A stretch of DNA of 64,000 nt from Nitrosarchaeum sp. (GTDB lineage Archaea; Thermoproteota; Nitrososphaeria; Nitrososphaerales; Nitrosopumilaceae), in contig NZ_JAILWF010000008.1 in assembly GCF_025699065.1 (NCBI RefSeq), forward strand, positions 1-64,000. The letters are read 5' to 3'. This document shows, piece by piece, positions 1 to 64,000 of this stretch; position 1 is the first letter of the stretch; each line of letters begins with the position of its first letter. Made by a program: the position numbers and the translations under genes. The notes under the pieces are model-generated. The model did no database searches. It saw only the letters and a list, made by a program, of their open reading frames with translations, and was not told the origin of the DNA.

Positions 1-126
1 TTCATCATGGATTCATCTTTCATCATGGATTCATCTTTCATCATGGATTCATCTTTCATCATGGATTCATCTTTCATCATGGATTCATCTTTCATCATGG
101 ATTCATCTTTCATCATGGATTCATCT
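1..126. repeat. 18-bp perfect tandem repeat, at least 7 copies
   Basis: Unit ttcatcatggattcatct on the + strand, encoding DESMMK on the - strand. Seven identical copies are visible and the array continues beyond base 1. Complete identity points to recent expansion by slippage or recombination, so copy number probably varies between strains. Confidence 0.95.
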
Positions 127-257
127 TCCATTTTTAATGGAATTGCAGAATTAGGCAGTGCTTCATTCACGGTACTACTTGTAAAGTACGGAGAAATTGC
201 ATATGCCACTCCCATTCCAATTATTGCAACTAATGCAACAATTATCAATTTGTTCAT
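1..257 (-). CDS. Exported Met/Asp-rich repeat protein, N-terminal part (runs off window)
   Basis: The frame starts at ATG 257 and continues past base 1, so only about 85 residues are visible. The first 20 residues (MNKLIIVALVAIIGMGVAYA) form a signal peptide or membrane anchor. A short linker follows, then perfect repeats of the hexapeptide DESMMK. The acidic/Met-rich repeats could bind Cu or other soft metals outside the cell, but this is inference. Thaumarchaeal exported proteins with this kind of start sometimes carry a DM13-type domain; the decisive C-terminal part is outside the window. The opposite strand is also open, but only because the repeat unit is a multiple of three. Confidence 0.75.
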   Translation of the reverse strand, partial: MNKLIIVALVAIIGMGVAYAISPYFTSSTVNEALPNSAIPLKMEDESMMKDESMMKDESMMKDESMMKDESMMKDESMMKDESMM

Positions 258-355
258 AATATAGAATTTTCTTGAAAGTATAAAACCAATTTTCCAAATT
301 ATATCCAAATCATTTTTAATATGATTTTAAAGGAAATAGGAAAAAATTGAAAGCA

Positions 356-544
356 TTATTGTTTTAAAATGCATCGCTCACATGGAGAGAAGTTTTTACT
401 TTTTGCATTTTCCAAAGTATCAGGAGTGAAATATTGTCTATCAGTTATTTTCATCTCACTTATTTTACATTCTTTTTTCAAGTTATCTAAGTGATGTACA
501 AGATTAGTTTTTTTATCACCTAATAACCCAATCATACTAATCAA
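356..544 (-). CDS. Small hypothetical protein with a C-terminal CxxC
   Basis: A 62-residue ORF with Met at 1 and 4. It is charged, has no signal peptide, and ends with a Cys pair (SPCERCILKQ). A third Cys lies near residue 26. I do not recognise the family. The CxxC could bind metal or be redox-active. It stands alone between the repeat protein and the methyltransferase, both on the same strand, with about 100 bp of AT-rich DNA on each side. It is supported mainly by its open frame. Confidence 0.4.
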   Translation of the reverse strand: MISMIGLLGDKKTNLVHHLDNLKKECKISEMKITDRQYFTPDTLENAKSKNFSPCERCILKQ

Positions 545-664
545 TTAGATCATAACTGGAATATAAGGTAAGAATTTCAAATCCAGATTTTCAAATGTAT
601 CTAAAAATCAAATAGGTGATAGATATGTTTAAGACAAATTCATGATTTGTTCTGAAATGTTATA

Positions 665-1561
665 TCATGATAGTTTTTTTGCCACTATCAAATCTACTTT
701 ATAGGTTAAAGTTGAGCGTGAGTTGAGTTTTAAATTCCAAGTAAGAAAAGAAGGCTTTTTTGTCTTTTTAGTAATAGAAAATCTCAACTCCTCCAAGATT
801 GATCTTAAAGTTGATTCGTCAAGGAATTTTTTAACGGAATTTTTGCCTCTGTCAAAATCATAAGGATCAGACATTACAAATGTACCTACATGAATTTGGC
901 GGGAAACTTGTTTTAGATAATCTATTGGCTCTACTAATTCTAAAACATTTAATGCCAATATTAAATCAAATTTTGTCTTACCAAAAATATTAGATAGAAA
1001 ATCAGCTACAAAATAATCCAAATTATCTTTAGATGTTTTTTTTGCCATACTTAATGCACTAAAAGATCTATCAATTCCAAATACAATTTGATTGGAATCT
1101 GCAAGATAATTACTCATAGTTCCAATAGAACACCCATATTCTAACACAAGTTTTGATTTTGGCAATACATCTAATTCATTTTTAATGTTAGAATAAAATT
1201 TTGATTTTTGGCTATTTTGATAAATTCTACTCCATCTCTCTTCAAGTGATGTTCTATCTTCAGTTTTTCGTACACAATTTGATAATGAATTTTTGAGAAA
1301 TTTTTTCATTTTTTCATCAGATGCAGAATTAAATAATTTCCCCCCTAGCATAATTCGTTCAGATAGATATTTTGAAAAATCATCCCATAAAATTGGAATT
1401 TTATTAATTATTGGAAATGATAACGAACATTTTTTGCATTCCAAAAGACCTTCTTCAATTTCATTTTCTTTTTTAAATACATCAAGATCTAACTTTGAGC
1501 TACATCTAATACATCTAAGAAAATTAAGACTAAATTCATGCATTTTTGTATACCAATCCAA
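665..1561 (-). CDS. SAM-dependent methyltransferase with N-terminal Trm112-like zinc domain
   Basis: 298 residues. Residues about 14-55 form a Trm112-like zinc-binding segment (CIRCSSKLD, then CKKCSLSFPI and NKIPIL). From about residue 135 there is a class I SAM fold: motif I VLEYGCSIGTMSNYLA, an acidic motif II (GIDRSFSALSMA), and a motif IV region near FDLILALNVLEL. The layout matches stand-alone methyltransferases that carry their own Trm112-type N-terminus, often used on lipids, glycans or small molecules; the substrate is unknown. It is transcribed away from the next gene, with about 60 bp between starts. Confidence 0.8.
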   Translation of the reverse strand: MDWYTKMHEFSLNFLRCIRCSSKLDLDVFKKENEIEEGLLECKKCSLSFPIINKIPILWDDFSKYLSERIMLGGKLFNSASDEKMKKFLKNSLSNCVRKTEDRTSLEERWSRIYQNSQKSKFYSNIKNELDVLPKSKLVLEYGCSIGTMSNYLADSNQIVFGIDRSFSALSMAKKTSKDNLDYFVADFLSNIFGKTKFDLILALNVLELVEPIDYLKQVSRQIHVGTFVMSDPYDFDRGKNSVKKFLDESTLRSILEELRFSITKKTKKPSFLTWNLKLNSRSTLTYKVDLIVAKKLS

Positions 1562-1620
1562 ACAATTTGGAACTAATAATTTCTTTTAGATATAAGAGGA
1601 ATAATGTTAAATGGAGTATT

Positions 1621-2835
1621 TTGAAGATTTTATGCGATTTGGGAGAATTTGAAGAGTTTGCAGAGGCATTATTTGGTCAATTATCTGTAGAAATCAACGA
1701 GGAAAAAGAGATTGCTAAACTTGCAAACTTGGCAAGTGAAGACCTCTCACAGAAAGTTATATTTGAAAAACTAGAAGACATAGTTAATCAGACATATCCA
1801 ATTTTAAAGAAAAAGGTTGAGGAATTCATAGGAATTAAAATTGCAGAGAATTTAAAAATAGAATTTCCAGAATTGATTGAGCTAAAAAAATTAAAAGGTG
1901 AAAAGGTATTTTCAGATGAAAAATCAAAAGCTTTTGTAAGAGAATTATTTGATGCAGTTGCAAATGAGGATCTTAATAAAATTGCAGAGTTGATGAAAAA
2001 AGATACTGCAAAATATCTTGTGTATTCTACTTATGCCATACAATATATCTCAAAAATATCTACAACGTATGGAGATTATCTAGATTCTATAATTTACCTT
2101 AACAAATTCATACTTTCTAGATACCCACAAATCATATTACACAAACAAGGAGAACCATATGAATCAAGATTCACAAATGTAAATTCAGGGTATTTGGGAG
2201 CTGTTAAAATGACAATACTTGAAGAATTAATCCATTCAACCCAAGAAAAATTACATCAATTAAACAAAAATGCCGCAACCCAAGTTAATCTAATTAATGA
2301 AGAATTAGCAACAATAATCTTAGAATTAGATAATCAAACGGTAAATAATCTATCAGAGTATTTGCAACTTCAAGCTGTCCCAGATGATTTTCCATTTGCA
2401 AAAAAAGCAAATCTGTTTTTCTTCTTAAATCCTGATCACTTCTTAATTGAGCAAATTGGTCCGGATGTTATGACATTTACACATGTGGAAATTGATCCTA
2501 AAATTTCAAATGCAATTCCTCAATTATTAGACATTTATAAAAAATGGTTAAATCCAATTCAGCAACATCATGCAGCTTTTACTCTAATGGAAGGAATGGC
2601 AGGATTTGCAATAGAAAATATCCTAAAAAACGATCAAGACTTTCAGAATTATTTAACCACCTTTATGGGCACAGATTTCTCGTCATATCAGGTACGAAAA
2701 AGTATGGGAAAAGACTTTACAAGAATAATCTATGAAAGATTAGGAAAAAATGCATTCAAAAAATTAATTGAATATCCACCAAATACAAGAGAGCTAAAAG
2801 AGCCACAATTATACCTGAACAGGATAAAACAGTAA
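1621..2835 (+). CDS. Conserved hypothetical protein, helical, with EELIHS and EGMAGF motifs
   Basis: A TTG start at 1621 (MKILCDLGEFEEF) is preferred over the longest frame from 1546, which would overlap the divergent methyltransferase; a TATA-like tttagatata lies about 30 bp upstream. The product has 404 residues, is soluble and mainly alpha-helical. EELIHSTQE in the middle and EGMAGFAIE near the C-terminus resemble the metal-ligand helices of zincin-like peptidases, but there is no strict HExxH, so activity is uncertain. It is followed after 3 bp by the SirB1-like gene, probably as one operon. Confidence 0.7.
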   Translation: MKILCDLGEFEEFAEALFGQLSVEINEEKEIAKLANLASEDLSQKVIFEKLEDIVNQTYPILKKKVEEFIGIKIAENLKIEFPELIELKKLKGEKVFSDEKSKAFVRELFDAVANEDLNKIAELMKKDTAKYLVYSTYAIQYISKISTTYGDYLDSIIYLNKFILSRYPQIILHKQGEPYESRFTNVNSGYLGAVKMTILEELIHSTQEKLHQLNKNAATQVNLINEELATIILELDNQTVNNLSEYLQLQAVPDDFPFAKKANLFFFLNPDHFLIEQIGPDVMTFTHVEIDPKISNAIPQLLDIYKKWLNPIQQHHAAFTLMEGMAGFAIENILKNDQDFQNYLTTFMGTDFSSYQVRKSMGKDFTRIIYERLGKNAFKKLIEYPPNTRELKEPQLYLNRIKQ

Positions 2836-2838
2836 CAA

Positions 2839-3657
2839 TTGCCAGAAAAATTTGATCCCTTAGTAGCTGAGTGGCTTTCATTTGCAAAAAACCCAAATTT
2901 CAATTTAGTTGAAAAGTGTCTTAAATTTGCCCAAATTCTAGAATATCCTGATCTAGAAATTGAAAAATACATTCAAAAGATTGCACTAATTGGAAAATCA
3001 TTAAAAGAATCAATCAGTGATGTAAAAAATCCTACATATCAGGTTTCAATTTTAAATGAGCATCTTTTTCAAAATTTAGGATATGGTGGCGATATTGATG
3101 ATTACTATAATCCAAAAAATAATTTTTTAAATGAAGTAATTGATAAAAAATCAGGACTGCCAATAACAATCTCAATATTATATGTTGAAATTGCAAAATT
3201 TATTGGATTAGAGCTTAAGATAGTTGGATTTCCAAGCCATGTATTGGTAAAATATAATGAAGAAATGATTTTAGATCCTTTTAATGATGGAATACTATTA
3301 GATGTAGATGACCTTCAAGATATTTTAGATGAAAATTTTGGCGGAGAACTGGAATTCAAACCAGAGTTTCTTGATGAAATAAGTCATGAGCAAATTCTTG
3401 TCAGATTGGCAAGAAATTTAAAAAATTCATATGTTCAATCTTTTGTTTATGACAAAGCACTAAGATGTACAAATATGGTGTTAGCTGTTGAACCAAATTC
3501 ACCAGATGACATCAGAGATAAAGGAATACTAGAAGAAAGGCTTTTGAATTCAGACATAGCACTAGAATATTTAAACCGATATTTAGAAATTAATCCAAAC
3601 GCAGAAGACGTAGACTTTATTTTAGAATTAATAAGAAGTATTAAAACAAAAAACTAG
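2839..3657 (+). CDS. SirB1/transglutaminase-like family protein
   Basis: 272 residues from TTG 2839, only 3 bp after the previous stop. The central block (DIDDYYNPKNNFLNEV, KKSGLPITISILYVEIA, GFPSHVLVKY) is the signature of the transglutaminase-like core of the SirB1 (UPF0162) family. A C-terminal part rich in short helices follows, as in the TPR-like tail of that family. The canonical transglutaminase Cys is not present at the usual place, so it may be a binding protein and not an enzyme. Its stop interlocks with the convergent small gene by 4 nt. Confidence 0.8.
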   Translation: MPEKFDPLVAEWLSFAKNPNFNLVEKCLKFAQILEYPDLEIEKYIQKIALIGKSLKESISDVKNPTYQVSILNEHLFQNLGYGGDIDDYYNPKNNFLNEVIDKKSGLPITISILYVEIAKFIGLELKIVGFPSHVLVKYNEEMILDPFNDGILLDVDDLQDILDENFGGELEFKPEFLDEISHEQILVRLARNLKNSYVQSFVYDKALRCTNMVLAVEPNSPDDIRDKGILEERLLNSDIALEYLNRYLEINPNAEDVDFILELIRSIKTKN

Positions 3658-3824
3658 TCAATAATTGAACTAACATCTTGGCCATTTTTGATCATCGATA
3701 TCTCGTGTCTGGCAATCTTGTTTCTTAATGCTCTTTTAAGAATATCAACTTCGCTTCTAAGTAATGCAATTTCATCTTCTAATTTTGCCACTCTTTCATA
3801 GATTGTTTCTGCTTCTGAACTCAT
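3654..3824 (-). CDS. Small coiled-coil protein
   Basis: 56 residues from ATG 3824. Residues about 5-40 show a heptad-like pattern (ERVAKLEDEIALLRSEVDIL), predicting one long amphipathic helix that probably dimerises. No catalytic motif is visible. The TAG stop interlocks with the TAG of the convergent SirB1-like gene in a shared CTAG. The good coiled-coil pattern and clean ATG support a real gene. Confidence 0.65.
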   Translation of the reverse strand: MSSEAETIYERVAKLEDEIALLRSEVDILKRALRNKIARHEISMIKNGQDVSSIID

Positions 3825-3898
3825 GATTATCTATCATAAAAAAATTGTCTTAAAAAGTTATGGGTAAATATTTTGATGAGCTAGTTAGTTTTTTGTAA

Positions 3899-4060
3899 CT
3901 ACAATTCAAATTCCTGGCGACATTTCTCACATTTTCCTCTTTCTTGCCCAGGAGGACCAAGAAGGAATACCTTACCAATTGTCTTACATAAAGGACACAT
4001 TCCAGTAGTTGCATTTTTCGGACCACTACGAATGATTTTCTGAGTTTTTCTACGTCCCAT
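3899..4060 (-). CDS. Small zinc-ribbon protein
   Basis: 53 residues from ATG 4060. A basic N-terminus (MGRRKTQKIIRSGPKNATTG) precedes one zinc ribbon with two knuckles, CPLCK and CEKCRQEFEL, about 20 residues apart. The size and shape resemble ribosome- or RNA-associated zinc ribbons of archaea. The function is unknown. It stands 75 bp upstream of the coiled-coil gene on the same strand. Confidence 0.75.
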   Translation of the reverse strand: MGRRKTQKIIRSGPKNATTGMCPLCKTIGKVFLLGPPGQERGKCEKCRQEFEL

Positions 4061-4202
4061 ACATTTACCTCTGAAATCGGTCTATTAAGTTTAATTTTTC
4101 AATGCCTAAATGAATACAAAATCGACCTGAATTTAATACAAAAACGATCAGACATCTATGAAAAATGCCAATTAATCGAAGATTCAAGTAAAATATATGA
4201 TT

Positions 4203-4235
4203 TTCTTCAATTTGATCATATTCTTAATTGAAGAA
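4203..4235. other. Perfect 10-bp inverted repeat in the 4061-4273 intergenic gap
   Basis: TTCTTCAATT and AATTGAAGAA are separated by 13 nt. The hairpin lies 38 bp after the stop of the exported-protein gene (read leftwards) and follows the T-rich tract. It may protect or mark the 3' end of that mRNA. The rest of the 4061-4273 gap holds no ORF I can support. Confidence 0.5.
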
Positions 4236-4240
4236 TTAAT

Positions 4241-4263
4241 AAAAAATTAGAAAAAGAAAAAAA
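4241..4263 (-). terminator. Poly-T terminator of the exported-protein gene
   Basis: On the - strand this is a run of T with a few interruptions, 10-30 nt after the TAA at 4274. Oligo-T tracts without a required hairpin are the known archaeal terminator type. Confidence 0.55.
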
Positions 4264-4273
4264 TTCAAGAAAT

Positions 4274-4750
4274 TTATAATTTAGGAATGAATCCAAGTGA
4301 ATTATAAAGTTCCATTAGTCTTTTTATCGATGCATCTTTTTGGTTAGTAGATGGTAATTTAGCTAGTATACTTTGGGCCTCTGTTAATGCATCAGTTTTG
4401 AGAATCATTGTTGCCCCAAGTGTTTTACCATCATTTGCTTTCATCACAGCACCATAGAAAGAACATTGTCCTTTTGGAATGACGTTGTTTACACCAAGTG
4501 TTACTTTCTCTACATCCGATTTAAGATCAATCATAGCAACAGCTAATGGGTAATCTGTAGCACATGCCTTTACAATATAGCTCCAATACGGAGAACCCTT
4601 CTTGTATTGTTCAACTTTTGCTTTAGTCAAGTACTTACTTACAGAACCATCACCACCAACATATGGTGCAGCTTGTGTGCTTTGTAGAGGAGCTATAACT
4701 AACGAACCTACTAATGCAGCTAATGTAAAGAATATTATTTTTTTATTCAT
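4274..4750 (-). CDS. Exported hypothetical protein
   Basis: 158 residues from ATG 4750. A clear signal peptide (residues 1-27, hydrophobic core FFTLAALVGSLVIAPL, AxA-like end QAA) leads into a soluble extracytoplasmic domain with two Cys (KACATDYP and GQCSFYGAV) that could form a disulfide. I do not recognise the domain. The start codon overlaps the stop of the upstream zinc-finger gene (ATGA), and an unusually strong Shine-Dalgarno precedes it, so translation is probably coupled to that gene. Confidence 0.75.
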   Translation of the reverse strand: MNKKIIFFTLAALVGSLVIAPLQSTQAAPYVGGDGSVSKYLTKAKVEQYKKGSPYWSYIVKACATDYPLAVAMIDLKSDVEKVTLGVNNVIPKGQCSFYGAVMKANDGKTLGATMILKTDALTEAQSILAKLPSTNQKDASIKRLMELYNSLGFIPKL

Positions 4751-5091
4751 AAATTCACCTCCTCAGAGAATTGATGAGTGTGAAATTTGCTCTTGGCAAA
4801 AGAAATCAAAGTATCACATGATAAATGAGTGCCTGTGATGACATCCCTTTGGCAATGAAGACATTTTCTAACAGATGCTCTTTTACAAACCAAGCATACA
4901 GCAATAGGAGCCAAAGGTCCATCACAGTTTTCACATGCATATAAAAAATTACATGGAAAATTAGAAGAAACAAAATTATTTTCTGCTCTGTTTTCAATTG
5001 CATTGGAGTCTGGTAAACGTGGGGAATGACGATTCTTTGAAATCAGACTTTGATTTTGCTCTTCTATGTGACTCATTAAATCATATTTCAT
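4747..5091 (-). CDS. Zinc-finger protein with paired Cys knuckles
   Basis: 114 residues from ATG 5091. The first 50 residues are polar. The core has several Cys/His groups in order: CENC, CLVCKRASVRKCLHC, and a later Cys-containing strand (HLSCDTL). The spacing resembles a double zinc ribbon or B-box-like fold, probably for nucleic acid or protein binding. It is the first gene of an operon with the exported protein. A copy of the GTTTGTGGCATGCC element lies 27 bp before the start. Confidence 0.65.
   Translation of the reverse strand: MKYDLMSHIEEQNQSLISKNRHSPRLPDSNAIENRAENNFVSSNFPCNFLYACENCDGPLAPIAVCLVCKRASVRKCLHCQRDVITGTHLSCDTLISFAKSKFHTHQFSEEVNL
4757..4763 (-). promoter_or_regulatory. Strong Shine-Dalgarno AGGAGGT
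   Basis: AGGAGGT on the - strand lies 6 nt before ATG 4750, inside the 3' end of the upstream ORF. Most genes here start leaderless with no such site, so it marks internal initiation within a dicistronic mRNA and fixes the start. Confidence 0.8.
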
Positions 5092-5117
5092 AGTTTGTTA
5101 TTAGACAATAACTTAGA

Positions 5118-5131
5118 GTTTGTGGCATGCC
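5118..5131 (+). promoter_or_regulatory. GTTTGTGGCATGCC element, copy A
   Basis: Lies between the divergent zinc-finger gene (start 5091) and the histidine kinase gene (start 5180). The core TGGCATGCC(T) is one base short of the 10-bp palindrome seen in copies B and C. The position suits an operator acting on one or both genes. Confidence 0.55.
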
Positions 5132-5179
5132 TTAATTTAGATTATTTTTAAAACAGTTTAAATCACTGAATGACTTGAT

Positions 5180-7066
5180 ATGAATTCATTGAAATTATCT
5201 ACAATGTTAATTATAGGAACCTTTGGAATTTTTTTAATTTTTGGAATTTATGGATATTATTCATTTTCAATATCAATTCAAGAGGTAAATAAGCTACTCA
5301 CAACAAGAAATGAAGGATTTGCATTTAACATGATGCAGGATCTTGATGAGTATGTTGATAAAAGAATTGAAGATTTTAGACAGCTGACAAAACTTCCGAT
5401 TATTCAAGAGTCCTTAATGAAATCAAATCAAGAATTTCTACATAGACAACAAGTGCAAAAAATAATGAAAGAGCAAGATCCTCTTACGAATATTGAAAAT
5501 CAACCATTTATTTCACCAACTGTAAATACTGAATTGATATCAGAATTAACTGAAGTAATTGATTTCTATAAATCAGAATATGATTATGATGTGGTATCAG
5601 AATTATACATTACAAATATCCATGGTGCAAATGTTGCGATAGATACTGTAACATCAGACTATAGACACGACAATGAAAAATGGTGGCAAGAAGCAAAGTC
5701 AAAAGGCACATACATAGGAGAAACAGAATATGATGAAAAATCCAAAAATTACATCACATCAATAGGTTTGAGAATAGATGATCAAAATGGAGAGTTTTTA
5801 GGAATACTTAGAGTTTCATTAACATTAAACGATTTAATTCATGAATTTATCAATGATGCCGAAATTCTCAATGTACAAAACAGATCAATATTATTAATTA
5901 ATGAAAAAGGGCAAACAATATACTCAAATGGAATTCAAGATTTCCGAGAATCTCAAGCTGTTCCATATTTTGATTTAATTCAACCTTTGAAGGATGTAGG
6001 AACCATAAACATTTCTGACAATCCAGACGAACCTAGTTTCATTTCATATGCAAAATCTACAGGGTATAAGCAATTCGAAGGCTTTGGATGGACATCAATA
6101 GTTGATCAGTCTAGTTCTTCATTTACTGCAGAATTTGTTGATCTGAAAAATTCTTTCCTTGTAATATCAATTTTGGGAATGATATCATCAGTAATGATTG
6201 GACTTATTTTATCATATTTTATTTCAAATCCATTACGTCTGTTAAGTAAAATGGCAAAACAATTCTCAGGAGGAGATTTTGACTCTAATTTCAAAGGTTC
6301 AAAAATTATGGAAATCAATATGATTGGTAATTCATTTAATTCAATGGGTCAATCTCTTAAAAAATTAATTGAAACTGAAAAAAAATTAGCTGAATCCCAC
6401 GCAATGATGAAAAATGAAAGATTAGGAGCAATTGGTCAACTTTCAGCAAGCATGGCACATGATCTAAAAAACCCACTTGCTACAATTAAGACATCAGCAA
6501 CCATAATTCAAAAACAGGTGAGCAGCAAAGATCCTGAAATAGAAAAAGCGATGCAAAGAATGGATAGAGCTATATTCCGCATGTCACATCAAATAGATGA
6601 TGTTTTAAATTTTGTACGAACTACTCCGTTGAATTTATCTGAAAAAAGAATATCAGACATCATAAACGAGTCAATTGATTCTTTAGAAATACCAAATAAT
6701 ATTAAATTAAAAATGACAGATTCAGATTTCACAATTTTATGTGATACAAAAAAACTTGAAATTGTTTTTACAAATATCATTTTAAATGCGATACAGGCAA
6801 TTGGTAAAGCAGATGGAAGTATCGATGTAAAATCACAGATCATAGATGACAGTATCAAAATAGAAATATCGGATTCTGGACCAAAAATACCTTCTGAAAT
6901 ATTAGATAAAGTGTTTGAGCCACTTTTTACAACCAAAGAAAAAGGAACAGGCTTAGGTCTTTCATCATGTAAAAATATCATAGAACAACACGGAGGAACC
7001 ATCTCAGCTCATAACAATCCAACTACATTTACAATAATACTTCCAAAAAAGACAAAGAATCAGTAA
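5180..7066 (+). CDS. Membrane sensor histidine kinase (dCache-HAMP-HisKA-HATPase)
   Basis: 628 residues. TM1 is near residues 8-28 and TM2 near 325-348. The extracytoplasmic part between them has the size and motifs of a double Cache sensor domain (ATDxxxDYR-like VTSDYRHDNEKWW, then GETEYDEKSKNYITSIG). HAMP follows (NPLRLLSKMAKQFSGGDFD), then HisKA with H-box MAHDLKNPL (His427), then an ATPase with N-box NIILNAIQAIG, G1 DSGPKIP, F-box FEPLFTT and G2 GTGLGLS. It should sense a small extracellular ligand and phosphorylate a receiver. The receiver gene 32 bp downstream is the obvious partner. Confidence 0.93.
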   Translation: MNSLKLSTMLIIGTFGIFLIFGIYGYYSFSISIQEVNKLLTTRNEGFAFNMMQDLDEYVDKRIEDFRQLTKLPIIQESLMKSNQEFLHRQQVQKIMKEQDPLTNIENQPFISPTVNTELISELTEVIDFYKSEYDYDVVSELYITNIHGANVAIDTVTSDYRHDNEKWWQEAKSKGTYIGETEYDEKSKNYITSIGLRIDDQNGEFLGILRVSLTLNDLIHEFINDAEILNVQNRSILLINEKGQTIYSNGIQDFRESQAVPYFDLIQPLKDVGTINISDNPDEPSFISYAKSTGYKQFEGFGWTSIVDQSSSSFTAEFVDLKNSFLVISILGMISSVMIGLILSYFISNPLRLLSKMAKQFSGGDFDSNFKGSKIMEINMIGNSFNSMGQSLKKLIETEKKLAESHAMMKNERLGAIGQLSASMAHDLKNPLATIKTSATIIQKQVSSKDPEIEKAMQRMDRAIFRMSHQIDDVLNFVRTTPLNLSEKRISDIINESIDSLEIPNNIKLKMTDSDFTILCDTKKLEIVFTNIILNAIQAIGKADGSIDVKSQIIDDSIKIEISDSGPKIPSEILDKVFEPLFTTKEKGTGLGLSSCKNIIEQHGGTISAHNNPTTFTIILPKKTKNQ

Positions 7067-7098
7067 GAGATTTTAACAGAAAACCAACACACTTTGTA

Positions 7099-7464
7099 AT
7101 GGATAAAAAAAAGATCGTTCTTATCGTTGATGATGATGTAGATCTTTTAGAAAATACTGCATTTTTGATAAAAAGTGCAGGATATGATGTAGTAATGGCT
7201 CAAAATGGTGTCGAAGCTGTTCAAAAATACAAAGAAACTAATCCAAATCTAGTATTAATGGATGTAAGGATGCCTATTATGGATGGGTATGACGCATTTT
7301 TTAAGATTAACCAATATGATTCTAATGCCAAAGTAATTTTAATAACAGCATATGCACATGATGAAAAAAAACATACCAAAGCAAAAAGCCTTAATCTAAT
7401 TGATACAATCTCAAAACCTTATACTATTGAACAGCTTGAAGATGTCATCTCAAAAAATGTTTAG
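7099..7464 (+). CDS. Single-domain response regulator (CheY-like receiver)
   Basis: 121 residues, a complete receiver domain and nothing else. The acidic pocket is DDD at 11-13, the phospho-acceptor is Asp55 (LVLMDVRMPIMDG), the switch Thr lies in LITAYA and the Lys in SKPY. It should take phosphate from the kinase encoded just upstream. With no output domain it must act by protein-protein contact. It is convergent with the next gene, and their stops interlock by 4 nt. Confidence 0.93.
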   Translation: MDKKKIVLIVDDDVDLLENTAFLIKSAGYDVVMAQNGVEAVQKYKETNPNLVLMDVRMPIMDGYDAFFKINQYDSNAKVILITAYAHDEKKHTKAKSLNLIDTISKPYTIEQLEDVISKNV

Positions 7465-8306
7465 GATTTAAGCTTCTTTATTTGTTTGAATCTGTTTGTA
7501 TAAAATGATATTGCTTCATCAACAAATTTGTAGTACCATTTTTTTAATTCGAGATCATTGTCTAGTAATTTTTTCCATTGTTTAGTACTATTATTTGATT
7601 TCTTTGATGAGATCAAAAGATTAGTATAAAACCAATAAGATATCTGATTAGCAAGATCTTCTTCATTTATCTGCTCAAAATTATTTTGATATTTTACATT
7701 AATGTATGTCATCAATTCATAAATTGGCAAAGCTGTAATATTAGAAATTTGAATATTATCCATAAACATTCCAGTTGCCAATGTTTTTAATCTGTCTGTA
7801 TCATTTCCAATGATGGATTTTATATAATTCCATTTTCCAAAAATTTGTGGTAATACATTAGCATATTTTTCTGCCATCTTTTCAATATCTTTTTCTGATA
7901 GATTCATGACATCTAGACAATACAAAATTCCATGAAGAGATAATCTGTAAAGATCCGACGGTGCTTTTTGAATATTTTTTCCATCTTTTACTACTAAACC
8001 AACATCTAGCAAACCCATAGTATGTTTTCCTCGAGCCATTCTTCCAACTAACAGTCTACGATAGTCTTTTTCTTGTGTTCTTATATTAGAAGAATCTGAA
8101 AGATGTGTTTTTGCCATACCCCATGTAGTGAGTTTGCCATTTACTGCTAGAATCTCTAGTAATCTTTGTACATTTTCATGATGTTTTGGACCTTTTCTAT
8201 TTCGGTATGAATATTGTCCAAAAATACGATGTGCAGTAGGTCTAGTGTATTGTTTGTATGCTGAAAGATTCCCATAAACTGCACCTTGTTCTTTTATTGA
8301 TGGCAT
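7461..8306 (-). CDS. Putative winged-helix-like DNA-binding protein
   Basis: 281 residues from ATG 8306. A TATA-like GATTATTATA at 8331-8340 lies 25-34 bp upstream and supports a leaderless start there; a TTG at 8318 would add four residues. The first 110 residues are basic (FGQYSYRNRKGPKHHENVQRL, ILAVNGKLTTWGMAKTHL, YRRLLVGRMARGKHTMGLLDVG) and read like a winged-helix domain. The rest is helical. I do not recognise the family. The start codon lies inside the palindrome TGGCATGCCA, so the protein may control its own gene and other copies of the element. Confidence 0.65.
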   Translation of the reverse strand: MPSIKEQGAVYGNLSAYKQYTRPTAHRIFGQYSYRNRKGPKHHENVQRLLEILAVNGKLTTWGMAKTHLSDSSNIRTQEKDYRRLLVGRMARGKHTMGLLDVGLVVKDGKNIQKAPSDLYRLSLHGILYCLDVMNLSEKDIEKMAEKYANVLPQIFGKWNYIKSIIGNDTDRLKTLATGMFMDNIQISNITALPIYELMTYINVKYQNNFEQINEEDLANQISYWFYTNLLISSKKSNNSTKQWKKLLDNDLELKKWYYKFVDEAISFYTNRFKQIKKLKS

Positions 8307-8315
8307 GCCACAAAC
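8302..8315 (-). promoter_or_regulatory. GTTTGTGGCATGCC element, copy B, on a start codon
   Basis: Here the core is a perfect palindrome, TGGCATGCCA (8301-8310), and its central ATG is the preferred start of the putative DNA-binding protein. In a leaderless mRNA this overlaps the transcription start, a classical place for repression. Confidence 0.6.
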
Positions 8316-8438
8316 CAATATGTATCAGCATATAATAATCTACAAAGGCAAATTTATGATAAAAACCATAAAAATGCATATTTTGGAATTTAGCTCAACG
8401 TGTAATTTTGACAATATTATAACTAGATGATATAGGTC

Positions 8439-8648
8439 ATGGAATCAAGGAATATGTATGTATTAGCAATATCAGGATGTATCATCATAATTATTGCAAT
8501 ATTTTTTAGTTTAGGTTTAGAGAAAATAATTATCAAACCACTTATCAAAAATTATGCAGTATTAGAGATGGAAATAATATTAAAACAATCAACACCACTT
8601 ACTTTATTGACAACAAATATTTCAGATTTAGTGCCACATGGAAAATAA
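8439..8648 (+). CDS. Small single-span membrane protein
   Basis: 69 residues from ATG 8439. One membrane helix (YVLAISGCIIIIIAIFFSLG, residues 7-26) is followed by an amphipathic C-terminal part of about 40 residues. A TATA-like attataac lies about 26 bp upstream, which fits a leaderless start. It precedes the exported-protein gene by 14 bp and is probably cotranscribed with it. The function is unknown. Confidence 0.65.
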   Translation: MESRNMYVLAISGCIIIIIAIFFSLGLEKIIIKPLIKNYAVLEMEIILKQSTPLTLLTTNISDLVPHGK

Positions 8649-8662
8649 AAGATGTTTTTAGT

Positions 8663-9646
8663 ATGAAGTTTATTTTTACAATATTTTTAGTGATAGGAAT
8701 TATAATGTATCCTGTAGATAGTTTTGCAGAATCATCTGTCAGTTTAGATAAAAAATCATACATAGTTGGGGATAAAATTAAAATTTCAGGGAGAGTTATT
8801 TATGAAGAAAATATACCTATTGTGATTCAGGTTCGTAGTATTTCAGATATGGTTGCAATAAAACAATTTTTCCCTTTAAAATCAGGATCGTTTTCAACAG
8901 ATATTGATGCAATCGGTCCTAAATGGTCACAGTCAGGATCATATACTATAATTATTTCATACGGTAATGAAAAATTTGAAAAGATTTTTAGTTTTTCTAC
9001 TATCAATACATCTGAAAAAGAATCTGAACAAACAAAACATACTCAAGAAATAATCCAATCTCAAAAACCTAAATCAAAAATTTCAATATCAGATTTTCCA
9101 AATCCCACACTTTCTCCAAACTACTACATCAACTTGTATAATACGGATTCCGATTTTAAAAAATTATTTGATACATCATTCCCTGAGTACAAAATTCAAG
9201 AATTAGTAGGATATGAATTAACAGAAATTCCAGGATTCCCTGATAATGATTTATCTCCACAATATTATGTGGACAGATATTCAAATGAGCCAAGATTTAG
9301 AGTATGGTTTGATTCACAATTTCCTGACAAAACAATTTATGATATCGTAGGCATGTCTGAAAAAACTAGACCTACGATGCCCAGCTGGATTAAACAATAC
9401 GTTCAGCTATGGTCCACAGGAGAGATAACAGATTCGCAATTTATTTCAGGAATTACAGAGTTAATTCAAAAAAAGATACTCATACTTAGTGACGATATAA
9501 TAAAAACAAAGAATTCAGATAACAATATTCCATCATGGTTTAAAAATACTGCAACTTGGTATTCAAATGAAACAATTACAGAAGACGATTTTTTGCTCGG
9601 ATTACAGTTTCTTATTGAAAAAAAGATAATCACAATTCAAACTTAG
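8663..9646 (+). CDS. Exported protein with Ig-like domain and two tandem repeat types
   Basis: 327 residues. Signal peptide 1-22, cleaved near SFA. Residues about 25-115 look like an Ig/MG2-type beta domain (SLDKKSYIVGDKIKISGRV). A Ser/Lys linker follows, then two copies of a roughly 40-residue repeat (LSPNYYINLYNTDSDFKKLF and LSPQYYVDRYSNEPRFRVWF), then two copies of a Trp-containing repeat (PSWIKQYVQLWSTGEITD and PSWFKNTATWYSNETITE). The Trp repeat is common in exported proteins of this phylum. The location is extracytoplasmic; binding partners are unknown. It is in an operon with the small membrane protein. Confidence 0.75.
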   Translation: MKFIFTIFLVIGIIMYPVDSFAESSVSLDKKSYIVGDKIKISGRVIYEENIPIVIQVRSISDMVAIKQFFPLKSGSFSTDIDAIGPKWSQSGSYTIIISYGNEKFEKIFSFSTINTSEKESEQTKHTQEIIQSQKPKSKISISDFPNPTLSPNYYINLYNTDSDFKKLFDTSFPEYKIQELVGYELTEIPGFPDNDLSPQYYVDRYSNEPRFRVWFDSQFPDKTIYDIVGMSEKTRPTMPSWIKQYVQLWSTGEITDSQFISGITELIQKKILILSDDIIKTKNSDNNIPSWFKNTATWYSNETITEDDFLLGLQFLIEKKIITIQT

Positions 9647-9727
9647 GTAATTCAAATAGTTAAAAAATAAAAATACATGAATAATTGAAATGTAACTTTT
9701 AATAATCAAACATAGTATAAGAAAATA

Positions 9728-11011
9728 TTGAATTTAAAGATATTATTTCTAATTGTTACAATATTTACTTTTGCAGGATTAGTATTTTCACCATCATACG
9801 CTGATGTAGTATCACCAAAAAAACAGTTATCTTTTGGAATTGATCTAGAAGATATATCATGCAAAGAAGGATTTATGCGTGTATATTTACTAGAACATGA
9901 AACGCCTTCATGCATAAAGATTTCATCAGTAAAAAAATTAGTACAGAGATATATGATTTCAGATTTTGATCTAAAGCAGTTTGAAAAGAAAGAAAAAACA
10001 ACACTTCAAGAAGTTGGTTCTGTTAAAATAGAATCTACTTTCCAATCCCTTTCAAAATCGGGTAAATCACAGATTCCAGTATATGATGTAATATTCAATG
10101 TTTGTTCTATATCACAATCTATTGAATCACCAGTAATTGAACTAAAATCAAATGCCGAGAAAAAACAAATCCAACTTGCAAATAGTATTGAAGCAAAATC
10201 ATGCCAAATATCCGTAGGACAAATTCAGTCCAGTAATCCAGAATCAATATCAATACAGCTAATCAACAAGGGAACAGTTTCTCAAAAAATTAGTGATTTA
10301 ACGTTAACCATTAACAGTTTACAACTTGAGCTTGAAACTCAAAGAAAAAATCTTTCAGAATTAATTAAGAATAAATCGGAAAAATCACCTGAAGTAAGCT
10401 CAACAATTGAACAGATTTCTAAACTAAGAAAACAGACTAATGATGTACGTGATGAACTTAATTCATATCTATTATCATTGAATCTTACACCTACAACTAC
10501 TAAAGATACTTTAAAGATACCACCACCAACGCCACGAAAAGCATCAGAAGGAATGATGGTTAAAATTATTTCTAAATACGATAATCCAATAAAAAATAAT
10601 TATGATATTGCATTTGAAGCATGTTCAGGAAAAGAAATTTTGAGAATCCCAATAATCACAGTAAGTTCAGATTTAGAATCAAAAACAACTCAATTAGGCG
10701 ATAAAATATCTCCAAATTCTTGTTTGATCTCTGGAACTAAGATAAGTGCCAGTGATCCAAATACTATCCAAATAAGATATCAAGATAGCGGTGCAAAAGC
10801 ACAACAAATAGATGATTTAGATAAAAAACTCGATGAATTAAATAAACAATTCTCAGATGTGAAAAAATCGCTTAATGAGTTAATCAATCTTAAACCTCGT
10901 CCTGCAGACTTTGCTCAAAAGGCAGATAATATATCTCAAGACATCATTAAATTAAGAGATGAAATTTTGTACACAAAGTCTTTAAAATATAAAATATTAA
11001 GTACTGAGTAA
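9728..11011 (+). CDS. Exported coiled-coil protein with two Cys-pair modules
   Basis: 427 residues from TTG 9728; signal peptide 1-25 (SYA). Two modules of about 130 residues each contain a beta-rich part with paired Cys (FNVCSISQS ... KSCQISVG and FEACSGKEI ... NSCLISG) and then a coiled coil (NSLQLELETQRKNLSELI and LDKKLDELNKQFSDVKKSL). The convergent protein at 11065-11649 carries a third copy of the Cys-pair part. The pattern suggests a disulfide-stabilised extracellular domain on a coiled-coil stalk. I know no named family. Confidence 0.7.
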   Translation: MNLKILFLIVTIFTFAGLVFSPSYADVVSPKKQLSFGIDLEDISCKEGFMRVYLLEHETPSCIKISSVKKLVQRYMISDFDLKQFEKKEKTTLQEVGSVKIESTFQSLSKSGKSQIPVYDVIFNVCSISQSIESPVIELKSNAEKKQIQLANSIEAKSCQISVGQIQSSNPESISIQLINKGTVSQKISDLTLTINSLQLELETQRKNLSELIKNKSEKSPEVSSTIEQISKLRKQTNDVRDELNSYLLSLNLTPTTTKDTLKIPPPTPRKASEGMMVKIISKYDNPIKNNYDIAFEACSGKEILRIPIITVSSDLESKTTQLGDKISPNSCLISGTKISASDPNTIQIRYQDSGAKAQQIDDLDKKLDELNKQFSDVKKSLNELINLKPRPADFAQKADNISQDIIKLRDEILYTKSLKYKILSTE

Positions 11012-11064
11012 TTTCTTGTGTGAAAAATTAATTCAGGTAAAAAATAATAAATTTTTAAAGAAAA

Positions 11065-11649
11065 TTAGATTCTAAGATTACCAGATTTAACATGTTTATA
11101 TTTTGATAAATCTAAAATATTTTCTATTTTAATATCTGATTGATACTTGGCGTTTACATATGTTCTGTAATCATTACATGTATCCTTTTTTAGAATTTTG
11201 TCTGTAATCCCAATGTATTGTTCAGATTTTGATTGTATTAGAAAAGATGGTTTTAGAATTGTGGTATCTGCGCATGCTTTGAATTTAACTAAAAACTTTT
11301 CAGAGTCTATAGAAATTGAATATAGTATATTCACATTTGCCTTTTTACCCATTTTATTGTGAGATAATAATTCAAGATTTGAATAATATTTATCAATTTT
11401 ACTTTTTCCGACAAAATTCCAATCTGAATTTTTGTAAAGTTGTATACAATTGTATATAGATTTTCTGTCCTTATATTTTTCTTGAAATTTCTGATTTCCC
11501 ATCTCCTTGTATCTAACATACATTTGTTTACACATATTTTCATCAACTTTTACCTCAGCAAAGGATAACGGAACAATAATCACAGGTAGCAAAAGTAAAA
11601 GAACGGAAAAAATACCCAATCGATTTAGATTATTTTTAGTTTTTATCAA
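11065..11649 (-). CDS. Exported protein with one Cys-pair module
   Basis: 194 residues. The N-terminus is basic, with a hydrophobic stretch (FSVLLLLLPVIIVPLSFA) ending in a signal-peptidase-like site near residue 31. The mature part has an N-terminal segment with Cys (NMCKQMYVRYKEMG, YNCIQLYKN), then a module (VKFKACADTTIL ... KKDTCNDYRTYV) that aligns by eye with both modules of the neighbouring exported coiled-coil protein. No enzyme motif is visible. It probably acts at the cell surface together with its neighbours. Confidence 0.65.
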   Translation of the reverse strand: MIKTKNNLNRLGIFSVLLLLLPVIIVPLSFAEVKVDENMCKQMYVRYKEMGNQKFQEKYKDRKSIYNCIQLYKNSDWNFVGKSKIDKYYSNLELLSHNKMGKKANVNILYSISIDSEKFLVKFKACADTTILKPSFLIQSKSEQYIGITDKILKKDTCNDYRTYVNAKYQSDIKIENILDLSKYKHVKSGNLRI

Positions 11650-11798
11650 ATCACTGAAAAAATTTGAAGAAAAAATTACAATTATTGAAGATAAGACATC
11701 CTGAGATGTAAGAGATATCTGTGTGCGATTGATGTCTTCGGTTTTGGGTATTTTCGTATTTAATTTGCTAAATCAATAGTATTATTACATAATTATTG

Positions 11799-11812
11799 GT
11801 TTGTGGCATGCC
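11799..11812 (+). promoter_or_regulatory. GTTTGTGGCATGCC element, copy C
   Basis: Contains the perfect palindrome TGGCATGCCA. It shares 21 contiguous nt with copy B. It lies 150 bp upstream of the 11065-11649 gene and 49 bp past the tRNA-Ser 3' end. The 11650-11860 gap holds no supported ORF; an 8-bp inverted repeat (AAGACATC/GATGTCTT) lies at 11693-11738. Confidence 0.5.
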
Positions 11813-11860
11813 ATAAACTATCATAGAAAATATTTCTCATTTAGATAACGAATTCTATGG

Positions 11861-11944
11861 CGCGGGGAGAGGGATTTGAACCCACGGGTCATTGCTGACA
11901 TGGGATTAGCAATCCCACGCCCTACCAAGCTAGGCGATCCCCGC
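11861..11944 (-). tRNA. tRNA-Ser (anticodon GCU)
   Basis: 84 nt. The 7-bp acceptor stem GCGGGGA/TCCCCGC closes; the anticodon stem TGGGA/TCCCA carries loop TTGCTAA (anticodon GCU). There is a long variable arm (GTCAGCAATGAC) typical of Ser, a T arm with GTTCAAATC, and discriminator G. No CCA is encoded. A TATA-like ATTTATTT lies about 25 bp upstream. Confidence 0.96.
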
Positions 11945-11976
11945 ACAGACTGCCTTGAATTAATCTGTAAATAAAT

Positions 11977-12723
11977 TCATTCTTCGCCAAATTGGTGGTA
12001 GTTAGTCACGATATCATCAAGTTTCATTCTTTTTCCACCCACAATTTTTAGTTCAACATGAATAGATTTGTTGGAAATAGTAATGATATTGTATGTGTTT
12101 TCAAACAATCCCCTAACTCTTTCAGATGTAGCAGTTCCAGCATTTACTACCATTAGTTTTCCGAAATTCCACTCCCATGGTCTATGTTTATGACCACATA
12201 AAACAAGATCAACTTCAGTATCAAGTATAGTTCTTAAAACATCTCCTGCATCTACTACAGTTAATTGATCAGAACCAGTATCCGGAATTGCTATTAAATG
12301 ATGGTGCATTGCCAAGATCTTTATTTTGTTTTTGTATTTTTTCATTGTTCTCTCAAGCCATAAGTTTTGACGGTATCCTACTTCACCTTCGTTTCTATCA
12401 GGACGAGCAGTTCCAAGCGTTACCAAAACAACATCATCACTTAATTCATTTATTGCTTCAAAGGGGAAAAATTTTTTGAATAAGAGATAACCAGTATTTC
12501 TATAGTCATGATTTCCGCTAATAGTAATAATTTTTTTCGTGTTAAATTTTTTCAATAATGTCTTACATTCCTCATATTCTTGCACCAGCCCTTCATTTGT
12601 AAGATCACCAGTAACAACAATAACGTCAGGGTTAAGTTGATTTATCTCATCAACTAGTTGATCAAATTTATTTTGAAGAAATTGTGAACCTACATGAAGA
12701 TCAGAAATTTGTACAATTAGCAT
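11977..12723 (-). CDS. Calcineurin-like metallophosphoesterase
   Basis: 248 residues from ATG 12723 (MLIVQISDLHVGS), which places the first metal motif at the N-terminus as in the family; a longer frame to 12819 adds unrelated residues. Motifs in order: DLH, VTGDLTN, SGNHDYR, MHHH and GHKHRP. These are the five metal-binding blocks of the phosphoesterase fold. The substrate could be a cyclic nucleotide or other phosphodiester; this cannot be decided from sequence. Confidence 0.9.
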   Translation of the reverse strand: MLIVQISDLHVGSQFLQNKFDQLVDEINQLNPDVIVVTGDLTNEGLVQEYEECKTLLKKFNTKKIITISGNHDYRNTGYLLFKKFFPFEAINELSDDVVLVTLGTARPDRNEGEVGYRQNLWLERTMKKYKNKIKILAMHHHLIAIPDTGSDQLTVVDAGDVLRTILDTEVDLVLCGHKHRPWEWNFGKLMVVNAGTATSERVRGLFENTYNIITISNKSIHVELKIVGGKRMKLDDIVTNYHQFGEE

Positions 12724-12831
12724 TTTTCTTAATTTAGTAAATTCCGCTATTAAACTATCTCTATAGTATCTATGTAAATATTTCAAACCCAAGGTAGGAT
12801 TAAATAATAAACATAGCAAGTTTTTGCAGTT

Positions 12832-13863
12832 TTGAGCAAAAAAGCTGCAGTAATGAGAGGAGATGGAATAGGTCCTGAAGTAGTTGATTCTATGCTCAGA
12901 GTTTTAAAAGAATGTAATTCCCAAACAGAAATTATTCTATGCGAAGCAGGCTCAGAACAGTGGGATAAAAATGGAAGAAAAGACAAGTCATACATCCCAG
13001 ATGCCACAATGAAGACTCTAGAAGATTCAGATGCTTGCTTTAAAGGGCCTACAACAACAATACCGGTACCAGATGCACCAAGAAGTGTAGCTGTTACATT
13101 ACGTCAAAAATTTGAATTATACTCTAACATTAGACCAACTAAAACATATGATAGATTAACACCTAATCGAAAACTAGATTGTGTTTGCTTTAGAGAAGCA
13201 ACAGAAGGACTCTACACAGGTTTAGAAGTAAAAGTTACAGATGATGCAGCAATTGCAATTAGAAAGATTACTAGACAAGGATGTAGTAGATTTATGAATT
13301 CGGCAGTAAATTGGGCAAACAAATACAATATGAAGAAAATGGTTGCAATTACTAAAAGAAACATCCTAAAACAGACAGATGGCATATTTTGGGATGAAGT
13401 GCAAAATTCTATCAAAGGTACAGACATACAATTATCTGAAATTTACATTGACAACATGGCACAACAAATGGTAGTTGCTCCAGAACAATTCAATGGATCA
13501 GTCTTGGTAAGTACCAATTTGTTTATGGATATAATATCAGAATTGGCATCTGGACTAGTAGGATCAATTGGATTGATTTATTCTGCAAATATGGGAGATA
13601 ATTATGCCATGTTTGAAGCAGCTCATGGAAGTGCACCACAGTTTGCAGGACAAAATAAGGTAAATCCAACTGCAACGATCCTATCAGGAGCTTGGATGAT
13701 AGAGTATCTTGGAGAGACAGAAATACGAAATGCAATTTTTGCTGCAACAGAACAAGTAATTAACGAAGGCAAAATTGTAACATGGGATATTGGTGGTAAT
13801 GCAACTACAACACAAATGACGGATGCTATTATATCATACGCAAAACAGAAACTCCGAAAATAA
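12832..13863 (+). CDS. icd: Isocitrate dehydrogenase family (isocitrate/isopropylmalate dehydrogenase)
   Basis: 343 residues from TTG 12832. GDGIGPEV opens the Rossmann-like fold; SNIRPTK and FREATEGLYTG carry substrate-binding residues; ITKRNILKQTDGIFWDEV carries the Lys/Thr segment; the C-terminal half has SGLVGSIGLIYSANMG and FEAAHGSAPQFAGQNKVNP. The length matches short NAD(P)-dependent archaeal enzymes. Isocitrate is the likely substrate (oxidative branch to 2-oxoglutarate), but isopropylmalate or homoisocitrate cannot be fully excluded by eye. The gene appears monocistronic. Confidence 0.85.
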   Translation: MSKKAAVMRGDGIGPEVVDSMLRVLKECNSQTEIILCEAGSEQWDKNGRKDKSYIPDATMKTLEDSDACFKGPTTTIPVPDAPRSVAVTLRQKFELYSNIRPTKTYDRLTPNRKLDCVCFREATEGLYTGLEVKVTDDAAIAIRKITRQGCSRFMNSAVNWANKYNMKKMVAITKRNILKQTDGIFWDEVQNSIKGTDIQLSEIYIDNMAQQMVVAPEQFNGSVLVSTNLFMDIISELASGLVGSIGLIYSANMGDNYAMFEAAHGSAPQFAGQNKVNPTATILSGAWMIEYLGETEIRNAIFAATEQVINEGKIVTWDIGGNATTTQMTDAIISYAKQKLRK

Positions 13864-13871
13864 AGAAAATC

Positions 13872-14417
13872 TTACTTTTGTCGGACGGCTTCAACTAGAA
13901 TTAACTCTTCAAAAAATAATTTCTTTTTGGCAAGAATTCGTGGTTTCAGGCATAATTTTTGTGTGTATTCTATTAATTTTTGGTAATTAGAAAGAGATGT
14001 GGTTACAAAAAGAAATTTTCCGCCAATTTTGATATTTTTATAAATTGAATCAAATATTTTTTTTGGAATTTCAAAGCCTTCAATTCCTCCATCAGTTGCA
14101 GCATCTAATACTTTATCAGTTGCAAGATATGGAAGATTGCACACAACTAGATCAAATTCCAGATTTAATGCATCAGAACCATTACAACAGACTAGATTTT
14201 GCGTAGGATATGTTTGATTTTTTAATATAGTAAAATTAATGTCAGTCCCAACAACAAAAGTAAAATTCTTCCACAAAAGTTTCGTTAAATATCCAGAACC
14301 GCTTCCAACATCTAAAGCTGAGAAACCTTTCTCTTTTTCAATATAATCAGATATGAAGAAAGTATCTTCAGAGGGAGGATATTCCTCATCCCTTAAGAAT
14401 TTCTTTTGCAAGTTCAA
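13872..14417 (-). CDS. HemK/Mtq2-like glutamine methyltransferase
   Basis: 181 residues. SAM motif I is LDVGSGSGYLTKLL, and the catalytic NPPY-type motif appears as NLPYLATD. ATDGGIEGFEIPKKIF follows, as in the small archaeal/eukaryotic Mtq2 (HEMK2) family, which methylates the GGQ Gln of release factor aRF1. It overlaps the ksgA gene by 32 bp and is the last gene of the L21e-rpoF operon. N-L-P-Y in place of N-P-P-Y is a conservative change also seen in KsgA. Confidence 0.8.
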   Translation of the reverse strand: MNLQKKFLRDEEYPPSEDTFFISDYIEKEKGFSALDVGSGSGYLTKLLWKNFTFVVGTDINFTILKNQTYPTQNLVCCNGSDALNLEFDLVVCNLPYLATDKVLDAATDGGIEGFEIPKKIFDSIYKNIKIGGKFLFVTTSLSNYQKLIEYTQKLCLKPRILAKKKLFFEELILVEAVRQK

Positions 14418-15093
14418 CTATTTCATCACCTGAAAGATCATCTAATCGTTTCTCAATAACAGTTTCTTTTCCAAACTGTTTAAAGATATTTTGAAGTGTT
14501 TTTCTTCTGTAAGAGAACATTTTGTTTATAACATGAATGAGATCTTTTTCAAGTAATTTTTTTTTAGTGATTTTAAGAACTACAGAATCAATTTTTGGAG
14601 GAGGTGAAAAATTTTGTTTTCCAATATCTAGAATTTTTTCAATTTCAAAAGCAGAATTTGCAATAATACTTACAGATCTTCTGTTCTTTGTAGATTTTGC
14701 AAGTAATTTTTCTGCAAATTCTTTTTGAACCATAATCACACCATGAGAAAAAGGAGTGTTTGCAAGCCATTCAATAGCATCTTTACTTTTTGAATAAGGC
14801 AGATTAGATACAAAAATAGAAAAAATATTCTTTTGTTTGAATCCATCACCAAACTCTAAAGAAAGATTTGAAATTTTGGAAAAACGAGATTTTGCTTTTT
14901 CGTATAATTCTCTATCAGCATCAATTGAAATCACTTTTTTTGCATTTTCACATAGTAATGGAGTCAATATGCCTAACCCTGTTCCTAACTCAAAAACAAT
15001 GTCATTTTTAGTTATATTAGCCTCTAAAGAAATGGATTTTGCGATTGTATTTGAGGTTAGAAAGTGTTGACCTAGTCGTTTTCGTTTGATCAT
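14386..15093 (-). CDS. ksgA: 16S rRNA dimethyladenosine transferase (KsgA/Dim1)
   Basis: 235 residues. LGQHFL near the N-terminus, SAM motif FELGTGLGILTPLL, SIDADRELY, catalytic NLPY (SNLPYSKS), then QKEFAEKLLA and FSPPPKIDSVV are all hallmarks of KsgA/Dim1. The enzyme dimethylates two adjacent adenines near the 3' end of 16S rRNA during small-subunit maturation. It overlaps the DUF655 gene by 4 bp, the conserved archaeal order. Confidence 0.93.
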   Translation of the reverse strand: MIKRKRLGQHFLTSNTIAKSISLEANITKNDIVFELGTGLGILTPLLCENAKKVISIDADRELYEKAKSRFSKISNLSLEFGDGFKQKNIFSIFVSNLPYSKSKDAIEWLANTPFSHGVIMVQKEFAEKLLAKSTKNRRSVSIIANSAFEIEKILDIGKQNFSPPPKIDSVVLKITKKKLLEKDLIHVINKMFSYRRKTLQNIFKQFGKETVIEKRLDDLSGDEIVELAKEILKG

Positions 15094-15656
15094 TTTTTGA
15101 CAAAGAGATTCATTCTACTTTCACCAGTAATCTCATCCATGATTCTCTCTGAGATATGTTTGATTGGTTCTTTGAATCCCACACGTTCCTGCAAATCAGC
15201 ATAACTTTCAAATGCTTTCTTTTCTCTTTCTTCTAGCATTATTTTCATGTATGTTTTTCCAATTCCTGGAATTAATTCCAGTGCATGAATTCTAGGTGTC
15301 AATGGTCTTGCATTATTAAGATAATCTACGAATCTACTTTCATTATGAGTGACAATATTTTCAACAACTCCTCGTAATTCACTTTGAGCAGATGATGAAA
15401 TATGTTCATATTCTAGCTTTCCTAAAACAGAAAGAACTTTTGTTCTTCCCTCTTTTCCAATGTAGATTCTTTCTCCTACATCAAATGTTGAATTTGGAAC
15501 TCCAAGAACTTCAAGTAAAGTAAGTCTATCCTCACCAATCGCAGTGATAATAATTCCGTCACGTCCACGTACTGTAGATGATTTACCACGCGGATTAAAA
15601 TCTAAAACATATGCATATTCCTCATATTTTCTAGGAGGGGATTGTGCCCTGTGCAA
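15090..15656 (-). CDS. DUF655 family RNA-binding-like protein
   Basis: 188 residues from TTG 15656. An N-terminal beta-barrel-like part (YAYVLDFNPRGKSS, DRLTLLEVLGVPN, GERIYIGKEGR) and a C-terminal HhH-like helical part (LELIPGIGKTYMKIML) match DUF655, an archaeal family nearly always coded between rpoF and ksgA. A role in RNA or ribosome maturation is inferred from this context and the OB/HhH layout. Confidence 0.9.
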   Translation of the reverse strand: MHRAQSPPRKYEEYAYVLDFNPRGKSSTVRGRDGIIITAIGEDRLTLLEVLGVPNSTFDVGERIYIGKEGRTKVLSVLGKLEYEHISSSAQSELRGVVENIVTHNESRFVDYLNNARPLTPRIHALELIPGIGKTYMKIMLEEREKKAFESYADLQERVGFKEPIKHISERIMDEITGESRMNLFVKK

Positions 15657-15674
15657 AATAAATCTCCTTGAAAC

Positions 15675-15998
15675 TTAGTTCCCCTTGATTATCTTGAGCA
15701 TTTTTTCTAGAGTTTCAGCAAGAATAAGTTTCTTCCAACCAAATGTAAATGAACGTAGTTCAGCCAAACTAGTTGGTCTAATATTTACAATTTCTACTGC
15801 TTCTTCCTCAGTTAAATCACAATCTTTCATTAGTTGTTTCTTCATTTCTTTAGCATCTTTTGGATCAATGGTCACAAATTTTGAGACATAATCGTATGTC
15901 CATCGTTGAATTTGATCCATTTCTTCAACATCAACTTTACCTAAAATCTCTTTAACTTCGGATAGAGAAATGCTTTGTTTCTTTTTTATCTCTTCCAT
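15675..15998 (-). CDS. rpoF: RNA polymerase subunit F (Rpo4/Rpb4)
   Basis: 107 residues. The sequence has the expected form: a short N-terminal strand (ISLSEVKEIL) and an all-helical HRDC-like C-terminus (RWTYDYVSKFVTI, EEEAVEIVNIRPTSLAELR). Rpo4 pairs with Rpo7 in the polymerase stalk. It lies between L21e (2 bp upstream) and DUF655, the conserved archaeal operon. Confidence 0.92.
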   Translation of the reverse strand: MEEIKKKQSISLSEVKEILGKVDVEEMDQIQRWTYDYVSKFVTIDPKDAKEMKKQLMKDCDLTEEEAVEIVNIRPTSLAELRSFTFGWKKLILAETLEKMLKIIKGN

Positions 15999-16000
15999 GA

Positions 16001-16300
16001 TTATACACCGAATGGTTTGATATGATCTAATCTTGTGATTAAGGTTTTTGTTTTATTCCCTAATTTTACATCTAGAGTAATAGCACGTCTGCCTACATGG
16101 GTAATGTTACCTACTTTCCCATGATAGCGTCTATGAGGCAAACCTTTGTGTTGTCTAGGATCTATAATTACAAGTGCTTGTTCTCCTTCATGATATTCTC
16201 TAAGTAAGAATGATACGCCTCTAGGAGCAGTTTTAGTCATCACAGATCTTGCTTTGTGCTTAAATCCGTGTGAACGACCATGAGATTTCTTAGTTGCCAT
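16001..16300 (-). CDS. rpl21e: 50S ribosomal protein L21e
   Basis: 99 residues with the expected SH3-like form: a basic N-terminus (SHGRSHGFKHKARSVMTK), EYHEGEQALVIIDP, the conserved GLPHRRYHGKVGNI, and a C-terminal KTLITRLDHIKP. It is the first gene of the L21e-rpoF-DUF655-ksgA-mtq2 operon. Confidence 0.95.
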   Translation of the reverse strand: MATKKSHGRSHGFKHKARSVMTKTAPRGVSFLLREYHEGEQALVIIDPRQHKGLPHRRYHGKVGNITHVGRRAITLDVKLGNKTKTLITRLDHIKPFGV

Positions 16301-16343
16301 ATCTGAGTAGATTCCCCAGTGACCCTATTTTAACAGTTTCTAG

Positions 16344-17405
16344 TCATGCATTAGAGATAATGTCGGTTCTGAGTTGTCCACATGCAGCTGAAATTTCAGA
16401 TCCCTTCTCAACTCTTACTGTACAATTTACATGAGATTTTAGCAATATTCTTTCAAATTCAAGGATATTCTTTTTGGATGGACGCTGAAAATTTCCTGCG
16501 GTTGAATTTATTGGAATTAGATTAACATGAGATCCATTTCCCTCTAAAAGAAGTGCAAGTTCGTTTGCAATTTCTTGTGAATCGTTAATGTTTTCAATTA
16601 AAGCATATTCAAATGTAACACGTCGTCCAGTTCGTTTAAAGTAACGTTTTCCTGCTGCAACTAGTTCATTTACTGAATGAGGTCCAGCTGTAGGAACTAA
16701 TTTTTTGCGTAATTTATCATTTGGTGCATGTAATGATATTGCTAATCCAATTTGAAGATCTTCTTCTGCAAGTTTGTCAATACCAGATATTATCCCAATA
16801 GTAGAGATTGTGATGTTTCTCTGTCCAATTCCAAAACCTCGTGGATGTGTAAGTAAACGAACTGCGCGAATTGTTTCATCATAATTTGCAAGAGGTTCAC
16901 CCATTCCCATAAAGACCAAATTTGTGATATGCTGACCTCGTTGCTGAAGTAAATTTGCAAAATGAATAACTTGGGCTACGATCTCTTCTGCCTTTAGATT
17001 TCTCTCAAAACCCATTTGTCCAGTCGCACAAAAAATGCATCCCATTGCACACCCAACCTGAGTTGAAACACAAATAGTAGATCTAGGATGGCCACCAATC
17101 TTTGTGGGTTCATATTGTATCAGAACTGTTTCAACTGGAGTTCCATCAGTCAGATTAAGCAATAATTTTGTAGTATCACCATCATCACTTACTACTCTAT
17201 GAGTTTCAGTTGCAGAACCAATTGTATATCCATCTGCAATTAATTTATCTCGCATTGTAATCGGTAGTTGTTTTAACTCGGTGATGTTTTTTGGAAATTT
17301 ATAATATAATGGGTATAGTATTTGATCTGCCCTATATCGCGGTTGCCCCATATCATTTACTAATTTTTCCATTTCCTCAGGTAACAAACGATAAAGATCA
17401 GTCAT
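16344..17405 (-). CDS. rlmN: Radical SAM RlmN-type RNA (adenine-C2) methyltransferase
   Basis: 353 residues. The radical-SAM Cys triad is CAMGCIFC in VSTQVGCAMGC, followed by TGQMGFERNL, GMGEPLANYD, LAISLHAPND and FEYALIENIND. The conserved C-terminal Cys lies in ISAACGQLR, and a second Cys in HVNCTVRVEKG. These define RlmN, which methylates C2 of A2503 in 23S rRNA and A37 of some tRNAs. It is mainly a bacterial family; its presence in this phylum suggests ancient transfer. Confidence 0.93.
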   Translation of the reverse strand: MTDLYRLLPEEMEKLVNDMGQPRYRADQILYPLYYKFPKNITELKQLPITMRDKLIADGYTIGSATETHRVVSDDGDTTKLLLNLTDGTPVETVLIQYEPTKIGGHPRSTICVSTQVGCAMGCIFCATGQMGFERNLKAEEIVAQVIHFANLLQQRGQHITNLVFMGMGEPLANYDETIRAVRLLTHPRGFGIGQRNITISTIGIISGIDKLAEEDLQIGLAISLHAPNDKLRKKLVPTAGPHSVNELVAAGKRYFKRTGRRVTFEYALIENINDSQEIANELALLLEGNGSHVNLIPINSTAGNFQRPSKKNILEFERILLKSHVNCTVRVEKGSEISAACGQLRTDIISNA

Positions 17406-17499
17406 TATATTTTCACGATACCTCTCATATTCAACAATTAAGGCACTGTTATAATATTATAATTTAATCGAGACTCAATTTTTAAAACAAAATAAAATT

Positions 17500-17531
17500 T
17501 CTGAAAATAAAATAAAAAGAAGAAAAAGAAA
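17500..17531 (-). terminator. T-rich terminator of radA
   Basis: On the - strand, right after the radA TAA at 17533, a long stretch of T interrupted by C and A continues for about 40 nt. This matches archaeal oligo-T termination and separates radA from rlmN. Confidence 0.5.
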
Positions 17532-17532
17532 A

Positions 17533-18693
17533 TTACTCTTCTAATGACTCTAAATCATCATCAGAGTCAAGATCTTCAGTGGCTTGAACCATCTCTAGTT
17601 CGGTAGTTCCAGATGTAGATTCAACCAGTGTATCAGGTGTAGAATCAACAGTAGACTCGGTCATGGTTTCAGGTTCTTTCTCTTTTTTGGTTGCTTTTTT
17701 GGCTGCCTTTTTACCTGGCTTTTTCTCAGTATCTTCTAGGTCCATCACTCCTGCTTCACCCAATGCAAAGATTACTTCTTCTTCTGGATGGTGTGGACTA
17801 TCTACCATTCGGGCAATTCGTTTCTTGCCTGATTTCTTAAAGTATATTCGGTATGTACTTGTGTGAGCAACTACGTTTCCACCTATTGGTCTAGTTGGAT
17901 CACCAAAGAAAACATCAGGAGATGCCATTACTTGATTTGTGGCAATTGCGGCACAGTTGTAAGTTTCTGCAATTCTAGACAACATGTGAACAAAATGATT
18001 TAGTTTTTGTTGTCTATTTGACAATGTTCCTCTACCAAGATACTCGGCACGGAACAATCCAACTGCAGAATCTGCAATGATTAGTCGAATATTGTTTTCT
18101 TCGATTATAGGACCAGCTTCTTCGAGGATCAATGTTTGATGTGCGCTGTTATATGCACGTGCTACAATTATTCTGTCAAGAACTTTTTCTGGATCCATTT
18201 CATGTGCTTGTGCAATAGATACAATTCTTTCGGGTCTGAAAGTGTTTTCTGTATCAATATACAAAACACCACCATCCAATCCACCTTCTGTTTTTGGTTT
18301 TTGAACCATTACAGCTAGTGTATGCGCAAATTGTGTTTTACCTGAACCAAATTCACCATAGACTTCTGTAAGAGCCTGGGTTTCAATACCTCCATCAAAT
18401 AGGGTATCAAGACAGTTAGTACCAGTTGTAATTTTACCAATATCTTGTCTGCGTTTGTACACTTCACTTGCAGTAACAAAATCTCTGGAGATCAATCCAG
18501 TTTCAACCAGATGTTGTCTTGCTTTGTTTACAATTTTTTCTGCAGTGTCTTTTTCCATTCCAGTTATTTCTGCAATTTCCACAGGACCTCTTACGATAAG
18601 ATCCATAACATTGTGTACTCCTGCGTCGGATAATTTTCTAGTAGTTACAGGACCTACGCCCTCCAAACTATCTAATCTTAAATCTTCTACCAT
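17533..18693 (-). CDS. radA: DNA repair and recombination protein RadA, with long charged tail
   Basis: 386 residues. HhH DNA-binding domain (LDSLEGVGPVTTRKLSDAG), polymerisation motif region (FVTASEVYKRR), Walker A GEFGSGKTQ, Walker B LIIADSAVG, L1/L2 regions and the ATNQVMASPDVFFGDP segment. It forms the strand-exchange filament in homologous recombination. Typical RadA ends after the MDLEDTE region; here about 65 extra residues follow, first Lys/Ala-rich (KKAAKKATKK), then Ser/Thr/Asp/Glu-rich. The start is ATG 18693, set by a TATA box 27 bp upstream. Confidence 0.97.
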   Translation of the reverse strand: MVEDLRLDSLEGVGPVTTRKLSDAGVHNVMDLIVRGPVEIAEITGMEKDTAEKIVNKARQHLVETGLISRDFVTASEVYKRRQDIGKITTGTNCLDTLFDGGIETQALTEVYGEFGSGKTQFAHTLAVMVQKPKTEGGLDGGVLYIDTENTFRPERIVSIAQAHEMDPEKVLDRIIVARAYNSAHQTLILEEAGPIIEENNIRLIIADSAVGLFRAEYLGRGTLSNRQQKLNHFVHMLSRIAETYNCAAIATNQVMASPDVFFGDPTRPIGGNVVAHTSTYRIYFKKSGKKRIARMVDSPHHPEEEVIFALGEAGVMDLEDTEKKPGKKAAKKATKKEKEPETMTESTVDSTPDTLVESTSGTTELEMVQATEDLDSDDDLESLEE

Positions 18694-18716
18694 ACCGTAT
18701 GGTACGGTACTAGTAC
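18690..18716. promoter_or_regulatory. Overlapping palindromes at the radA start (candidate operator)
   Basis: Three nested palindromes fill the space from the TATA box into the start codon: CCATACCGTATGG (18690-18702), ACCGTATGGTACGGT (18694-18708, 6-bp arms) and GTACTAGTAC (18707-18716). A protein bound here would cover the transcription start. Confidence 0.55.
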
Positions 18717-18723
18717 TTTATAA
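18717..18723 (-). promoter_or_regulatory. radA TATA box
   Basis: TTATAAA on the - strand, centred 27 bp before ATG 18693, as expected for a leaderless archaeal transcript. Confidence 0.7.
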
Positions 18724-18778
18724 CGTTATTGTTTTGAAAAATGATCGCAAAAAGATAACTTGTTATAACAATTTTGAT

Positions 18779-18961
18779 CTAACGTCTCTTTCTTCTTTGT
18801 CCAGGTTTATTTTGTCCTGGAAATCTACCCAATTCAAATCGTTTTTTGAAGTTACTCTTGTTTCTAAGACTAGAGTTTGTACCAACAATTTTTCTTCCTT
18901 CAACTTTAGGAGTTTGTCCTCTTACTTTACCTGCTTTGGTAAGTGAACCGTGAGTTGCCAT
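18779..18961 (-). CDS. rps30e: 30S ribosomal protein S30e
   Basis: 60 residues, strongly basic. MATHGSLTKAGKVRGQTPKV is the S30e N-terminal pattern, and the protein ends in RRKRR. S30e is found in eukaryotes and a subset of archaea. It is upstream of radA on the same strand with a separate promoter region between. Confidence 0.93.
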   Translation of the reverse strand: MATHGSLTKAGKVRGQTPKVEGRKIVGTNSSLRNKSNFKKRFELGRFPGQNKPGQRRKRR

Positions 18962-19002
18962 AATTTAATCATCTAAAATAGCAAATTTATGTATTTGTAT
19001 GA

Positions 19003-20727
19003 TTACCAGTATTTTGTCTTAATTGTTTCAATGACGTGTTCATGTTCTTTACTTTTATGACGTGCATATCTTTCCATTGCGCCTAAAGGAATGCCTCCCA
19101 ATGATCTTGCAATTGCATTAAAGAAATATCTTTGTGGTCCTTTTGCACCGGTTTTTGTCATGAATTTTTGAATTCCGTATTTGAAATTATGTTGCCAAGT
19201 TTTATAGAGTACACCTAGTTGTGCAGGTGTCATTTCGTTTCCAATGTTAAAGAAATCAGATTTTTCTAATAATCCAATTGGAACAAAGGTAAGAGCTGTA
19301 GCAGTAAACATTGAATCTGGTTGTTCATGTTCTAATTCTGTGATTAAACGAATAGTATCCCAAGAATCTTCAGGTTGTTCATCATTGTCAAGTCCCATAA
19401 TCAAAGTAAATGCTGGAATCCAATAATCTTTATTCAGAGTTTTTACACCTTCTTTTACTACCCAATGCCATTCACTTGGATCATATGGAGCAAGTTTTCT
19501 ATCGGCATATTTTCCAATTAATCTCAAACTTCCTGTTTCAAAACCAGCTTGAATTCCAATCATGTTATCAGGACTAGATTTGATTATTCGTGAAAGGTTT
19601 GGAATTAGTTTTTCATCAGCTATTGCACCTGCCAAAGTACCATGAGTTGGGTTTGTATGGCCTACACCAGTTGACATGATAGCAGTAAATAGTTCTTCAA
19701 GTGCTTCTCTATTAGGTTCCATTCCTTTTGCAGTTCGAGGATCCATTCCATATACAAAAATATCATCGCTGTGAATCCAGGCAGATTTTGCACCACCTTT
19801 TTTGATGTTAACTTCAATTTCACGTTTGACTTTTTCCGGTGAATAATATCTCAATGATCTTAATGTAACATCACAGAATTTACAACCTCTACCACATCCT
19901 CGCATCACTTCAACCATTCCATGCATGCTTGGTTCTACAATTTCAGGAATTTCATCTAAATCTGGTCTATCCCAAAAATTTACAAATCTCCCATGAATTT
20001 TTTTTCCATTTCTCTCAAATTCTTTTATGTTTACTTTAAAGTCACTACGTTTTCTAAAAGGATCCATATTTTCAAAGTCGCCATTAATTAGATAATTGAA
20101 AAATCTGCCCGCGTGTCCATCAATTTCTGGAGCAATACCACCAAGTTCTCCTTCCAATATAGCATAGATACCAAATTCTTCAATTTTTTCGGGATCATAG
20201 TTGTATTGCCAAGTACCAGAAGCACCAGAAATAACTTTAGCTTTACTTCCGGTTTTTAGTTTTGCAGTTTTAATTCGTCGATGTAATTCTGTGTTGTAAA
20301 ATTCATCATAAGAAGTTTGTTTACGTCCATATGTGAAAGTCATTGTAACAGGACCCATTCCTAATGGATCCATTTCATATGTACCAACAACTTGTGTATC
20401 AGGTCCAATGAATTTTTCAATGTGATCTGGATGTGCAACAACAACATCTTCACGTCTAAATCCATCACGGAGTAAACCTGCCTCTACTTTACGTAATCCA
20501 TATGGAGCGTAGTTTGCCACACCATTTGTGTGAGGAATGTAATTACAAATAAAATCAAATAAAATCTTTGGAGTAACCTGATTTCCTAGAATCTTATACA
20601 AAAGACTTTTCTTATCACGATTTGGGTCTACTGCAGGAGCACATCCGAAAAACGTAGCTAGAGATAAACCACGATACGGAGACATTAATGTACGATCTGC
20701 TGTTAATACTATCTTTGGGGTACCCAA
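19003..20727 (-). CDS. Large radical SAM enzyme with B12-binding-like N-terminus
   Basis: 574 residues from TTG 20727. The radical SAM Cys motif CGRGCKFCDVTLR lies near residue 278. The N-terminal 230 residues (VLTADRTLMSPYRGLSLATF, VVVAHPDHIEKF, SGASGTWQYNYDPE) have the length and motif spacing of a B12-binding module, though DxHxxG is not evident. C-terminal parts include QAGFETGSLRLIGKY and the helical end. This architecture is shared by archaeal B12-radical SAM proteins, including GDGT ring synthases; assignment to a tetraether-lipid role is only a possibility. It is upstream of S30e on the same strand. Confidence 0.75.
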   Translation of the reverse strand: MGTPKIVLTADRTLMSPYRGLSLATFFGCAPAVDPNRDKKSLLYKILGNQVTPKILFDFICNYIPHTNGVANYAPYGLRKVEAGLLRDGFRREDVVVAHPDHIEKFIGPDTQVVGTYEMDPLGMGPVTMTFTYGRKQTSYDEFYNTELHRRIKTAKLKTGSKAKVISGASGTWQYNYDPEKIEEFGIYAILEGELGGIAPEIDGHAGRFFNYLINGDFENMDPFRKRSDFKVNIKEFERNGKKIHGRFVNFWDRPDLDEIPEIVEPSMHGMVEVMRGCGRGCKFCDVTLRSLRYYSPEKVKREIEVNIKKGGAKSAWIHSDDIFVYGMDPRTAKGMEPNREALEELFTAIMSTGVGHTNPTHGTLAGAIADEKLIPNLSRIIKSSPDNMIGIQAGFETGSLRLIGKYADRKLAPYDPSEWHWVVKEGVKTLNKDYWIPAFTLIMGLDNDEQPEDSWDTIRLITELEHEQPDSMFTATALTFVPIGLLEKSDFFNIGNEMTPAQLGVLYKTWQHNFKYGIQKFMTKTGAKGPQRYFFNAIARSLGGIPLGAMERYARHKSKEHEHVIETIKTKYW

Positions 20728-20779
20728 TACTCTTCAACGCAATAATTTCATGATTTATTTTAAACCTTGCTGACCAAAC

Positions 20780-21592
20780 TTAATAATTTTCTAGTATTCC
20801 AGCCTTATTCCTATGAAAATGACCAAATTCCATGTTTAAAATTAAATGATCACCATCAAACACTGTACCATCTTTACAAACCAAATCTTCTCCAACACAG
20901 CAACTCCCACAAATTCCCACACCACACTTCATCATACGCTCTAGACTTGCTTGAACAAACAATCCTCTAGAATGAGCTAGTTGGACAGTTTTGTACATCA
21001 TTATTTCAGGGCCACATGTGTAGATACCATCAAAACGAGTTTCATTTACAAGTTTTTCAACCATACTAGTAACAAACCCCTTCTCTCCATAAGTTCCATC
21101 ATCTGTAGTGATAATTACACGGTGAGGATTGTTTTTCAATAAATCATTTGCCAAGTCTTCAAAGAAAACTTCATTCTTTGATTTTGCACCAATTAGAACT
21201 GTGACATCGTCATTAGGTTTTATGTGTGTCAATAAACGCATCATAGGAACTAGTCCAGTCCCACCACCTACTAGCAAAAGTTTACCTTGTTTAAGATCAA
21301 ATGAATTTCCATATGGTCCTCTTACACCAATTTGCTGGCCTACCTTAACATTAAACAAACCCGTAGATGCTGGACCGTGTTTTCTAACAGTAAAAGCAGC
21401 TTTACCAGATTCTTGAGCAATCATCACACTCATTGGCAGTTCATTGATTCCAGGTATCCATACCATTGCAAATTGACCAGGAAGAACACTTGACATTACA
21501 TCGTCAGAAAAAATCAGAGTTCTAACAGTAGGTGTTTCATCAATTACTTTTTCAATTACACAAATTTTTGTATGATTAAGATTTCTTTGCAA
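20780..21592 (-). CDS. pyrK: Dihydroorotate dehydrogenase electron-transfer subunit (PyrK)
   Basis: 270 residues. Ferredoxin-reductase fold: FAD-binding (PGQFAMVWIPG, VRGPYGNSF), NAD-binding GGGTGLVPMM, and a C-terminal [2Fe-2S] motif CGVGICGSCCVG plus Cys in LVCKDG. It passes electrons from PyrD to NAD+, the class 1B system. Its start overlaps the end of pyrD by 17 bp, so the two are translated together. Confidence 0.92.
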   Translation of the reverse strand: MQRNLNHTKICVIEKVIDETPTVRTLIFSDDVMSSVLPGQFAMVWIPGINELPMSVMIAQESGKAAFTVRKHGPASTGLFNVKVGQQIGVRGPYGNSFDLKQGKLLLVGGGTGLVPMMRLLTHIKPNDDVTVLIGAKSKNEVFFEDLANDLLKNNPHRVIITTDDGTYGEKGFVTSMVEKLVNETRFDGIYTCGPEIMMYKTVQLAHSRGLFVQASLERMMKCGVGICGSCCVGEDLVCKDGTVFDGDHLILNMEFGHFHRNKAGILENY

Positions 21593-22487
21593 GTCCTATC
21601 ATCTCATTTATTTTTGAATATCCTTTTCTTTTCATATATTGAAGTATTCCATTGTTAATATCATTAAAAACATGTATCCAATTATCACCAATTGCACTTC
21701 CTATTTGAATTGCAGATGCACCTGCCAAAATAAATTCAATCGCATCTTCCCATGTAGATATCCCACCACATCCAATTATAGGAATATCATATTTTGAAGA
21801 TATTTCATAAACACATCGTAAAGCAATAGGTTTAATCGGAGTACCAGATAGTCCACCGAATTTATTACTAAGTATTGGTCTTTGGGTTTCAACATCAATT
21901 GCAATAGCTCGTATTGTATTAATTGCAGTTATTGCATCAATACCAGAATCAACTGCAGCACTTACAGTATTAAGATAATGAGTTGTTCCCAGCCCTACTT
22001 TTGCAATTACTGGTACATGAGTAGAATTTTTTACAGTACTAACAATTTTTTTGACCAAATCAGGATCATCACCTACTTCTAATCCAACTTTGGCAACATG
22101 AGGACATGATAAATTCAATTCATATGCAATAACTTTTGAATTTTTAAACTGTTTAATCATTGTTGAAAAATCTTCAGGAATAGAGCCTACAAGACTGATA
22201 ATTATTGGAACATCTTTGTTAGGTTCTATCATTTTGGCAAAATTTGGAGCACCTGGATTTGATAATCCTACTGCATTAATCCATCCACCACCATTTATTC
22301 CAAATATTGTAGGATTTGGATATCCATCCCAAGGTTCTGTACTTAGGGATTTACTTACAACTGCTCCTGCACCTGAACGATAAAGTCGATTAAAGACATC
22401 TAATGAAATACCCAATATTCCGGAGGCCAGCATTGCAGGTTTTTCTAGCTGAATTTTTCCTATAGAAGTAACCAGGCTGGGTTCCAC
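21576..22487 (-). CDS. pyrD: Dihydroorotate dehydrogenase catalytic subunit (PyrD, class 1B)
   Basis: 303 residues from GTG 22487. FMN TIM barrel with KPAMLASGILG, NGGGWINAVGLSNPG, the catalytic-loop strand YELNLSCPHV (Cys as base, as in class 1B), FGGLSGTPIKPIALR and GCGGISTWEDAIEF. It oxidises dihydroorotate to orotate in pyrimidine synthesis and requires PyrK, encoded next. Confidence 0.93.
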   Translation of the reverse strand: MEPSLVTSIGKIQLEKPAMLASGILGISLDVFNRLYRSGAGAVVSKSLSTEPWDGYPNPTIFGINGGGWINAVGLSNPGAPNFAKMIEPNKDVPIIISLVGSIPEDFSTMIKQFKNSKVIAYELNLSCPHVAKVGLEVGDDPDLVKKIVSTVKNSTHVPVIAKVGLGTTHYLNTVSAAVDSGIDAITAINTIRAIAIDVETQRPILSNKFGGLSGTPIKPIALRCVYEISSKYDIPIIGCGGISTWEDAIEFILAGASAIQIGSAIGDNWIHVFNDINNGILQYMKRKGYSKINEMIGLAKKS

Positions 22488-22575
22488 TTTGAATCATGTA
22501 CGTGGTTTCGAATATAATAGTTGATTCACCGTGTTTTTAGTACCTTTTTAAAAGGAGACCTGAAATTAACTATTC

Positions 22576-24105
22576 ATGTATTCTGTAATCTTAACAGAAT
22601 TTGGAATCGTGGTTTTTAAAGATGAGAAACTCGAAAAAGCATTTCCTTTCAAAGATGCAGTTCGAGATTATATTTCTGTGAAAAAAAAGGAATCAAAATT
22701 AAATGAACTTGTGAATTACCTTGGTCCTCTTCAAAGAGGAATTTCAGTTAGTGATGAATCATTGATGACATTACTGAAAAAAAATTCCATAGATGCACAA
22801 ATGATGGAAGAATTAGAATTAGAAGAGATTCAGTCCACAAAACCACAAATTATTGTTGATTCAGGATTTGCAAAAAATATTTCAGAAGCATTATCAAAGC
22901 TAAGAGAATTTGCAATGGGATTATCATCATCAAAAGTTACAGAAGTTTCTGAGAGTCCAGATCTTCATATCATTCAAGCAATAAATTCTTTAGATGAGAT
23001 TGATAAAATTGCAAATGGACTTAGCTCAAGATTACGAGAGTGGTATGGTTTACATTTTCCAGAACTGGATAACATTATTGATAGCATTAATGGTTATTCT
23101 CAAATTGTTTTGGCTGGAAAGCGAGAATCATTAACAAAAAAAGTGTATGAAGAAGCAGGATTTCCAGATTCTAAAGCAGATATGATTGCTTTGCTTGCAT
23201 CAAAAAGTAGAGGAGGAGATATTTCAGATATCAATTTAGCAATTGTGCAATCAATTGCAAAACAAATTTTGAATTTCCATGACTTACGAAAAAAATTAGA
23301 AGCACATGTAGAGCTAGAAATGGAAACTGTAGCACCAAATCTTTCAGCAATTCTAGGAGCTGCCGTAGGTGCCAGAATATTAGGAAAAGCAGGAAGTCTA
23401 AAAAAATTAGCATCTATGCCAGCAAGTACTATTCAGATAATTGGTGCTGAAAAAGCATTGTTTAGATCATTAAAGACTGGTGCTCAGCCACCAAAACATG
23501 GATTATTGTTCCAACATGCTATGGTTCATGCAGCACCCAGATGGCAAAGAGGAAAAATTGCCAGAGCAATTGCTGCAAAGGCTGTGATAGCTGCTAGAGT
23601 TGATGTTTATGGAGAGGGTATCAATAAAATGTTATTAGAAAAATTAAACATAAGAGTAAACGAGATTAGTAAAAAATATGAAACACCTACTGAAAGAGAA
23701 ACCAGAAAACCCGAATTATTCAGAGAACATACTGGAGAATCTAGAAGAAGAGAAGGTGGAGATTTCAGAAGAAGAGAGGGAAGTGATTCTAGAAGAGAAG
23801 GTGGAGAATCTAGAAGAAGAGAAGGTGGAGATTTCAGAAGAAGAGAGGGAAGTGATTCTAGAAGAGAAGGTGGAGAATCTAGAAGAAGAGAAGGTGGAGA
23901 ATCTAGAAGAAGAGAAGGTGGAGAATCTAGAAGAAGAGAAGGTGGAGAATCTAGAAGAAGAGAAGGTGGAGATTTCAGAAGAAGAGAGGGAAGTGATTCT
24001 AGAAGAGAAGGTGGAGAATCTAGAAGAGAAAATAAAAATTACAGAGAAAGAACAGATTCAAAATCAAATAAAAATAAAAAGAGATCCAAGTTTGAAAGAA
24101 GATAA
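22576..24105 (+). CDS. nop5: C/D box sRNP core protein Nop5 with Arg/Glu/Gly repeat tail
   Basis: 509 residues. An N-terminal fibrillarin-binding domain, a coiled coil, and the Nop domain (ETVAPNLSAILGAAVGARI, GAEKALFRSL, PKHGLLFQH) match Nop5/Nop56/58. It scaffolds L7Ae and fibrillarin on guide RNAs for 2'-O-methylation. After about residue 385 the chain becomes tandem repeats of GGESRRRE and GGDFRRREGSDSRRE, unlike the short Lys-rich tail of most archaeal Nop5. The fibrillarin gene starts inside its last codons. Confidence 0.95.
   Translation: MYSVILTEFGIVVFKDEKLEKAFPFKDAVRDYISVKKKESKLNELVNYLGPLQRGISVSDESLMTLLKKNSIDAQMMEELELEEIQSTKPQIIVDSGFAKNISEALSKLREFAMGLSSSKVTEVSESPDLHIIQAINSLDEIDKIANGLSSRLREWYGLHFPELDNIIDSINGYSQIVLAGKRESLTKKVYEEAGFPDSKADMIALLASKSRGGDISDINLAIVQSIAKQILNFHDLRKKLEAHVELEMETVAPNLSAILGAAVGARILGKAGSLKKLASMPASTIQIIGAEKALFRSLKTGAQPPKHGLLFQHAMVHAAPRWQRGKIARAIAAKAVIAARVDVYGEGINKMLLEKLNIRVNEISKKYETPTERETRKPELFREHTGESRRREGGDFRRREGSDSRREGGESRRREGGDFRRREGSDSRREGGESRRREGGESRRREGGESRRREGGESRRREGGDFRRREGSDSRREGGESRRENKNYRERTDSKSNKNKKRSKFERR
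23733..24030. repeat. Tandem repeats coding the Nop5 tail
   Basis: Units of 24 bp (GGESRRRE) and a longer variant of 45 bp (GGDFRRREGSDSRRE) are repeated with almost no sequence change. All units are multiples of three, so a second frame stays open as a Glu-rich reading. Near identity indicates recent expansion. Confidence 0.9.
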
Positions 24106-24766
24106 TTTTGAATTTTTTTGGATAAATTCAGATGGTGAAAAAAAACTAGCTACTGAAAATTTAGTCATAGGTAATCAAGTATATAATGAAAAATTAATTA
24201 CAAAAAAAGGGACAGAATATAGGTTATGGGATCCTTTTAGAAGCAAATTAGCTGCCGCAATAATGAATGGATTAGAAATATTTCCATTTAAAGATAAATC
24301 ATCCATATTATATCTTGGAGTATCAACGGGTACAACAGTTAGTCACATTTCAGATATTGTTGGACCATCAGGAATTATTTTTGGAGTTGAACATGCTAGT
24401 AGAGTAGCACGAGATTTCTTAGACAGAGTTGCATCACATAGAGCAAATATAATTCCAATTTTACAAGATGCAAGAAAACCAAAAGAGTATTTTTCAGTAT
24501 TTGGCAAAGTTGATGTAGTTTATGTAGACATTGCACAGCCTGATCAAACAAACATAGCTATAGAAAACTGCAAAATGTATCTTAAGAAAGACGGATATTT
24601 CTTTTTAGTAATAAAGACCAGAAGTATAGATGTAACAAAATCTCCAAAAAGAATTGTTGAAGAAGAGATACAAAGAATGGAAGTTCATTTTGAAATTCTA
24701 CAAGTAATAGATCTTCATCCTTATGACAAAGACCATGCAATGGTAATTGCAAAGTTCCTAAAGTGA
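24092..24766 (+). CDS. flpA: Fibrillarin-like rRNA/tRNA 2'-O-methyltransferase
   Basis: 224 residues from TTG 24092 (MKEDNFEFFWI). This gives the family length and overlaps the nop5 end by 14 bp; the frame stays open 414 bp further upstream only because it crosses the nop5 repeat. Motifs: EYRLWDPFRSKLAAAI, SAM motif I YLGVSTGTTVSHIS, GVEHASRVARD, DARKP, VDVVYVDIAQPDQ, and catalytic Lys in VIKTRSID. It is the methyltransferase of C/D guide RNPs, encoded with its partner Nop5. Confidence 0.95.
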   Translation: MKEDNFEFFWINSDGEKKLATENLVIGNQVYNEKLITKKGTEYRLWDPFRSKLAAAIMNGLEIFPFKDKSSILYLGVSTGTTVSHISDIVGPSGIIFGVEHASRVARDFLDRVASHRANIIPILQDARKPKEYFSVFGKVDVVYVDIAQPDQTNIAIENCKMYLKKDGYFFLVIKTRSIDVTKSPKRIVEEEIQRMEVHFEILQVIDLHPYDKDHAMVIAKFLK

Positions 24767-25384
24767 TTTTTTACTCAATATTTGTTGAGTAGGTTTCCAA
24801 CTTTTACGCACAAAAATAGGAAGTACTTGATTGAGGTTATAATAAGATGCAACAAAATCAATTGTTTTTGAATCAGATGGATATCCACTTCCTAAATCAT
24901 ATTTTTTTCTAAGTTTTAGTATAGCCCTATCTCTAGTAACTTTAGCAATTATTGATGCAGCAGATACCACAATAAATCTACTATCAGCATGATGATATGA
25001 ACGAATTTTTTTATGTTTAGATAGTTTTGCTATTTCTTTTCCAAATCTTTTTGGATTTACATCACATGAATCAACGTATGAAGTATCAGGATTTAATTTT
25101 GAAATGACTTTTGCCATATATTTAGCCTCCAAATGATTAAGATTGTGTTTGAACACATTGGCATCAATTATTTTTGGAGAAATTTTTGCTACATAGTAAT
25201 TATCAACTAATAGGATTATTTTTTTATAAAGTTCTTCTCTCGATTTTGGAGTTAATTGTTTTGAATCTTTTACACCTAATTTAGATAGCTTAGAAATATT
25301 TTTTTTTGATATAATAATGCCAGCGATTACAAGGGGACCAAGCATAGAACCACGTCCAGCATCATCAATTCCACAAATCAGCAT
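24758..25384 (-). CDS. rnhB: Ribonuclease HII
   Basis: 208 residues from ATG 25384 (MLICGIDDAGRG); a longer frame to 25405 is possible. The first catalytic block reads DDAGRG where DEAGRG is usual, an Asp replacing the second acidic residue. Further blocks: SYVDSCDVNP (third Asp) and HHADSRFIVVSAASIIAKVTRDRA (fourth Asp plus binding residues). It removes RNA from RNA-DNA hybrids. Its stop overlaps the convergent fibrillarin gene by 9 bp. Confidence 0.92.
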   Translation of the reverse strand: MLICGIDDAGRGSMLGPLVIAGIIISKKNISKLSKLGVKDSKQLTPKSREELYKKIILLVDNYYVAKISPKIIDANVFKHNLNHLEAKYMAKVISKLNPDTSYVDSCDVNPKRFGKEIAKLSKHKKIRSYHHADSRFIVVSAASIIAKVTRDRAILKLRKKYDLGSGYPSDSKTIDFVASYYNLNQVLPIFVRKSWKPTQQILSKKSL

Positions 25385-25445
25385 TGATTCTGTCTTAAAA
25401 CACATGTATTAAACCGTTATAGGTAAATGAAATATAGATTAAGAA

Positions 25446-26612
25446 TTGCAGATCCCAGATGAAACGTTACAAGAGATAATAGAAGGACAAACAAAAATCA
25501 TTGTTCCAAAAAAATCATTGACAGATAAAGTTCCACCTAAAGAACCAGCATTTTTTAATCCAAAAGCAAAAGTGAGTAGAGATTTTTCAATAATTGCATA
25601 TGGAGCATTTCTAAAAAAATTTAAAGGTCCAAAAATATTTTTAGAAGGATTATCAGGTCTTGGAGTAAGAGGATTACGGGTTGCAAACGAATTACAAACA
25701 GATAAAGTAATAATTAATGATCTAAATCCATCCGCATTAAAATTAGCAGAGTATTCAGCACGATTAAACGATTTAAAGAATATCGAATATTCAGAAATGG
25801 AAGTATGTAGATTTTTTAGCAAATATTCTACAAAAGGTCAAAGAGGTTCAATTGTAGATATAGATCCATTTGGTTCACCGTCACAATTTTTTGATTGTTG
25901 TCTTAGAGCTACTATGCATGGAGGAATTCTTTCGATAACTGCAACAGATCTTCAGGTATTAAATGGTCTTTATCAAAGCGCATGCAAGAGAAAATACGGC
26001 GGAGTGCCAATAAGAGTAGAATATGGTAATGAGATGGCAATTAGATTAATTCTAGGATGTCTCAGAAGGGTTGCAGGAAGAATAGGCGTTGAGATTGTTC
26101 CAATATTTGCAGAAAGCAATATGCATTATTACAGAACATATGTGCGAGTACTTATTCGACAGGATCAAAAAGAAAATATTGGATATATTATACATTGTAA
26201 AAATTGCGGACATAGAAAAATAGTATTAGAACAAATTAATGAATGTGAATTGTGTAATTCAAAATTAAATATAGGAGGACCTTTATGGATAGATAAAATT
26301 TTTGACAAAGAATTTGTAAATGATATGATTTTAAAACTACCAGAATTATCAGTCGGAAAGGTTTGTGAAAAAACATTACAAAAATGTTTAATAGAATCAG
26401 AAATGCCTGGAATTTATTTTACATTAGATGAAATTGCATCCAAAATGAAAGCCTCACCTCCAAAATTAGAAGATGCAATTATAAATTTACGAAAAAACGG
26501 ATATCTTGCTAGCTGTACGTCATTTAGCCCTACTGGATTTAGAACAAATGCAAACATAAATGAAATAATCAGTGTTTTTTCAGATCAACCAGTAAATCCC
26601 AAACAGACATAA
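25446..26612 (+). CDS. trm1: tRNA (guanine-26 N2)-dimethyltransferase Trm1
   Basis: 388 residues from TTG 25446. FNPKAKVSRDFSI is the conserved N-terminal motif; SAM-binding LEGLSGLGVRGLR; VIINDLNPSAL; catalytic-site DPFGSPSQFFD; and a C-terminal zinc-like set (CKNCGH, CELCNSK). Trm1 makes m2,2G26 in tRNA. The last 28 bp overlap the convergent rlmE-like gene. Confidence 0.94.
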   Translation: MQIPDETLQEIIEGQTKIIVPKKSLTDKVPPKEPAFFNPKAKVSRDFSIIAYGAFLKKFKGPKIFLEGLSGLGVRGLRVANELQTDKVIINDLNPSALKLAEYSARLNDLKNIEYSEMEVCRFFSKYSTKGQRGSIVDIDPFGSPSQFFDCCLRATMHGGILSITATDLQVLNGLYQSACKRKYGGVPIRVEYGNEMAIRLILGCLRRVAGRIGVEIVPIFAESNMHYYRTYVRVLIRQDQKENIGYIIHCKNCGHRKIVLEQINECELCNSKLNIGGPLWIDKIFDKEFVNDMILKLPELSVGKVCEKTLQKCLIESEMPGIYFTLDEIASKMKASPPKLEDAIINLRKNGYLASCTSFSPTGFRTNANINEIISVFSDQPVNPKQT

Positions 26613-27178
26613 TACAACTCACTGCTTTGTTTTCTACTAGCTTCAGGTTTTGTAAGATTTATTCTAGCAAATTTCTTTTTAACATAGTCTTTAAATTCCA
26701 TAGAATATTCTCCATCAAAAACTTTGAAAATTGCATTACCTTTATGCATTAGAACCTTATCCATAATTTTTGTACATTCATAATTTAGTGAAATTTGTAT
26801 TGCATGATCAACAGACCAATTCCCAGTTACTTGTGGAGAAAGATCACATATCACTGCATTTACTTTTCTTTCAAAATAAGACATAATTTCGTCAACTACA
26901 AACTCATTTTCAATATTTTCTCTAATTATATGAGCTCCAGGTATTTCCTCAACATATGAAGTATCAATACCCATCACCTTACCTTTATTTCCAGTAAGTT
27001 TTACTGCCATTTGAGTCCAGCCTCCAGGGGCACATCCCAAATCAAGAACATAAAATCCAGGTCCAATGATTCGATAAGATTGATTAAGTTGTTTGAGCTT
27101 GTATGCAGCTCTACTTCGATAACCCTGTTCATGCGCTAATTTTCTGTATTGATCTCGACGTGCATCTATTAACTTCAT
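26585..27178 (-). CDS. rlmE: RlmE/FtsJ-type RNA 2'-O-ribose methyltransferase
   Basis: 197 residues. YRSRAAYKLKQLNQ, SAM motif LDLGCAPGGWTQMAV, GIDTSYVEE, VICDLSPQVTGNWSVDH, and the catalytic-tetrad Lys in AIFKVFDGE. It fits RlmE of 23S rRNA or its archaeal/eukaryotic relatives (Trm7, Spb1); the exact RNA target cannot be told by eye. It overlaps the TFE-beta gene by 4 bp, so it is probably the second gene of that operon. Confidence 0.92.
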   Translation of the reverse strand: MKLIDARRDQYRKLAHEQGYRSRAAYKLKQLNQSYRIIGPGFYVLDLGCAPGGWTQMAVKLTGNKGKVMGIDTSYVEEIPGAHIIRENIENEFVVDEIMSYFERKVNAVICDLSPQVTGNWSVDHAIQISLNYECTKIMDKVLMHKGNAIFKVFDGEYSMEFKDYVKKKFARINLTKPEASRKQSSELYYVCLGFTG

Positions 27179-27864
27179 TTGGCTTTCGTAGGTTTTTTCA
27201 TCTCTGATAGTACCCAGTCTTCAATGAATTGACAATTACGTGGGCTTATTTCTCCTTCAAGTGAGCATTTTTGTTCGACTGGACAAACAAGACATGGGGC
27301 ATTTTCAATTGACATAGTACTGATAGGAGTCTTCTTTAGAATTAATTTATACGTCCAACGACCTTTATCGAGAATTTTTTCTCTGTAAATAGTTCCCATT
27401 CTTTCTAACTTTAATGCCAATCTAGAACCATCTCTACTAGTTAGCTTTAGTTTTTTCCAAAGTTCACTTTGAAACATTCCACTAGATTCACGCTCAGCTA
27501 AAACATCACATATTTTATTTGTGAGTCTTTCCATGTCAACTTTTTCAATTTGGAAATTTTCAATCTCTTCATCGGTAAGTTGTTCTTCTAATTCTTCTTC
27601 TAATGTTTTTTCTGCTTCTTTTTTGATTTCTTCTAATTCTTTCTTAGTAAGCTTTTTTGGTTTAGGTGCTGCTTCTTTTTTTGCTGGTTTCTTTTCTTTA
27701 GGTGCTGCTTCTTTTTTTGCTGGTTTCTTTTCTTTAGGTGCTGCTTCTTTTTTTGCTGGTTTCTTTTCTTTAGGTGCTGCTTCTTTTTTTGCTGGTTTCT
27801 TTTCTTTAGGTGCTGCTTTTTTTAAAGGAACTTCAGATATTTTATCTTGTTTTTTTGTCATCAA
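27175..27864 (-). CDS. Transcription factor E beta subunit (TFE-beta/RPC34-like) with Lys-rich repeat tail
   Basis: 229 residues. The N-terminal 75 residues are an AAPKEKKPAKKE repeat. The middle is a winged helix (SGMFQSELWKKLKLTSRDGSRLALKLERMG) of the RPC34/RPC39 type. The C-terminus has four Cys (191, 194, 200, 211; CLVCPVEQKC and NCQFIEDW), the ligand set of the cubane iron-sulfur cluster known in TFE-beta and human RPC39. It should join TFE-alpha to help open promoters. The N-terminal extension is not typical and may bind nucleic acid. Confidence 0.85.
   Translation of the reverse strand: MMTKKQDKISEVPLKKAAPKEKKPAKKEAAPKEKKPAKKEAAPKEKKPAKKEAAPKEKKPAKKEAAPKPKKLTKKELEEIKKEAEKTLEEELEEQLTDEEIENFQIEKVDMERLTNKICDVLAERESSGMFQSELWKKLKLTSRDGSRLALKLERMGTIYREKILDKGRWTYKLILKKTPISTMSIENAPCLVCPVEQKCSLEGEISPRNCQFIEDWVLSEMKKPTKAK
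27665..27808. repeat. 36-bp perfect tandem repeat, 4 copies
   Basis: Four identical 36-bp units plus a partial fifth code AAPKEKKPAKKE on the - strand. The perfect identity points to recent duplication inside a core transcription-factor gene. Confidence 0.95.
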
Positions 27865-27911
27865 ATCACCTTAATTTTTAATATAACTCCTAATCATACA
27901 ATAATTCATTC

Positions 27912-28382
27912 CTATTTAATGGTAAATTTTTCACTTGTGGTTATACTACTCTTTTGATTCTGATCGGTCATTTTCACGACTAGATCATACTGTCCAGGTT
28001 TATCTATTATTTCAGAGAAATCATCATCAATAGGTAAAAAAGAGTTGTTTTCATCAAAACATTGTTTTAAAAATCCACTTTGTGTAACTATATGTTTTCC
28101 AGAATAAACAGTAACATATAGATCTCCACAGTCAAACTGAGAATCATCAATTTTTACTTGAATTTGAATAGGGGATGAAATAGAATATTGATTTTCTAAC
28201 CCAATGATGGATATATCTTCATCATTTTTTATGATTTCAGAATTGCCCATGGGCCACATATTGAGTTCACGATCCGGCGATTGAAGAACATCAGCCATAA
28301 CAACAGTACCAAAAGCAATTGAAAGTACAATTGGCAAAACAAATACAACATATACTAAACTTGTTGCCATTTCGTTTTTCAC
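27912..28382 (-). CDS. Membrane-anchored exported hypothetical protein
   Basis: 156 residues (Met at 1 and 5). An N-terminal helix (LVYVVFVLPIVLSIAFGTVVM) anchors or exports a beta-rich domain of about 120 residues with two Cys (FDCGDLYVTVY and KQCFDENNSF). YSISSPIQIQVKIDDSQFD and DKPGQYDLVVKMTDQNQ give it an Ig-like appearance. The location is probably outside the membrane. The family is not recognised. It is 48 bp upstream of TFE-beta. Confidence 0.65.
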   Translation of the reverse strand: MKNEMATSLVYVVFVLPIVLSIAFGTVVMADVLQSPDRELNMWPMGNSEIIKNDEDISIIGLENQYSISSPIQIQVKIDDSQFDCGDLYVTVYSGKHIVTQSGFLKQCFDENNSFLPIDDDFSEIIDKPGQYDLVVKMTDQNQKSSITTSEKFTIK

Positions 28383-28473
28383 CTGTAAATCCCTTATATC
28401 TATTTAGCAAAATTCCAATACGCATGATGAATTTGACGAATGAGTTAAATCGGACCCGACTAAATATTGCTAG

Positions 28474-30567
28474 ATGCGACTTAGAAAATTTAGAGTTAGA
28501 GCATATCGTTGCATTCATGATTCTGGCGAAATTACTGTTGGTGATTTAGCAGCATTTGTTGGAAGAAATGAAAGTGGAAAAACAACAATTCTACAAGCAT
28601 TAACATTATTAAATAAAGATGAAAAAATTTCAGATTTAGATCTTTGCGATGAATTATCAGAAGAGTTAAAAGGAGAAGTTACACTTGCTGAGGGAGAATT
28701 TGAATTAAGTTCAAACGAGATTAAATTAATCAAAGAAGCATTTCCAGGTTTACCAGACATAAGAAAAATAAAATTATTTAGAACAAATAAAATACCTAGA
28801 GTACAATATGAGTTTGAAAATATTCAACTTAGTGATGAGCGAAATAATGAAATAAACTCTTGGGAGAATTTTTCAAGACAGATTAAGAATTTTTTAGATA
28901 CAATACCAAATCATCTTAAAATTCAAATCAATACTGAATTATTTGACGGTCCTCCACCAAAGAATCAACAGATATTCAATAGCGGAATGGCTGAATTTAG
29001 CAATCAATTTCACGTAATAGCTGTTCAAGAGCCTAAAGTAATAGAAGAATGGCAAAAAATATACCATAATCCAGAAAATCAATATCATAAACTTCTTAGT
29101 GGTAGTAGTGAAAAATCAGCGTTAGAGAATTTCATTGCATCTGAATTACATCCTCGATTTGTTTATTTTTCTGATTACAAAAAAATCTATGGCAATATCA
29201 ATCTCAATGAATATCTTAGAGAAGAAAAAGGGGTCAGGGCAAGCTCAATTGAATTTATTGAAGAGTTTGACAAGGCCGAAACAGTAAGAAATCTTTTCTA
29301 TTTGGCAGAATTAGACATTAAAACATTAGATGACGTAAAAGAAACTCCATCAAAATGTATCAAATTATTGAATACGGCAAGCAATAGATTAACTAAGAAA
29401 TTAAATCCAGCATGGAAAGGCGACCCAATCCATGTTGAATTAAGATACAATCCAGGAAATATCATGAGTGTAGTAATTTCAGATATTCATCGTGATGGAA
29501 CAGTAACCAACACAGGATTGCTAAATAGAAGAGCAGAAGGTTTCAAATGGACATTTTCTTTTATTGTAAATTTTGCAGCAGAAACACAGAGAGCAGAACT
29601 CAAAGAAGCAATATTACTTCTCGATGAACCAGCAAGAAATCTTCACCCTACTCAACAAAGAGGAATTTCAGATTTGTTAAAGAATCTTGCAGGCTCAAAT
29701 CAGGTTTTGTATGCAACACATTCACCATTTATGATTTTTGATTATACTCCAGGAAACTTGTTGGTAGTAGAATTAGATAAAAGAAAACACCTTAGCAAAA
29801 TTTTTTATGATTACTGGAATGCCGATGATAAAACACTAACCCCAATTCTATATGGATTATCAAGAGGGTTGGTCGAATCGATTGTAGATAGAGAAATTGG
29901 AACTAACTCAAGACCAGTGATTATTGTTGAGACAATGTCAGATGCAATGTATCTTAATGCTTTTGATAAATTTTTACAGGATCCAAACATATCAATGAAT
30001 CCACTTAATGTAGTAGCTGCTTATAATAAAAATTCAGTATTACCTCTGGCAATATTTTATAGAAATCACGGATATAGGACATTTATTTTATTGGATGATT
30101 CAGATGAATCTAAACAGATTTCAGCTCAACTAACATCAAATGATTTTTCACCCATACAGACAATACTTTTTGAGAGAGACGGTAAGAATTTGGAATCAAT
30201 TGAAGATTATATTGTTTTAGAAGATTATCTTCATGCAGTCAATCAAACTTATGAGATCAGATTGAGAAAAGAAGGCTATTCAAATCTTAAACCACTTGAT
30301 GTAACTTCAAAGGGAAAGAAAGGTGTTTTAGAGAATTTAAGAAAAATTTGGGAAGAACATAATGATGATGATTGGGGTCAGTTCGATAATGAGGAGATTA
30401 CTAGGTATATTTGTGAAAAAATTACCTTAGAAGAAACTGATTTCTTATCAGATAAAACTAAAGACCAATTTAGAACATTGTATAGATTAATTGCTGAAAG
30501 AATCAGACAATATCAAAACGTTACTACAAAGGCAGATTTAGCCAAATTTCAGAGAGCAAGAAATTAG
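28474..30567 (+). CDS. OLD-like ATPase with TOPRIM nuclease domain
   Basis: 697 residues. N-terminal ABC-type ATPase: FRAYRCIHDS-like start, Walker A GRNESGKTT (30-38), a long coiled insert, Walker B LLLDEPARNLHP (about 382-392) and the switch His in YATHSPFMI. The C-terminal half looks like TOPRIM: VIIVETMSDAMYL (about 483) with its acidic residue and FILLDDSDES (about 541) with the DxD-type pair. This is the overcoming-lysogenization-defect (OLD) layout, a family of DNA nucleases often used in defence. No GajB-like UvrD partner is nearby, so it is a solitary class 1 type. Confidence 0.85.
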   Translation: MRLRKFRVRAYRCIHDSGEITVGDLAAFVGRNESGKTTILQALTLLNKDEKISDLDLCDELSEELKGEVTLAEGEFELSSNEIKLIKEAFPGLPDIRKIKLFRTNKIPRVQYEFENIQLSDERNNEINSWENFSRQIKNFLDTIPNHLKIQINTELFDGPPPKNQQIFNSGMAEFSNQFHVIAVQEPKVIEEWQKIYHNPENQYHKLLSGSSEKSALENFIASELHPRFVYFSDYKKIYGNINLNEYLREEKGVRASSIEFIEEFDKAETVRNLFYLAELDIKTLDDVKETPSKCIKLLNTASNRLTKKLNPAWKGDPIHVELRYNPGNIMSVVISDIHRDGTVTNTGLLNRRAEGFKWTFSFIVNFAAETQRAELKEAILLLDEPARNLHPTQQRGISDLLKNLAGSNQVLYATHSPFMIFDYTPGNLLVVELDKRKHLSKIFYDYWNADDKTLTPILYGLSRGLVESIVDREIGTNSRPVIIVETMSDAMYLNAFDKFLQDPNISMNPLNVVAAYNKNSVLPLAIFYRNHGYRTFILLDDSDESKQISAQLTSNDFSPIQTILFERDGKNLESIEDYIVLEDYLHAVNQTYEIRLRKEGYSNLKPLDVTSKGKKGVLENLRKIWEEHNDDDWGQFDNEEITRYICEKITLEETDFLSDKTKDQFRTLYRLIAERIRQYQNVTTKADLAKFQRARN

Positions 30568-30648
30568 GATTAAAGAAGTTTACTGATGAAAAATACTTCA
30601 TCAACAAATACAAAAGCAGTAAAATACCCTTTAAGGTTTAATTGATAT

Positions 30649-32829
30649 ATGAAATTGTTTGAAATTATGAGCAAACCCTCAATCAGAGGAGTTTTCCTTT
30701 CCATAATCTTATGTTTAACAGTGGCAATCATCATTCCAGCGTATGCTGAAGGAACGGTAGATGCAAAAAGTTTTTCATTTGAAGAAACCACGATTATTGA
30801 ATTTACCAATACCGGAAATGTTGATGTAAGTGCATTTAGAATTTGGTTAGGTAGTGATAATAATTTTAAATCATTTAAAACAGAAAATGGATGGATTGGT
30901 GAAAAAACTCCTCAAGGAGTTATAATATTTACTTCATCATCAGAAGTTATCAAACCAGGAGAATCAATAAAGATTGGAATTAAAACAGATAAAATATCTT
31001 CAGGAATAAATTGGAAAGCACTTGATAAAAGTGACCAACAAATAGAAATTGGAAAAACGATTGCAGGTGAATTACCAAAGCCGGTAACAAGTTCTAAACC
31101 AGTAGCAAAATCGGATACAATAGTTTCAAAGGAAGGAGTTTTAGCAAATTCATCTTTCAGAATTATTCCAGAAAAACCAAATGTGGGATCAACTATAAGA
31201 GTGACTGGAGATAATTTTGGTGCAGTACAAGAATTAGATTTTTTTATAAATTCTAATAAAATTTCTAGCTTTGTCACAAATGATGCGGGTTATTTTATTA
31301 CTACAGTAAAAATTCCAGAAAATATTGATGCGGACAGAGTAGATTTCATAATCAAAGATAAAGACAATCAAGAAAAAAAGATCAGTTTAAGATTAGAAGA
31401 ACCAATGAATAGAATTCCAGAATCAGATAACATCCCACTAACAATTGTCGGACTACCAGAAATATTACATAGAACAGATTTTTTAGAAATTTCAGGGACG
31501 GCACAGCCAAATAGCGCTATAACAGCATCAGTAAAAGATCCTGAGGGGAAGATCATCAACACAAGAACAGCAAAAGCTGATGCAAAAGGAAATTGGAAAT
31601 TAGCAGAACCAATAATTGTTCCATTAGATGCGCCATTTGGAAGATATAGCGCCACTATCTCAGATGGTAGAGAGGAAAAGACAACTACATGGATGATAGA
31701 AACATCAAAAGTAATTCTCATAAAACCAATAACCTTGAAATTTAATCCTGGAGAGACAATGAAGTTTAATGGTACCGCATTGCCAAATAAATCACTAGAG
31801 TTAATTTTAGAAGATCCACTTGGAATTGAAAAAACCTCAGATATCATTGAGATAGATGAGACAGGAAATGTTGAATTTGAATATCCAACAATAGCAAATG
31901 TAGACAAAGAAGGTACATGGACATTAATTGCAGAACAGGATGGAAAAAGAGAATTCATTTACGCAGGATTAGGAGAGATCCCATCAATACCAATTAACAT
32001 TGAATTTGATAAATTAAATTATAAATCAACAGAAACTGCAAAGATATCACTAACTGGAAAACCTCTAGATAAAATAACCATGTTAATTGTTGATCCATCA
32101 GATAAACCAAAAATAATTGCAGATAATAAAAATACTGTTTCCATCACATTAGGTCAAGACGGAAAAAAGACATATGAATTAGGACTAAGTGGATATTCAT
32201 CAGGAGCATATACCGCTATTATCAACAAAGGTGCTTCTAAAAGTTCTGAGGTATTCACAGTAGGATTACAAACAGGTTCTGGTGCAATTAAAATTGGTAG
32301 CACAAAATTAGATTATAGACCAGGAGAAGCAATCTTAATTTTGGGAGATACAAAAGAAAACTCACTTTTAACACTCACACTAAGTGACCCTGATGGAACA
32401 GTATGGAAAACAAAGGAAATATTTTCAGATAAGAATGGAAAGATTGCAGATGATAGTTTAAGATTACCATCAGCAGCAGAACCAGGCATATGGAAGGTTA
32501 ATGCAAAAAGTGGTTCAAATTTTGACAATACTGAGATTGAGGTAATAACATCTAAAGAAGAAGGACTTGTAGTCACAGTAGAAAAAGGTATAGAAATTTC
32601 AGGATATGGAAAAAGTCTTAACATTAAAGTAATAAATGCAGAACAAACAGTAGAAATGATAATCCTAAATTCAGATGGTGAAAAAATAGAAACATTATCA
32701 TTCCCATCTAATAAAGAAGGTGAAATTAAACAACCATGGTTTATTCCAAAAGGCACAATACCAGGAACATATACTATCAAAGTAACTGATTCATACAATA
32801 CTGCCGAAACAACCTTTACGATAGAATAA
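30649..32829 (+). CDS. Large exported multi-Ig-like surface protein
   Basis: 726 residues. Signal peptide 1-33 (FLSIILCLTVAIIIPAYA). The mature chain is a row of beta-sandwich-like domains: an N-terminal domain (NTGNVDVSAFRIWLGSD), a TIG/IPT-like one (RVTGDNFGAVQ) and about five further domains starting with patterns such as LEISGTAQPNSAITASVKDP and LDYRPGEAILILGDT. No C-terminal membrane helix is seen, so it may be released or bound to the S-layer. A role in adhesion or envelope structure is inferred. Confidence 0.75.
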   Translation: MKLFEIMSKPSIRGVFLSIILCLTVAIIIPAYAEGTVDAKSFSFEETTIIEFTNTGNVDVSAFRIWLGSDNNFKSFKTENGWIGEKTPQGVIIFTSSSEVIKPGESIKIGIKTDKISSGINWKALDKSDQQIEIGKTIAGELPKPVTSSKPVAKSDTIVSKEGVLANSSFRIIPEKPNVGSTIRVTGDNFGAVQELDFFINSNKISSFVTNDAGYFITTVKIPENIDADRVDFIIKDKDNQEKKISLRLEEPMNRIPESDNIPLTIVGLPEILHRTDFLEISGTAQPNSAITASVKDPEGKIINTRTAKADAKGNWKLAEPIIVPLDAPFGRYSATISDGREEKTTTWMIETSKVILIKPITLKFNPGETMKFNGTALPNKSLELILEDPLGIEKTSDIIEIDETGNVEFEYPTIANVDKEGTWTLIAEQDGKREFIYAGLGEIPSIPINIEFDKLNYKSTETAKISLTGKPLDKITMLIVDPSDKPKIIADNKNTVSITLGQDGKKTYELGLSGYSSGAYTAIINKGASKSSEVFTVGLQTGSGAIKIGSTKLDYRPGEAILILGDTKENSLLTLTLSDPDGTVWKTKEIFSDKNGKIADDSLRLPSAAEPGIWKVNAKSGSNFDNTEIEVITSKEEGLVVTVEKGIEISGYGKSLNIKVINAEQTVEMIILNSDGEKIETLSFPSNKEGEIKQPWFIPKGTIPGTYTIKVTDSYNTAETTFTIE

Positions 32830-32868
32830 CTTCAAACAATTTTATTCCACCTATTTTAAATTCAATAT

Positions 32869-33381
32869 ATGAATCTTAAAGAAAAAATATCTGAATTTTC
32901 AAATTTCCCTAAAAAAGGAATATTATTTAGAGATTTTAGTCCAATATTGAAAGATCCATCAGCATTATCATTTATTGCAGATGAATTTGCAAAACATTTC
33001 CATCCAAAAGATATAGATTTGTTTGCAGGTATAGAATCAAGAGGGTTTTTACTTGCATGTATTTTGGCTACAAGATACAATAAAGGTATGGTAATGATTA
33101 GAAAAGCAGGAAAACTACCAGGTAAAACTAGCAAATTATCATACAAAATTGAATATGGTCAAGATACAATTGAAATTCAAAAAGACATAATCAGCAAAGG
33201 ACAGAAGATCCTAATTTGTGATGACTTACTTGCGACAGGAGGAACTGCAAAAGCTTCTGCAAAATTAATAGAAAAAGTAGGAGGAAAAATTGCAGGATTT
33301 GCATTCATAATTGAGTTAACAGAACTAAATGGAATTAAAGGAATAAATCAATACAATTGTAAATCATTGGTCAAGTATTAA
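32869..33381 (+). CDS. apt: Adenine phosphoribosyltransferase
   Basis: 170 residues. [15 protein letters not shown] is the APT N-terminal motif; [11 protein letters not shown] binds phosphate; KAGKLPGKT covers the flexible loop; and the PRPP motif is [17 protein letters not shown]. It converts adenine and PRPP to AMP. The MTA phosphorylase gene starts 1 bp after it; that enzyme releases adenine, so the pair forms a salvage unit. Confidence 0.94.
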
Positions 33382-33382
33382 C

Positions 33383-34174
33383 ATGGAAAAAGATGCAGAG
33401 ATTGGAATTTTTGGAGGAACTGGAATTTATGATTCCGGAATACTAGAAAACCCTCAAGAAGTTACAATGGATACACCATATGGAAAACCATCAGATTCAA
33501 TCACAGTAGGGATTTTCAAAGGAAGAAAGATTGCATTTTTACCAAGACATGGAAAAAAACACACAATTCCTCCACACATGATAAACTATAGAGCCAATAT
33601 TTGGGCTTTCAAAGAGTTAGGAGTGACTAGAATAATTGCACCTTCTGCAGTTGGAAGTTTGAAAGAAGAGATAGAGCCAGGGCATTTTGCATTACCTACA
33701 CAGTTTTTAGATTTCACAAAATCAAGAAATGGTTCATTTTCAGAACTTGGAAGGGTCATCCACATTTCAGTAGCAGATCCATTTTGTCCTGAATTACAAT
33801 CATCAATTCTTAAAGTAGTAAAGGAAAAAAACTTTCAAATTCATCAAGAATGCACATATGTTTGCATTGAAGGACCGAGATTTTCCACCAAGGCCGAATC
33901 AAAATTCTACAGAAGTACGGGCGCAGGCATTATTGGAATGACATTAGTTCCAGAATGTCAGCTTGCTAGAGAAGCTCAGATGTGCTATGCATCAATTTCA
34001 ACAGTTACAGATTATGATGTATGGGCAGAAAAACCAGTAACAGCTAAAGAAGTCTTAGAAACGTTATCAAAAAATGTAGAGCGAACAAAAAAAGTCCTAA
34101 CAGATTTAATTAATCAAATTCCAAAAACAAGAAGTTGTTCTTGCTCTAAGGCTTTGGCAGAAGCTGAATTTTAG
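33383..34174 (+). CDS. mtnP: 5'-methylthioadenosine phosphorylase
   Basis: 263 residues. [13 protein letters not shown], the phosphate-site [59 protein letters not shown] and TVTDYDVW are the MTAP signature blocks. It splits methylthioadenosine to adenine and methylthioribose-1-phosphate; adenine feeds the apt product encoded just upstream. The stop interlocks with the convergent gene by 4 nt. Confidence 0.94.
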
Positions 34175-34455
34175 TCATCAACAAAAGACTCTCTTTTCAA
34201 ACCCTCAGGTAACGTGAGATCTCCTTGAAGAAGGTTCAGCTGTAATGAATTTATTACTTCATCAACATTATAACCTAATTTTTCCAATTCTCTTTCTGTG
34301 ACTTTGGAAATTTTTGCACCTATATTTTGACCTCCAATTCTACCAAATGCTATTGCATTAAATCTAAAAGAATGAGCATCGATTGTAAAAGTACCAGTTA
34401 TTTTTGCTGCCATCTGGCTTCCATGAACATTATTAATATGAACTTTAAGATTCAT
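34171..34455 (-). CDS. Conserved hypothetical protein
   Basis: 94 residues from ATG 34455, directly after the preceding gene's stop. A beta-rich first half ([36 protein letters not shown]) is followed by a helical second half. No motif of known function is seen. It lies in a same-strand run of four small genes (34171-35500), which suggests an operon with the zinc protein and wHTH protein. Confidence 0.65.
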
Positions 34456-34854
34456 TTAGATTTCTACTGCTTTGTTGATATTATCATCAACCAAAAAGCT
34501 CCAGTGTTTATCATCTTCAACTTTGAAATTATTTACTTTTAGAGAGACTATTTGTTCGTCTAAGCATTCATGTTTTATTTCAGAATTTTCTTTCAGTCTA
34601 ACTAATTTCCATTTGTATTTTCCTTGCTGTAATTTACATACAGTAACACCCCATTTTGCATCTGGATCAATTTTTGGCATCCCTACCAAATCTGCTAATT
34701 CTTCAATTCCGAGCTGTTTTTCCTCACAAAATCGTTTTTTACACACACCACATCTCCAGACATCAACTGAACCTATGGTTCTCTCGTCAATGTTGATGTT
34801 AACTACCCCAAAATACACTGGTTGATGTTTACATGATTCGGTATCAATACTCAA
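34456..34854 (-). CDS. Zinc-binding hypothetical protein
   Basis: 132 residues. An N-terminal half-ribbon has a Cys/His pair (ESCKHQPVYFG) and a knuckle (WRCGVCKKRFCEE), together enough to hold one zinc. The C-terminal part (WKLVRLKENSEIKHECLDEQ) has an extra His and Cys. The family is not recognised. The opposite strand also has an open frame, but the Cys pattern favours this one. The next gene starts 1 bp after its stop. Confidence 0.65.
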   Translation of the reverse strand: MSIDTESCKHQPVYFGVVNINIDERTIGSVDVWRCGVCKKRFCEEKQLGIEELADLVGMPKIDPDAKWGVTVCKLQQGKYKWKLVRLKENSEIKHECLDEQIVSLKVNNFKVEDDKHWSFLVDDNINKAVEI

Positions 34855-34876
34855 TGTTGTTCACAAAACATTAGGA

Positions 34877-35233
34877 TTATTTAGTTCTTGCATCATCATA
34901 TGGTTTTTCTAGAACCACACCTATATTGTCGACAATCTTATTTCGCTTAAATTCAATATTTTCACGTTCACAGAATTTTCTATACATGTTTACAGCAGTA
35001 AATCTAGGATGCATTGCCTCAAACTCAGTTTCAGAAATATCTATGAAAGCACCCAATGTCATTAGTTCCTTAGCAGTTTTCAAAGCATCCTCAGTTGAAA
35101 TGTTTAGTTTTTCGGCAATAGTTGTCGGAGTCATTTTTCCATGACATGTAATTAAGAGAAACACCTTAGCTTGTAATGGAATTAGTTTTATTTCTGAAAT
35201 TAGATCCTTTTCAATTCTAGAAATTTCCATCAT
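34877..35233 (-). CDS. TrmB/MarR-like winged-helix transcription regulator
   Basis: 118 residues. A helix-turn-helix is clear: QAKVFLLITCHGKMTPTTIA, then EKLNISTEDALKTAKELMTL. The C-terminal wing and helix lead to a short tail (VVLEKPYDDARTK). It has no ligand-binding domain. The first-helix pattern resembles TrmB-type HTH proteins, numerous in this phylum. The target genes are unknown. Confidence 0.8.
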   Translation of the reverse strand: MMEISRIEKDLISEIKLIPLQAKVFLLITCHGKMTPTTIAEKLNISTEDALKTAKELMTLGAFIDISETEFEAMHPRFTAVNMYRKFCERENIEFKRNKIVDNIGVVLEKPYDDARTK

Positions 35234-35263
35234 TTTTAAAATAAAATCTAAGCAAATAAAGAA

Positions 35264-35500
35264 TTATTTTGATTTCCTTTTTACCAACAGTTTTTTGGAT
35301 ATTTTTAATGAGAATCCCATAGCAATAAAGTGAATTATACCACCTATTATTGCAGCTTGCATCAAATTATCAAGAACAAACCAAGATATTGCAAAAGTTG
35401 TAATTGATGGAACAGTAACAATTACAGCGATAATTGAGCCTTTCAAAATAATCTCTTTCATAGTAAGTTTACTGGATTTACTATCGCTGGACATAAACAA
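35264..35500 (-). CDS. Small two-span membrane protein
   Basis: 78 residues with two membrane helices (IIAVIVTVPSITTFAISWFVL and AAIIGGIIHFIAMGFSL) and Lys-rich ends. The layout resembles DUF2061-like two-helix proteins, but I cannot confirm it. Its start lies only 10 bp from the divergent Hsp20-like membrane gene. Confidence 0.6.
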   Translation of the reverse strand: MFMSSDSKSSKLTMKEIILKGSIIAVIVTVPSITTFAISWFVLDNLMQAAIIGGIIHFIAMGFSLKISKKLLVKRKSK

Positions 35501-35510
35501 TTTTCAAAAA

Positions 35511-36020
35511 ATGGTAATAAAAATCAAAGATACTTTATATTTGGTCAGACTCAAATTGAATTACTTGGCAAGTTATAAGGGAACATATTCAAATGAACAA
35601 TCTTTAAACTTTGTAATTCCAATAATGGTAATTTTATTTCTAGGAATTATTTACATAATGACCCAAAGAGCAGGTTCAGGTTTTGTTAGTTTTATCCTAA
35701 TTGGGGCTGCTGCAATTACAATGTTTTATTGGATTCATGTTCTAAAGAAAATGACCAAGGACCAAAAACCAGTATACAATGCTAGAGAACAAGAGACTAA
35801 AAATTGGGTTTATGATTTGATCAAAGGAGATGCAGATTTTGTATTTGTATCAGAAGTTCCTGGCCCAGAAGACAAGATAGCAGTTAGATTAATTGACGGT
35901 GTATTGTATATTCGTGGTTCTGGAGGATTTTCAAAAGAAGTTCCAATAACAGGTTCAAATGAAATGCAAATTCAGGATTTTAAATATAGAAACGGTGTAC
36001 TTACACTAAGAATAAAATAA
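35511..36020 (+). CDS. Membrane-anchored protein with C-terminal Hsp20/alpha-crystallin-like domain
   Basis: 169 residues. Two membrane helices (VIPIMVILFLGIIYIM and GFVSFILIGAAAITMFYWI) are followed by a cytoplasmic linker. Residues about 108-169 follow the alpha-crystallin order: FVSEVPGPEDKIAVRLIDG, VLYIRGSGGFSKEVPI and FKYRNGVLTLRIK, matching the strand-by-strand signature of Hsp20 (ending in the GVLxLxI motif). A membrane-tied small chaperone is inferred. Its stop is 1 bp from the convergent Top6A stop. Confidence 0.7.
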   Translation: MVIKIKDTLYLVRLKLNYLASYKGTYSNEQSLNFVIPIMVILFLGIIYIMTQRAGSGFVSFILIGAAAITMFYWIHVLKKMTKDQKPVYNAREQETKNWVYDLIKGDADFVFVSEVPGPEDKIAVRLIDGVLYIRGSGGFSKEVPITGSNEMQIQDFKYRNGVLTLRIK

Positions 36021-37127
36021 CTAGAGACTTTTTGCAAGTTCTAATTTTTGTGGAAGATATTTATCAGTAATGTTTGTCAAACCATATTTTGAAAATGCTT
36101 CCAATTCAGCTTTTCTTTTAATTTTAAGAAATACATCTAGTTCTTTTTTCCAAATACCTTCCTGATATCTTGGATCATTTTGTAAATCATAACATCGTTT
36201 AATGTCTGACTCAGTCATTGGAATTGTAGGAAGTTTGAATTTTTCAATATCAGTAGCCCATACACCTACCCATTTTGCATCAGGAACAGTGAGTTCTCGA
36301 AGATGTGCAGCGTTTGCTGAACCAGATTTTATTACCATTGCAATATGTTCTCCATACACATCACCGTCTGTCAGAATAATTACTGGAAGTCCTAATTCAT
36401 CATGAAGTCTTTTTAAAAGAGTTCTAGTAGAACGAGGAGCTTGCCCTCCAGTATTAATTATAATAGATTTGAACTTCTTATCAACCTGTTCTTCAACAAA
36501 TCGTGTAAACAAACCACCTTTCTCAATGGCAATTACAATTTCAGCACTTGTATCTAATAATTCAGCAGTAGTAAGACTAGGACCAATAGCGTAGCCATCA
36601 GGATGGTTTGAAAGATTCATTTTTTTACCTTCATATCCAGGAATTGTATATTCTATATTCAAATCTCCAAAAATTGAGCTTCTTTCTTCAGGAAAAATAT
36701 GAAAATCTTCTCTGGGTTTTGATAATACAGCTTCAAGATCAACTATAATATTATCAGATTCAGATTGATCTTCAAATTCAATAGCGAATGCCTGAGATGA
36801 ATAATACACATCTCTTAATGTGGATGATTTTTTTTCTTGTGTTAATCTGTTAGCAAAAAATGCCAACCACATTAATTGTGTAAATGACCTTAATTGAGAT
36901 GAGTTTCTAGAACTTCTAACAGCGGCAGAGTTTCCCAAGATATATTGTCTAAGTTTTTTATCATAAACAATATTACTGACTGATCTGCTAGGTATTGAAA
37001 ATTTTGGAAATTGTCCATTATCTAAGTCACCATAAACTTTAGCACCATGATCTTTTAGTGCATCAATGATATTCTGCTGTTTTACTTTTGCTTTTTGCTT
37101 ACGATCTTTAATTTTATTTGTCGTCAA
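36021..37127 (-). CDS. top6A: DNA topoisomerase VI subunit A
   Basis: 368 residues. A winged-helix 5Y-CAP domain carries the catalytic Tyr region (LRDVYYSSQAF), and a TOPRIM domain carries IAIEKGGLF and ILTDGDVYGEHI (DxD). It is the Spo11-like subunit that cleaves both DNA strands. It overlaps the top6B end by 14 bp; the two form an A2B2 enzyme that relaxes and decatenates DNA. Confidence 0.95.
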   Translation of the reverse strand: MTTNKIKDRKQKAKVKQQNIIDALKDHGAKVYGDLDNGQFPKFSIPSRSVSNIVYDKKLRQYILGNSAAVRSSRNSSQLRSFTQLMWLAFFANRLTQEKKSSTLRDVYYSSQAFAIEFEDQSESDNIIVDLEAVLSKPREDFHIFPEERSSIFGDLNIEYTIPGYEGKKMNLSNHPDGYAIGPSLTTAELLDTSAEIVIAIEKGGLFTRFVEEQVDKKFKSIIINTGGQAPRSTRTLLKRLHDELGLPVIILTDGDVYGEHIAMVIKSGSANAAHLRELTVPDAKWVGVWATDIEKFKLPTIPMTESDIKRCYDLQNDPRYQEGIWKKELDVFLKIKRKAELEAFSKYGLTNITDKYLPQKLELAKSL

Positions 37128-38952
37128 CTGTAATCTCCTCTTCTAATAATTTCTTATAATTTGGTTCTTTAGTCTTTCCGGAAAGTTCTGTACAAAATTG
37201 CGAGATGAGTGGTAGATATTTTGCATATAGATTTGCTCTCTTTTTTGCCATCTCGGCTTGACCACGTTTTGACATGTATGCTGCAAGTTTCCTAGAAAGA
37301 AACTGTAAACCTAGTCTTAATTCACGTTCTATTTCTTGTCTATCAGCAACATTTTCTTTTCCAACTGTTTTGTAAGGTATTCTAGTTGAACAAATATGAG
37401 ATACTATAACAAACGGAGGATCACCTTTGACTTTATACCTACTCCAATCAGTATCATTTACAACTTTGAGAACTACATCGCTTCCTTCATCATAAAGTAA
37501 TGGAATTCGATTAGCATAACGGTAAACATGTGGACCGCCTGGTCTAATTTCACCACCATAAGCAATACCCATCTCCACAACAAAGGGAAAGCCAGAATAG
37601 GCAGATGCTGGACGCTGAACCACTGCGCAGAAATCAGGCTTGAAGAATTTCTTCATGCCTTTCTCAAGGGGTTCTTCCCCTAGGGGAGCTAAACAGCTAG
37701 GATCAGGTGAAAGAAAATCCTCAAATTTTTGTAATGAATCACTTAGTTTTACAAGTTCTTCATTTGTCAATGATCCCATCCGTTTTTCAGGTTTGAAACC
37801 TGCAAACTCTGCAAACTTTACAGCAGTTGAAGGCCCTATTCTTTGAAATCGTTTAGTCAAAAATGCAGTTAGTGTTTCACCCTGAACCGTGCCAGTTAAT
37901 TGTTTATAGTAAGGATTATCAGAATCAAGATCAATTGTTTTTGCTTGTGAATCACCAAAATCCCAATAGTATAATTTTTTATTTGGTACATCAATATCAT
38001 CAATTCTAACTTTACTAAGTTTATCAAAATCCATTTCAAGAAATGACATCAAAGAAATAACAACTCTTACAGGTCTGGAAAGAGTTTTCCAACGTTTTGC
38101 TGCTTTATCCATAATTCCAGTAAAGGTGAGATTTTTTTTTGCCAGTCCTAAATCTTTCCTAACTTTTTCAATCATTATATCATCAATGTTTGGAATTTCG
38201 AATTGAGATTCAACCATCATACGTCTAATTGTTTCAACATCAATACCATGGGCATGAGGTCTAATAATTGTCGGTGCAGGTGGCATCTCATTTACAATTT
38301 TAGAATAATGAAATTTTTCTCCTTTAGGATCATCAAAAGTTATTGTTGCATATGGCGTAATCAAAGAGGTTTCATAAACATAATCTTTAATTTTTGAACC
38401 TGCTTTTGCATAATCGCCTTCAAGACAAATACTGACAGAAAGACCTCTTTTTGTAACTTCTTTGGTATTATGTTTTAAAATAACGGGTTTGTTTTTTTGA
38501 ATATCCAACAACAATTCAAACTCGTCTTGAATTTTTCCATCAGTGGAGCTTTTAACATAAACCGGTTTGTTTGTGGTAATTTGTCCATATAGAATCGCCA
38601 TTGTAGCTCCCAGACCAAACATTCCTCGTGCCTGTTTTAATCCAAATTTAGAGCCATAAAGTACAGTTCCAAACGCTAATGGAACATGTTTAGATTCTAT
38701 TCCAGGGCCATTGTCTTTTACAGTTAGGATGTATGGTTTAGGATCCGGAGCATCTGGATCAACAGCCTTTATTGAAAGATGGACATCAGGAAAGATTCCT
38801 TTTTGATCACATGCATCTAAAGAATTTTCTACAAACTCCCTTACAGCGGTATAAAGTGATCTAGTAGGATTACTAAATCCGGCTAAATCCCTATTCCTAT
38901 AAAAAAACTCACTTGGTGAGATCTGATTAAATTTTTCTTTAATAGAAGACAT
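37114..38952 (-). CDS. top6B: DNA topoisomerase VI subunit B
   Basis: 612 residues. GHKL ATPase: FVENSLDACD (N-box), VKDNGPGIE (G1) and GLGATMAILYG (G2), with the transducer domain after residue 300. It drives strand passage by ATP-dependent dimerisation. The start overlaps the KH-protein gene by 14 bp; the rio1-KH-top6B-top6A run is tightly packed and probably one transcript. Confidence 0.95.
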   Translation of the reverse strand: MSSIKEKFNQISPSEFFYRNRDLAGFSNPTRSLYTAVREFVENSLDACDQKGIFPDVHLSIKAVDPDAPDPKPYILTVKDNGPGIESKHVPLAFGTVLYGSKFGLKQARGMFGLGATMAILYGQITTNKPVYVKSSTDGKIQDEFELLLDIQKNKPVILKHNTKEVTKRGLSVSICLEGDYAKAGSKIKDYVYETSLITPYATITFDDPKGEKFHYSKIVNEMPPAPTIIRPHAHGIDVETIRRMMVESQFEIPNIDDIMIEKVRKDLGLAKKNLTFTGIMDKAAKRWKTLSRPVRVVISLMSFLEMDFDKLSKVRIDDIDVPNKKLYYWDFGDSQAKTIDLDSDNPYYKQLTGTVQGETLTAFLTKRFQRIGPSTAVKFAEFAGFKPEKRMGSLTNEELVKLSDSLQKFEDFLSPDPSCLAPLGEEPLEKGMKKFFKPDFCAVVQRPASAYSGFPFVVEMGIAYGGEIRPGGPHVYRYANRIPLLYDEGSDVVLKVVNDTDWSRYKVKGDPPFVIVSHICSTRIPYKTVGKENVADRQEIERELRLGLQFLSRKLAAYMSKRGQAEMAKKRANLYAKYLPLISQFCTELSGKTKEPNYKKLLEEEITVDDK

Positions 38953-39511
38953 CTTGATTTTCCCACAATTGCATTTTTTCTTGTTTACTTTTTCTATTTG
39001 CTGCTTCTAATTTGTTGTAAACGGCACCATGTATACTACCATTTGATATTGAGGATATTGCATCTACAACTAATTTTAGTTTACTAGTATCTCCAATTAT
39101 TGAAACAGTTTTTCCATATACAGAAATATGAGTCCCAGTTAAATTTTCCATGTTTTTTCTTGCCTTACCGCCTTCTCCTATAATTCTCCCTTTTATCCTT
39201 TCAATATTTGCATTTGATTTTCCGGCAAACTCCCTCAAATCTATCACATGTAATGCATTTTCACCCTTTAGTAAACTCATTGCATTATCAGGAGAAAAAC
39301 CTCTACCTATTGCAGTTACTATCTCCATAGCTTTGAAAGGTTGAATACTTTCAACATCACCGTTAGATTTGATAAAAACTTCGCCGGATTCACCATCGAT
39401 ATCTAAAGTAACATAACATAGCTGTTCAATCTTAGATTTTACTGAACCAGATTTGCCAATTAATACGGCTATACGTTCATTTGGAATTCTAAGTATTTTT
39501 TCAAAACTCAT
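38939..39511 (-). CDS. KH-domain RNA-binding protein (Dim2/Pno1-like)
   Basis: 190 residues with two KH domains: IAVLIGKSGSVKSKIEQL and IKGRIIGEGGKARKNMENL, with KH2 showing the GxxG loop. This is the layout of archaeal Dim2/Pno1, which binds the 3' end of 16S rRNA during small-subunit maturation. It overlaps rio1 by 4 bp; Rio1 acts on the same particle, so the operon is functionally coherent. Confidence 0.9.
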   Translation of the reverse strand: MSFEKILRIPNERIAVLIGKSGSVKSKIEQLCYVTLDIDGESGEVFIKSNGDVESIQPFKAMEIVTAIGRGFSPDNAMSLLKGENALHVIDLREFAGKSNANIERIKGRIIGEGGKARKNMENLTGTHISVYGKTVSIIGDTSKLKLVVDAISSISNGSIHGAVYNKLEAANRKSKQEKMQLWENQDVFY

Positions 39512-40317
39512 CCTACAATATCCTCAAATATTTTAATTGGATCTTCAACTGAAATTCCTCTTTTTGAAAAGAATCTTGTTATATTATTAATGTCTCTTTT
39601 AAGAAATTCTTGAGCATTAGGATGCCTAAGATCAACTGCAGACCCTAGATCAAAAAGAACCAATCCGTTAGGAGTTTTAAAAATATTATATTCTGAATAA
39701 TCACCATGAACTAATTGTGCCTTTTGATAAAGTCTGGTAATTATAGAAATTGATTGGGCATAATCATTTTCATCAATTTCTGATTCAAGTAGAATTTTTG
39801 CGGGTGAACCGTGCTCACCAATAAAATCTAAGGCAAGAACATTATTTGATAAATAAAGAGGTCGAGGGACGGGAATCCCACATTTGTAAGCTTGTGTTAA
39901 ATTTCGATATTCTTTTTTTGCCCATAAATAAATCAGATTTTTTGTTCCTCTTTTTATTTTTGAGAATCTTGGATCACCCGTAATGTATTGTTCACGTTTC
40001 TTAAAATTTGAAGCACTGATCAAATAAATTTTTAATGCAACATCATTATTTTTTTCATCAACAGCCCAAAATAAAACCGATTCTTTTCCTGCACTTACAG
40101 GACCATTAACATATGCAATAATATGATCAGTTATCATCTTGTATAGTGTCATAACAGTTGGTTTGTCTAAGACTTCATTGATCACTTTACCTTTTTTGAA
40201 TCCATCATCTAATCCTCCTCTTTTTGATTTTGAAGTTAATTTATGATCAACTTTAGATTCTAGCTTTCTACTTAGATCATCATATAACAAATCATCGGAC
40301 ATTAGATCATCTGACAA
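39508..40317 (-). CDS. rio1: RIO1-type serine kinase
   Basis: 269 residues from TTG 40317 (ATG 40302 is an alternative). Motifs: P-loop region VNGPVSAGKESVLFWA, DVALKIYLIS (ATP Lys), the RIO insert KREQYITGDPRFSKI, catalytic loop LVHGDYSEYNIF and metal loop LFDLGSAVD. It is an ATPase/kinase for late 40S/30S maturation. The N-terminal acidic stretch repeats MSDDL. Confidence 0.94.
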   Translation of the reverse strand: MSDDLMSDDLLYDDLSRKLESKVDHKLTSKSKRGGLDDGFKKGKVINEVLDKPTVMTLYKMITDHIIAYVNGPVSAGKESVLFWAVDEKNNDVALKIYLISASNFKKREQYITGDPRFSKIKRGTKNLIYLWAKKEYRNLTQAYKCGIPVPRPLYLSNNVLALDFIGEHGSPAKILLESEIDENDYAQSISIITRLYQKAQLVHGDYSEYNIFKTPNGLVLFDLGSAVDLRHPNAQEFLKRDINNITRFFSKRGISVEDPIKIFEDIVG

Positions 40318-40429
40318 TGAATATCATCACACTTACTAGATAAAAGAGATTTCCTTTAGTGAATTTGATTTAAAAAATATATTAGATGTTGATAGATAAA
40401 ATAACTTCATAGTTTTTCATTGAATGAAT

Positions 40430-40726
40430 TTACATTTTAAAAACGATCAAAAAAGGTACGCCAGAAATTTTTTTGACTCCATTTTCAGAACCAATTCCAA
40501 GTTCTAAAGAAAGAGAGATAGTATCTTTACCAACCATGTTAATTATATTTGAACTTTCTAGCAATTTTTTAGCTTCATCAATTTCAATTATTTCATTACC
40601 ATAATAGCTCTCACTAATTTTCATGGTCAACTCATTTTCAGAAATACTTTTTCCAAGAAGTTCTGCATCGCATATATTTAACATTAAATTTTTTTGATAT
40701 TCAGTAATTTTAACTGAGAATCGCAT
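40430..40726 (-). CDS. DUF424 family protein
   Basis: 98 residues. FSVKITEYQKNLMLNICDAELLGK and the YYGNEIIEIDEA region match DUF424, a small archaeal family usually next to aIF2-beta. It starts at the base where aIF2-beta stops (1-nt overlap), so the two are coupled. The function is unknown; a translation role is inferred from the linkage. Confidence 0.85.
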   Translation of the reverse strand: MRFSVKITEYQKNLMLNICDAELLGKSISENELTMKISESYYGNEIIEIDEAKKLLESSNIINMVGKDTISLSLELGIGSENGVKKISGVPFLIVFKM

Positions 40727-41148
40727 TACGCATATTTACCTTTTAGAGTAGATTTAGCACCGCAAGCTTCACAAATCAAAAAAGAGATTCTGTTTTCTTT
40801 TAGTATTTTTGTATCAGGACTTTTGCAAGTATGACACTCAAGATAATCTTTAACATAAATTTGGAAAAGACGGGTAAAGTCATCAGGAGCTCTTCTCCCA
40901 ACAAACATAGCCTTATCACCTAGGCGCTCAGCTGGAACTGCAAATTCTTTAGAAAGATATTGTAAGACTTTATCTGGATCCCGACGAAGTACTTTAGGAA
41001 ATTCTGAAAAATTACGCAGAAATGTTTTTTGGCCTTCCCACATAACGTCTACTACAGGAAGCTCAAATCTAGTAGTAGATACTTTTTTAGAATCGCCTAG
41101 TTTATCTTGAATTCTCTTGAGCAATGTTTCGTAATCGGATTTAGCCAC
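40726..41148 (-). CDS. eif2b: Translation initiation factor aIF2 beta subunit
   Basis: 140 residues. An N-terminal gamma-binding helix, a central alpha/beta domain (LPVVDVMWEGQKTFLRNFSE, LRRDPDKVLQYLSKEF) and a C-terminal zinc ribbon (CHTCKSPDT, CEACGAKS). It is part of the aIF2 heterotrimer that brings initiator tRNA. It is followed by DUF424. Confidence 0.95.
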   Translation of the reverse strand: MAKSDYETLLKRIQDKLGDSKKVSTTRFELPVVDVMWEGQKTFLRNFSEFPKVLRRDPDKVLQYLSKEFAVPAERLGDKAMFVGRRAPDDFTRLFQIYVKDYLECHTCKSPDTKILKENRISFLICEACGAKSTLKGKYA

Positions 41149-41216
41149 TGAAAATTTGTGTATACTGTACCCTATATTGGTTTTTGAAAAAGAGAAATCG
41201 TGTGGATTTTGTTGGT

Positions 41217-41360
41217 CTACATCTTTCCTATTCGGAAGACGTTAGTTCCACATGTTGGACAAGTGCCTTTTACAGCAGGGCGTCCATTTTTTAGTTTAGT
41301 TTCTTTGGGATCCTTTACTTGTCTTTTAGCTCTGCATTTTACGCAATATGCTTCTACCAT
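41217..41360 (-). CDS. DUF5679-like small zinc-ribbon protein
   Basis: 47 residues from ATG 41360. The two knuckles are YCVKCRAKR and CPTCGTNVFRIGK, with the loop KNGRPAVKGT between. This is the typical short protein annotated as DUF5679, often found near ribosome or translation genes. It is 68 bp upstream of aIF2-beta on the same strand. Confidence 0.8.
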   Translation of the reverse strand: MVEAYCVKCRAKRQVKDPKETKLKNGRPAVKGTCPTCGTNVFRIGKM

Positions 41361-41612
41361 TATGAAAAATGTCTCACGTGGTGGTATTTAGGAAGAGCCT
41401 GTGAAAATTATTTAACTATAGACTAGATGGGCGTAAATTTTCTCATACATCAATAATCAAAGATTATAAAAAATAATAAGAAATATTGTAATTTTTTTAA
41501 TATTTATCATAATAATTATACATGAATGGATTTTTTTTACTATTTATTCAACATTAGACTAAATTTTGAAAGGTTTACCAGTTATAAACACCATGATTCT
41601 AGAATAAAAAAT

Positions 41613-42101
41613 ATGGCATCTAAAAAAGGGATCATAGTAACAATAATCATTTTAGTGTCTATTACAGCTGCCAGTTTTCTCCTATGGATTGTACCTCAAG
41701 AAAATCCAGCAACTTTGATCGTTTCAGACTATGAAAACTATCTTGAAGGAGTAAAGAAAATTCATCAAGTATTACAAGAATCTATAGAAACTGAATTTCA
41801 AAATCTGTTAGATGGAAATACTTCTCCAGATGAGTATATTTCCATAACAGAAGTAACGACTTCACAAGTTACAGCTCAAATTAGTGAGTTTGTAACATCA
41901 AAACCAACAGAAGAATGGCAAAATAGCTACATTACATATATGGAAGCTCTGAAAAAATTTAATGAATACATCATAGAAACCAAGGTTGCAGCAAATATGC
42001 TAAAAGCAGGTCAAATAGATGCTGAAACTTTACAAAACATTGAATCATTAAGATTAGAAACACAAGAGTTAATCAAAAAATCAGACGAGTTAAGACCATA
42101 G
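41613..42101 (+). CDS. Membrane-anchored helical hypothetical protein
   Basis: 162 residues from ATG 41613 (MASKKGIIVTIIILV); the frame extends upstream to 41526, but that part lacks membrane-protein character. One N-terminal membrane helix is followed by a soluble helical domain. The 41361-41612 gap upstream shows only AT-rich DNA with no supported gene. The function is unknown. Confidence 0.6.
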   Translation: MASKKGIIVTIIILVSITAASFLLWIVPQENPATLIVSDYENYLEGVKKIHQVLQESIETEFQNLLDGNTSPDEYISITEVTTSQVTAQISEFVTSKPTEEWQNSYITYMEALKKFNEYIIETKVAANMLKAGQIDAETLQNIESLRLETQELIKKSDELRP

Positions 42102-42176
42102 TCAGGCTCAAAACATAATTATAATATTTATAAAAGTTGGAAATCGTTAAAAAGCAATTCAACGATTAGAAAAAGA

Positions 42177-43322
42177 ATGTCTCAGAGATCTGACATAGAA
42201 AAAGATGTCAATGCTTCAACTTCAAACAAATTATTAGTAATTTGTGTAGATAGAGACAATGATGTGGGTGAAAAGGCAGGTATAACTACTCCAATAATTG
42301 GAAGAGATGCCTGTATTGATGCTGCACAAAGACTAGCGTTAGAGGATCCTGAAGATGCAGATTCAAATTCAATGTTTGCTGCAATTAAAACATATGAAGA
42401 TTTGATCAGTAAGGGTTACCAAGTCGAAGTAGTAATTGTTGCAGGAGTAAAAGAAAGGGGAGTTCAAGCTGATGAAAAAATCCTTAAAGAAATTAAAAAA
42501 ATATTAGAAGTATTTTCTGCAAATGGAGCAGTTATTGTATCCGATGGAGAAGACGATGAGAGTGTAATTCCAGTTATTCAAAATGTATTACCAGTAGTTT
42601 CAGTACAAAGAGTTGTAATGAAAGTAAGTAGAAGTGTAGAATATTCCTATGCAGTTTTTGGAAAATATCTAAAAATGTTAGCATATGATTCAAAGTATTC
42701 TAAATTTTTCTTAGGAGTTCCAGGTATACTTTTGCTAATTGGTGGAGTTGCAACAGTATTTGGCTATACTGAAGAAATATTTGCAGTGTTAGTTAGTATT
42801 TTAGGTATTTCATTTTTAATTAGAGCATTTGACGTAGATAGAGCATGGTCGAACTTGACAAGACCTACGCCGATGGGTTTTATCAGAATCTTTACAATGG
42901 TCGCAGGTATATTGTTAATCTTATCATCCATTCCAACTGGAATAAGCTCTATTGATCCAGAAGTGTTAGGTGATGAGACAGAAATACTCAGAATAGTTAC
43001 CGATAAAATAATAATTGGTCAATTCATCACAGGAGCTTTACCAATTCTATGGATGGGTCTTGGAGCAATTTTTGCAGGAATATTACTTAGTAATTGGATT
43101 GGAGGAGTTCCAAGACAAATTACAGATATTTTAAGAATCATAGTTCTTGCAGCATTATACCCCATAACATCACAATTTATCCTCATAATGATGAATGGTG
43201 ATGTTCAATCAATCACACTAGTGCCACCATTATTAGCAGGACTTGCAGCTACATTAGTATCAGCCACAATTCTATTTAGAAAATATAGAAAACATAAGCA
43301 TCAAGAAATGATCGTAGACTAA
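42177..43322 (+). CDS. DUF373 family membrane protein
   Basis: 381 residues. An N-terminal soluble domain (LLVICVDRDNDVGEKAGITTP, GRDACIDAAQRLALEDPEDADSN in part, VVIVAGVKERGVQAD) carries the conserved Asp pair of DUF373. About six membrane helices follow. DUF373 is archaeal and uncharacterised. The next gene on the strand is the cis-prenyltransferase. Confidence 0.9.
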   Translation: MSQRSDIEKDVNASTSNKLLVICVDRDNDVGEKAGITTPIIGRDACIDAAQRLALEDPEDADSNSMFAAIKTYEDLISKGYQVEVVIVAGVKERGVQADEKILKEIKKILEVFSANGAVIVSDGEDDESVIPVIQNVLPVVSVQRVVMKVSRSVEYSYAVFGKYLKMLAYDSKYSKFFLGVPGILLLIGGVATVFGYTEEIFAVLVSILGISFLIRAFDVDRAWSNLTRPTPMGFIRIFTMVAGILLILSSIPTGISSIDPEVLGDETEILRIVTDKIIIGQFITGALPILWMGLGAIFAGILLSNWIGGVPRQITDILRIIVLAALYPITSQFILIMMNGDVQSITLVPPLLAGLAATLVSATILFRKYRKHKHQEMIVD

Positions 43323-43401
43323 AAAAGTAAGAAATTCTTTACAATAGATTTATTCCTGAAAAACACTGATATCATCTAGGGTTATTGATTATGAATGGTG
43401 A

Positions 43402-44199
43402 TTGGAAATTAATAAAATAAAGGATATGGTATTTCAATTATCAGGATTATATAGAATTTATTCAAAAAGACTTGAAACTGAAATACGTGGAGGAGATATA
43501 CCAAATCATCTTGCTTTAATTTTAGATGGAAATAGACGATGGGCAAAAAGACATCTAACTATTCCTAAAACAGGACATTGGAAAGGAGCAGATGCAGTAG
43601 AAAATCTTCTGGACTGGTGTGAGGAATTTGATATAAAAATAATTACTTTGTATGCACTTTCAGCAGAAAATTTAGATCGAGATGATGAAGAATTAAGCCA
43701 TCTTTATGAATTAATTCGAATTAGATTGGAAAAACTGTACAATGATTCAAGAATTCATAAAAACAAAATGAGAGTTAAAGGAATTGGAAGAATAGAACTA
43801 TTACCAGATTCAATTAAAGATGTTTTAAAACGATTAGATGATGCAACAAAAAATTATGATAACCACTTTCTAAATATTGCACTAGCATATGGAGGACAAA
43901 ATGAGCTAGTTGATGCTGTTAAAAAAATAGCTGAAAAGATCAAAGATGGCTCAATTGATGTAAATGATATAACTAAAAAAGAAATTGAATCTAATTTATA
44001 CACATCTCATTTACCACAATCATCACCAGATATGATTTTAAGAACATCGGGAGAAAAAAGATTGAGTGGATTTTTAATGTGGCAAAGTGCATATAGCGAA
44101 TTAATTTTCATGGATATATTTTGGCCCGAGTTTAGGAAAATTGATTTGATGAGAGCCATCAGAACATTTCAAGAAAGAAAACGAAGATTAGGTAAATAA
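43402..44199 (+). CDS. uppS: cis-Prenyltransferase (undecaprenyl/polyprenyl diphosphate synthase)
   Basis: 265 residues from TTG 43402. LALILDGNRRWAKR (catalytic Asp), TLYALSAENLDRD, ALAYGGQNELVDAV, and DMILRTSGEKRLSGFLMWQSAYSEL in part. It lengthens isoprenoid chains in cis to make the lipid carrier for glycosylation. N-terminal extension of about 30 residues. The NUDIX gene starts 16 bp after it. Confidence 0.94.
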   Translation: MEINKIKDMVFQLSGLYRIYSKRLETEIRGGDIPNHLALILDGNRRWAKRHLTIPKTGHWKGADAVENLLDWCEEFDIKIITLYALSAENLDRDDEELSHLYELIRIRLEKLYNDSRIHKNKMRVKGIGRIELLPDSIKDVLKRLDDATKNYDNHFLNIALAYGGQNELVDAVKKIAEKIKDGSIDVNDITKKEIESNLYTSHLPQSSPDMILRTSGEKRLSGFLMWQSAYSELIFMDIFWPEFRKIDLMRAIRTFQERKRRLGK

Positions 44200-44215
44200 T
44201 TGGGAGAATATTGAA

Positions 44216-44641
44216 ATGATTGAAGAAACTTCTGCAGGAGTAGTATTATTTAGAAGAGAAAATTCAAAAATTTTATTTTTATTATTAAATTATCCATCTG
44301 GGCATTGGGATTTTGTCAAAGGAAAGATGGAAGAGGGTGAAACAACTCATCAGACAGCAATACGAGAAACTCGAGAAGAGACAGGAATTACAGACATTGT
44401 ATTTTTAGATGATTTTGAAGAATGGATAAAATATAATTTTCAATATCATGGGGAATTAGTAAATAAGAAAGTTGTTTTTTTCTTGGCAGAAACAAAAACA
44501 GAACAAGTTATAATTTCTCATGAACACCTTGACTATATTTGGGCAGATTATGAAACTGCAATGGAGAAAACAACGTTTGACAATGCAAAATCAATTTTAA
44601 CTAAATCAAAAGAACTACTTGGAAAAACTTTGCAGTTGTAA
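44216..44641 (+). CDS. NUDIX hydrolase (Ap4A-type)
   Basis: 141 residues. The Nudix box is complete: GKMEEGETTHQTAIRETREE with TGI. SAGVVLFRRE and YPSGHWDFVKG resemble the bis(5'-nucleosyl) tetraphosphatase group. It hydrolyses nucleoside diphosphate derivatives; the exact substrate is uncertain. The last 27 bp overlap the convergent pyrF gene. Confidence 0.9.
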   Translation: MIEETSAGVVLFRRENSKILFLLLNYPSGHWDFVKGKMEEGETTHQTAIRETREETGITDIVFLDDFEEWIKYNFQYHGELVNKKVVFFLAETKTEQVIISHEHLDYIWADYETAMEKTTFDNAKSILTKSKELLGKTLQL

Positions 44642-45355
44642 TTCTTTAGAAACAGATATAGGATTTTTATCATTGATTATAGTTCGACCAACGATAAGAT
44701 AGTCAGTACCTGCAGAGAGCACATTTTTTGCACTTCCACCCTGAGTACCAATTCCTGGTGAAAAAATATCTAATTTAGAACCTGCTTTTTTGTGACAATA
44801 TTGAATAATATCCGGAAATGTTGCCCCAACTACAATTCCATCAACCTTTGAAGTAATTGCCCAATCCAAAAATAATTGATATAGTTTCTGAGATTTACCC
44901 ATTTTGATTTCCATATCGTATGATAGTTTTGCTTCAGGTGCGCTCATATGACATAATGTGATTACTCCCTTGTTTTCCTTGTGAGATGATTTCACTAATT
45001 GTTTTAGACTATCTAATCCCATTATGGGGTTGGCAATCACTGCATCAAAACCTAAATTCCAAAGATGCTCGGTTGTAACTTTATTTGTATTACCTATATC
45101 ATTTAGTTTAATGTCAGCAATTGTTTGCAGTCCATAATTATGGGCAGTTTTATTTATTTTAGAAATTTCTTTAAAACTTAATGGCAGTAATAGATGAAAG
45201 TTTAATTTTATTCCACATAGATATGGATGTAATGTTTTGATATTTTGTATGGTTTTGGTAATTAAATTTTTTTCAGATGAATCATAATCATTAGCAAGAA
45301 TAATTTTGCCATTCTTTTTTGATATCTGAGAAAGTCTAGTTTTGAAGGTGGCCAT
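44615..45355 (-). CDS. pyrF: Orotidine 5'-phosphate decarboxylase
   Basis: 246 residues from ATG 45355; a TTG at 45361 is also in frame. IILANDYDSSEKN, the catalytic DIKLNDIGNT (DxKxxD), ITLCHMSAPEA and FSPGIGTQGG with phosphate-binding VGRTII. It makes UMP, the last step of the pathway that includes pyrD/pyrK at 21-22 kb. The start overlaps the upstream unknown gene by 20 bp. Confidence 0.93.
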   Translation of the reverse strand: MATFKTRLSQISKKNGKIILANDYDSSEKNLITKTIQNIKTLHPYLCGIKLNFHLLLPLSFKEISKINKTAHNYGLQTIADIKLNDIGNTNKVTTEHLWNLGFDAVIANPIMGLDSLKQLVKSSHKENKGVITLCHMSAPEAKLSYDMEIKMGKSQKLYQLFLDWAITSKVDGIVVGATFPDIIQYCHKKAGSKLDIFSPGIGTQGGSAKNVLSAGTDYLIVGRTIINDKNPISVSKELQLQSFSK

Positions 45356-46013
45356 AATCAACTAAGGGATGCGTCTCTTTTAGTTTTATAATTTTGATGT
45401 AAGAATAACCATGTTCAGAAGGATTATCGACAAACGAAGGCTCAGATCCATTATTAGTGGTGAATTTTAAAAATGGTTTTCCAGGATCTGAAGCAAGAAC
45501 AACATGACAAAAATAAGATGCACCTTCTTCATTAAAATTCATAAAAACTCCTACTAGCCATTTATTTGCATGTGGGAATAAAAATAACGGAAATGGTATT
45601 TCTTCAAAACCCCAAGTAAGCTTTGCAAGACTAGCTAGATCTTCGAGTTCAATTGGCAAATATCTATCAGCAGTTCCATTTCCAGGTTTTAATGCATCAG
45701 GAAGTGATTTTATTCTAACAATTGGAGAATATAGTTTGCTTGCATCAGATGTAGAATTTACAATATCAGATTCCTCTTTTCCACCTTTTAATCCATAACA
45801 GATGTAATGGCCATCATTCTCAAATGGAGTGTAATACACAATTGGTTTTTCTTTTAGTATATCCATTTGAACTGATAAAACTTTTTTTCCATTATGCTCA
45901 TGAAGAAATGATACACGTGGAGCACGCTCAAGTGCACAAACGAGCCTAGAAAATTCTAACGTAGAAGAAACCTCAATGTAACGAGGTAATTTATCCACAA
46001 TTAATTTTTCCAC
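45336..46013 (-). CDS. Conserved hypothetical protein upstream of pyrF
   Basis: 225 residues from GTG 46013. It is alpha/beta in appearance: MEKLIVDKLPRYIEV, VSFLHEHNGKKVLSVQMDI, YHIC-like YICYGLKGG, and FPLFLFPHANKWLVGVFM. No known catalytic motif is recognised. It has many aromatic residues and no signal peptide. It overlaps pyrF by 20 bp, so it shares that transcript, but a pyrimidine role is not shown. Confidence 0.7.
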   Translation of the reverse strand: MEKLIVDKLPRYIEVSSTLEFSRLVCALERAPRVSFLHEHNGKKVLSVQMDILKEKPIVYYTPFENDGHYICYGLKGGKEESDIVNSTSDASKLYSPIVRIKSLPDALKPGNGTADRYLPIELEDLASLAKLTWGFEEIPFPLFLFPHANKWLVGVFMNFNEEGASYFCHVVLASDPGKPFLKFTTNNGSEPSFVDNPSEHGYSYIKIIKLKETHPLVDYGHLQN

Positions 46014-46063
46014 AAATAATTTTTGTGTAATACTAAATTAAACTTACCCTAAAATTTTTCAGG

Positions 46064-47065
46064 CTATTTTCTTCTGTCAATAATTTCATTGACGTTTGGT
46101 CCTGTTCCAATTATAGTTACAGGCGTGTTTAATTTTTCTTCAATATTTTTTATAAATGATTGAGCATCAGTAGAAAGTTCCTCAAATGAGGTTTTACCTG
46201 CACAATTTGGAAATAACACATCTAATTTTGTGATAGCGATTTGTGTTGCACTATTAAGCATAATTGCACGCCTAGCTAAATCAAAATCAAAATCAGCTGC
46301 ACGTCTCTGTCGTCCAGTTACAGTTCCAAATTCAGACCAGCCTTTTCTTTCAGCTTCTTCAAGAGAAAGTTCTTTTGATAATGGTCCAGTACCAACACGT
46401 GTAACATATGCCTTGAAAACAACAATTACTTCATCAACTTTTTTTGGTCCGAGCCCAACATCCGCACATATTCCTGATGCAGTAACATCTTTTGAAGTTA
46501 CAAAAGGATATGTCCCATGCCACAAAGATAAGAAAGTTCCCTGTGTTCCTTCAACTAGAACATTTTGATTTAAAGAAATGGCAGTGTTAATTTCTTCAGG
46601 AACATCTACAATCAATGAAGATAATGAATCAATATTTTTTGCAAGTTTTAAAATTCTCATGGCTCTATCGGCATTTGCTGGGCCTGTACCAGAACCAGTA
46701 CTACCAATTTTTTCTTTTAATTCTCCTTTAGAATCACGAAGAAGATGGCTTTCTTCAATAATTCCACAGTGTTTATCAATAAATGCACGACCAGATGCGT
46801 CAAAATCTTGAATCTCTTTTAATAAAACACTTGGATTAATTACAACGCCTGGGCCAATCATTACTTTTGCAGTTTTATTTAAAAATCCGCTTGGCAACAT
46901 TCTGACTTTGTATGTTTTATCACCATCTCTAATTGTATGACCTGCATTTGGACCTGCTCCACCCCTAACAATAATTTTTGGGTTATCTTTTATTGCCAAA
47001 TATGAAATAATCTTTCCTTTACCTTCATCACCAAAAAATCCACCAACAACAACAGTAGAAGACAT
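46064..47065 (-). CDS. purA: Adenylosuccinate synthetase
   Basis: 333 residues, the short archaeal form. GFFGDEGKGK (P-loop), GPNAGHT, MIGPGVVINP, GSTGSGTGPANADRA, VEGTQGTFLSLWHGTYPFVT, TGRQRRAADFD and ITKLDVL are the signature blocks. It converts IMP, Asp and GTP to adenylosuccinate; purB at 62-63 kb carries out the next step. Confidence 0.95.
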   Translation of the reverse strand: MSSTVVVGGFFGDEGKGKIISYLAIKDNPKIIVRGGAGPNAGHTIRDGDKTYKVRMLPSGFLNKTAKVMIGPGVVINPSVLLKEIQDFDASGRAFIDKHCGIIEESHLLRDSKGELKEKIGSTGSGTGPANADRAMRILKLAKNIDSLSSLIVDVPEEINTAISLNQNVLVEGTQGTFLSLWHGTYPFVTSKDVTASGICADVGLGPKKVDEVIVVFKAYVTRVGTGPLSKELSLEEAERKGWSEFGTVTGRQRRAADFDFDLARRAIMLNSATQIAITKLDVLFPNCAGKTSFEELSTDAQSFIKNIEEKLNTPVTIIGTGPNVNEIIDRRK

Positions 47066-47145
47066 ATTCTCGAACTCAAATTTCGTTTATTTAAGCTAAA
47101 GTGTTGTCAGATGATTTAATATTCAATTAAAAACAGAGTTGATCG

Positions 47146-47607
47146 TTGGCAGGACCTAATTATGCAGGAAATATCATAGTAATTTTAGCAAATCTTCCAG
47201 ATTTTCTCAGAATACCTGTTTTGAAAAAAAGAATGGTTGAATTTTTTTCAATGAGTGATGTAGAAAAAATGGAGATCATAAATAATGCACTTGAAGCTGG
47301 ACCTACAATTCCATTTCCAAATTTTGCTAAACTATTCAAAACATGGTTAGAAATTCTAACTACACTACCTGAAGAACAAAGAAATGGATTATTCTCAGGG
47401 TACATCAATGAGGTCTCAAAATCACCTCAAAAATTAATTGAATTTAATTTAGATGGAATACTAGAGATTTTCCTGACACTAAAGAATGAGGAAAAAGAAA
47501 TCCTTGTCCAATCAATTAAGAAGATAGTAAGTGAATTAGATGTTGAAGATAAAAGAAAATTAATGCTAATCATACCAGATAATGCTAAAACACACTTGAA
47601 TTTTTAA
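47146..47607 (+). CDS. Helical hypothetical protein
   Basis: 153 residues from TTG 47146. It is predicted mostly alpha-helical: LPDFLRIPVLKKRMVEFFS, SDVEKMEIINNALEAGP, LEILTTLPEEQRNGLFSGYI. The repeated helix pairs recall HEAT-like or ARM-like packing. No enzyme motif. It is convergent with the YggX-like gene, with stops interlocked by 4 nt. The function is unknown. Confidence 0.7.
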   Translation: MAGPNYAGNIIVILANLPDFLRIPVLKKRMVEFFSMSDVEKMEIINNALEAGPTIPFPNFAKLFKTWLEILTTLPEEQRNGLFSGYINEVSKSPQKLIEFNLDGILEIFLTLKNEEKEILVQSIKKIVSELDVEDKRKLMLIIPDNAKTHLNF

Positions 47608-47885
47608 GCACCAGGTGGCTTGTCAGGCTTTCTATTATCTTCATTGGTATAATCTACAATTTCTCCTTCAGGAGTAAGTACGCCTGCAAAGATTTTTTCG
47701 TGTTTTTTTAACAGTTTTCTATGATCTGGCATGGACATGTCTAATCTCATTTCATTCATTACCATTACACGGTATTCCTTCCATTCAGCCCAACACTTGT
47801 TGCAAACTGGATATTTTTCAGCAACCATATCAAGTTGCTCTGTATCTGGAATGGAGTTCTTACATTTTGTACAAGCTCGACTCAT
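47604..47885 (-). CDS. YggX-like (Fe-trafficking) protein with N-terminal zinc ribbon
   Basis: 93 residues from ATG 47885. Residues 1-34 hold two knuckles (CTKCKNSIP and CNKCWAEW). From the second knuckle on, WAEWKEYRVMVMNEMRLDM and PDHRKLLKKHEKIF align with the bacterial YggX core (WxxWqxxqtmliNEkxLNm...eHRKxLe). KIFAGVLTPEGEIVDYTNED closes it. YggX protects Fe-S proteins from oxidation. The zinc-ribbon form is probably archaeal; the functional link is inference. Confidence 0.7.
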   Translation of the reverse strand: MSRACTKCKNSIPDTEQLDMVAEKYPVCNKCWAEWKEYRVMVMNEMRLDMSMPDHRKLLKKHEKIFAGVLTPEGEIVDYTNEDNRKPDKPPGA

Positions 47886-47991
47886 AGATTCTAACAAAAT
47901 AGAACTCCTTTTATCTTTTATCAAGTGAAAACCATCAGATATGCATTTTACGAATGTAAAGTAATAATAAATAATAAATTCAAAATTAGTT

Positions 47992-48201
47992 GTGAAAATA
48001 AAATGTCCAAAATGCAAGAAAAATGCAGAATTATCAATGGATTTTTCTTTTGTAAAATGCGATAACTGTGATTTAGATATGAGTTACGGTGAATATGTTA
48101 AATTTGTTGCTCATAACGAACCAACGTATTCAGATATTCTTGGTGACTATACAGGTAGTACTGAAGGTCAGGCTGCAGGGTCATTAGATGAATGGGATTA
48201 A
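47992..48201 (+). CDS. Small zinc-ribbon protein
   Basis: 69 residues from GTG 47992. The knuckles are CPKCKKNAEL and CDNCDLDMSY, followed by an acidic tail (ending SLDEWD) with YSDILGDYTG. It is divergent from the YggX-like gene. Probably a nucleic acid- or protein-binding ribbon; no specific role can be given. Confidence 0.75.
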   Translation: MKIKCPKCKKNAELSMDFSFVKCDNCDLDMSYGEYVKFVAHNEPTYSDILGDYTGSTEGQAAGSLDEWD

Positions 48202-48261
48202 CCACATGGTAAAATCATTCAGCAGATTAAAATAATTAGATTGATGAATTGTTAATCATCA

Positions 48262-48900
48262 TTGGAATTTCTACTAGAAAACATATTAAATTTAATTGGA
48301 TTTTTAGTGGGACTTGCAATAGGGATAATGTCACTAGTTGGATTTAGAAATACCGGTAGCCCTACATTATTTCGATTAACAATTGCATTTTTTTCAATAA
48401 GTGCAGGATTTTTTGTAATATGGGCAGGATATATGGTGGAAGATTTTATAACAAAATCAGGAAACATAGAAAGATGGATTCAAACTCTAGGAATTGTTAT
48501 TCAAACAATAGGATATTTCTTTATAGCATTTTCACATAGCATTAAATCATTTTTTCCAAAATCAAGATACTTTAGATCAGTTGGAATTTTTCCGTTATTT
48601 TTAGTGTCATCTGTACAAATAGAACATATCTTTAGATCTATTTCATTTATTTTATTGGCTTATGGTGCAATTGAAACAATGTTATCATATTTTGAAAACA
48701 AAAACAAAGGAGCAATATCCGTAGCTGTGGGATTAGCATTATTAGCTCTTGGAGAGTTTTTAGGATGGTATTCATTTGTATTTCCAGAATCTATTTTGTA
48801 CTCAATTTCTATGGCAATCAAGATTGGAGGTCTAATTGCATTGTTTATTCCAGTAAGTAAAATCCCACTAACCAAGATAAAATTCGATGATCTGGATTAA
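48262..48900 (+). CDS. Polytopic membrane protein, about six helices
   Basis: 212 residues from TTG 48262. Hydrophobic segments: LIGFLVGLAIGIMSLVGF, AFFSISAGFFVIWAGYMV, LGIVIQTIGYFFIAFSHSI, FPLFLVSSVQIEHIF, AISVAVGLALLALGEFLGW and MAIKIGGLIALFIPV. No transporter signature is recognised. Its topology resembles seven-helix-type sensor membrane parts, but there is no output domain. Confidence 0.65.
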   Translation: MEFLLENILNLIGFLVGLAIGIMSLVGFRNTGSPTLFRLTIAFFSISAGFFVIWAGYMVEDFITKSGNIERWIQTLGIVIQTIGYFFIAFSHSIKSFFPKSRYFRSVGIFPLFLVSSVQIEHIFRSISFILLAYGAIETMLSYFENKNKGAISVAVGLALLALGEFLGWYSFVFPESILYSISMAIKIGGLIALFIPVSKIPLTKIKFDDLD

Positions 48901-49024
48901 CAAGTATTAGGCTCAAATTACTTTCAAAATCAAAATTTGTCAAATTCTTTTATCTTTTTAGTATATTGCAAAATATCAACTGACTCTCATAGAAATTATG
49001 CAATTAAAGTATACAGGGATAGTA

Positions 49025-49312
49025 ATGACAGAGTACAGAACGCATATGAAAATTATTGGCGACATACTTGCCACTACACGTGATGACCTACAAGATGAAG
49101 ATGGAGCCTCAGTAACTTATCTCATTAGAAAAGCTAATGTCTCACATTCAAGAATTTCCAGAATTTTAAAGACACTTGTATCTCAAGGATTATTAGAACA
49201 AGATGGTACAACTGGTTCAAATAAATATAGAATTAGTCAATCGGGACGAGAATTTCTTCAAGCGTATTATACATTCACATCTTTTGCAGATAACTTTGGA
49301 TTAACTATCTAG
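49025..49312 (+). CDS. Winged-helix regulator (ArnR1/HTH_45-like)
   Basis: 95 residues from ATG 49025 (MTEYRTHMKIIGDIL); an upstream ATG at 48998 adds nine residues. The HTH core is VTYLIRKANVSHSRISRILK and the wing TTGSNKYRISQSGREFL. A paralogue sits at 55634 with the same start (YRTSMQIVADLL) and the shared motif NxSHSRxSK/RxL. Small winged-helix proteins of this type are numerous in this phylum. Target genes are unknown. Confidence 0.82.
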   Translation: MTEYRTHMKIIGDILATTRDDLQDEDGASVTYLIRKANVSHSRISRILKTLVSQGLLEQDGTTGSNKYRISQSGREFLQAYYTFTSFADNFGLTI

Positions 49313-49398
49313 TCTTCAATTTCTTCAAATTCATCTAAATCATCATCAAAATCATCTTGAAATTCATTGTCCTCATATTCTGACGATGGACTAGACAT
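49309..49398 (-). CDS. Very small acidic protein
   Basis: 29 residues from ATG 49398: almost all Asp, Glu, Ser and aromatic residues. The stop interlocks with the wHTH stop in the same CTAG manner as other convergent pairs here, which is weak support for a real gene. It is shorter than most gene finders accept. Confidence 0.4.
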   Translation of the reverse strand: MSSPSSEYEDNEFQDDFDDDLDEFEEIED

Positions 49399-49533
49399 AT
49401 CTATGATAAGAAAATTCAGTCAATTAAAAAACTTATTCAAATGTAAATGAATAATTAAAGAAAGAAAGATAGTAAACTAATTGAGAATCCACAGACATAT
49501 AGTTTTAACACGAGGGGAGATCCTGAAAATACT

Positions 49534-50055
49534 TTGAATCTAATAATTACGTGTGCCAGACATTTAGAATTAGAAACTAAACAAGAAATATCAGATATTT
49601 TAGATAAAATAGGAGATTCAGAACCAAAGATAATCATTACAAACATGTCTGGGATATTGACTGCGGAAACAAAACTAGACCCAATTGATGTAGTAAATAA
49701 AATCAAAGAAATGATATTAGATGAACCATGGTGTATTAGGTATTCTTTAAGAATTATTCCAATTCAAAAAATTACAGAAACAAAGATTGAAAGTATTGAA
49801 GAAGGAATTTCAGATTTAATTAAATTAATTTCTTCTCATGATTCATACCGAATATCAATTCAAAAAAGAAATTCAGACATTTCAAGTCAGGAGTTAATTT
49901 CAAGAATAGCAAATAAAGTTAAAAATAAAGTATCATTAGAATTTCCAGATAAAATCATATTAATTGAAATTTTGGGAAATAAGACAGGAATTGCCATAGT
50001 CAAAAAAACAGATATTTTGAGCGTAGAAAAAACAAAGAGAAGTATGTCAGAGTAA
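49534..50055 (+). CDS. THUMP-domain protein (Tan1/THUMPD1-like)
   Basis: 173 residues from TTG 49534 (MNLIITCARHLE); an SD-like gagggg lies about 15 bp upstream, and the frame stays open for 75 bp further upstream without a good start. The THUMP pattern is clear: SGILTAETKLDPIDVVNKIK, WCIRYSLRIIPIQ, SYRISIQKRNSDISSQELIS and EILGNKTGIAIV. Tan1 is the RNA-binding partner for N4-acetylcytidine at tRNA position 12. It is convergent with the Cgi121 fusion gene (9-bp overlap). Confidence 0.82.
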   Translation: MNLIITCARHLELETKQEISDILDKIGDSEPKIIITNMSGILTAETKLDPIDVVNKIKEMILDEPWCIRYSLRIIPIQKITETKIESIEEGISDLIKLISSHDSYRISIQKRNSDISSQELISRIANKVKNKVSLEFPDKIILIEILGNKTGIAIVKKTDILSVEKTKRSMSE

Positions 50056-50820
50056 AATTGCTGCTTTTTCTATCAATATATCTTCAAGAGGATTTTTCGA
50101 GATAACTGCATCAAGTTGCTTATCTGTTATTTTATAATATTTTTTTAAAAATAATGTATGATCTTTTGAAAATAACGGAATTGAAATAATTTCAATCTCA
50201 TTGTAAAGCTTGTCTAATATTTTTCTATTTCCAAGCGCAATTAACATAAAGTTTTGTTTTGGTTTCATTCCAGCAGAATTAATTGCAGTAGAAATTTGAG
50301 ATGAAATAGCAAAGCGCATCAAAATATCCATTTCAAATTTATTTGAAAGTAAAATATCATTCTTCTCAGAATAAACAGATAATGAAATAATTTTTTTAAG
50401 ATGATATCTGTTTAAAACAAAATTGCTGGACACAGCCTGAAGTTTTACACTAGGAAATTTTTTCCTTAGATTATCAACAAAAGTAACTGTAAGGTCGTCT
50501 TTGCCTTTAATTTCAACGACTTGAATTAATTTATTTGATATATTGAAAAATAGTCTTTTAGACAAACCGCCATGAATTATAGGAATTATACTTACTACAT
50601 CGTTGTTTTTAATTTCTGTATTTTTACCATCCATTGCAGAAGAATCAACACCGTTAATTGCTATCAAAATATTTTCAACATCAAGATTAGGAGTATTTGT
50701 GGGTTTTAGGTTTAGTAATAAATCAAGGAGTTCTTGAATAGTTATATCAGATTTATCAATTTTTATCTCATCAGTTAAAAATGACTTTTTTGCACCTCCT
50801 ACAAGTTTAATCATAATCAT
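50047..50820 (-). CDS. Fusion of ubiquitin/MoaD-like domain and KEOPS subunit Cgi121
   Basis: 257 residues. Residues 1-85 form a beta-grasp domain like MoaD/ThiS/SAMP: LVGGAKKSF start, LLDLLLNLKP helix, ILIAINGVDS, NDVVSIIPIIHGG, ending in the Gly-Gly typical of activated sulfur carriers (His-Gly-Gly at 83-85). Residues about 88-257 are Cgi121-like: QAVSSNFVLNRYHLKKI, FAISSQISTAINSAGMKP and the conserved C-terminal PLEDILIEKAAILL. Cgi121 brings tRNA to the KEOPS complex that makes t6A37. The fusion is clear from an uninterrupted frame; its purpose is unknown. Confidence 0.82.
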   Translation of the reverse strand: MIMIKLVGGAKKSFLTDEIKIDKSDITIQELLDLLLNLKPTNTPNLDVENILIAINGVDSSAMDGKNTEIKNNDVVSIIPIIHGGLSKRLFFNISNKLIQVVEIKGKDDLTVTFVDNLRKKFPSVKLQAVSSNFVLNRYHLKKIISLSVYSEKNDILLSNKFEMDILMRFAISSQISTAINSAGMKPKQNFMLIALGNRKILDKLYNEIEIISIPLFSKDHTLFLKKYYKITDKQLDAVISKNPLEDILIEKAAILL

Positions 50821-50869
50821 ATAGATATCATCAAAAATGCTAGTGATTAATTTTCTGTTTTGCTAAGAG

Positions 50870-51187
50870 TTATTCTTCAGTAGTGGTACTTTTTGATTCT
50901 GAGACAATTTCAATAACTTGTTCTTCAGTAGAGTCGTCATCTGAAATTTTTTCTTGCAATGTGTGATTTTCGACTTTAGAAGACTCAATTTGAGACTGTT
51001 TTATTTTTTCGTCACGAATTTCTTTTTTGATAAATTTAGTAATATAGCCTGCAATTTCATTTTTTAATCCTTTAGAACGAATTATAGCTATTTGATCTAA
51101 GATTTTTTTGTTATCAGCAAAATCTTCTCCAAATTTTTGTTTGTGCTCATCTAATACTTCGTATGAAAGTCTCTTAATTCTATCCAC
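50870..51187 (-). CDS. rps17e: 30S ribosomal protein S17e with acidic C-terminal extension
   Basis: 105 residues. IKRLSYEVLDEHKQKFGEDF, NKKILDQIAIIRSKGLKNEIAGY and ITKFIKKE match S17e (about 65 residues in other archaea). The last 40 residues are an added acidic Ser/Glu/Thr-rich tail. Placed before the Cgi121 fusion gene on the same strand, 49 bp away. Confidence 0.88.
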   Translation of the reverse strand: MDRIKRLSYEVLDEHKQKFGEDFADNKKILDQIAIIRSKGLKNEIAGYITKFIKKEIRDEKIKQSQIESSKVENHTLQEKISDDDSTEEQVIEIVSESKSTTTEE

Positions 51188-51218
51188 TCCTCGTGTATTG
51201 AATAGGGGTTTTTTATAC

Positions 51219-51974
51219 CTATATTCGAAGGAATGATTTTGTATTTACTTCCAGTAACATAGCCATTTCATCATATGATTTACCAAGTACTTTGGAGGCA
51301 CAAAACACAACGCTTGGTATGAAACTAATCTGACCAGATTTCATTTCAAAACACCGAGAGAATTTTACAGGACCGTCAGTTTCAACTAGAATTTTGTTTT
51401 CAGGTGTTTGAGATAGCAGTGCTTGTTTATCATTGGCATAAATCGTTACAGGTCCATATGAAACAAAAAACTCCATATCCATTGCTTTTTGAAGCTGTTT
51501 TTTACTTCCATCAAACCAATGAAGTAATGCATGTTTAGTATTATAAGAAGTCATTATAGAAAAAATCTGATCTAAACTTTTTCTAGAATGAATAGAAATT
51601 GGTTTTTTGAATTTTTCTGCGATGGATAGAAAGGTTTCAAAAAAGTAGATTTGTTTTTTATTATCTTCATCAGATTTGACATAAGTAGGATCCAATCCAA
51701 TCTCCCCAATACCTGAAATATTTTGTTGATTTTTAGTAATTAGATCTATCATAAATTCTAGATCGTCGTCGATACGCTCAGGATGAATGCCAATAAAGGG
51801 CAAGACGAGATTACTCTTGTTTCCAAGCTCCAATGTTTTTTGGGATGTTATAGTATCCATTGAGACACAGCAAGCTTGAATTTTCATATTTTCCATACCC
51901 CGAATAATATAATCCAGATCATTTTGATAATATGAATCGGTTAAATGAATATGAGAATCATATAACCAAGTCAT
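51219..51974 (-). CDS. tatD: TatD-family metal-dependent hydrolase
   Basis: 251 residues. Metal motifs: DSHIHL, GIGEIGLD (with Glu), PISIHSRKS, ALLHWFDG and LVETDGP, matching the TatD fold in order. A 3'-5' nuclease or related hydrolase activity is expected from the family. It lies directly upstream of S17e (31 bp). Confidence 0.9.
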   Translation of the reverse strand: MTWLYDSHIHLTDSYYQNDLDYIIRGMENMKIQACCVSMDTITSQKTLELGNKSNLVLPFIGIHPERIDDDLEFMIDLITKNQQNISGIGEIGLDPTYVKSDEDNKKQIYFFETFLSIAEKFKKPISIHSRKSLDQIFSIMTSYNTKHALLHWFDGSKKQLQKAMDMEFFVSYGPVTIYANDKQALLSQTPENKILVETDGPVKFSRCFEMKSGQISFIPSVVFCASKVLGKSYDEMAMLLEVNTKSFLRI

Positions 51975-52057
51975 TGCCTCAACTTTGAAAATAGTCTGTA
52001 TAAATCGATTCCTTGGTGATATTTTTTAACTCATAATCTTTTATCGGAAAAAAGAAA

Positions 52058-52282
52058 ATGAAGGTTATGAAATCATCAGAATTGGGTATTTCAGCGATGT
52101 ATAGAATTTTAAAAAAATCAGGTGCAGAGAGGGTTAGTGATGAATCAGCAGAAGAACTACGAGAAATAATTGAAGAATTGGCTAATAAAATTGCAAAAAG
52201 TGCAGTAGATATGGCTTTACATGCAGGAAGAAAAACGATCAAAGCAGAAGATATCAAACTTGCATCAAAACCATTTATTTGA
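52058..52282 (+). CDS. Archaeal histone
   Basis: 74 residues. Histone fold: [20 protein letters not shown] (helix 2), [21 protein letters not shown] (loop, helix 3), with a short N-terminus ([18 protein letters not shown]) as helix 1. It has no long basic tail. It wraps DNA as HMf-type dimers. It stands alone, convergent to nothing, before the tRNA-Cys. Confidence 0.93.
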
Positions 52283-52327
52283 TTTTAATCTAAAGAGTTT
52301 AATTATTCAATTCATGTTTTTCAAAAC

Positions 52328-52399
52328 GGTACTCTGGCAGAACGGTTATGCGTGAGCCTGCAAAGCTTATACAAGGGGGTTCGACTCCCTCGGGTACCT
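52328..52399 (+). tRNA. tRNA-Cys (anticodon GCA)
   Basis: 72 nt. Acceptor GGTACTC/GGGTACC (one G-U pair), anticodon stem TGAGC/GCTTA with loop CTGCAAA, T arm with GGTTCGACTCC and discriminator T. No CCA is encoded. A TATA-like tttaattattc lies about 25 bp upstream. Confidence 0.95.
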
Positions 52400-52406
52400 T
52401 TTAATG

Positions 52407-52820
52407 TCAATTAGCAATTACTTGTCCTTTCATCCACGGATGTAAAGTGCAAAAATAATCATAGATACCAGGATTTTCAAAAATGAATGTAAAATATTCT
52501 TCAGGATCTAAATATTCACTATCAAAAAGTCCACTTTGATTTCCATAATAACCAGAAGTGACACTATGAAATGCAGCATCTTCGTTTAACCAAGTAACTG
52601 AGTCGCCAGATTTAATTGAAATTTTTGATGGAATGTAACAGGAATCAGTTTTCTCACATCCTGGACGTGAGACTTTTGTTGGCATGATAACATCTGCTTT
52701 GAGTGTAGGTTTTGAATCGTCGGTGTTTTGAACATAATTTTCATTTTGAGATAATAGTACAATGCCAATCACGGCTATAATTATCGCAAAAATTGAGGCT
52801 AGTAGTATTTTTTTCTTCAA
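52407..52820 (-). CDS. Membrane-anchored cupredoxin (blue copper protein)
   Basis: 137 residues. N-terminal helix 5-24 (ILLASIFAIIIAVIGIVLLS) as signal or anchor. The type 1 copper ligands are His85 (AFHSVTSG), Cys124, His127 and Met130 (CTLHPWMKG). An extra Cys pair (55 and 61) could form a disulfide. Many such plastocyanin-like proteins carry electrons in the copper-based ammonia-oxidation chain of this phylum. It is divergent from the AIPR gene. Confidence 0.92.
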   Translation of the reverse strand: MKKKILLASIFAIIIAVIGIVLLSQNENYVQNTDDSKPTLKADVIMPTKVSRPGCEKTDSCYIPSKISIKSGDSVTWLNEDAAFHSVTSGYYGNQSGLFDSEYLDPEEYFTFIFENPGIYDYFCTLHPWMKGQVIAN

Positions 52821-52867
52821 ATTACATCACATATTGATCTTAGTTATTATGTAATTACCAAATTCTC

Positions 52868-52877
52868 TAAATATATA
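52868..52877 (+). promoter_or_regulatory. TATA box of the AIPR gene
   Basis: taaatatata centred 24 bp before the TTG at 52896. The short spacing supports leaderless initiation at that TTG. Confidence 0.6.
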
Positions 52878-52895
52878 ACATAATAGATACAACAA

Positions 52896-54647
52896 TTGGC
52901 TCAAAACGGAAATAGCTTACTAGAATACATACCAGGTTCACATACACTTTTAGCTCAGAAAAATTCTAGCATGCCATTAGAAGGATTTTCAGAAAATGTA
53001 AGAGTTAGCATACAAGAATATGCAGAAGATTCAAAAAGTGAAGTAGAAAAAGGCAATAATTTTCTTCAATGGGTGCTTACACGAGTTTTTGAGGCTACAG
53101 AAGATGATGCTGCAGATGCAATTGTAGATGGTGCAAATGATCTTGGCATTGATGCATATCTACCAGTAGATTTTTCAGATAATACTATTCGCCTATTTCA
53201 ATCAAAATACGGGACTTCACATTCATTTGAAGCAATTGCAAAATTCAAAGAAGATGCAAAACGTTTACTCGGAAAAGACGTTTCAAAAATGAGGCCTGAA
53301 TTAGCTCAGCTTGTTACAAAGATCAAAGAAAAAAATCTGAAAATAAAATGCTGCTATGTTACAGATCAAAAAGTAGAGTATCAAGATGATATAATAGAAA
53401 TAATAGATATAGAAAAAATTGTTCAAAAATTATGGGAGAGAATAAAAAAACCTGCTGCTGGAAAAAGATCATCTATTAAATTAGAAAGAATGCTTAGACA
53501 TGAGAATACAATTTTAGGAATTTTAAAATTAAGAGAATTAACTGAATTTGTTAGTAAAAACAGAGATTATGTGTTTGAATCAAACATAAGACAATGGATG
53601 CAATTTAAAACAACAGTAAACAAAGGATTGAGAGAAACGCTTCAAAGTAATCCAGGAAAATTTTTTTATTATAATAACGGAATTACAATTGTAGTTAGTG
53701 ATTTTGAAGAATTGGGAGATAATCTCATAGAACTTCATGCACCACAAATTGTAAACGGTGCACAGACTTCCAACTCAATTCTTGATCATTCAAAGAGAAC
53801 AAAAAACATGGATGGTTCTATGACAGTAACAATAATCAAGGCAGATGATGAACAAGAACAGAACAATATTACAAAATACAGAAATTCACAGAATTCAGTC
53901 AGAGGGAAAGATCTTGTATCGCTAATGGATTTTCATAAGTCTATTAAATCACAATTAAAAAATTGTGGGTATTTTTATGAGATTCAAGCAGGTTCGTTTG
54001 ATACAAAATCAAAATCAAAACAATCAGAATATCAAGGAGATTCTCTATATAATGAATATCTTCCAGATAATCACAAAAAAGTTATTGTTGCAAAAGACGC
54101 CATACAAGCTCTAGTTGCCGGAATCGAACAAAGACCTACAGAAGCATATAGTTCTCCAGCTCAATTTCTTCCAAGAGGAAGTAAATACGATGATGTATTC
54201 AATGATAATCTAAAAGACGATTACAGAATTTTGTTATATCCATATTTAGTAAAAGAATATGCAAAAAAGACATTAAAGTATGGAAAACAAGGAGGTCATA
54301 AAACAAAAAGATATGCAACTTTATTTTATGTAGGAGTTTATTTTAGAATTTTACATAAAAAAATACTAGAAACTAAAGGAGATTTCAAGAGTGATGTGAG
54401 AAGGATGGAACCAATATTTCGTAGTTTTAAACTAAATTCTAGAATTCTGAAAATTGCAGATGTGGTTGTAACTAAATTTTTAGAAGATACAGTAGTAGAC
54501 GATGAAATAGAGTTAGCAAATACAAAGCATAATTTCTTCTCACAACATGTATGGAATGATTCAATGCTTAGAGTAGTAGATAAAAAAATAAGGCAAGAGG
54601 AGGAAGAAATCTTAGCCTTGAAAAAACTTGCAAATAACTTGTTTTAG
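52896..54647 (+). CDS. AIPR-family (abortive phage infection) protein
   Basis: 583 residues from TTG 52896. The N-terminal third has a restriction-endonuclease-like look: ANDLGIDAYLPVD (about 80-92) and RLFQSKYG (about 100-107), a D...QxK pattern. The centre carries the AIPR hallmark KFFYYNNGITIVV (about 254-266) and IVNGAQTSNSI (about 284-294). The family is tied to phage abortive infection. No partner methylase or toxin gene is adjacent, so it may act alone. Confidence 0.88.
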   Translation: MAQNGNSLLEYIPGSHTLLAQKNSSMPLEGFSENVRVSIQEYAEDSKSEVEKGNNFLQWVLTRVFEATEDDAADAIVDGANDLGIDAYLPVDFSDNTIRLFQSKYGTSHSFEAIAKFKEDAKRLLGKDVSKMRPELAQLVTKIKEKNLKIKCCYVTDQKVEYQDDIIEIIDIEKIVQKLWERIKKPAAGKRSSIKLERMLRHENTILGILKLRELTEFVSKNRDYVFESNIRQWMQFKTTVNKGLRETLQSNPGKFFYYNNGITIVVSDFEELGDNLIELHAPQIVNGAQTSNSILDHSKRTKNMDGSMTVTIIKADDEQEQNNITKYRNSQNSVRGKDLVSLMDFHKSIKSQLKNCGYFYEIQAGSFDTKSKSKQSEYQGDSLYNEYLPDNHKKVIVAKDAIQALVAGIEQRPTEAYSSPAQFLPRGSKYDDVFNDNLKDDYRILLYPYLVKEYAKKTLKYGKQGGHKTKRYATLFYVGVYFRILHKKILETKGDFKSDVRRMEPIFRSFKLNSRILKIADVVVTKFLEDTVVDDEIELANTKHNFFSQHVWNDSMLRVVDKKIRQEEEEILALKKLANNLF

Positions 54648-54656
54648 ATTTTAAAA

Positions 54657-54717
54657 AGGTAGAAGTCTAACCAAGTAAAGATTTGCAGGAGGTTTACACT
54701 GGTCAGACTACCTACCT
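54657..54717 (+). other. Long imperfect hairpin with AGGAGG loop, after the AIPR gene
   Basis: Stem segments in order: AGGTAG/CTACCT, AGTCT/AGACT, ACCA/TGGT, GTAAA/TTTAC, giving 20 bp with small bulges and one mismatch. The 13-nt loop is GATTTGCAGGAGG. It begins 9 bp after the AIPR stop. No T-tract follows, so it is not a plain terminator; a structured RNA or mobile hairpin remnant is possible. The rest of 54718-54806 is AT-rich without an ORF. Confidence 0.6.
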
Positions 54718-54806
54718 AGAATTCATATAAACCGGTATTATTTAACATGATTTTTCAAATAGATTCTAGAATCTTTTTTATATAGATCAAAGAGAGCGTA
54801 ATTGAT

Positions 54807-54974
54807 TTGGGAATCAAAGAAAAATGTACAATTTGCAATAGCAAAATATCTTTACGTTTTAACCCCATGGAAGAATGGGGAATCAAAGGTCCTATTTGCG
54901 GTGATTGTTATTCAAAGAAGATCGACAAGCATTATCCTGGAGATCATATTAGAGTAAATAAAGAAAAAGACTAG
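54807..54974 (+). CDS. Small zinc-binding protein
   Basis: 55 residues from TTG 54807. Knuckles are KCTICNSKIS and CGDCYSKKI; KHYPGDHIRV follows with two His. The pattern is common in very short archaeal zinc proteins. The stop interlocks by 4 nt with the convergent gene, in a shared CTAG. Confidence 0.7.
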   Translation: MGIKEKCTICNSKISLRFNPMEEWGIKGPICGDCYSKKIDKHYPGDHIRVNKEKD

Positions 54975-55552
54975 TCTGATTTTGAATATTTGTTAACATA
55001 AAGACAGTTCCAAGCAAGTGGATCTTCTTTGACATCTTTTTCTTCAAGAAATATAATGTCAGTGATTGTTTTTTTTCTTTTTAGTAGATTTACCTGAAAA
55101 CTTGAAAATGTTTTACAATTACAATCGTTGTATAAGCATACATCACCGTCACCTTCATCATGATCTTCTGCTGCATGTCCACAATCACATAATGCGTCAT
55201 TTTTTACATCCTTACGAGATTTCTTTGTGTAAATTCCCAATCTCAAATATGCTTCTCCACCATGTCCCTTTTTGAATCGTTCATAATTTTCTGATTTTTG
55301 TAATACTTTAAAAAAAGACATATTAGATTCTGGGCGCTGAGAATCTGAACCAATTATTATCCAATATTCATCATCGATCTCAACAAATCTAATTTTGATC
55401 GTTGAATCTAACCACCAATGAATTATATCATGCCAAATACCTGAAGCCTCTTTTCGATCATCAAATAAAGGAACGATATTCATTCTGAGATCATAATAAC
55501 GATAGGCTACGCCCATAAAATTATCAAACCATGGAATAGATGATGTCAACAT
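54971..55552 (-). CDS. Hypothetical protein with CxCGH zinc motif
   Basis: 193 residues. The N-terminal 110 residues are alpha/beta with many Trp (IPWFDNFMGVAYRYYDLR, IWHDIIHWWLDS). Then a compact metal site CDCGHAAEDHD ... CLYNDCNCKTF, the CxCGHx4H-type knuckle known from many archaeal and actinobacterial proteins. No catalytic function is recognised. It is convergent with the small zinc protein. Confidence 0.65.
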   Translation of the reverse strand: MLTSSIPWFDNFMGVAYRYYDLRMNIVPLFDDRKEASGIWHDIIHWWLDSTIKIRFVEIDDEYWIIIGSDSQRPESNMSFFKVLQKSENYERFKKGHGGEAYLRLGIYTKKSRKDVKNDALCDCGHAAEDHDEGDGDVCLYNDCNCKTFSSFQVNLLKRKKTITDIIFLEEKDVKEDPLAWNCLYVNKYSKSD

Positions 55553-55633
55553 AACAAAACCAGATTAGAGCGTATTTATCTGATCTGAATTAATGGTAAT
55601 ACCCTTATATCTCAGTTTTATACCTATAACTAT

Positions 55634-55915
55634 ATGGTTTCCTATAGGACAAGCATGCAGATAGTAGCAGACCTTTTGACGGTCACACAGCAATCTGGTC
55701 AAGAGGGCATTAAAACAACATCATTACTAACAAAGGCAAATTTATCACATTCTAGATTATCAAAGTTCTTAGAAAATTTAACAGGTTCTGGATTAATCAA
55801 TAAAATAGAATTTGATAACAAAAATACATTTGTGATAACTGAAAAAGGAAGACAGTATTTGGAATCTTATGCAAAGTTTGCAGGCATTGCAGAATCCTTT
55901 GGATTAGAACTTTAA
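55634..55915 (+). CDS. Winged-helix regulator, paralogue of the one at 49025
   Basis: 93 residues. YRTSMQIVADLLTVTQQSGQEG, TTSLLTKANLSHSRLSKFLE, and the wing NKNTFVITEKGRQYLE follow the same order as the protein at 49025-49312, with the same C-terminal pattern (FAGIAESFGLEL versus FADNFGLTI). A DNA-binding dimer is expected. The targets are unknown. Confidence 0.82.
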   Translation: MVSYRTSMQIVADLLTVTQQSGQEGIKTTSLLTKANLSHSRLSKFLENLTGSGLINKIEFDNKNTFVITEKGRQYLESYAKFAGIAESFGLEL

Positions 55916-55917
55916 AT

Positions 55918-56130
55918 TTATTTTTTAGTTCTTCGATTTAACTTATCTTTTTGTTTTTGCTTTCTTTCTTTATATGAGCTATAAATTACAATTATAGATA
56001 TTCCTGCAATTGCAGTATAAAATAATGGAATAAGGGGTTGGTCATACATTGTGCCAGTGGTAGGGGAGATAAACGCTATAGGAATTGTGACAATTAAAAA
56101 TATCATAACAACCATCAGATACTTATCCAT
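55918..56130 (-). CDS. Small two-span membrane protein
   Basis: 70 residues with helices LMVVMIFLIVTIPIAFI and PLFYTAIAGISIIVIYSSY and a Lys/Arg-rich cytoplasmic tail (KERKQKQKDKLNRRTKK). The stop lies 2 bp from the convergent wHTH stop. The function is unknown. Confidence 0.55.
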   Translation of the reverse strand: MDKYLMVVMIFLIVTIPIAFISPTTGTMYDQPLIPLFYTAIAGISIIVIYSSYKERKQKQKDKLNRRTKK

Positions 56131-56192
56131 AACTAGTATGATTTACAAAACCATATATCTTTTTGATTTAACTGTGATATAATAGAAAAACA

Positions 56193-56369
56193 ATGATAAA
56201 AATTCTTGAACTGATCGGATTTGGGTTAATTGGTGGAACAATTTATTCTTCTATAGGTATGATTGGAAACGAGTTACGATGGCCAGTATTTTTTGGATGT
56301 GCTGCTGGGGCACTAGCAATTATAATTTATCGTAAAAAATTAAGACAAAAACAAAATAATTCTGTTTAA
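56193..56369 (+). CDS. Small two-span membrane protein
   Basis: 58 residues from ATG 56193. Two short hydrophobic stretches (LIGFGLIGGTIYSSIGMI and VFFGCAAGALAIIIY) and a basic tail (RKKLRQKQ). It has the same general form as the protein on the opposite strand just upstream. Coding support is moderate. Confidence 0.5.
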   Translation: MIKILELIGFGLIGGTIYSSIGMIGNELRWPVFFGCAAGALAIIIYRKKLRQKQNNSV

Positions 56370-56447
56370 AACTATTAGAGAGTGTTGATCAATGTTAAAT
56401 CAACCGACAGATCTATAAAGGAGAATTAAAAGCAATTATGAGGGCAA

Positions 56448-56525
56448 ATGGCAAACGAGACAACACAGTGGTGGAAAGGATTGGGAAAAGAATTAGAAAC
56501 AGATATTGAAACACTTGATGAATAA
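56448..56525 (+). CDS. Possible 25-residue protein
   Basis: ATG 56448 opens a short acidic reading (MANETTQWWKGLGKELETDI) ending just before tRNA-Thr. An overlapping frame from ATG 56438 is also open but very basic. Only the WW pair and balanced charge favour this frame, so support is low. Confidence 0.3.
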   Translation: MANETTQWWKGLGKELETDIETLDE

Positions 56526-56561
56526 AATATTAAAAAATTGAAAATTTTTGAAATTATTATA

Positions 56562-56635
56562 AGCCTCGGGTGGGCTCCGACCCCACGACCTAACGCTTAC
56601 GAGGCGTTCGCTCTACCAGGCTGAGCTACCAAGGC
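56562..56635 (-). tRNA. tRNA-Thr (anticodon CGU)
   Basis: 74 nt. Acceptor GCCTTGG/CCGAGGC with one G-U pair, D arm GCTCAGCCTGGTAGAGC, anticodon stem AACGC/GCGTT with loop CTCGTAA, T arm GTCGGAGCC, discriminator T. No CCA is encoded. Its TATA box (56659-56668) is shared with the divergent gene. Confidence 0.94.
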
Positions 56636-56658
56636 ACTTTTGGGTGATGCCATCAGAG

Positions 56659-56668
56659 TTAATAAAAA
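56659..56668. promoter_or_regulatory. Shared TATA box for tRNA-Thr and the phosphohexomutase gene
   Basis: TTAATAAAAA on +, TTTTTATTAA on -. Its centre is about 26 bp before ATG 56689 (+) and about 28 bp before the tRNA 5' end 56635 (-). No other TATA-like box fits either gene in this 53-bp gap. Confidence 0.55.
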
Positions 56669-56688
56669 GCCTTTCCGACTTTGATCAA

Positions 56689-57987
56689 ATGAAAAAAACA
56701 ATTTCTGGAATTAGAGGTATTTTTGGCGAGGATTTTAATCTAAAAGATACATTGTATTTTTGTAATAACTTTTCTTCGTTGATTGAATCTAAAAAATGCG
56801 TAATAGGCAAAGATACAAGACCTTCAGGAATGATGATCAAAGAAATAGCATCAGCAGCATTAATGAAAAATGGAATTAATGTTTACAATTTAGAAACAGT
56901 ACCAACTCCAGTAGTATTTCGAGAATCAAGAAAATATGGAGCAGGAATAGTCATCACATCTTCACATAATCCACTAGAATGGAATGGGATAAAATTTATC
57001 ATTAATGGAAGGGGGATTAATGAAAAAGAACTTCCAAAGATTATTGAAAATCAAGAAGTTTTAATGTCAAAAATAGGCATTGAGGAGCAAATTACATCAA
57101 CATATTTACAAGACGCAAAAGAATTGATTGGGCAAATCGAGAATCAACCTGAAATAGTCATAGATATTGGTGGAGGTGCTGCAAAAGAATTCGCGCCAAA
57201 TTTACTAAGACAGTTAGGATGTAAAGTCAAAGTAATTAATGAAGATCTGGATAATTGTTCAAGAGGTCCTGATCCAACTGCAGATAACTTGTCGGATCTT
57301 GTAGCTGCAACTTCTGAAAAAGGAATCGGATTTGCTTTTGATTTAGATGGAGATCGCCTAGTTGTTGTAAGAAAAGGAGAAAAACAAACTCCCGATGTAA
57401 CTTTAGGTTTGGGAGTAGCAAAAGCATTAGAATTAGGATATAAGAAATTTGTATTTAGCATAGATACAAGTGTTTCAGTTGAAAAATTTATCAAAGAAAA
57501 AGGAGGGAGTGTGCAGAGATCAAAAGTTGGAGAAGCAAATGTAATAGATTTGATGTTAAAAACAAATGCACAAGCTGGAGGAGAAGGAAGTAGTGGGGGT
57601 TTTATCTTACCAGAATTTAATTTTTGTAGAGAAGGAATTCTAACAAGTGGTCTTATTTCTTCAATGATGGAAAATTCAAAATTTGATGAGATATTAGATT
57701 TTATGGAGAGCTACAAACAGTTAAGAGAGAAAATCAAAGTGGATTCAGTATTTCATGATAGAGTTATTGATGAAGTATCCAAAAAACTTACAAAAGAATA
57801 TTCTGAAGTTATCACTCAAGATGGAATTAAAGGAATTATTGATGAAGATAGTTGGGTTTTGATTAGAAAATCAAACACAGAGGACATCATAAGAGTGTCA
57901 GCAGAATCAAACAACTTAGATAAATGTAAAAAAATTGTAAAAAATACATTAGAATTAGTGAAACAATGTTATGACAGTATTAGATGA
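56689..57987 (+). CDS. Phosphohexomutase (phosphoglucosamine/phosphomannomutase family)
   Basis: 432 residues from ATG 56689 (MKKTISGIRGIFG); upstream GTG 56644 and ATG 56647 would run almost into the tRNA. Motifs: ISGIRGIF, catalytic Ser in TSSHNPLEWNGIKF, metal loop DLDGDRLVVV, and a sugar loop GGEGSSGGFILPE (variant of GGExSGH). Phosphate loop near the C-terminus: IIRVSAESN. GlcN-1-P versus Man-1-P cannot be decided. It overlaps thiL by 17 bp. Confidence 0.9.
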   Translation: MKKTISGIRGIFGEDFNLKDTLYFCNNFSSLIESKKCVIGKDTRPSGMMIKEIASAALMKNGINVYNLETVPTPVVFRESRKYGAGIVITSSHNPLEWNGIKFIINGRGINEKELPKIIENQEVLMSKIGIEEQITSTYLQDAKELIGQIENQPEIVIDIGGGAAKEFAPNLLRQLGCKVKVINEDLDNCSRGPDPTADNLSDLVAATSEKGIGFAFDLDGDRLVVVRKGEKQTPDVTLGLGVAKALELGYKKFVFSIDTSVSVEKFIKEKGGSVQRSKVGEANVIDLMLKTNAQAGGEGSSGGFILPEFNFCREGILTSGLISSMMENSKFDEILDFMESYKQLREKIKVDSVFHDRVIDEVSKKLTKEYSEVITQDGIKGIIDEDSWVLIRKSNTEDIIRVSAESNNLDKCKKIVKNTLELVKQCYDSIR

Positions 57988-58924
57988 ATATGCAATAATA
58001 AAAAATTTGCAAAAGAAATTAGGAAATAAGAAATTCGTATCAGAAGATGTAGAGATTTTCAAAGTAGGTAAAACAAAAATCATAGTCAAAATCGACACGT
58101 TTGTTGAAGGTACAGATATGCCTTCAAAAATGAAAATTTCTGACGCAGCTAGAAAAAGCATTGTAGCGTGTGTTAGTGATTTTGCTGCTAAAGGAGTAAG
58201 ACCTCAATATGGAATAATTTCATTGAATTTGCCAAAAACGATTTCACGCTCAAAAATTAATGAAATATCAAATGGGTTTAGTAATGCCTCAAAAGAATTC
58301 AAGTTCAAAATTTTAGGAGGCGACACCAATGAAGGAAAGGAAATTGTATTTACCGTATCCTTATTTGGAACTACAAATAAGATAGTCAAAAGGAGCGGAG
58401 CCAAAATTGGAGATATCATATTTGTAACTGGTCCTTTTGGCTATACTGCATCAGGTCTAGAGATTTTACTTAGAAAAAAGAAAGCTAAGAAAACTTTTGT
58501 CAAAAAGGCAATAAGTTCAGTTTTTAGGCCAAATCCAAGATTAGATTTTGGTGTAAACAATAAAAAATATTTTACATCTACAATGGATTCCAGTGATGGG
58601 TTATCTACTACATTAAATGAAATGGCTAGTCAAAGTAATTGTAAATTTATCATAAACAATATTCCTACAAGAGATGAAATATCAGAATTTGCAGAATCAA
58701 ATAAAATAGAACCAGATAAACTAGTATTTCATGGAGGAGAAGAATATGAGTTTGTATTTACTGTTTCAAAAAAATATAAGGCAATAATTGAAAAAAATGC
58801 TACGTCATTAAAGACACCAATTATTGAAATTGGATATGTAACTAAAGGTAAAGGGGTATTTGTTCAGAAAGGGGAAAAATTTAGTTTCTTGAAAGATTTG
58901 GGATGGCATTATTTTACAAAATAA
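57971..58924 (+). CDS. thiL: Thiamine-monophosphate kinase (ThiL-like)
   Basis: 317 residues. ATP-grasp-like AIR-synthase fold: VSEDVEIFKVGKTKIIVKID, SDFAAKGVRPQYGIISLNLP, LGGDTNEGKEIVFTVSLFG, GDIIFVTGPFGYTASGL, TMDSSDGLSTTL and FHGGEEYEFVFTV are ThiL blocks. It phosphorylates thiamine phosphate to the diphosphate. The start overlaps the mutase gene. Confidence 0.88.
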   Translation: MTVLDEYAIIKNLQKKLGNKKFVSEDVEIFKVGKTKIIVKIDTFVEGTDMPSKMKISDAARKSIVACVSDFAAKGVRPQYGIISLNLPKTISRSKINEISNGFSNASKEFKFKILGGDTNEGKEIVFTVSLFGTTNKIVKRSGAKIGDIIFVTGPFGYTASGLEILLRKKKAKKTFVKKAISSVFRPNPRLDFGVNNKKYFTSTMDSSDGLSTTLNEMASQSNCKFIINNIPTRDEISEFAESNKIEPDKLVFHGGEEYEFVFTVSKKYKAIIEKNATSLKTPIIEIGYVTKGKGVFVQKGEKFSFLKDLGWHYFTK

Positions 58925-59242
58925 TCATTCACCAGAGTAAAAATCATGTTCTACTTTTTGAATTATGTTAAAGACGGATTCTGCAGATAATCTGGAAACA
59001 CAATCTTTGATCCATATTTCATCAAGATGCATTAATCTATTCATATCAGCTGAAGGAAGCTGATCGGGTTGAAGATCTGGATACATTGTATGTATTCGAA
59101 ACCCTTCTTTGGCAATGTCTTCACATTTTTTTTCTAATGAGGTCATAGAATCGCTATTCGGTGTTAAAAATTCGAAGATTAGCGAGCCAGAAATTGCAGA
59201 TATTATTACAATGCCAATTAGTAGCCAAAGTATGGATGCCAT
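58925..59242 (-). CDS. Membrane-anchored hypothetical protein
   Basis: 105 residues. One N-terminal helix (ILWLLIGIVIISAISGSLIF) and a soluble domain with two Cys (KKCEDIAKEG and IKDCVSRLS) outside the membrane. Helical in prediction. The stop is directly adjacent to the thiL stop on the other strand. Confidence 0.6.
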   Translation of the reverse strand: MASILWLLIGIVIISAISGSLIFEFLTPNSDSMTSLEKKCEDIAKEGFRIHTMYPDLQPDQLPSADMNRLMHLDEIWIKDCVSRLSAESVFNIIQKVEHDFYSGE

Positions 59243-59356
59243 ACAAGAACAAATTAAACATAGTATTTGAGCAATAATGAAAAAAGCACGCGTACCTGAA
59301 ACAAGATAGGTTCAAAAAATGAATGTTTTTTAAACCCTTTTAGATGTGAGTAGACA

Positions 59357-59836
59357 TTGTCAGAAATTGAAGCTGAGATTGAAGTAGAATCCCCAATTGA
59401 AGAAGAAGAGGAGATTCAAACTAAATCTAGACCGGAAACAAAGACAGATGGTCCTGAAAAATGGGGAATTGCCCATATTTACAGTAGCTATAACAATACA
59501 ATCATACACATGACAGATCTAACTGGTGGAGAAACTATCTCTATTAGTTCAGGTGGAGTTCATGTCAATGCTGACAGATACGAATCATCACCTTTTGCTG
59601 CAATGAAGGCTGCAAATGCAGTTGTCGAAGTTGCACATACAAAAGGATTTACAGGATTTCATATTAGAGTACGAGCTGTTGGAGGAGTAGGTTCCAGAGT
59701 TCCAGGTCCAGGTGCACAAGCTGCAATCAGAGCTTTGGCAAGAGGTGGATTTAAGATTGGAAGAATTGATGATGTAACACCAATTCCTCATGATACCACC
59801 AGAAAAAAGGGTGGAAAAAGAGGAAGAAGAGTCTAG
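59357..59836 (+). CDS. rps11: 30S ribosomal protein S11 with acidic N-terminal extension
   Basis: 159 residues from TTG 59357. Core: [78 protein letters not shown], as in uS11. About 30 acidic residues precede the core ([13 protein letters not shown]), longer than in most archaea. It stands alone here, not beside S4/S13. Confidence 0.95.
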
Positions 59837-60144
59837 TCCAATACTTTTATTCTAACATTACAACCTTTAGATTGAAAATAGTCAGTCATAAATTGAGTAA
59901 ATTTTTCAGATTGATTTTTGAATCGATATTTGCTTAGCATGTCAGCAAATTTTTCTTCAATACCTTGTTGTAAGTTTTGTTTAAAAGTTAATTTAAAAAA
60001 AGTCCATCCAAATTGTGATGAGGGTTCACTTAGAGTATACCCATTATAACCTCCAACCAAAGTTTCCATATGAGATAATGATTTTTTTATTAATAATAGA
60101 TTATCAAGATAATTTTTTGTGCTAATTTCAAAAACAATACTCAA
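59833..60144 (-). CDS. Hypothetical protein
   Basis: 103 residues: [40 protein letters not shown] and a helical second half. I do not recognise it. It is 2 bp after the PDCD5-like gene and therefore probably the third gene of the rtcB transcript. The stop interlocks with that of S11 by 4 nt. Confidence 0.65.
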
Positions 60145-60146
60145 GA

Positions 60147-60557
60147 CTAATCACTTTCGTCAGATGATTTACTACTCAATTTATCAGATAAGGAAACAAA
60201 TTTTCCGTCTTGTTCCACATTGATTTTGGTCTCCATTCTAATGTTAAGACCAATTGATCTAAATAGTGCCAATAATTTTCCGCCATCAAGAATTTCAGTG
60301 ATTTCACCTGATGTAATTAATTCAGCTAATTTTTCTACGACCATTATAGTATCATTTGGAAATTGGGATTCTGCATTCTGCAATACTTCAAGACCTCTGA
60401 ATCCTAGATGTCCAACAAGAACATCTCGAGGATTTTTTGTTGTTTTAGATTGTAAATTGGCAGGTGGTGTTTCTATTTTTTTTCTAGAGATATTTTGTTG
60501 CATTTCTGCAAGTCTTTTTGCCTTTAATCTTTCAAGTTCAGAATCGTCTTCGCTCAA
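60147..60557 (-). CDS. PDCD5/TFAR19-like DNA-binding protein
   Basis: 136 residues. The N-terminus SELERLKAKRLAEMQQ has the PDCD5 pattern, then a three-helix core (GLEVLQNAESQFPNDTIMVV, EKLAELITSGEITEIL, LLALFRSIGL) and a C-terminal strand (METKINVEQDGKFVSL). PDCD5-like proteins in archaea bind double-stranded DNA or chaperonin. It overlaps the rtcB stop by 4 bp. Confidence 0.75.
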   Translation of the reverse strand: MSEDDSELERLKAKRLAEMQQNISRKKIETPPANLQSKTTKNPRDVLVGHLGFRGLEVLQNAESQFPNDTIMVVEKLAELITSGEITEILDGGKLLALFRSIGLNIRMETKINVEQDGKFVSLSDKLSSKSSDESD

Positions 60558-62002
60558 CCTTTAATCACACCTATAGGCACCAATTTTGCTACTTTAGTGG
60601 CTATTCCTAAATTATGAGATACATCTACTACAGCATCAACATCTTTGTATGCTTGAGGAGTCTCTTCCACAACTCCATCACGCGTTAATGCCTTGATAAA
60701 TATGCCTTTATCACTTAGGGATTTTCTGACATTATCTTCTGTGAAATCTCTTCTTGCCTTTGATCTAGACATAGTTCTTCCAGCACCGTGAGCTGTAGAA
60801 CCAAAACTCAAATCCATTGAGTTTGGTTTTCCAAGCAATATCCAGCTTGCAGTTCCCATTGAACCTGGAACTAAAACAGGTTGACCAAGATCTCTGTATT
60901 TTAAAGGAACTTCTTCTCGATTTGCAGGAAATGCACGTGTAGCGCCTTTTCTATGAACCACAAGTTTTCTTTCTTTGCCATCAACTTTATGTTTTTCAAC
61001 TTTAGCAATATTATGAGCAACATCATAAACCAAATTCATCTCAAGATCAGATTCTGACTGATTAAAGACTCGTTCAAAAGATTTTCTTGTCCAATGAGTA
61101 ATCATTTGTCTATTACTCCATGCAAAATTTAATGCAGCAAACATTGCTTTTCGATAAGATTCGCCTTCTTCAGATGTATTTGGAACACATGCAAGTTCTC
61201 TGTCTGCTAAAGTAATATCATATTTTTCCATAGATTGTTCAGAGATTCTCAAATAATCACTACATACTTGGTGACCAAATCCTCTTGAACCACAATGAAT
61301 TAAAATTGTGATTGTTCCTTCCTTAATCCCCATTCTTTTTGCAGCTTCTTCATCATGAATTTCAGCTACTTTTTGTACTTCAAGAAAATGATTTCCAGAA
61401 CCCAAGCTTCCTAGTTGTGGTGCACCTCTTTTTCTTGCCTTATCTGAAACTTTATTCGGATCAGCATTTTTTATTTGCCCATTTTCTTCACAGACATCTG
61501 CATCATGTGTTGAACCAAATCCATTATCAATTGCCCAATCAACACCACGTACAAGAACTTCATCAAGTTGTGAATGACTTAGTTTCACTGCTCCTTTGGA
61601 ACCAACACCTGATGGGATTGAACTAAAAAGATCAGTTACAAGTTCATTTAGTTTTGCTCGAACATCTTTCTCAGTTAAATTTGAGCGGAGTAGTCTAACA
61701 CCACAATTAATATCATAACCCACTCCCCCTGGGCTAATCATTCCTTCTTCAGCATCCATAGCTGCTACACCTCCTACAGGGAAACCATATCCTTCATGAC
61801 CATCTGGTAAAACTACACTATGACCCACAATTCCAGGTATGGTTGCCACATTTTTTGCCTGCATGATAGTTCTATCTGATAACATTTTTTGGAGTAAGGC
61901 TTCATCAGCGTAGATCTTTACAGGAACTTTCATTCCAAGATTAGAGTCAGCCTCAATTAGATACTGATTTTCTCCAATTTTTTTAGGAGTATTAGAAGAC
62001 AT
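60554..62002 (-). CDS. rtcB: tRNA-splicing ligase RtcB
   Basis: 482 residues. PDGHEGYGFPVGGVAAMD, GGVGYDINCGVRL (metal Cys), IHCGSRGFGHQV (metal His), the GMP-accepting His in VVHRKGATRAFP, PGSMGTASWIL and the C-terminal VVDVSHNLGIATKVAKL. It joins 2',3'-cyclic phosphate and 5'-OH RNA ends after tRNA intron removal. Confidence 0.96.
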   Translation of the reverse strand: MSSNTPKKIGENQYLIEADSNLGMKVPVKIYADEALLQKMLSDRTIMQAKNVATIPGIVGHSVVLPDGHEGYGFPVGGVAAMDAEEGMISPGGVGYDINCGVRLLRSNLTEKDVRAKLNELVTDLFSSIPSGVGSKGAVKLSHSQLDEVLVRGVDWAIDNGFGSTHDADVCEENGQIKNADPNKVSDKARKRGAPQLGSLGSGNHFLEVQKVAEIHDEEAAKRMGIKEGTITILIHCGSRGFGHQVCSDYLRISEQSMEKYDITLADRELACVPNTSEEGESYRKAMFAALNFAWSNRQMITHWTRKSFERVFNQSESDLEMNLVYDVAHNIAKVEKHKVDGKERKLVVHRKGATRAFPANREEVPLKYRDLGQPVLVPGSMGTASWILLGKPNSMDLSFGSTAHGAGRTMSRSKARRDFTEDNVRKSLSDKGIFIKALTRDGVVEETPQAYKDVDAVVDVSHNLGIATKVAKLVPIGVIKG

Positions 62003-62079
62003 AATGATTGGTAAAATTTTGCCTCAAGCCAATTTAAATCATAAGTAGATTTATTTTCAATGTCATAAAAGAGTAAACA

Positions 62080-63441
62080 TTGGCAATTTTACCGATAGAT
62101 AGTGGACGTTATGGCACTAAAGAAATGATGGATATTTTTAGTGAACAAAAAAAAGTAAATTATCAATTAGAAATTGAAGGAGCAGCTGCGATATCACAAA
62201 GCGAGATTGGAATTATTCCAAAATCAGTTGGTAAAACAATTTACAATGCAGCAATGTCAGGAAAAATTTCAGTAAAAAGAATTAAAGAATTAGAAGCAAA
62301 AAATGATCATGATACAGCGGCTTTAGTTGAATCATTGAGCGAAAAATGTATAAAAAATGCAAGACCATGGATTCATTATGGATTAACAAGTAATGATTTG
62401 GTAGACACAAGTAATTCTATGCAAATGAGAGATGCGCTAAAAATCATAGAACCAAAAGTTGCAAAAATGGCATCATTGTTAGCAAAAAGAGCAGTTCAAC
62501 ATGGTAAAATTCCAGCAGTTGGTAGAACGCATGGTCAACATGCAAGCATAATATCATTTGGATTAAAATTTGCAAACTGGGCAGCAGAAATGGCAAAACA
62601 TGTAGAAAGAATTGAAGAAATTAAGAAACGAGTTTTAATTTGCAAAACACTAGGAGTAGTTGGAACAGGATCATTAATGGGTGCAAAATCACTTGAAGTA
62701 CAAAAACGAGTTGCAAAACGATTAAACCTATTTCCAGCAGAAGTAACCACACAAATAATTCCCAGAGAGAGATATGCAGAGTATGTTTTTGAACTAGCAC
62801 TTATTGGGGCAACTTTGGAAAAAATTGCAATTGAGATTAGGAATTTACAAAGAACAGAGATAGGCGAAGTTGCTGAGCAATTCAAAAAAGGGCAAATGGG
62901 TAGCAGTGCAGTTCCAGTAAAGAGAAATCCGATAAAAAGTGAAAGAGTCTCATCGTTATCAAAAATGCTACGCAGCCAAATAGCAATTACATTTGAAAAT
63001 ATCCCATTATGGCATGAACGAGATCTTTCAAATTCAGCAAATGAGAGATTTGTATTACCTACAACGGCCATTCTGATAGATGAAATGCTAGAAACTATGA
63101 TCAAGATAGTTTCAAACCTAATGGTAAATGAGAAAAGAATTGTAGAAAATCTCTATATTACAAAGGGGCAAATATTTGCAGAATTTGTTTTAGAGGCACT
63201 GATTAAGAAAGGCGTTCCAAGATTTGTTGCGTATAGAGACGTGCAAAGAGTTGCATTTGAGGCAAATGACAAAGGAATTCAGTATATTGATGCAATCAAA
63301 AACGATAAAGCATTTACTTCAAAACTTACAAATAAAGAAATTGATGCAATATTTTCACCAGAGAAACATCTTGGAGCATCACCAGCAATAATTAGTAATG
63401 TAAAGAAATCAGTTCAAAAAACTATTAGTAAAGTTATTTAG
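62080..63441 (+). CDS. purB: Adenylosuccinate lyase
   Basis: 453 residues from TTG 62080. DSGRYGTKEM, HDTAALVESL, HYGLTSNDLVDTSNSMQMRDA in part, VGRTHGQHASI, the flexible signature loop GSSAVPVKRNPIKSE, and WHERDLSNSANERFVLP. It cuts SAICAR and adenylosuccinate, following PurA (46-47 kb). The last 8 bp overlap the convergent asparagine-synthase-like gene. Confidence 0.94.
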   Translation: MAILPIDSGRYGTKEMMDIFSEQKKVNYQLEIEGAAAISQSEIGIIPKSVGKTIYNAAMSGKISVKRIKELEAKNDHDTAALVESLSEKCIKNARPWIHYGLTSNDLVDTSNSMQMRDALKIIEPKVAKMASLLAKRAVQHGKIPAVGRTHGQHASIISFGLKFANWAAEMAKHVERIEEIKKRVLICKTLGVVGTGSLMGAKSLEVQKRVAKRLNLFPAEVTTQIIPRERYAEYVFELALIGATLEKIAIEIRNLQRTEIGEVAEQFKKGQMGSSAVPVKRNPIKSERVSSLSKMLRSQIAITFENIPLWHERDLSNSANERFVLPTTAILIDEMLETMIKIVSNLMVNEKRIVENLYITKGQIFAEFVLEALIKKGVPRFVAYRDVQRVAFEANDKGIQYIDAIKNDKAFTSKLTNKEIDAIFSPEKHLGASPAIISNVKKSVQKTISKVI

Positions 63442-64000
63442 TTTTTAGCAATGCTTTATGAATTTTAGAACCGTATTGTAATGCTTTTTTTCGTTTTGTA
63501 CAAGAAATTTCAGGTACGTTGATTTCACTTGCTAATTTTCTAATAATGTGTTTCCGATACAAGTCTTCTGAGTCATGAATTTTTTCAGAAATTGGAATAT
63601 TTTTTGCATACTCTATAAAATTTTCAGACAATAATGGTTGAATGATTTGTACTTTAAATTCAGATGCAATTAGATTTACAGCTTTCATCATTTTTAATTC
63701 ATTATCTAATTTGGAATTCATTACTTCCATTATTTGAGATTCCCCACCAGAAAATGCTTCTCTATATGCGTTATACCCACAAAATAATTCATCAATTCCG
63801 TTTGCAGTAATTACTGTATCAATATTCAAACTACTTGCAAGTTTAGAAACATAATAAAATGCAATACAGTTTTCATTCCATGAGAGATTCTCAGTTTTTA
63901 TAGTTTCATGAATATTATTTGTAACGTTAGGAAAAGTTTCAGGATCAATTTCCAATATATGATGACGATACTTCAGAAATGAATTTACCTCATTTGCAAA
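63434..64000 (-). CDS. Asparagine synthase-like C-terminal domain (partial, 5' end outside)
   Basis: 188 residues visible; the frame is open to base 64000, so the N-terminal part is missing. The synthetase-domain motif ITANGIDELFCGYNAYREAF (the GaDElFgGY block) and later IIQPLLSENFIEYAKNIP and DSEDLYRKHIIRKLA match class B asparagine synthetases or related amidotransferase-like enzymes. The PPi-loop SGGxDS would lie upstream of the window. The product and substrate remain open. Confidence 0.8.
   Translation of the reverse strand, partial: FANEVNSFLKYRHHILEIDPETFPNVTNNIHETIKTENLSWNENCIAFYYVSKLASSLNIDTVITANGIDELFCGYNAYREAFSGGESQIMEVMNSKLDNELKMMKAVNLIASEFKVQIIQPLLSENFIEYAKNIPISEKIHDSEDLYRKHIIRKLASEINVPEISCTKRKKALQYGSKIHKALLKTK

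Follow-up and report, generated by a model that had tools for sequence, protein, structure and literature searches.

The ubiquitin-like (Ubl) domain and the KEOPS subunit Cgi121 are encoded as one chain in the 64,000-nucleotide stretch of Nitrosarchaeum DNA analysed here (the window), and this chain is probably a precursor, cleaved by a JAMM protease after Gly85 to supply Cgi121 to KEOPS and a Ubl that serves as a carrier or modifier. The architecture is already known; the function of the fusion is a proposal. The earlier note on this DNA knew of no described fusion of this kind, which is incorrect, since Ubl-Cgi121 has been in print since 2010 (PMC2948915). Makarova and Koonin found the fusion in all Thaumarchaea then available, reported its cotranscription with S17 in Nitrosopumilus, and proposed either that SAMPylation regulates KEOPS or that there is a link to tRNA modification (PMC2948915). 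Our protein has the same architecture, clade and S17 neighbour, with no architectural difference from theirs. As far as our literature search reached, the survey of the HGG motif, the split relatives, the further fusions and the link to JAMM proteases are absent from that paper.

Fusion gene, domains and predicted structure

The reading frame of 257 residues (window 50047-50820, minus strand) is free of stops. Its first 85 residues (50566..50820, minus strand) constitute an Urm1/ThiS-like domain ending in His83-Gly84-Gly85, and are followed by a variable junction of residues 86-96 (50533..50565, minus strand), whose first residue would be separated from Gly85 by the proposed cut, and by the Cgi121 domain (50050..50532, minus strand). 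Among Pfam families, ThiS matches residues 17-85 over the cut-off (E = 4e-8 for the full-length protein, 3.6e-9 with the domain alone) and Urm1 matches the isolated N-terminal domain (4.7e-5). Cgi121 is identified by NF011465 (KEOPS subunit Cgi121; residues 20-256, 6e-56) and by PF08617 (residues 118-254, above the family cut-off). A search of the whole genome (1.6 Mb in 11 contigs, completeness 99.7%) found one Cgi121, the fusion protein itself, and Kae1, its KEOPS partner, is encoded in the same genome (1.6e-123). The named relatives that came up in protein searches belong almost all to Nitrosarchaeum, which places the genome in Nitrosopumilaceae.

An AlphaFold2 model built with 73 homologues (mean pLDDT 93.9) contains two folded domains, the N-terminal one with the strands and helices of a beta-grasp fold. 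The block of lowest pLDDT, residues 81-90, lies at the joint, and the pTM of 0.68 leaves the relative placement of the two domains uncertain. Foldseek matched the model best to a Cgi121 structure (4ww7_B, 3e-8) and matched its N-terminal part to the Urm1/SAMP structures 2k9x and 2l52 (3.4e-4) and to Uba4-bound Urm1 (6yuc_G, 9e-4). The profile matches, the model and Foldseek thus confirm the earlier note's assignment of a Ubl domain ending in Gly-Gly joined to Cgi121, and the beta-grasp fold of residues 1-85, on which it had made that assignment depend, is upheld by the model and the Urm1/SAMP matches.

The fusion gene stands between a gene for ribosomal protein S17e (50870..51187, minus strand; PF00833, 3.8e-19), 49 bp upstream on the same strand, and a convergent gene for a THUMP-domain protein (49534..50055, plus strand; PF02926, 2.9e-7) that overlaps its 3' end by 9 bp. 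The window also encodes an AIPR-family protein (52896-54647, plus strand; PF10592, 1.2e-59), whose family name stands for abortive-infection phage resistance.

The HGG boundary in fused and split relatives

The gene was read in 137 genomes of the class, comprising 114 fused homologues without a stop and 23 loci with a separate Ubl frame. Full-length homologues occur throughout Nitrosopumilaceae, nearly all of which carry the fusion; its spread across the clade, which the earlier note had left to be checked, shows that it is no chance event. The Gly-Gly on which that note had also staked its reading is conserved, HGG being identical in 114/114 fused homologues. The residues that follow are the most variable part of these proteins: mean column entropy is 2.45 for the 11 positions after HGG, compared with 1.43 for the Ubl and 1.69 for Cgi121, so that the Ubl part is on average the better conserved of the two domains. 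Directly after Gly-Gly stands S, A, T or G in 100 of the 114, and the Leu of the window protein is found in one. Variability here would also be expected of a plain linker, which counts against reading it as the mark of a cut.

The separate Ubl frames of the split loci stop exactly after HGG in 18 of 23 cases, and extend 1 to 7 residues further in the other five. Cgi121 mostly overlaps the Ubl gene or begins a few bases downstream; in family f11 a phosphoribosyltransferase gene lies between the two, and in some genomes of family f3 Cgi121 is encoded elsewhere. The S17e neighbour recurs in split loci (e.g. L164). Judging by the translated reading frames, L164 and L042 also have a convergent gene similar to the THUMP gene. 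Programmed readthrough or frameshifting at the split junctions was considered, but most loci are accounted for by a start codon that coincides with the Ubl stop or lies close to it. Within Nitrosopumilaceae there are two interrupted copies, both broken at the joint, one by a TGA one residue past HGG (G028) and one by a broken frame seven residues past it (G105); assembly error is possible in each.

When mapped onto a gene tree of 50 proteins built by maximum likelihood, the fused or split state requires five changes, and well-supported branches force all five. In genus g26 of family f3 the two forms alternate, which could reflect either several gains or gain and loss. Outside the class, a further Ubl-HGG-Cgi121 chain (L254:623-1507, minus strand, in G353) is apparently an independent fusion, and in another genome (L257:724-1605, plus strand, in G392) the partner joined to an HGG-type Ubl, again at HGG, is a phosphoribosyltransferase, and the gene that follows encodes Cgi121. 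The boundary at HGG is constant and the downstream partner varies. Taken together, the invariance of HGG with variable residues after it, the exact stops of the split genes, and the repeated changes between fused and split forms at one boundary favour a precursor that is cut.

The same observations bear on whether the chain stays whole, with the Ubl permanently attached to Cgi121 as a docking or regulatory module through which KEOPS is brought together with other tRNA-modifying or sulfur-transfer enzymes. The near universality of the fusion in Nitrosopumilaceae, which indicates that it is retained, speaks for such a role, and a Ubl without Gly-Gly on a t6A37 methylthiotransferase (G165, below) shows that fixed Ubls on t6A enzymes can exist. 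However, docking would not call for an invariant HGG at the joint, and it sits poorly with the alternation in g26 and with the same Ubl on an unrelated enzyme in G392; we consider it unlikely.

Other Ubls are associated with the tRNA t6A37 methylthiotransferase in four families. Fusions of the two occur in families f8 and f7: in G188 (L269:160-1707, plus strand; TIGR01578, 4e-131) the enzyme is fused to a MoaD-like Ubl ending in PPVGGG, and in G165 of f7 (L219:530-2053, minus strand) the Ubl domain on the enzyme lacks GG. In families f6 and f10 the two are separate genes, with 27-31 bp between the end of the Ubl gene and the methylthiotransferase gene downstream of it (G150:C3, G191:C78, G196:C3). 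This arrangement suggests a sulfur source for ms2t6A, supplied by a Ubl other than the one fused to Cgi121. A broader scheme would have Ubls act as sulfur donors at t6A37 or close to it: once freed from Cgi121, the Ubl would be charged by E1 and feed tRNA thiolation beside KEOPS, and the methylthiotransferase-linked Ubl would drive a route to ms2t6A; we regard this as quite unlikely.

JAMM proteases, the E1 enzyme and a second Ubl

The JAMM protease and E1-like genes that the earlier note had proposed to look for are both present, as two JAMM proteins with intact motifs and a single ThiF-family E1 (G000:C7, 8.4e-75). One JAMM gene, outside the window at G000:C5:103664-104062, has an intact HSHP...S..D motif. 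The stronger of the two JAMMs was searched in 200 genomes and was found in family f1 (bar four fragmented MAGs), in f3 genomes, in f2 (bar one genome), and in f5, f6, f8 and f10; in the same search it was absent from f4 (7/7), f7 (4/4) and the sole f9 genome. Nearly all genomes with fused Ubls carry a JAMM with an intact motif. In f4, f7 and f9, the HGG-type Ubls examined have a free end followed by a stop, as is also the case for the E1-linked Ubls examined in f4 and f7. A perfect match between JAMM and fusion does not hold, because f6 has a JAMM and no fused Ubl was found there; fusion alone therefore does not explain the distribution of JAMM, and the family pattern comprises few independent lineages. 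The thiolase family PF01171, tried as a discriminator, proved useless, with matches in 199 of the 200 genomes.

JAMM genes also adjoin the relevant loci: one lies inside the S17e-Ubl-Cgi121-THUMP locus in two genomes (G184 and G194), one directly before the Ubl-E1 gene in G020, and one beside E1 in G196 and G013. In G184, a gene beside the THUMP gene (L042, 2743-3414, minus strand) reads as a Sua5/YrdC-like threonylcarbamoyl-AMP synthase, so that JAMM, Ubl, Cgi121 and a putative t6A-precursor enzyme are encoded near one another.

The genome encodes two Ubls, the one fused to Cgi121 and one fused to E1, the latter with an internal AGG; AGG or SGG is likewise internal in 20/20 further Ubl-E1 proteins, 18 of them from Nitrosopumilaceae. 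Neither Ubl of the genome has a free Gly-Gly end, and a protease therefore seems to be needed if either is a carrier. The Ubl-E1 gene lies directly 3' of a threonine-synthase-like gene (G000:C7, L159:1104-3683), and this pair is located at contig ends in many MAGs. Loss of E1 was considered for about 26 Nitrosopumilaceae MAGs in which neither E1 nor the second Ubl was found, and would, if true, have made the conservation of HGG independent of E1. An assembly gap is the most likely cause: the neighbouring threonine-synthase orthologue is mostly missing too, and where retained is usually cut by or near a contig end (G109, G160, G161, G127, G116), and E1 is present in 24/24 of the single-contig Nitrosopumilaceae genomes listed. 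No rRNA operon that could cause the gap was found in the 36 kb searched. Overall, the internal Gly-Gly of both Ubls, the occurrence pattern of JAMM, and its presence within the locus of G184 and G194 lend further support to a cleaved precursor.

The earlier note had offered two fates for the chain, a cut after Gly-Gly or a tether between thiolation and KEOPS. The substrate of E1 enzymes is the free carboxylate of a C-terminal glycine. Here the glycine is held in a peptide bond, which makes an uncut thiolation tether unlikely; the cut is the better supported half of that proposal. Alternatively, the fusion may be cut and the Ubl act as a protein modifier (SAMPylation) instead of a sulfur carrier, its targets perhaps being KEOPS, S17e or further proteins of translation; JAMM would then deconjugate it as well. 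SAMPylation was among the 2010 suggestions, and a deconjugase role would fit both the presence of two JAMMs in the genome and that of a JAMM in f6, with its free Ubls only. However, no conjugates are known, and Urm1-type Ubls often do both jobs, which makes modification compatible with the precursor reading; as an exclusive role we consider it very unlikely. That the fusion is a functionless accident of overlapping genes, the stop lost and the joined protein tolerated, is hardly credible: the genes of split loci frequently overlap or lie end to end, and small changes are enough to join them, but the higher average conservation of the Ubl than of Cgi121, together with the invariant HGG, points to selection on the Ubl while fused.

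Proposed processing and comparison with known systems

According to the cleaved-precursor reading, one Ubl-HGG-Cgi121 chain would be made and cut after Gly85, the JAMM at G000:C5:103664-104062 being the candidate protease. The freed Cgi121 would join KEOPS in t6A synthesis, and the freed Urm1-like protein, its HGG end exposed, would be activated by the single E1 of the genome and may then serve as a sulfur carrier in tRNA thiolation, as a protein modifier, or as both. We infer that this cut is the most likely fate of the chain by analogy with four precedents: MoaX, which functions only once the bond between Gly82 and Ser83 is cut; DRJAMM, which cuts MoaD-MoaE; HvJAMM1, whose cut in SAMP1-MoaE falls exactly after the terminal Gly, the uncut form being inactive; and CsJAMM of Caldiarchaeum, which cuts SAMP precursors. 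If the precursor reading is true, the sole Cgi121 and the sole HGG-type Ubl of the genome are produced one to one, and a clade of archaea produces its Urm1-like protein as eukaryotes do ubiquitin, ahead of a translation-related protein. The reading also gives a simple test of the Ubl-KEOPS link proposed in 2010.

SAMP1-MoaE, MoaD-MoaE and MoaX resemble the fusion in having an N-terminal Ubl, an internal GG and then the partner, with the cut needed for sulfur carriage. They differ in that their partner is MoaE of molybdopterin synthase, the direct target of the Ubl, whereas Cgi121 of KEOPS takes that place here. In the ubiquitin-ribosomal protein precursors of eukaryotes, too, a Ubl stands before a protein related to translation and Gly-Gly marks the joint, although they are cut by other enzyme classes and the partner is a ribosomal protein. 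Finally, the Urm1 proteins of eukaryotes and Sulfolobus share the beta-grasp fold and match the domain in sequence and structure, and that of T. brucei has the HGG tail; in contrast to the fusion, in which the GG is internal, they are free proteins with a terminal GG.
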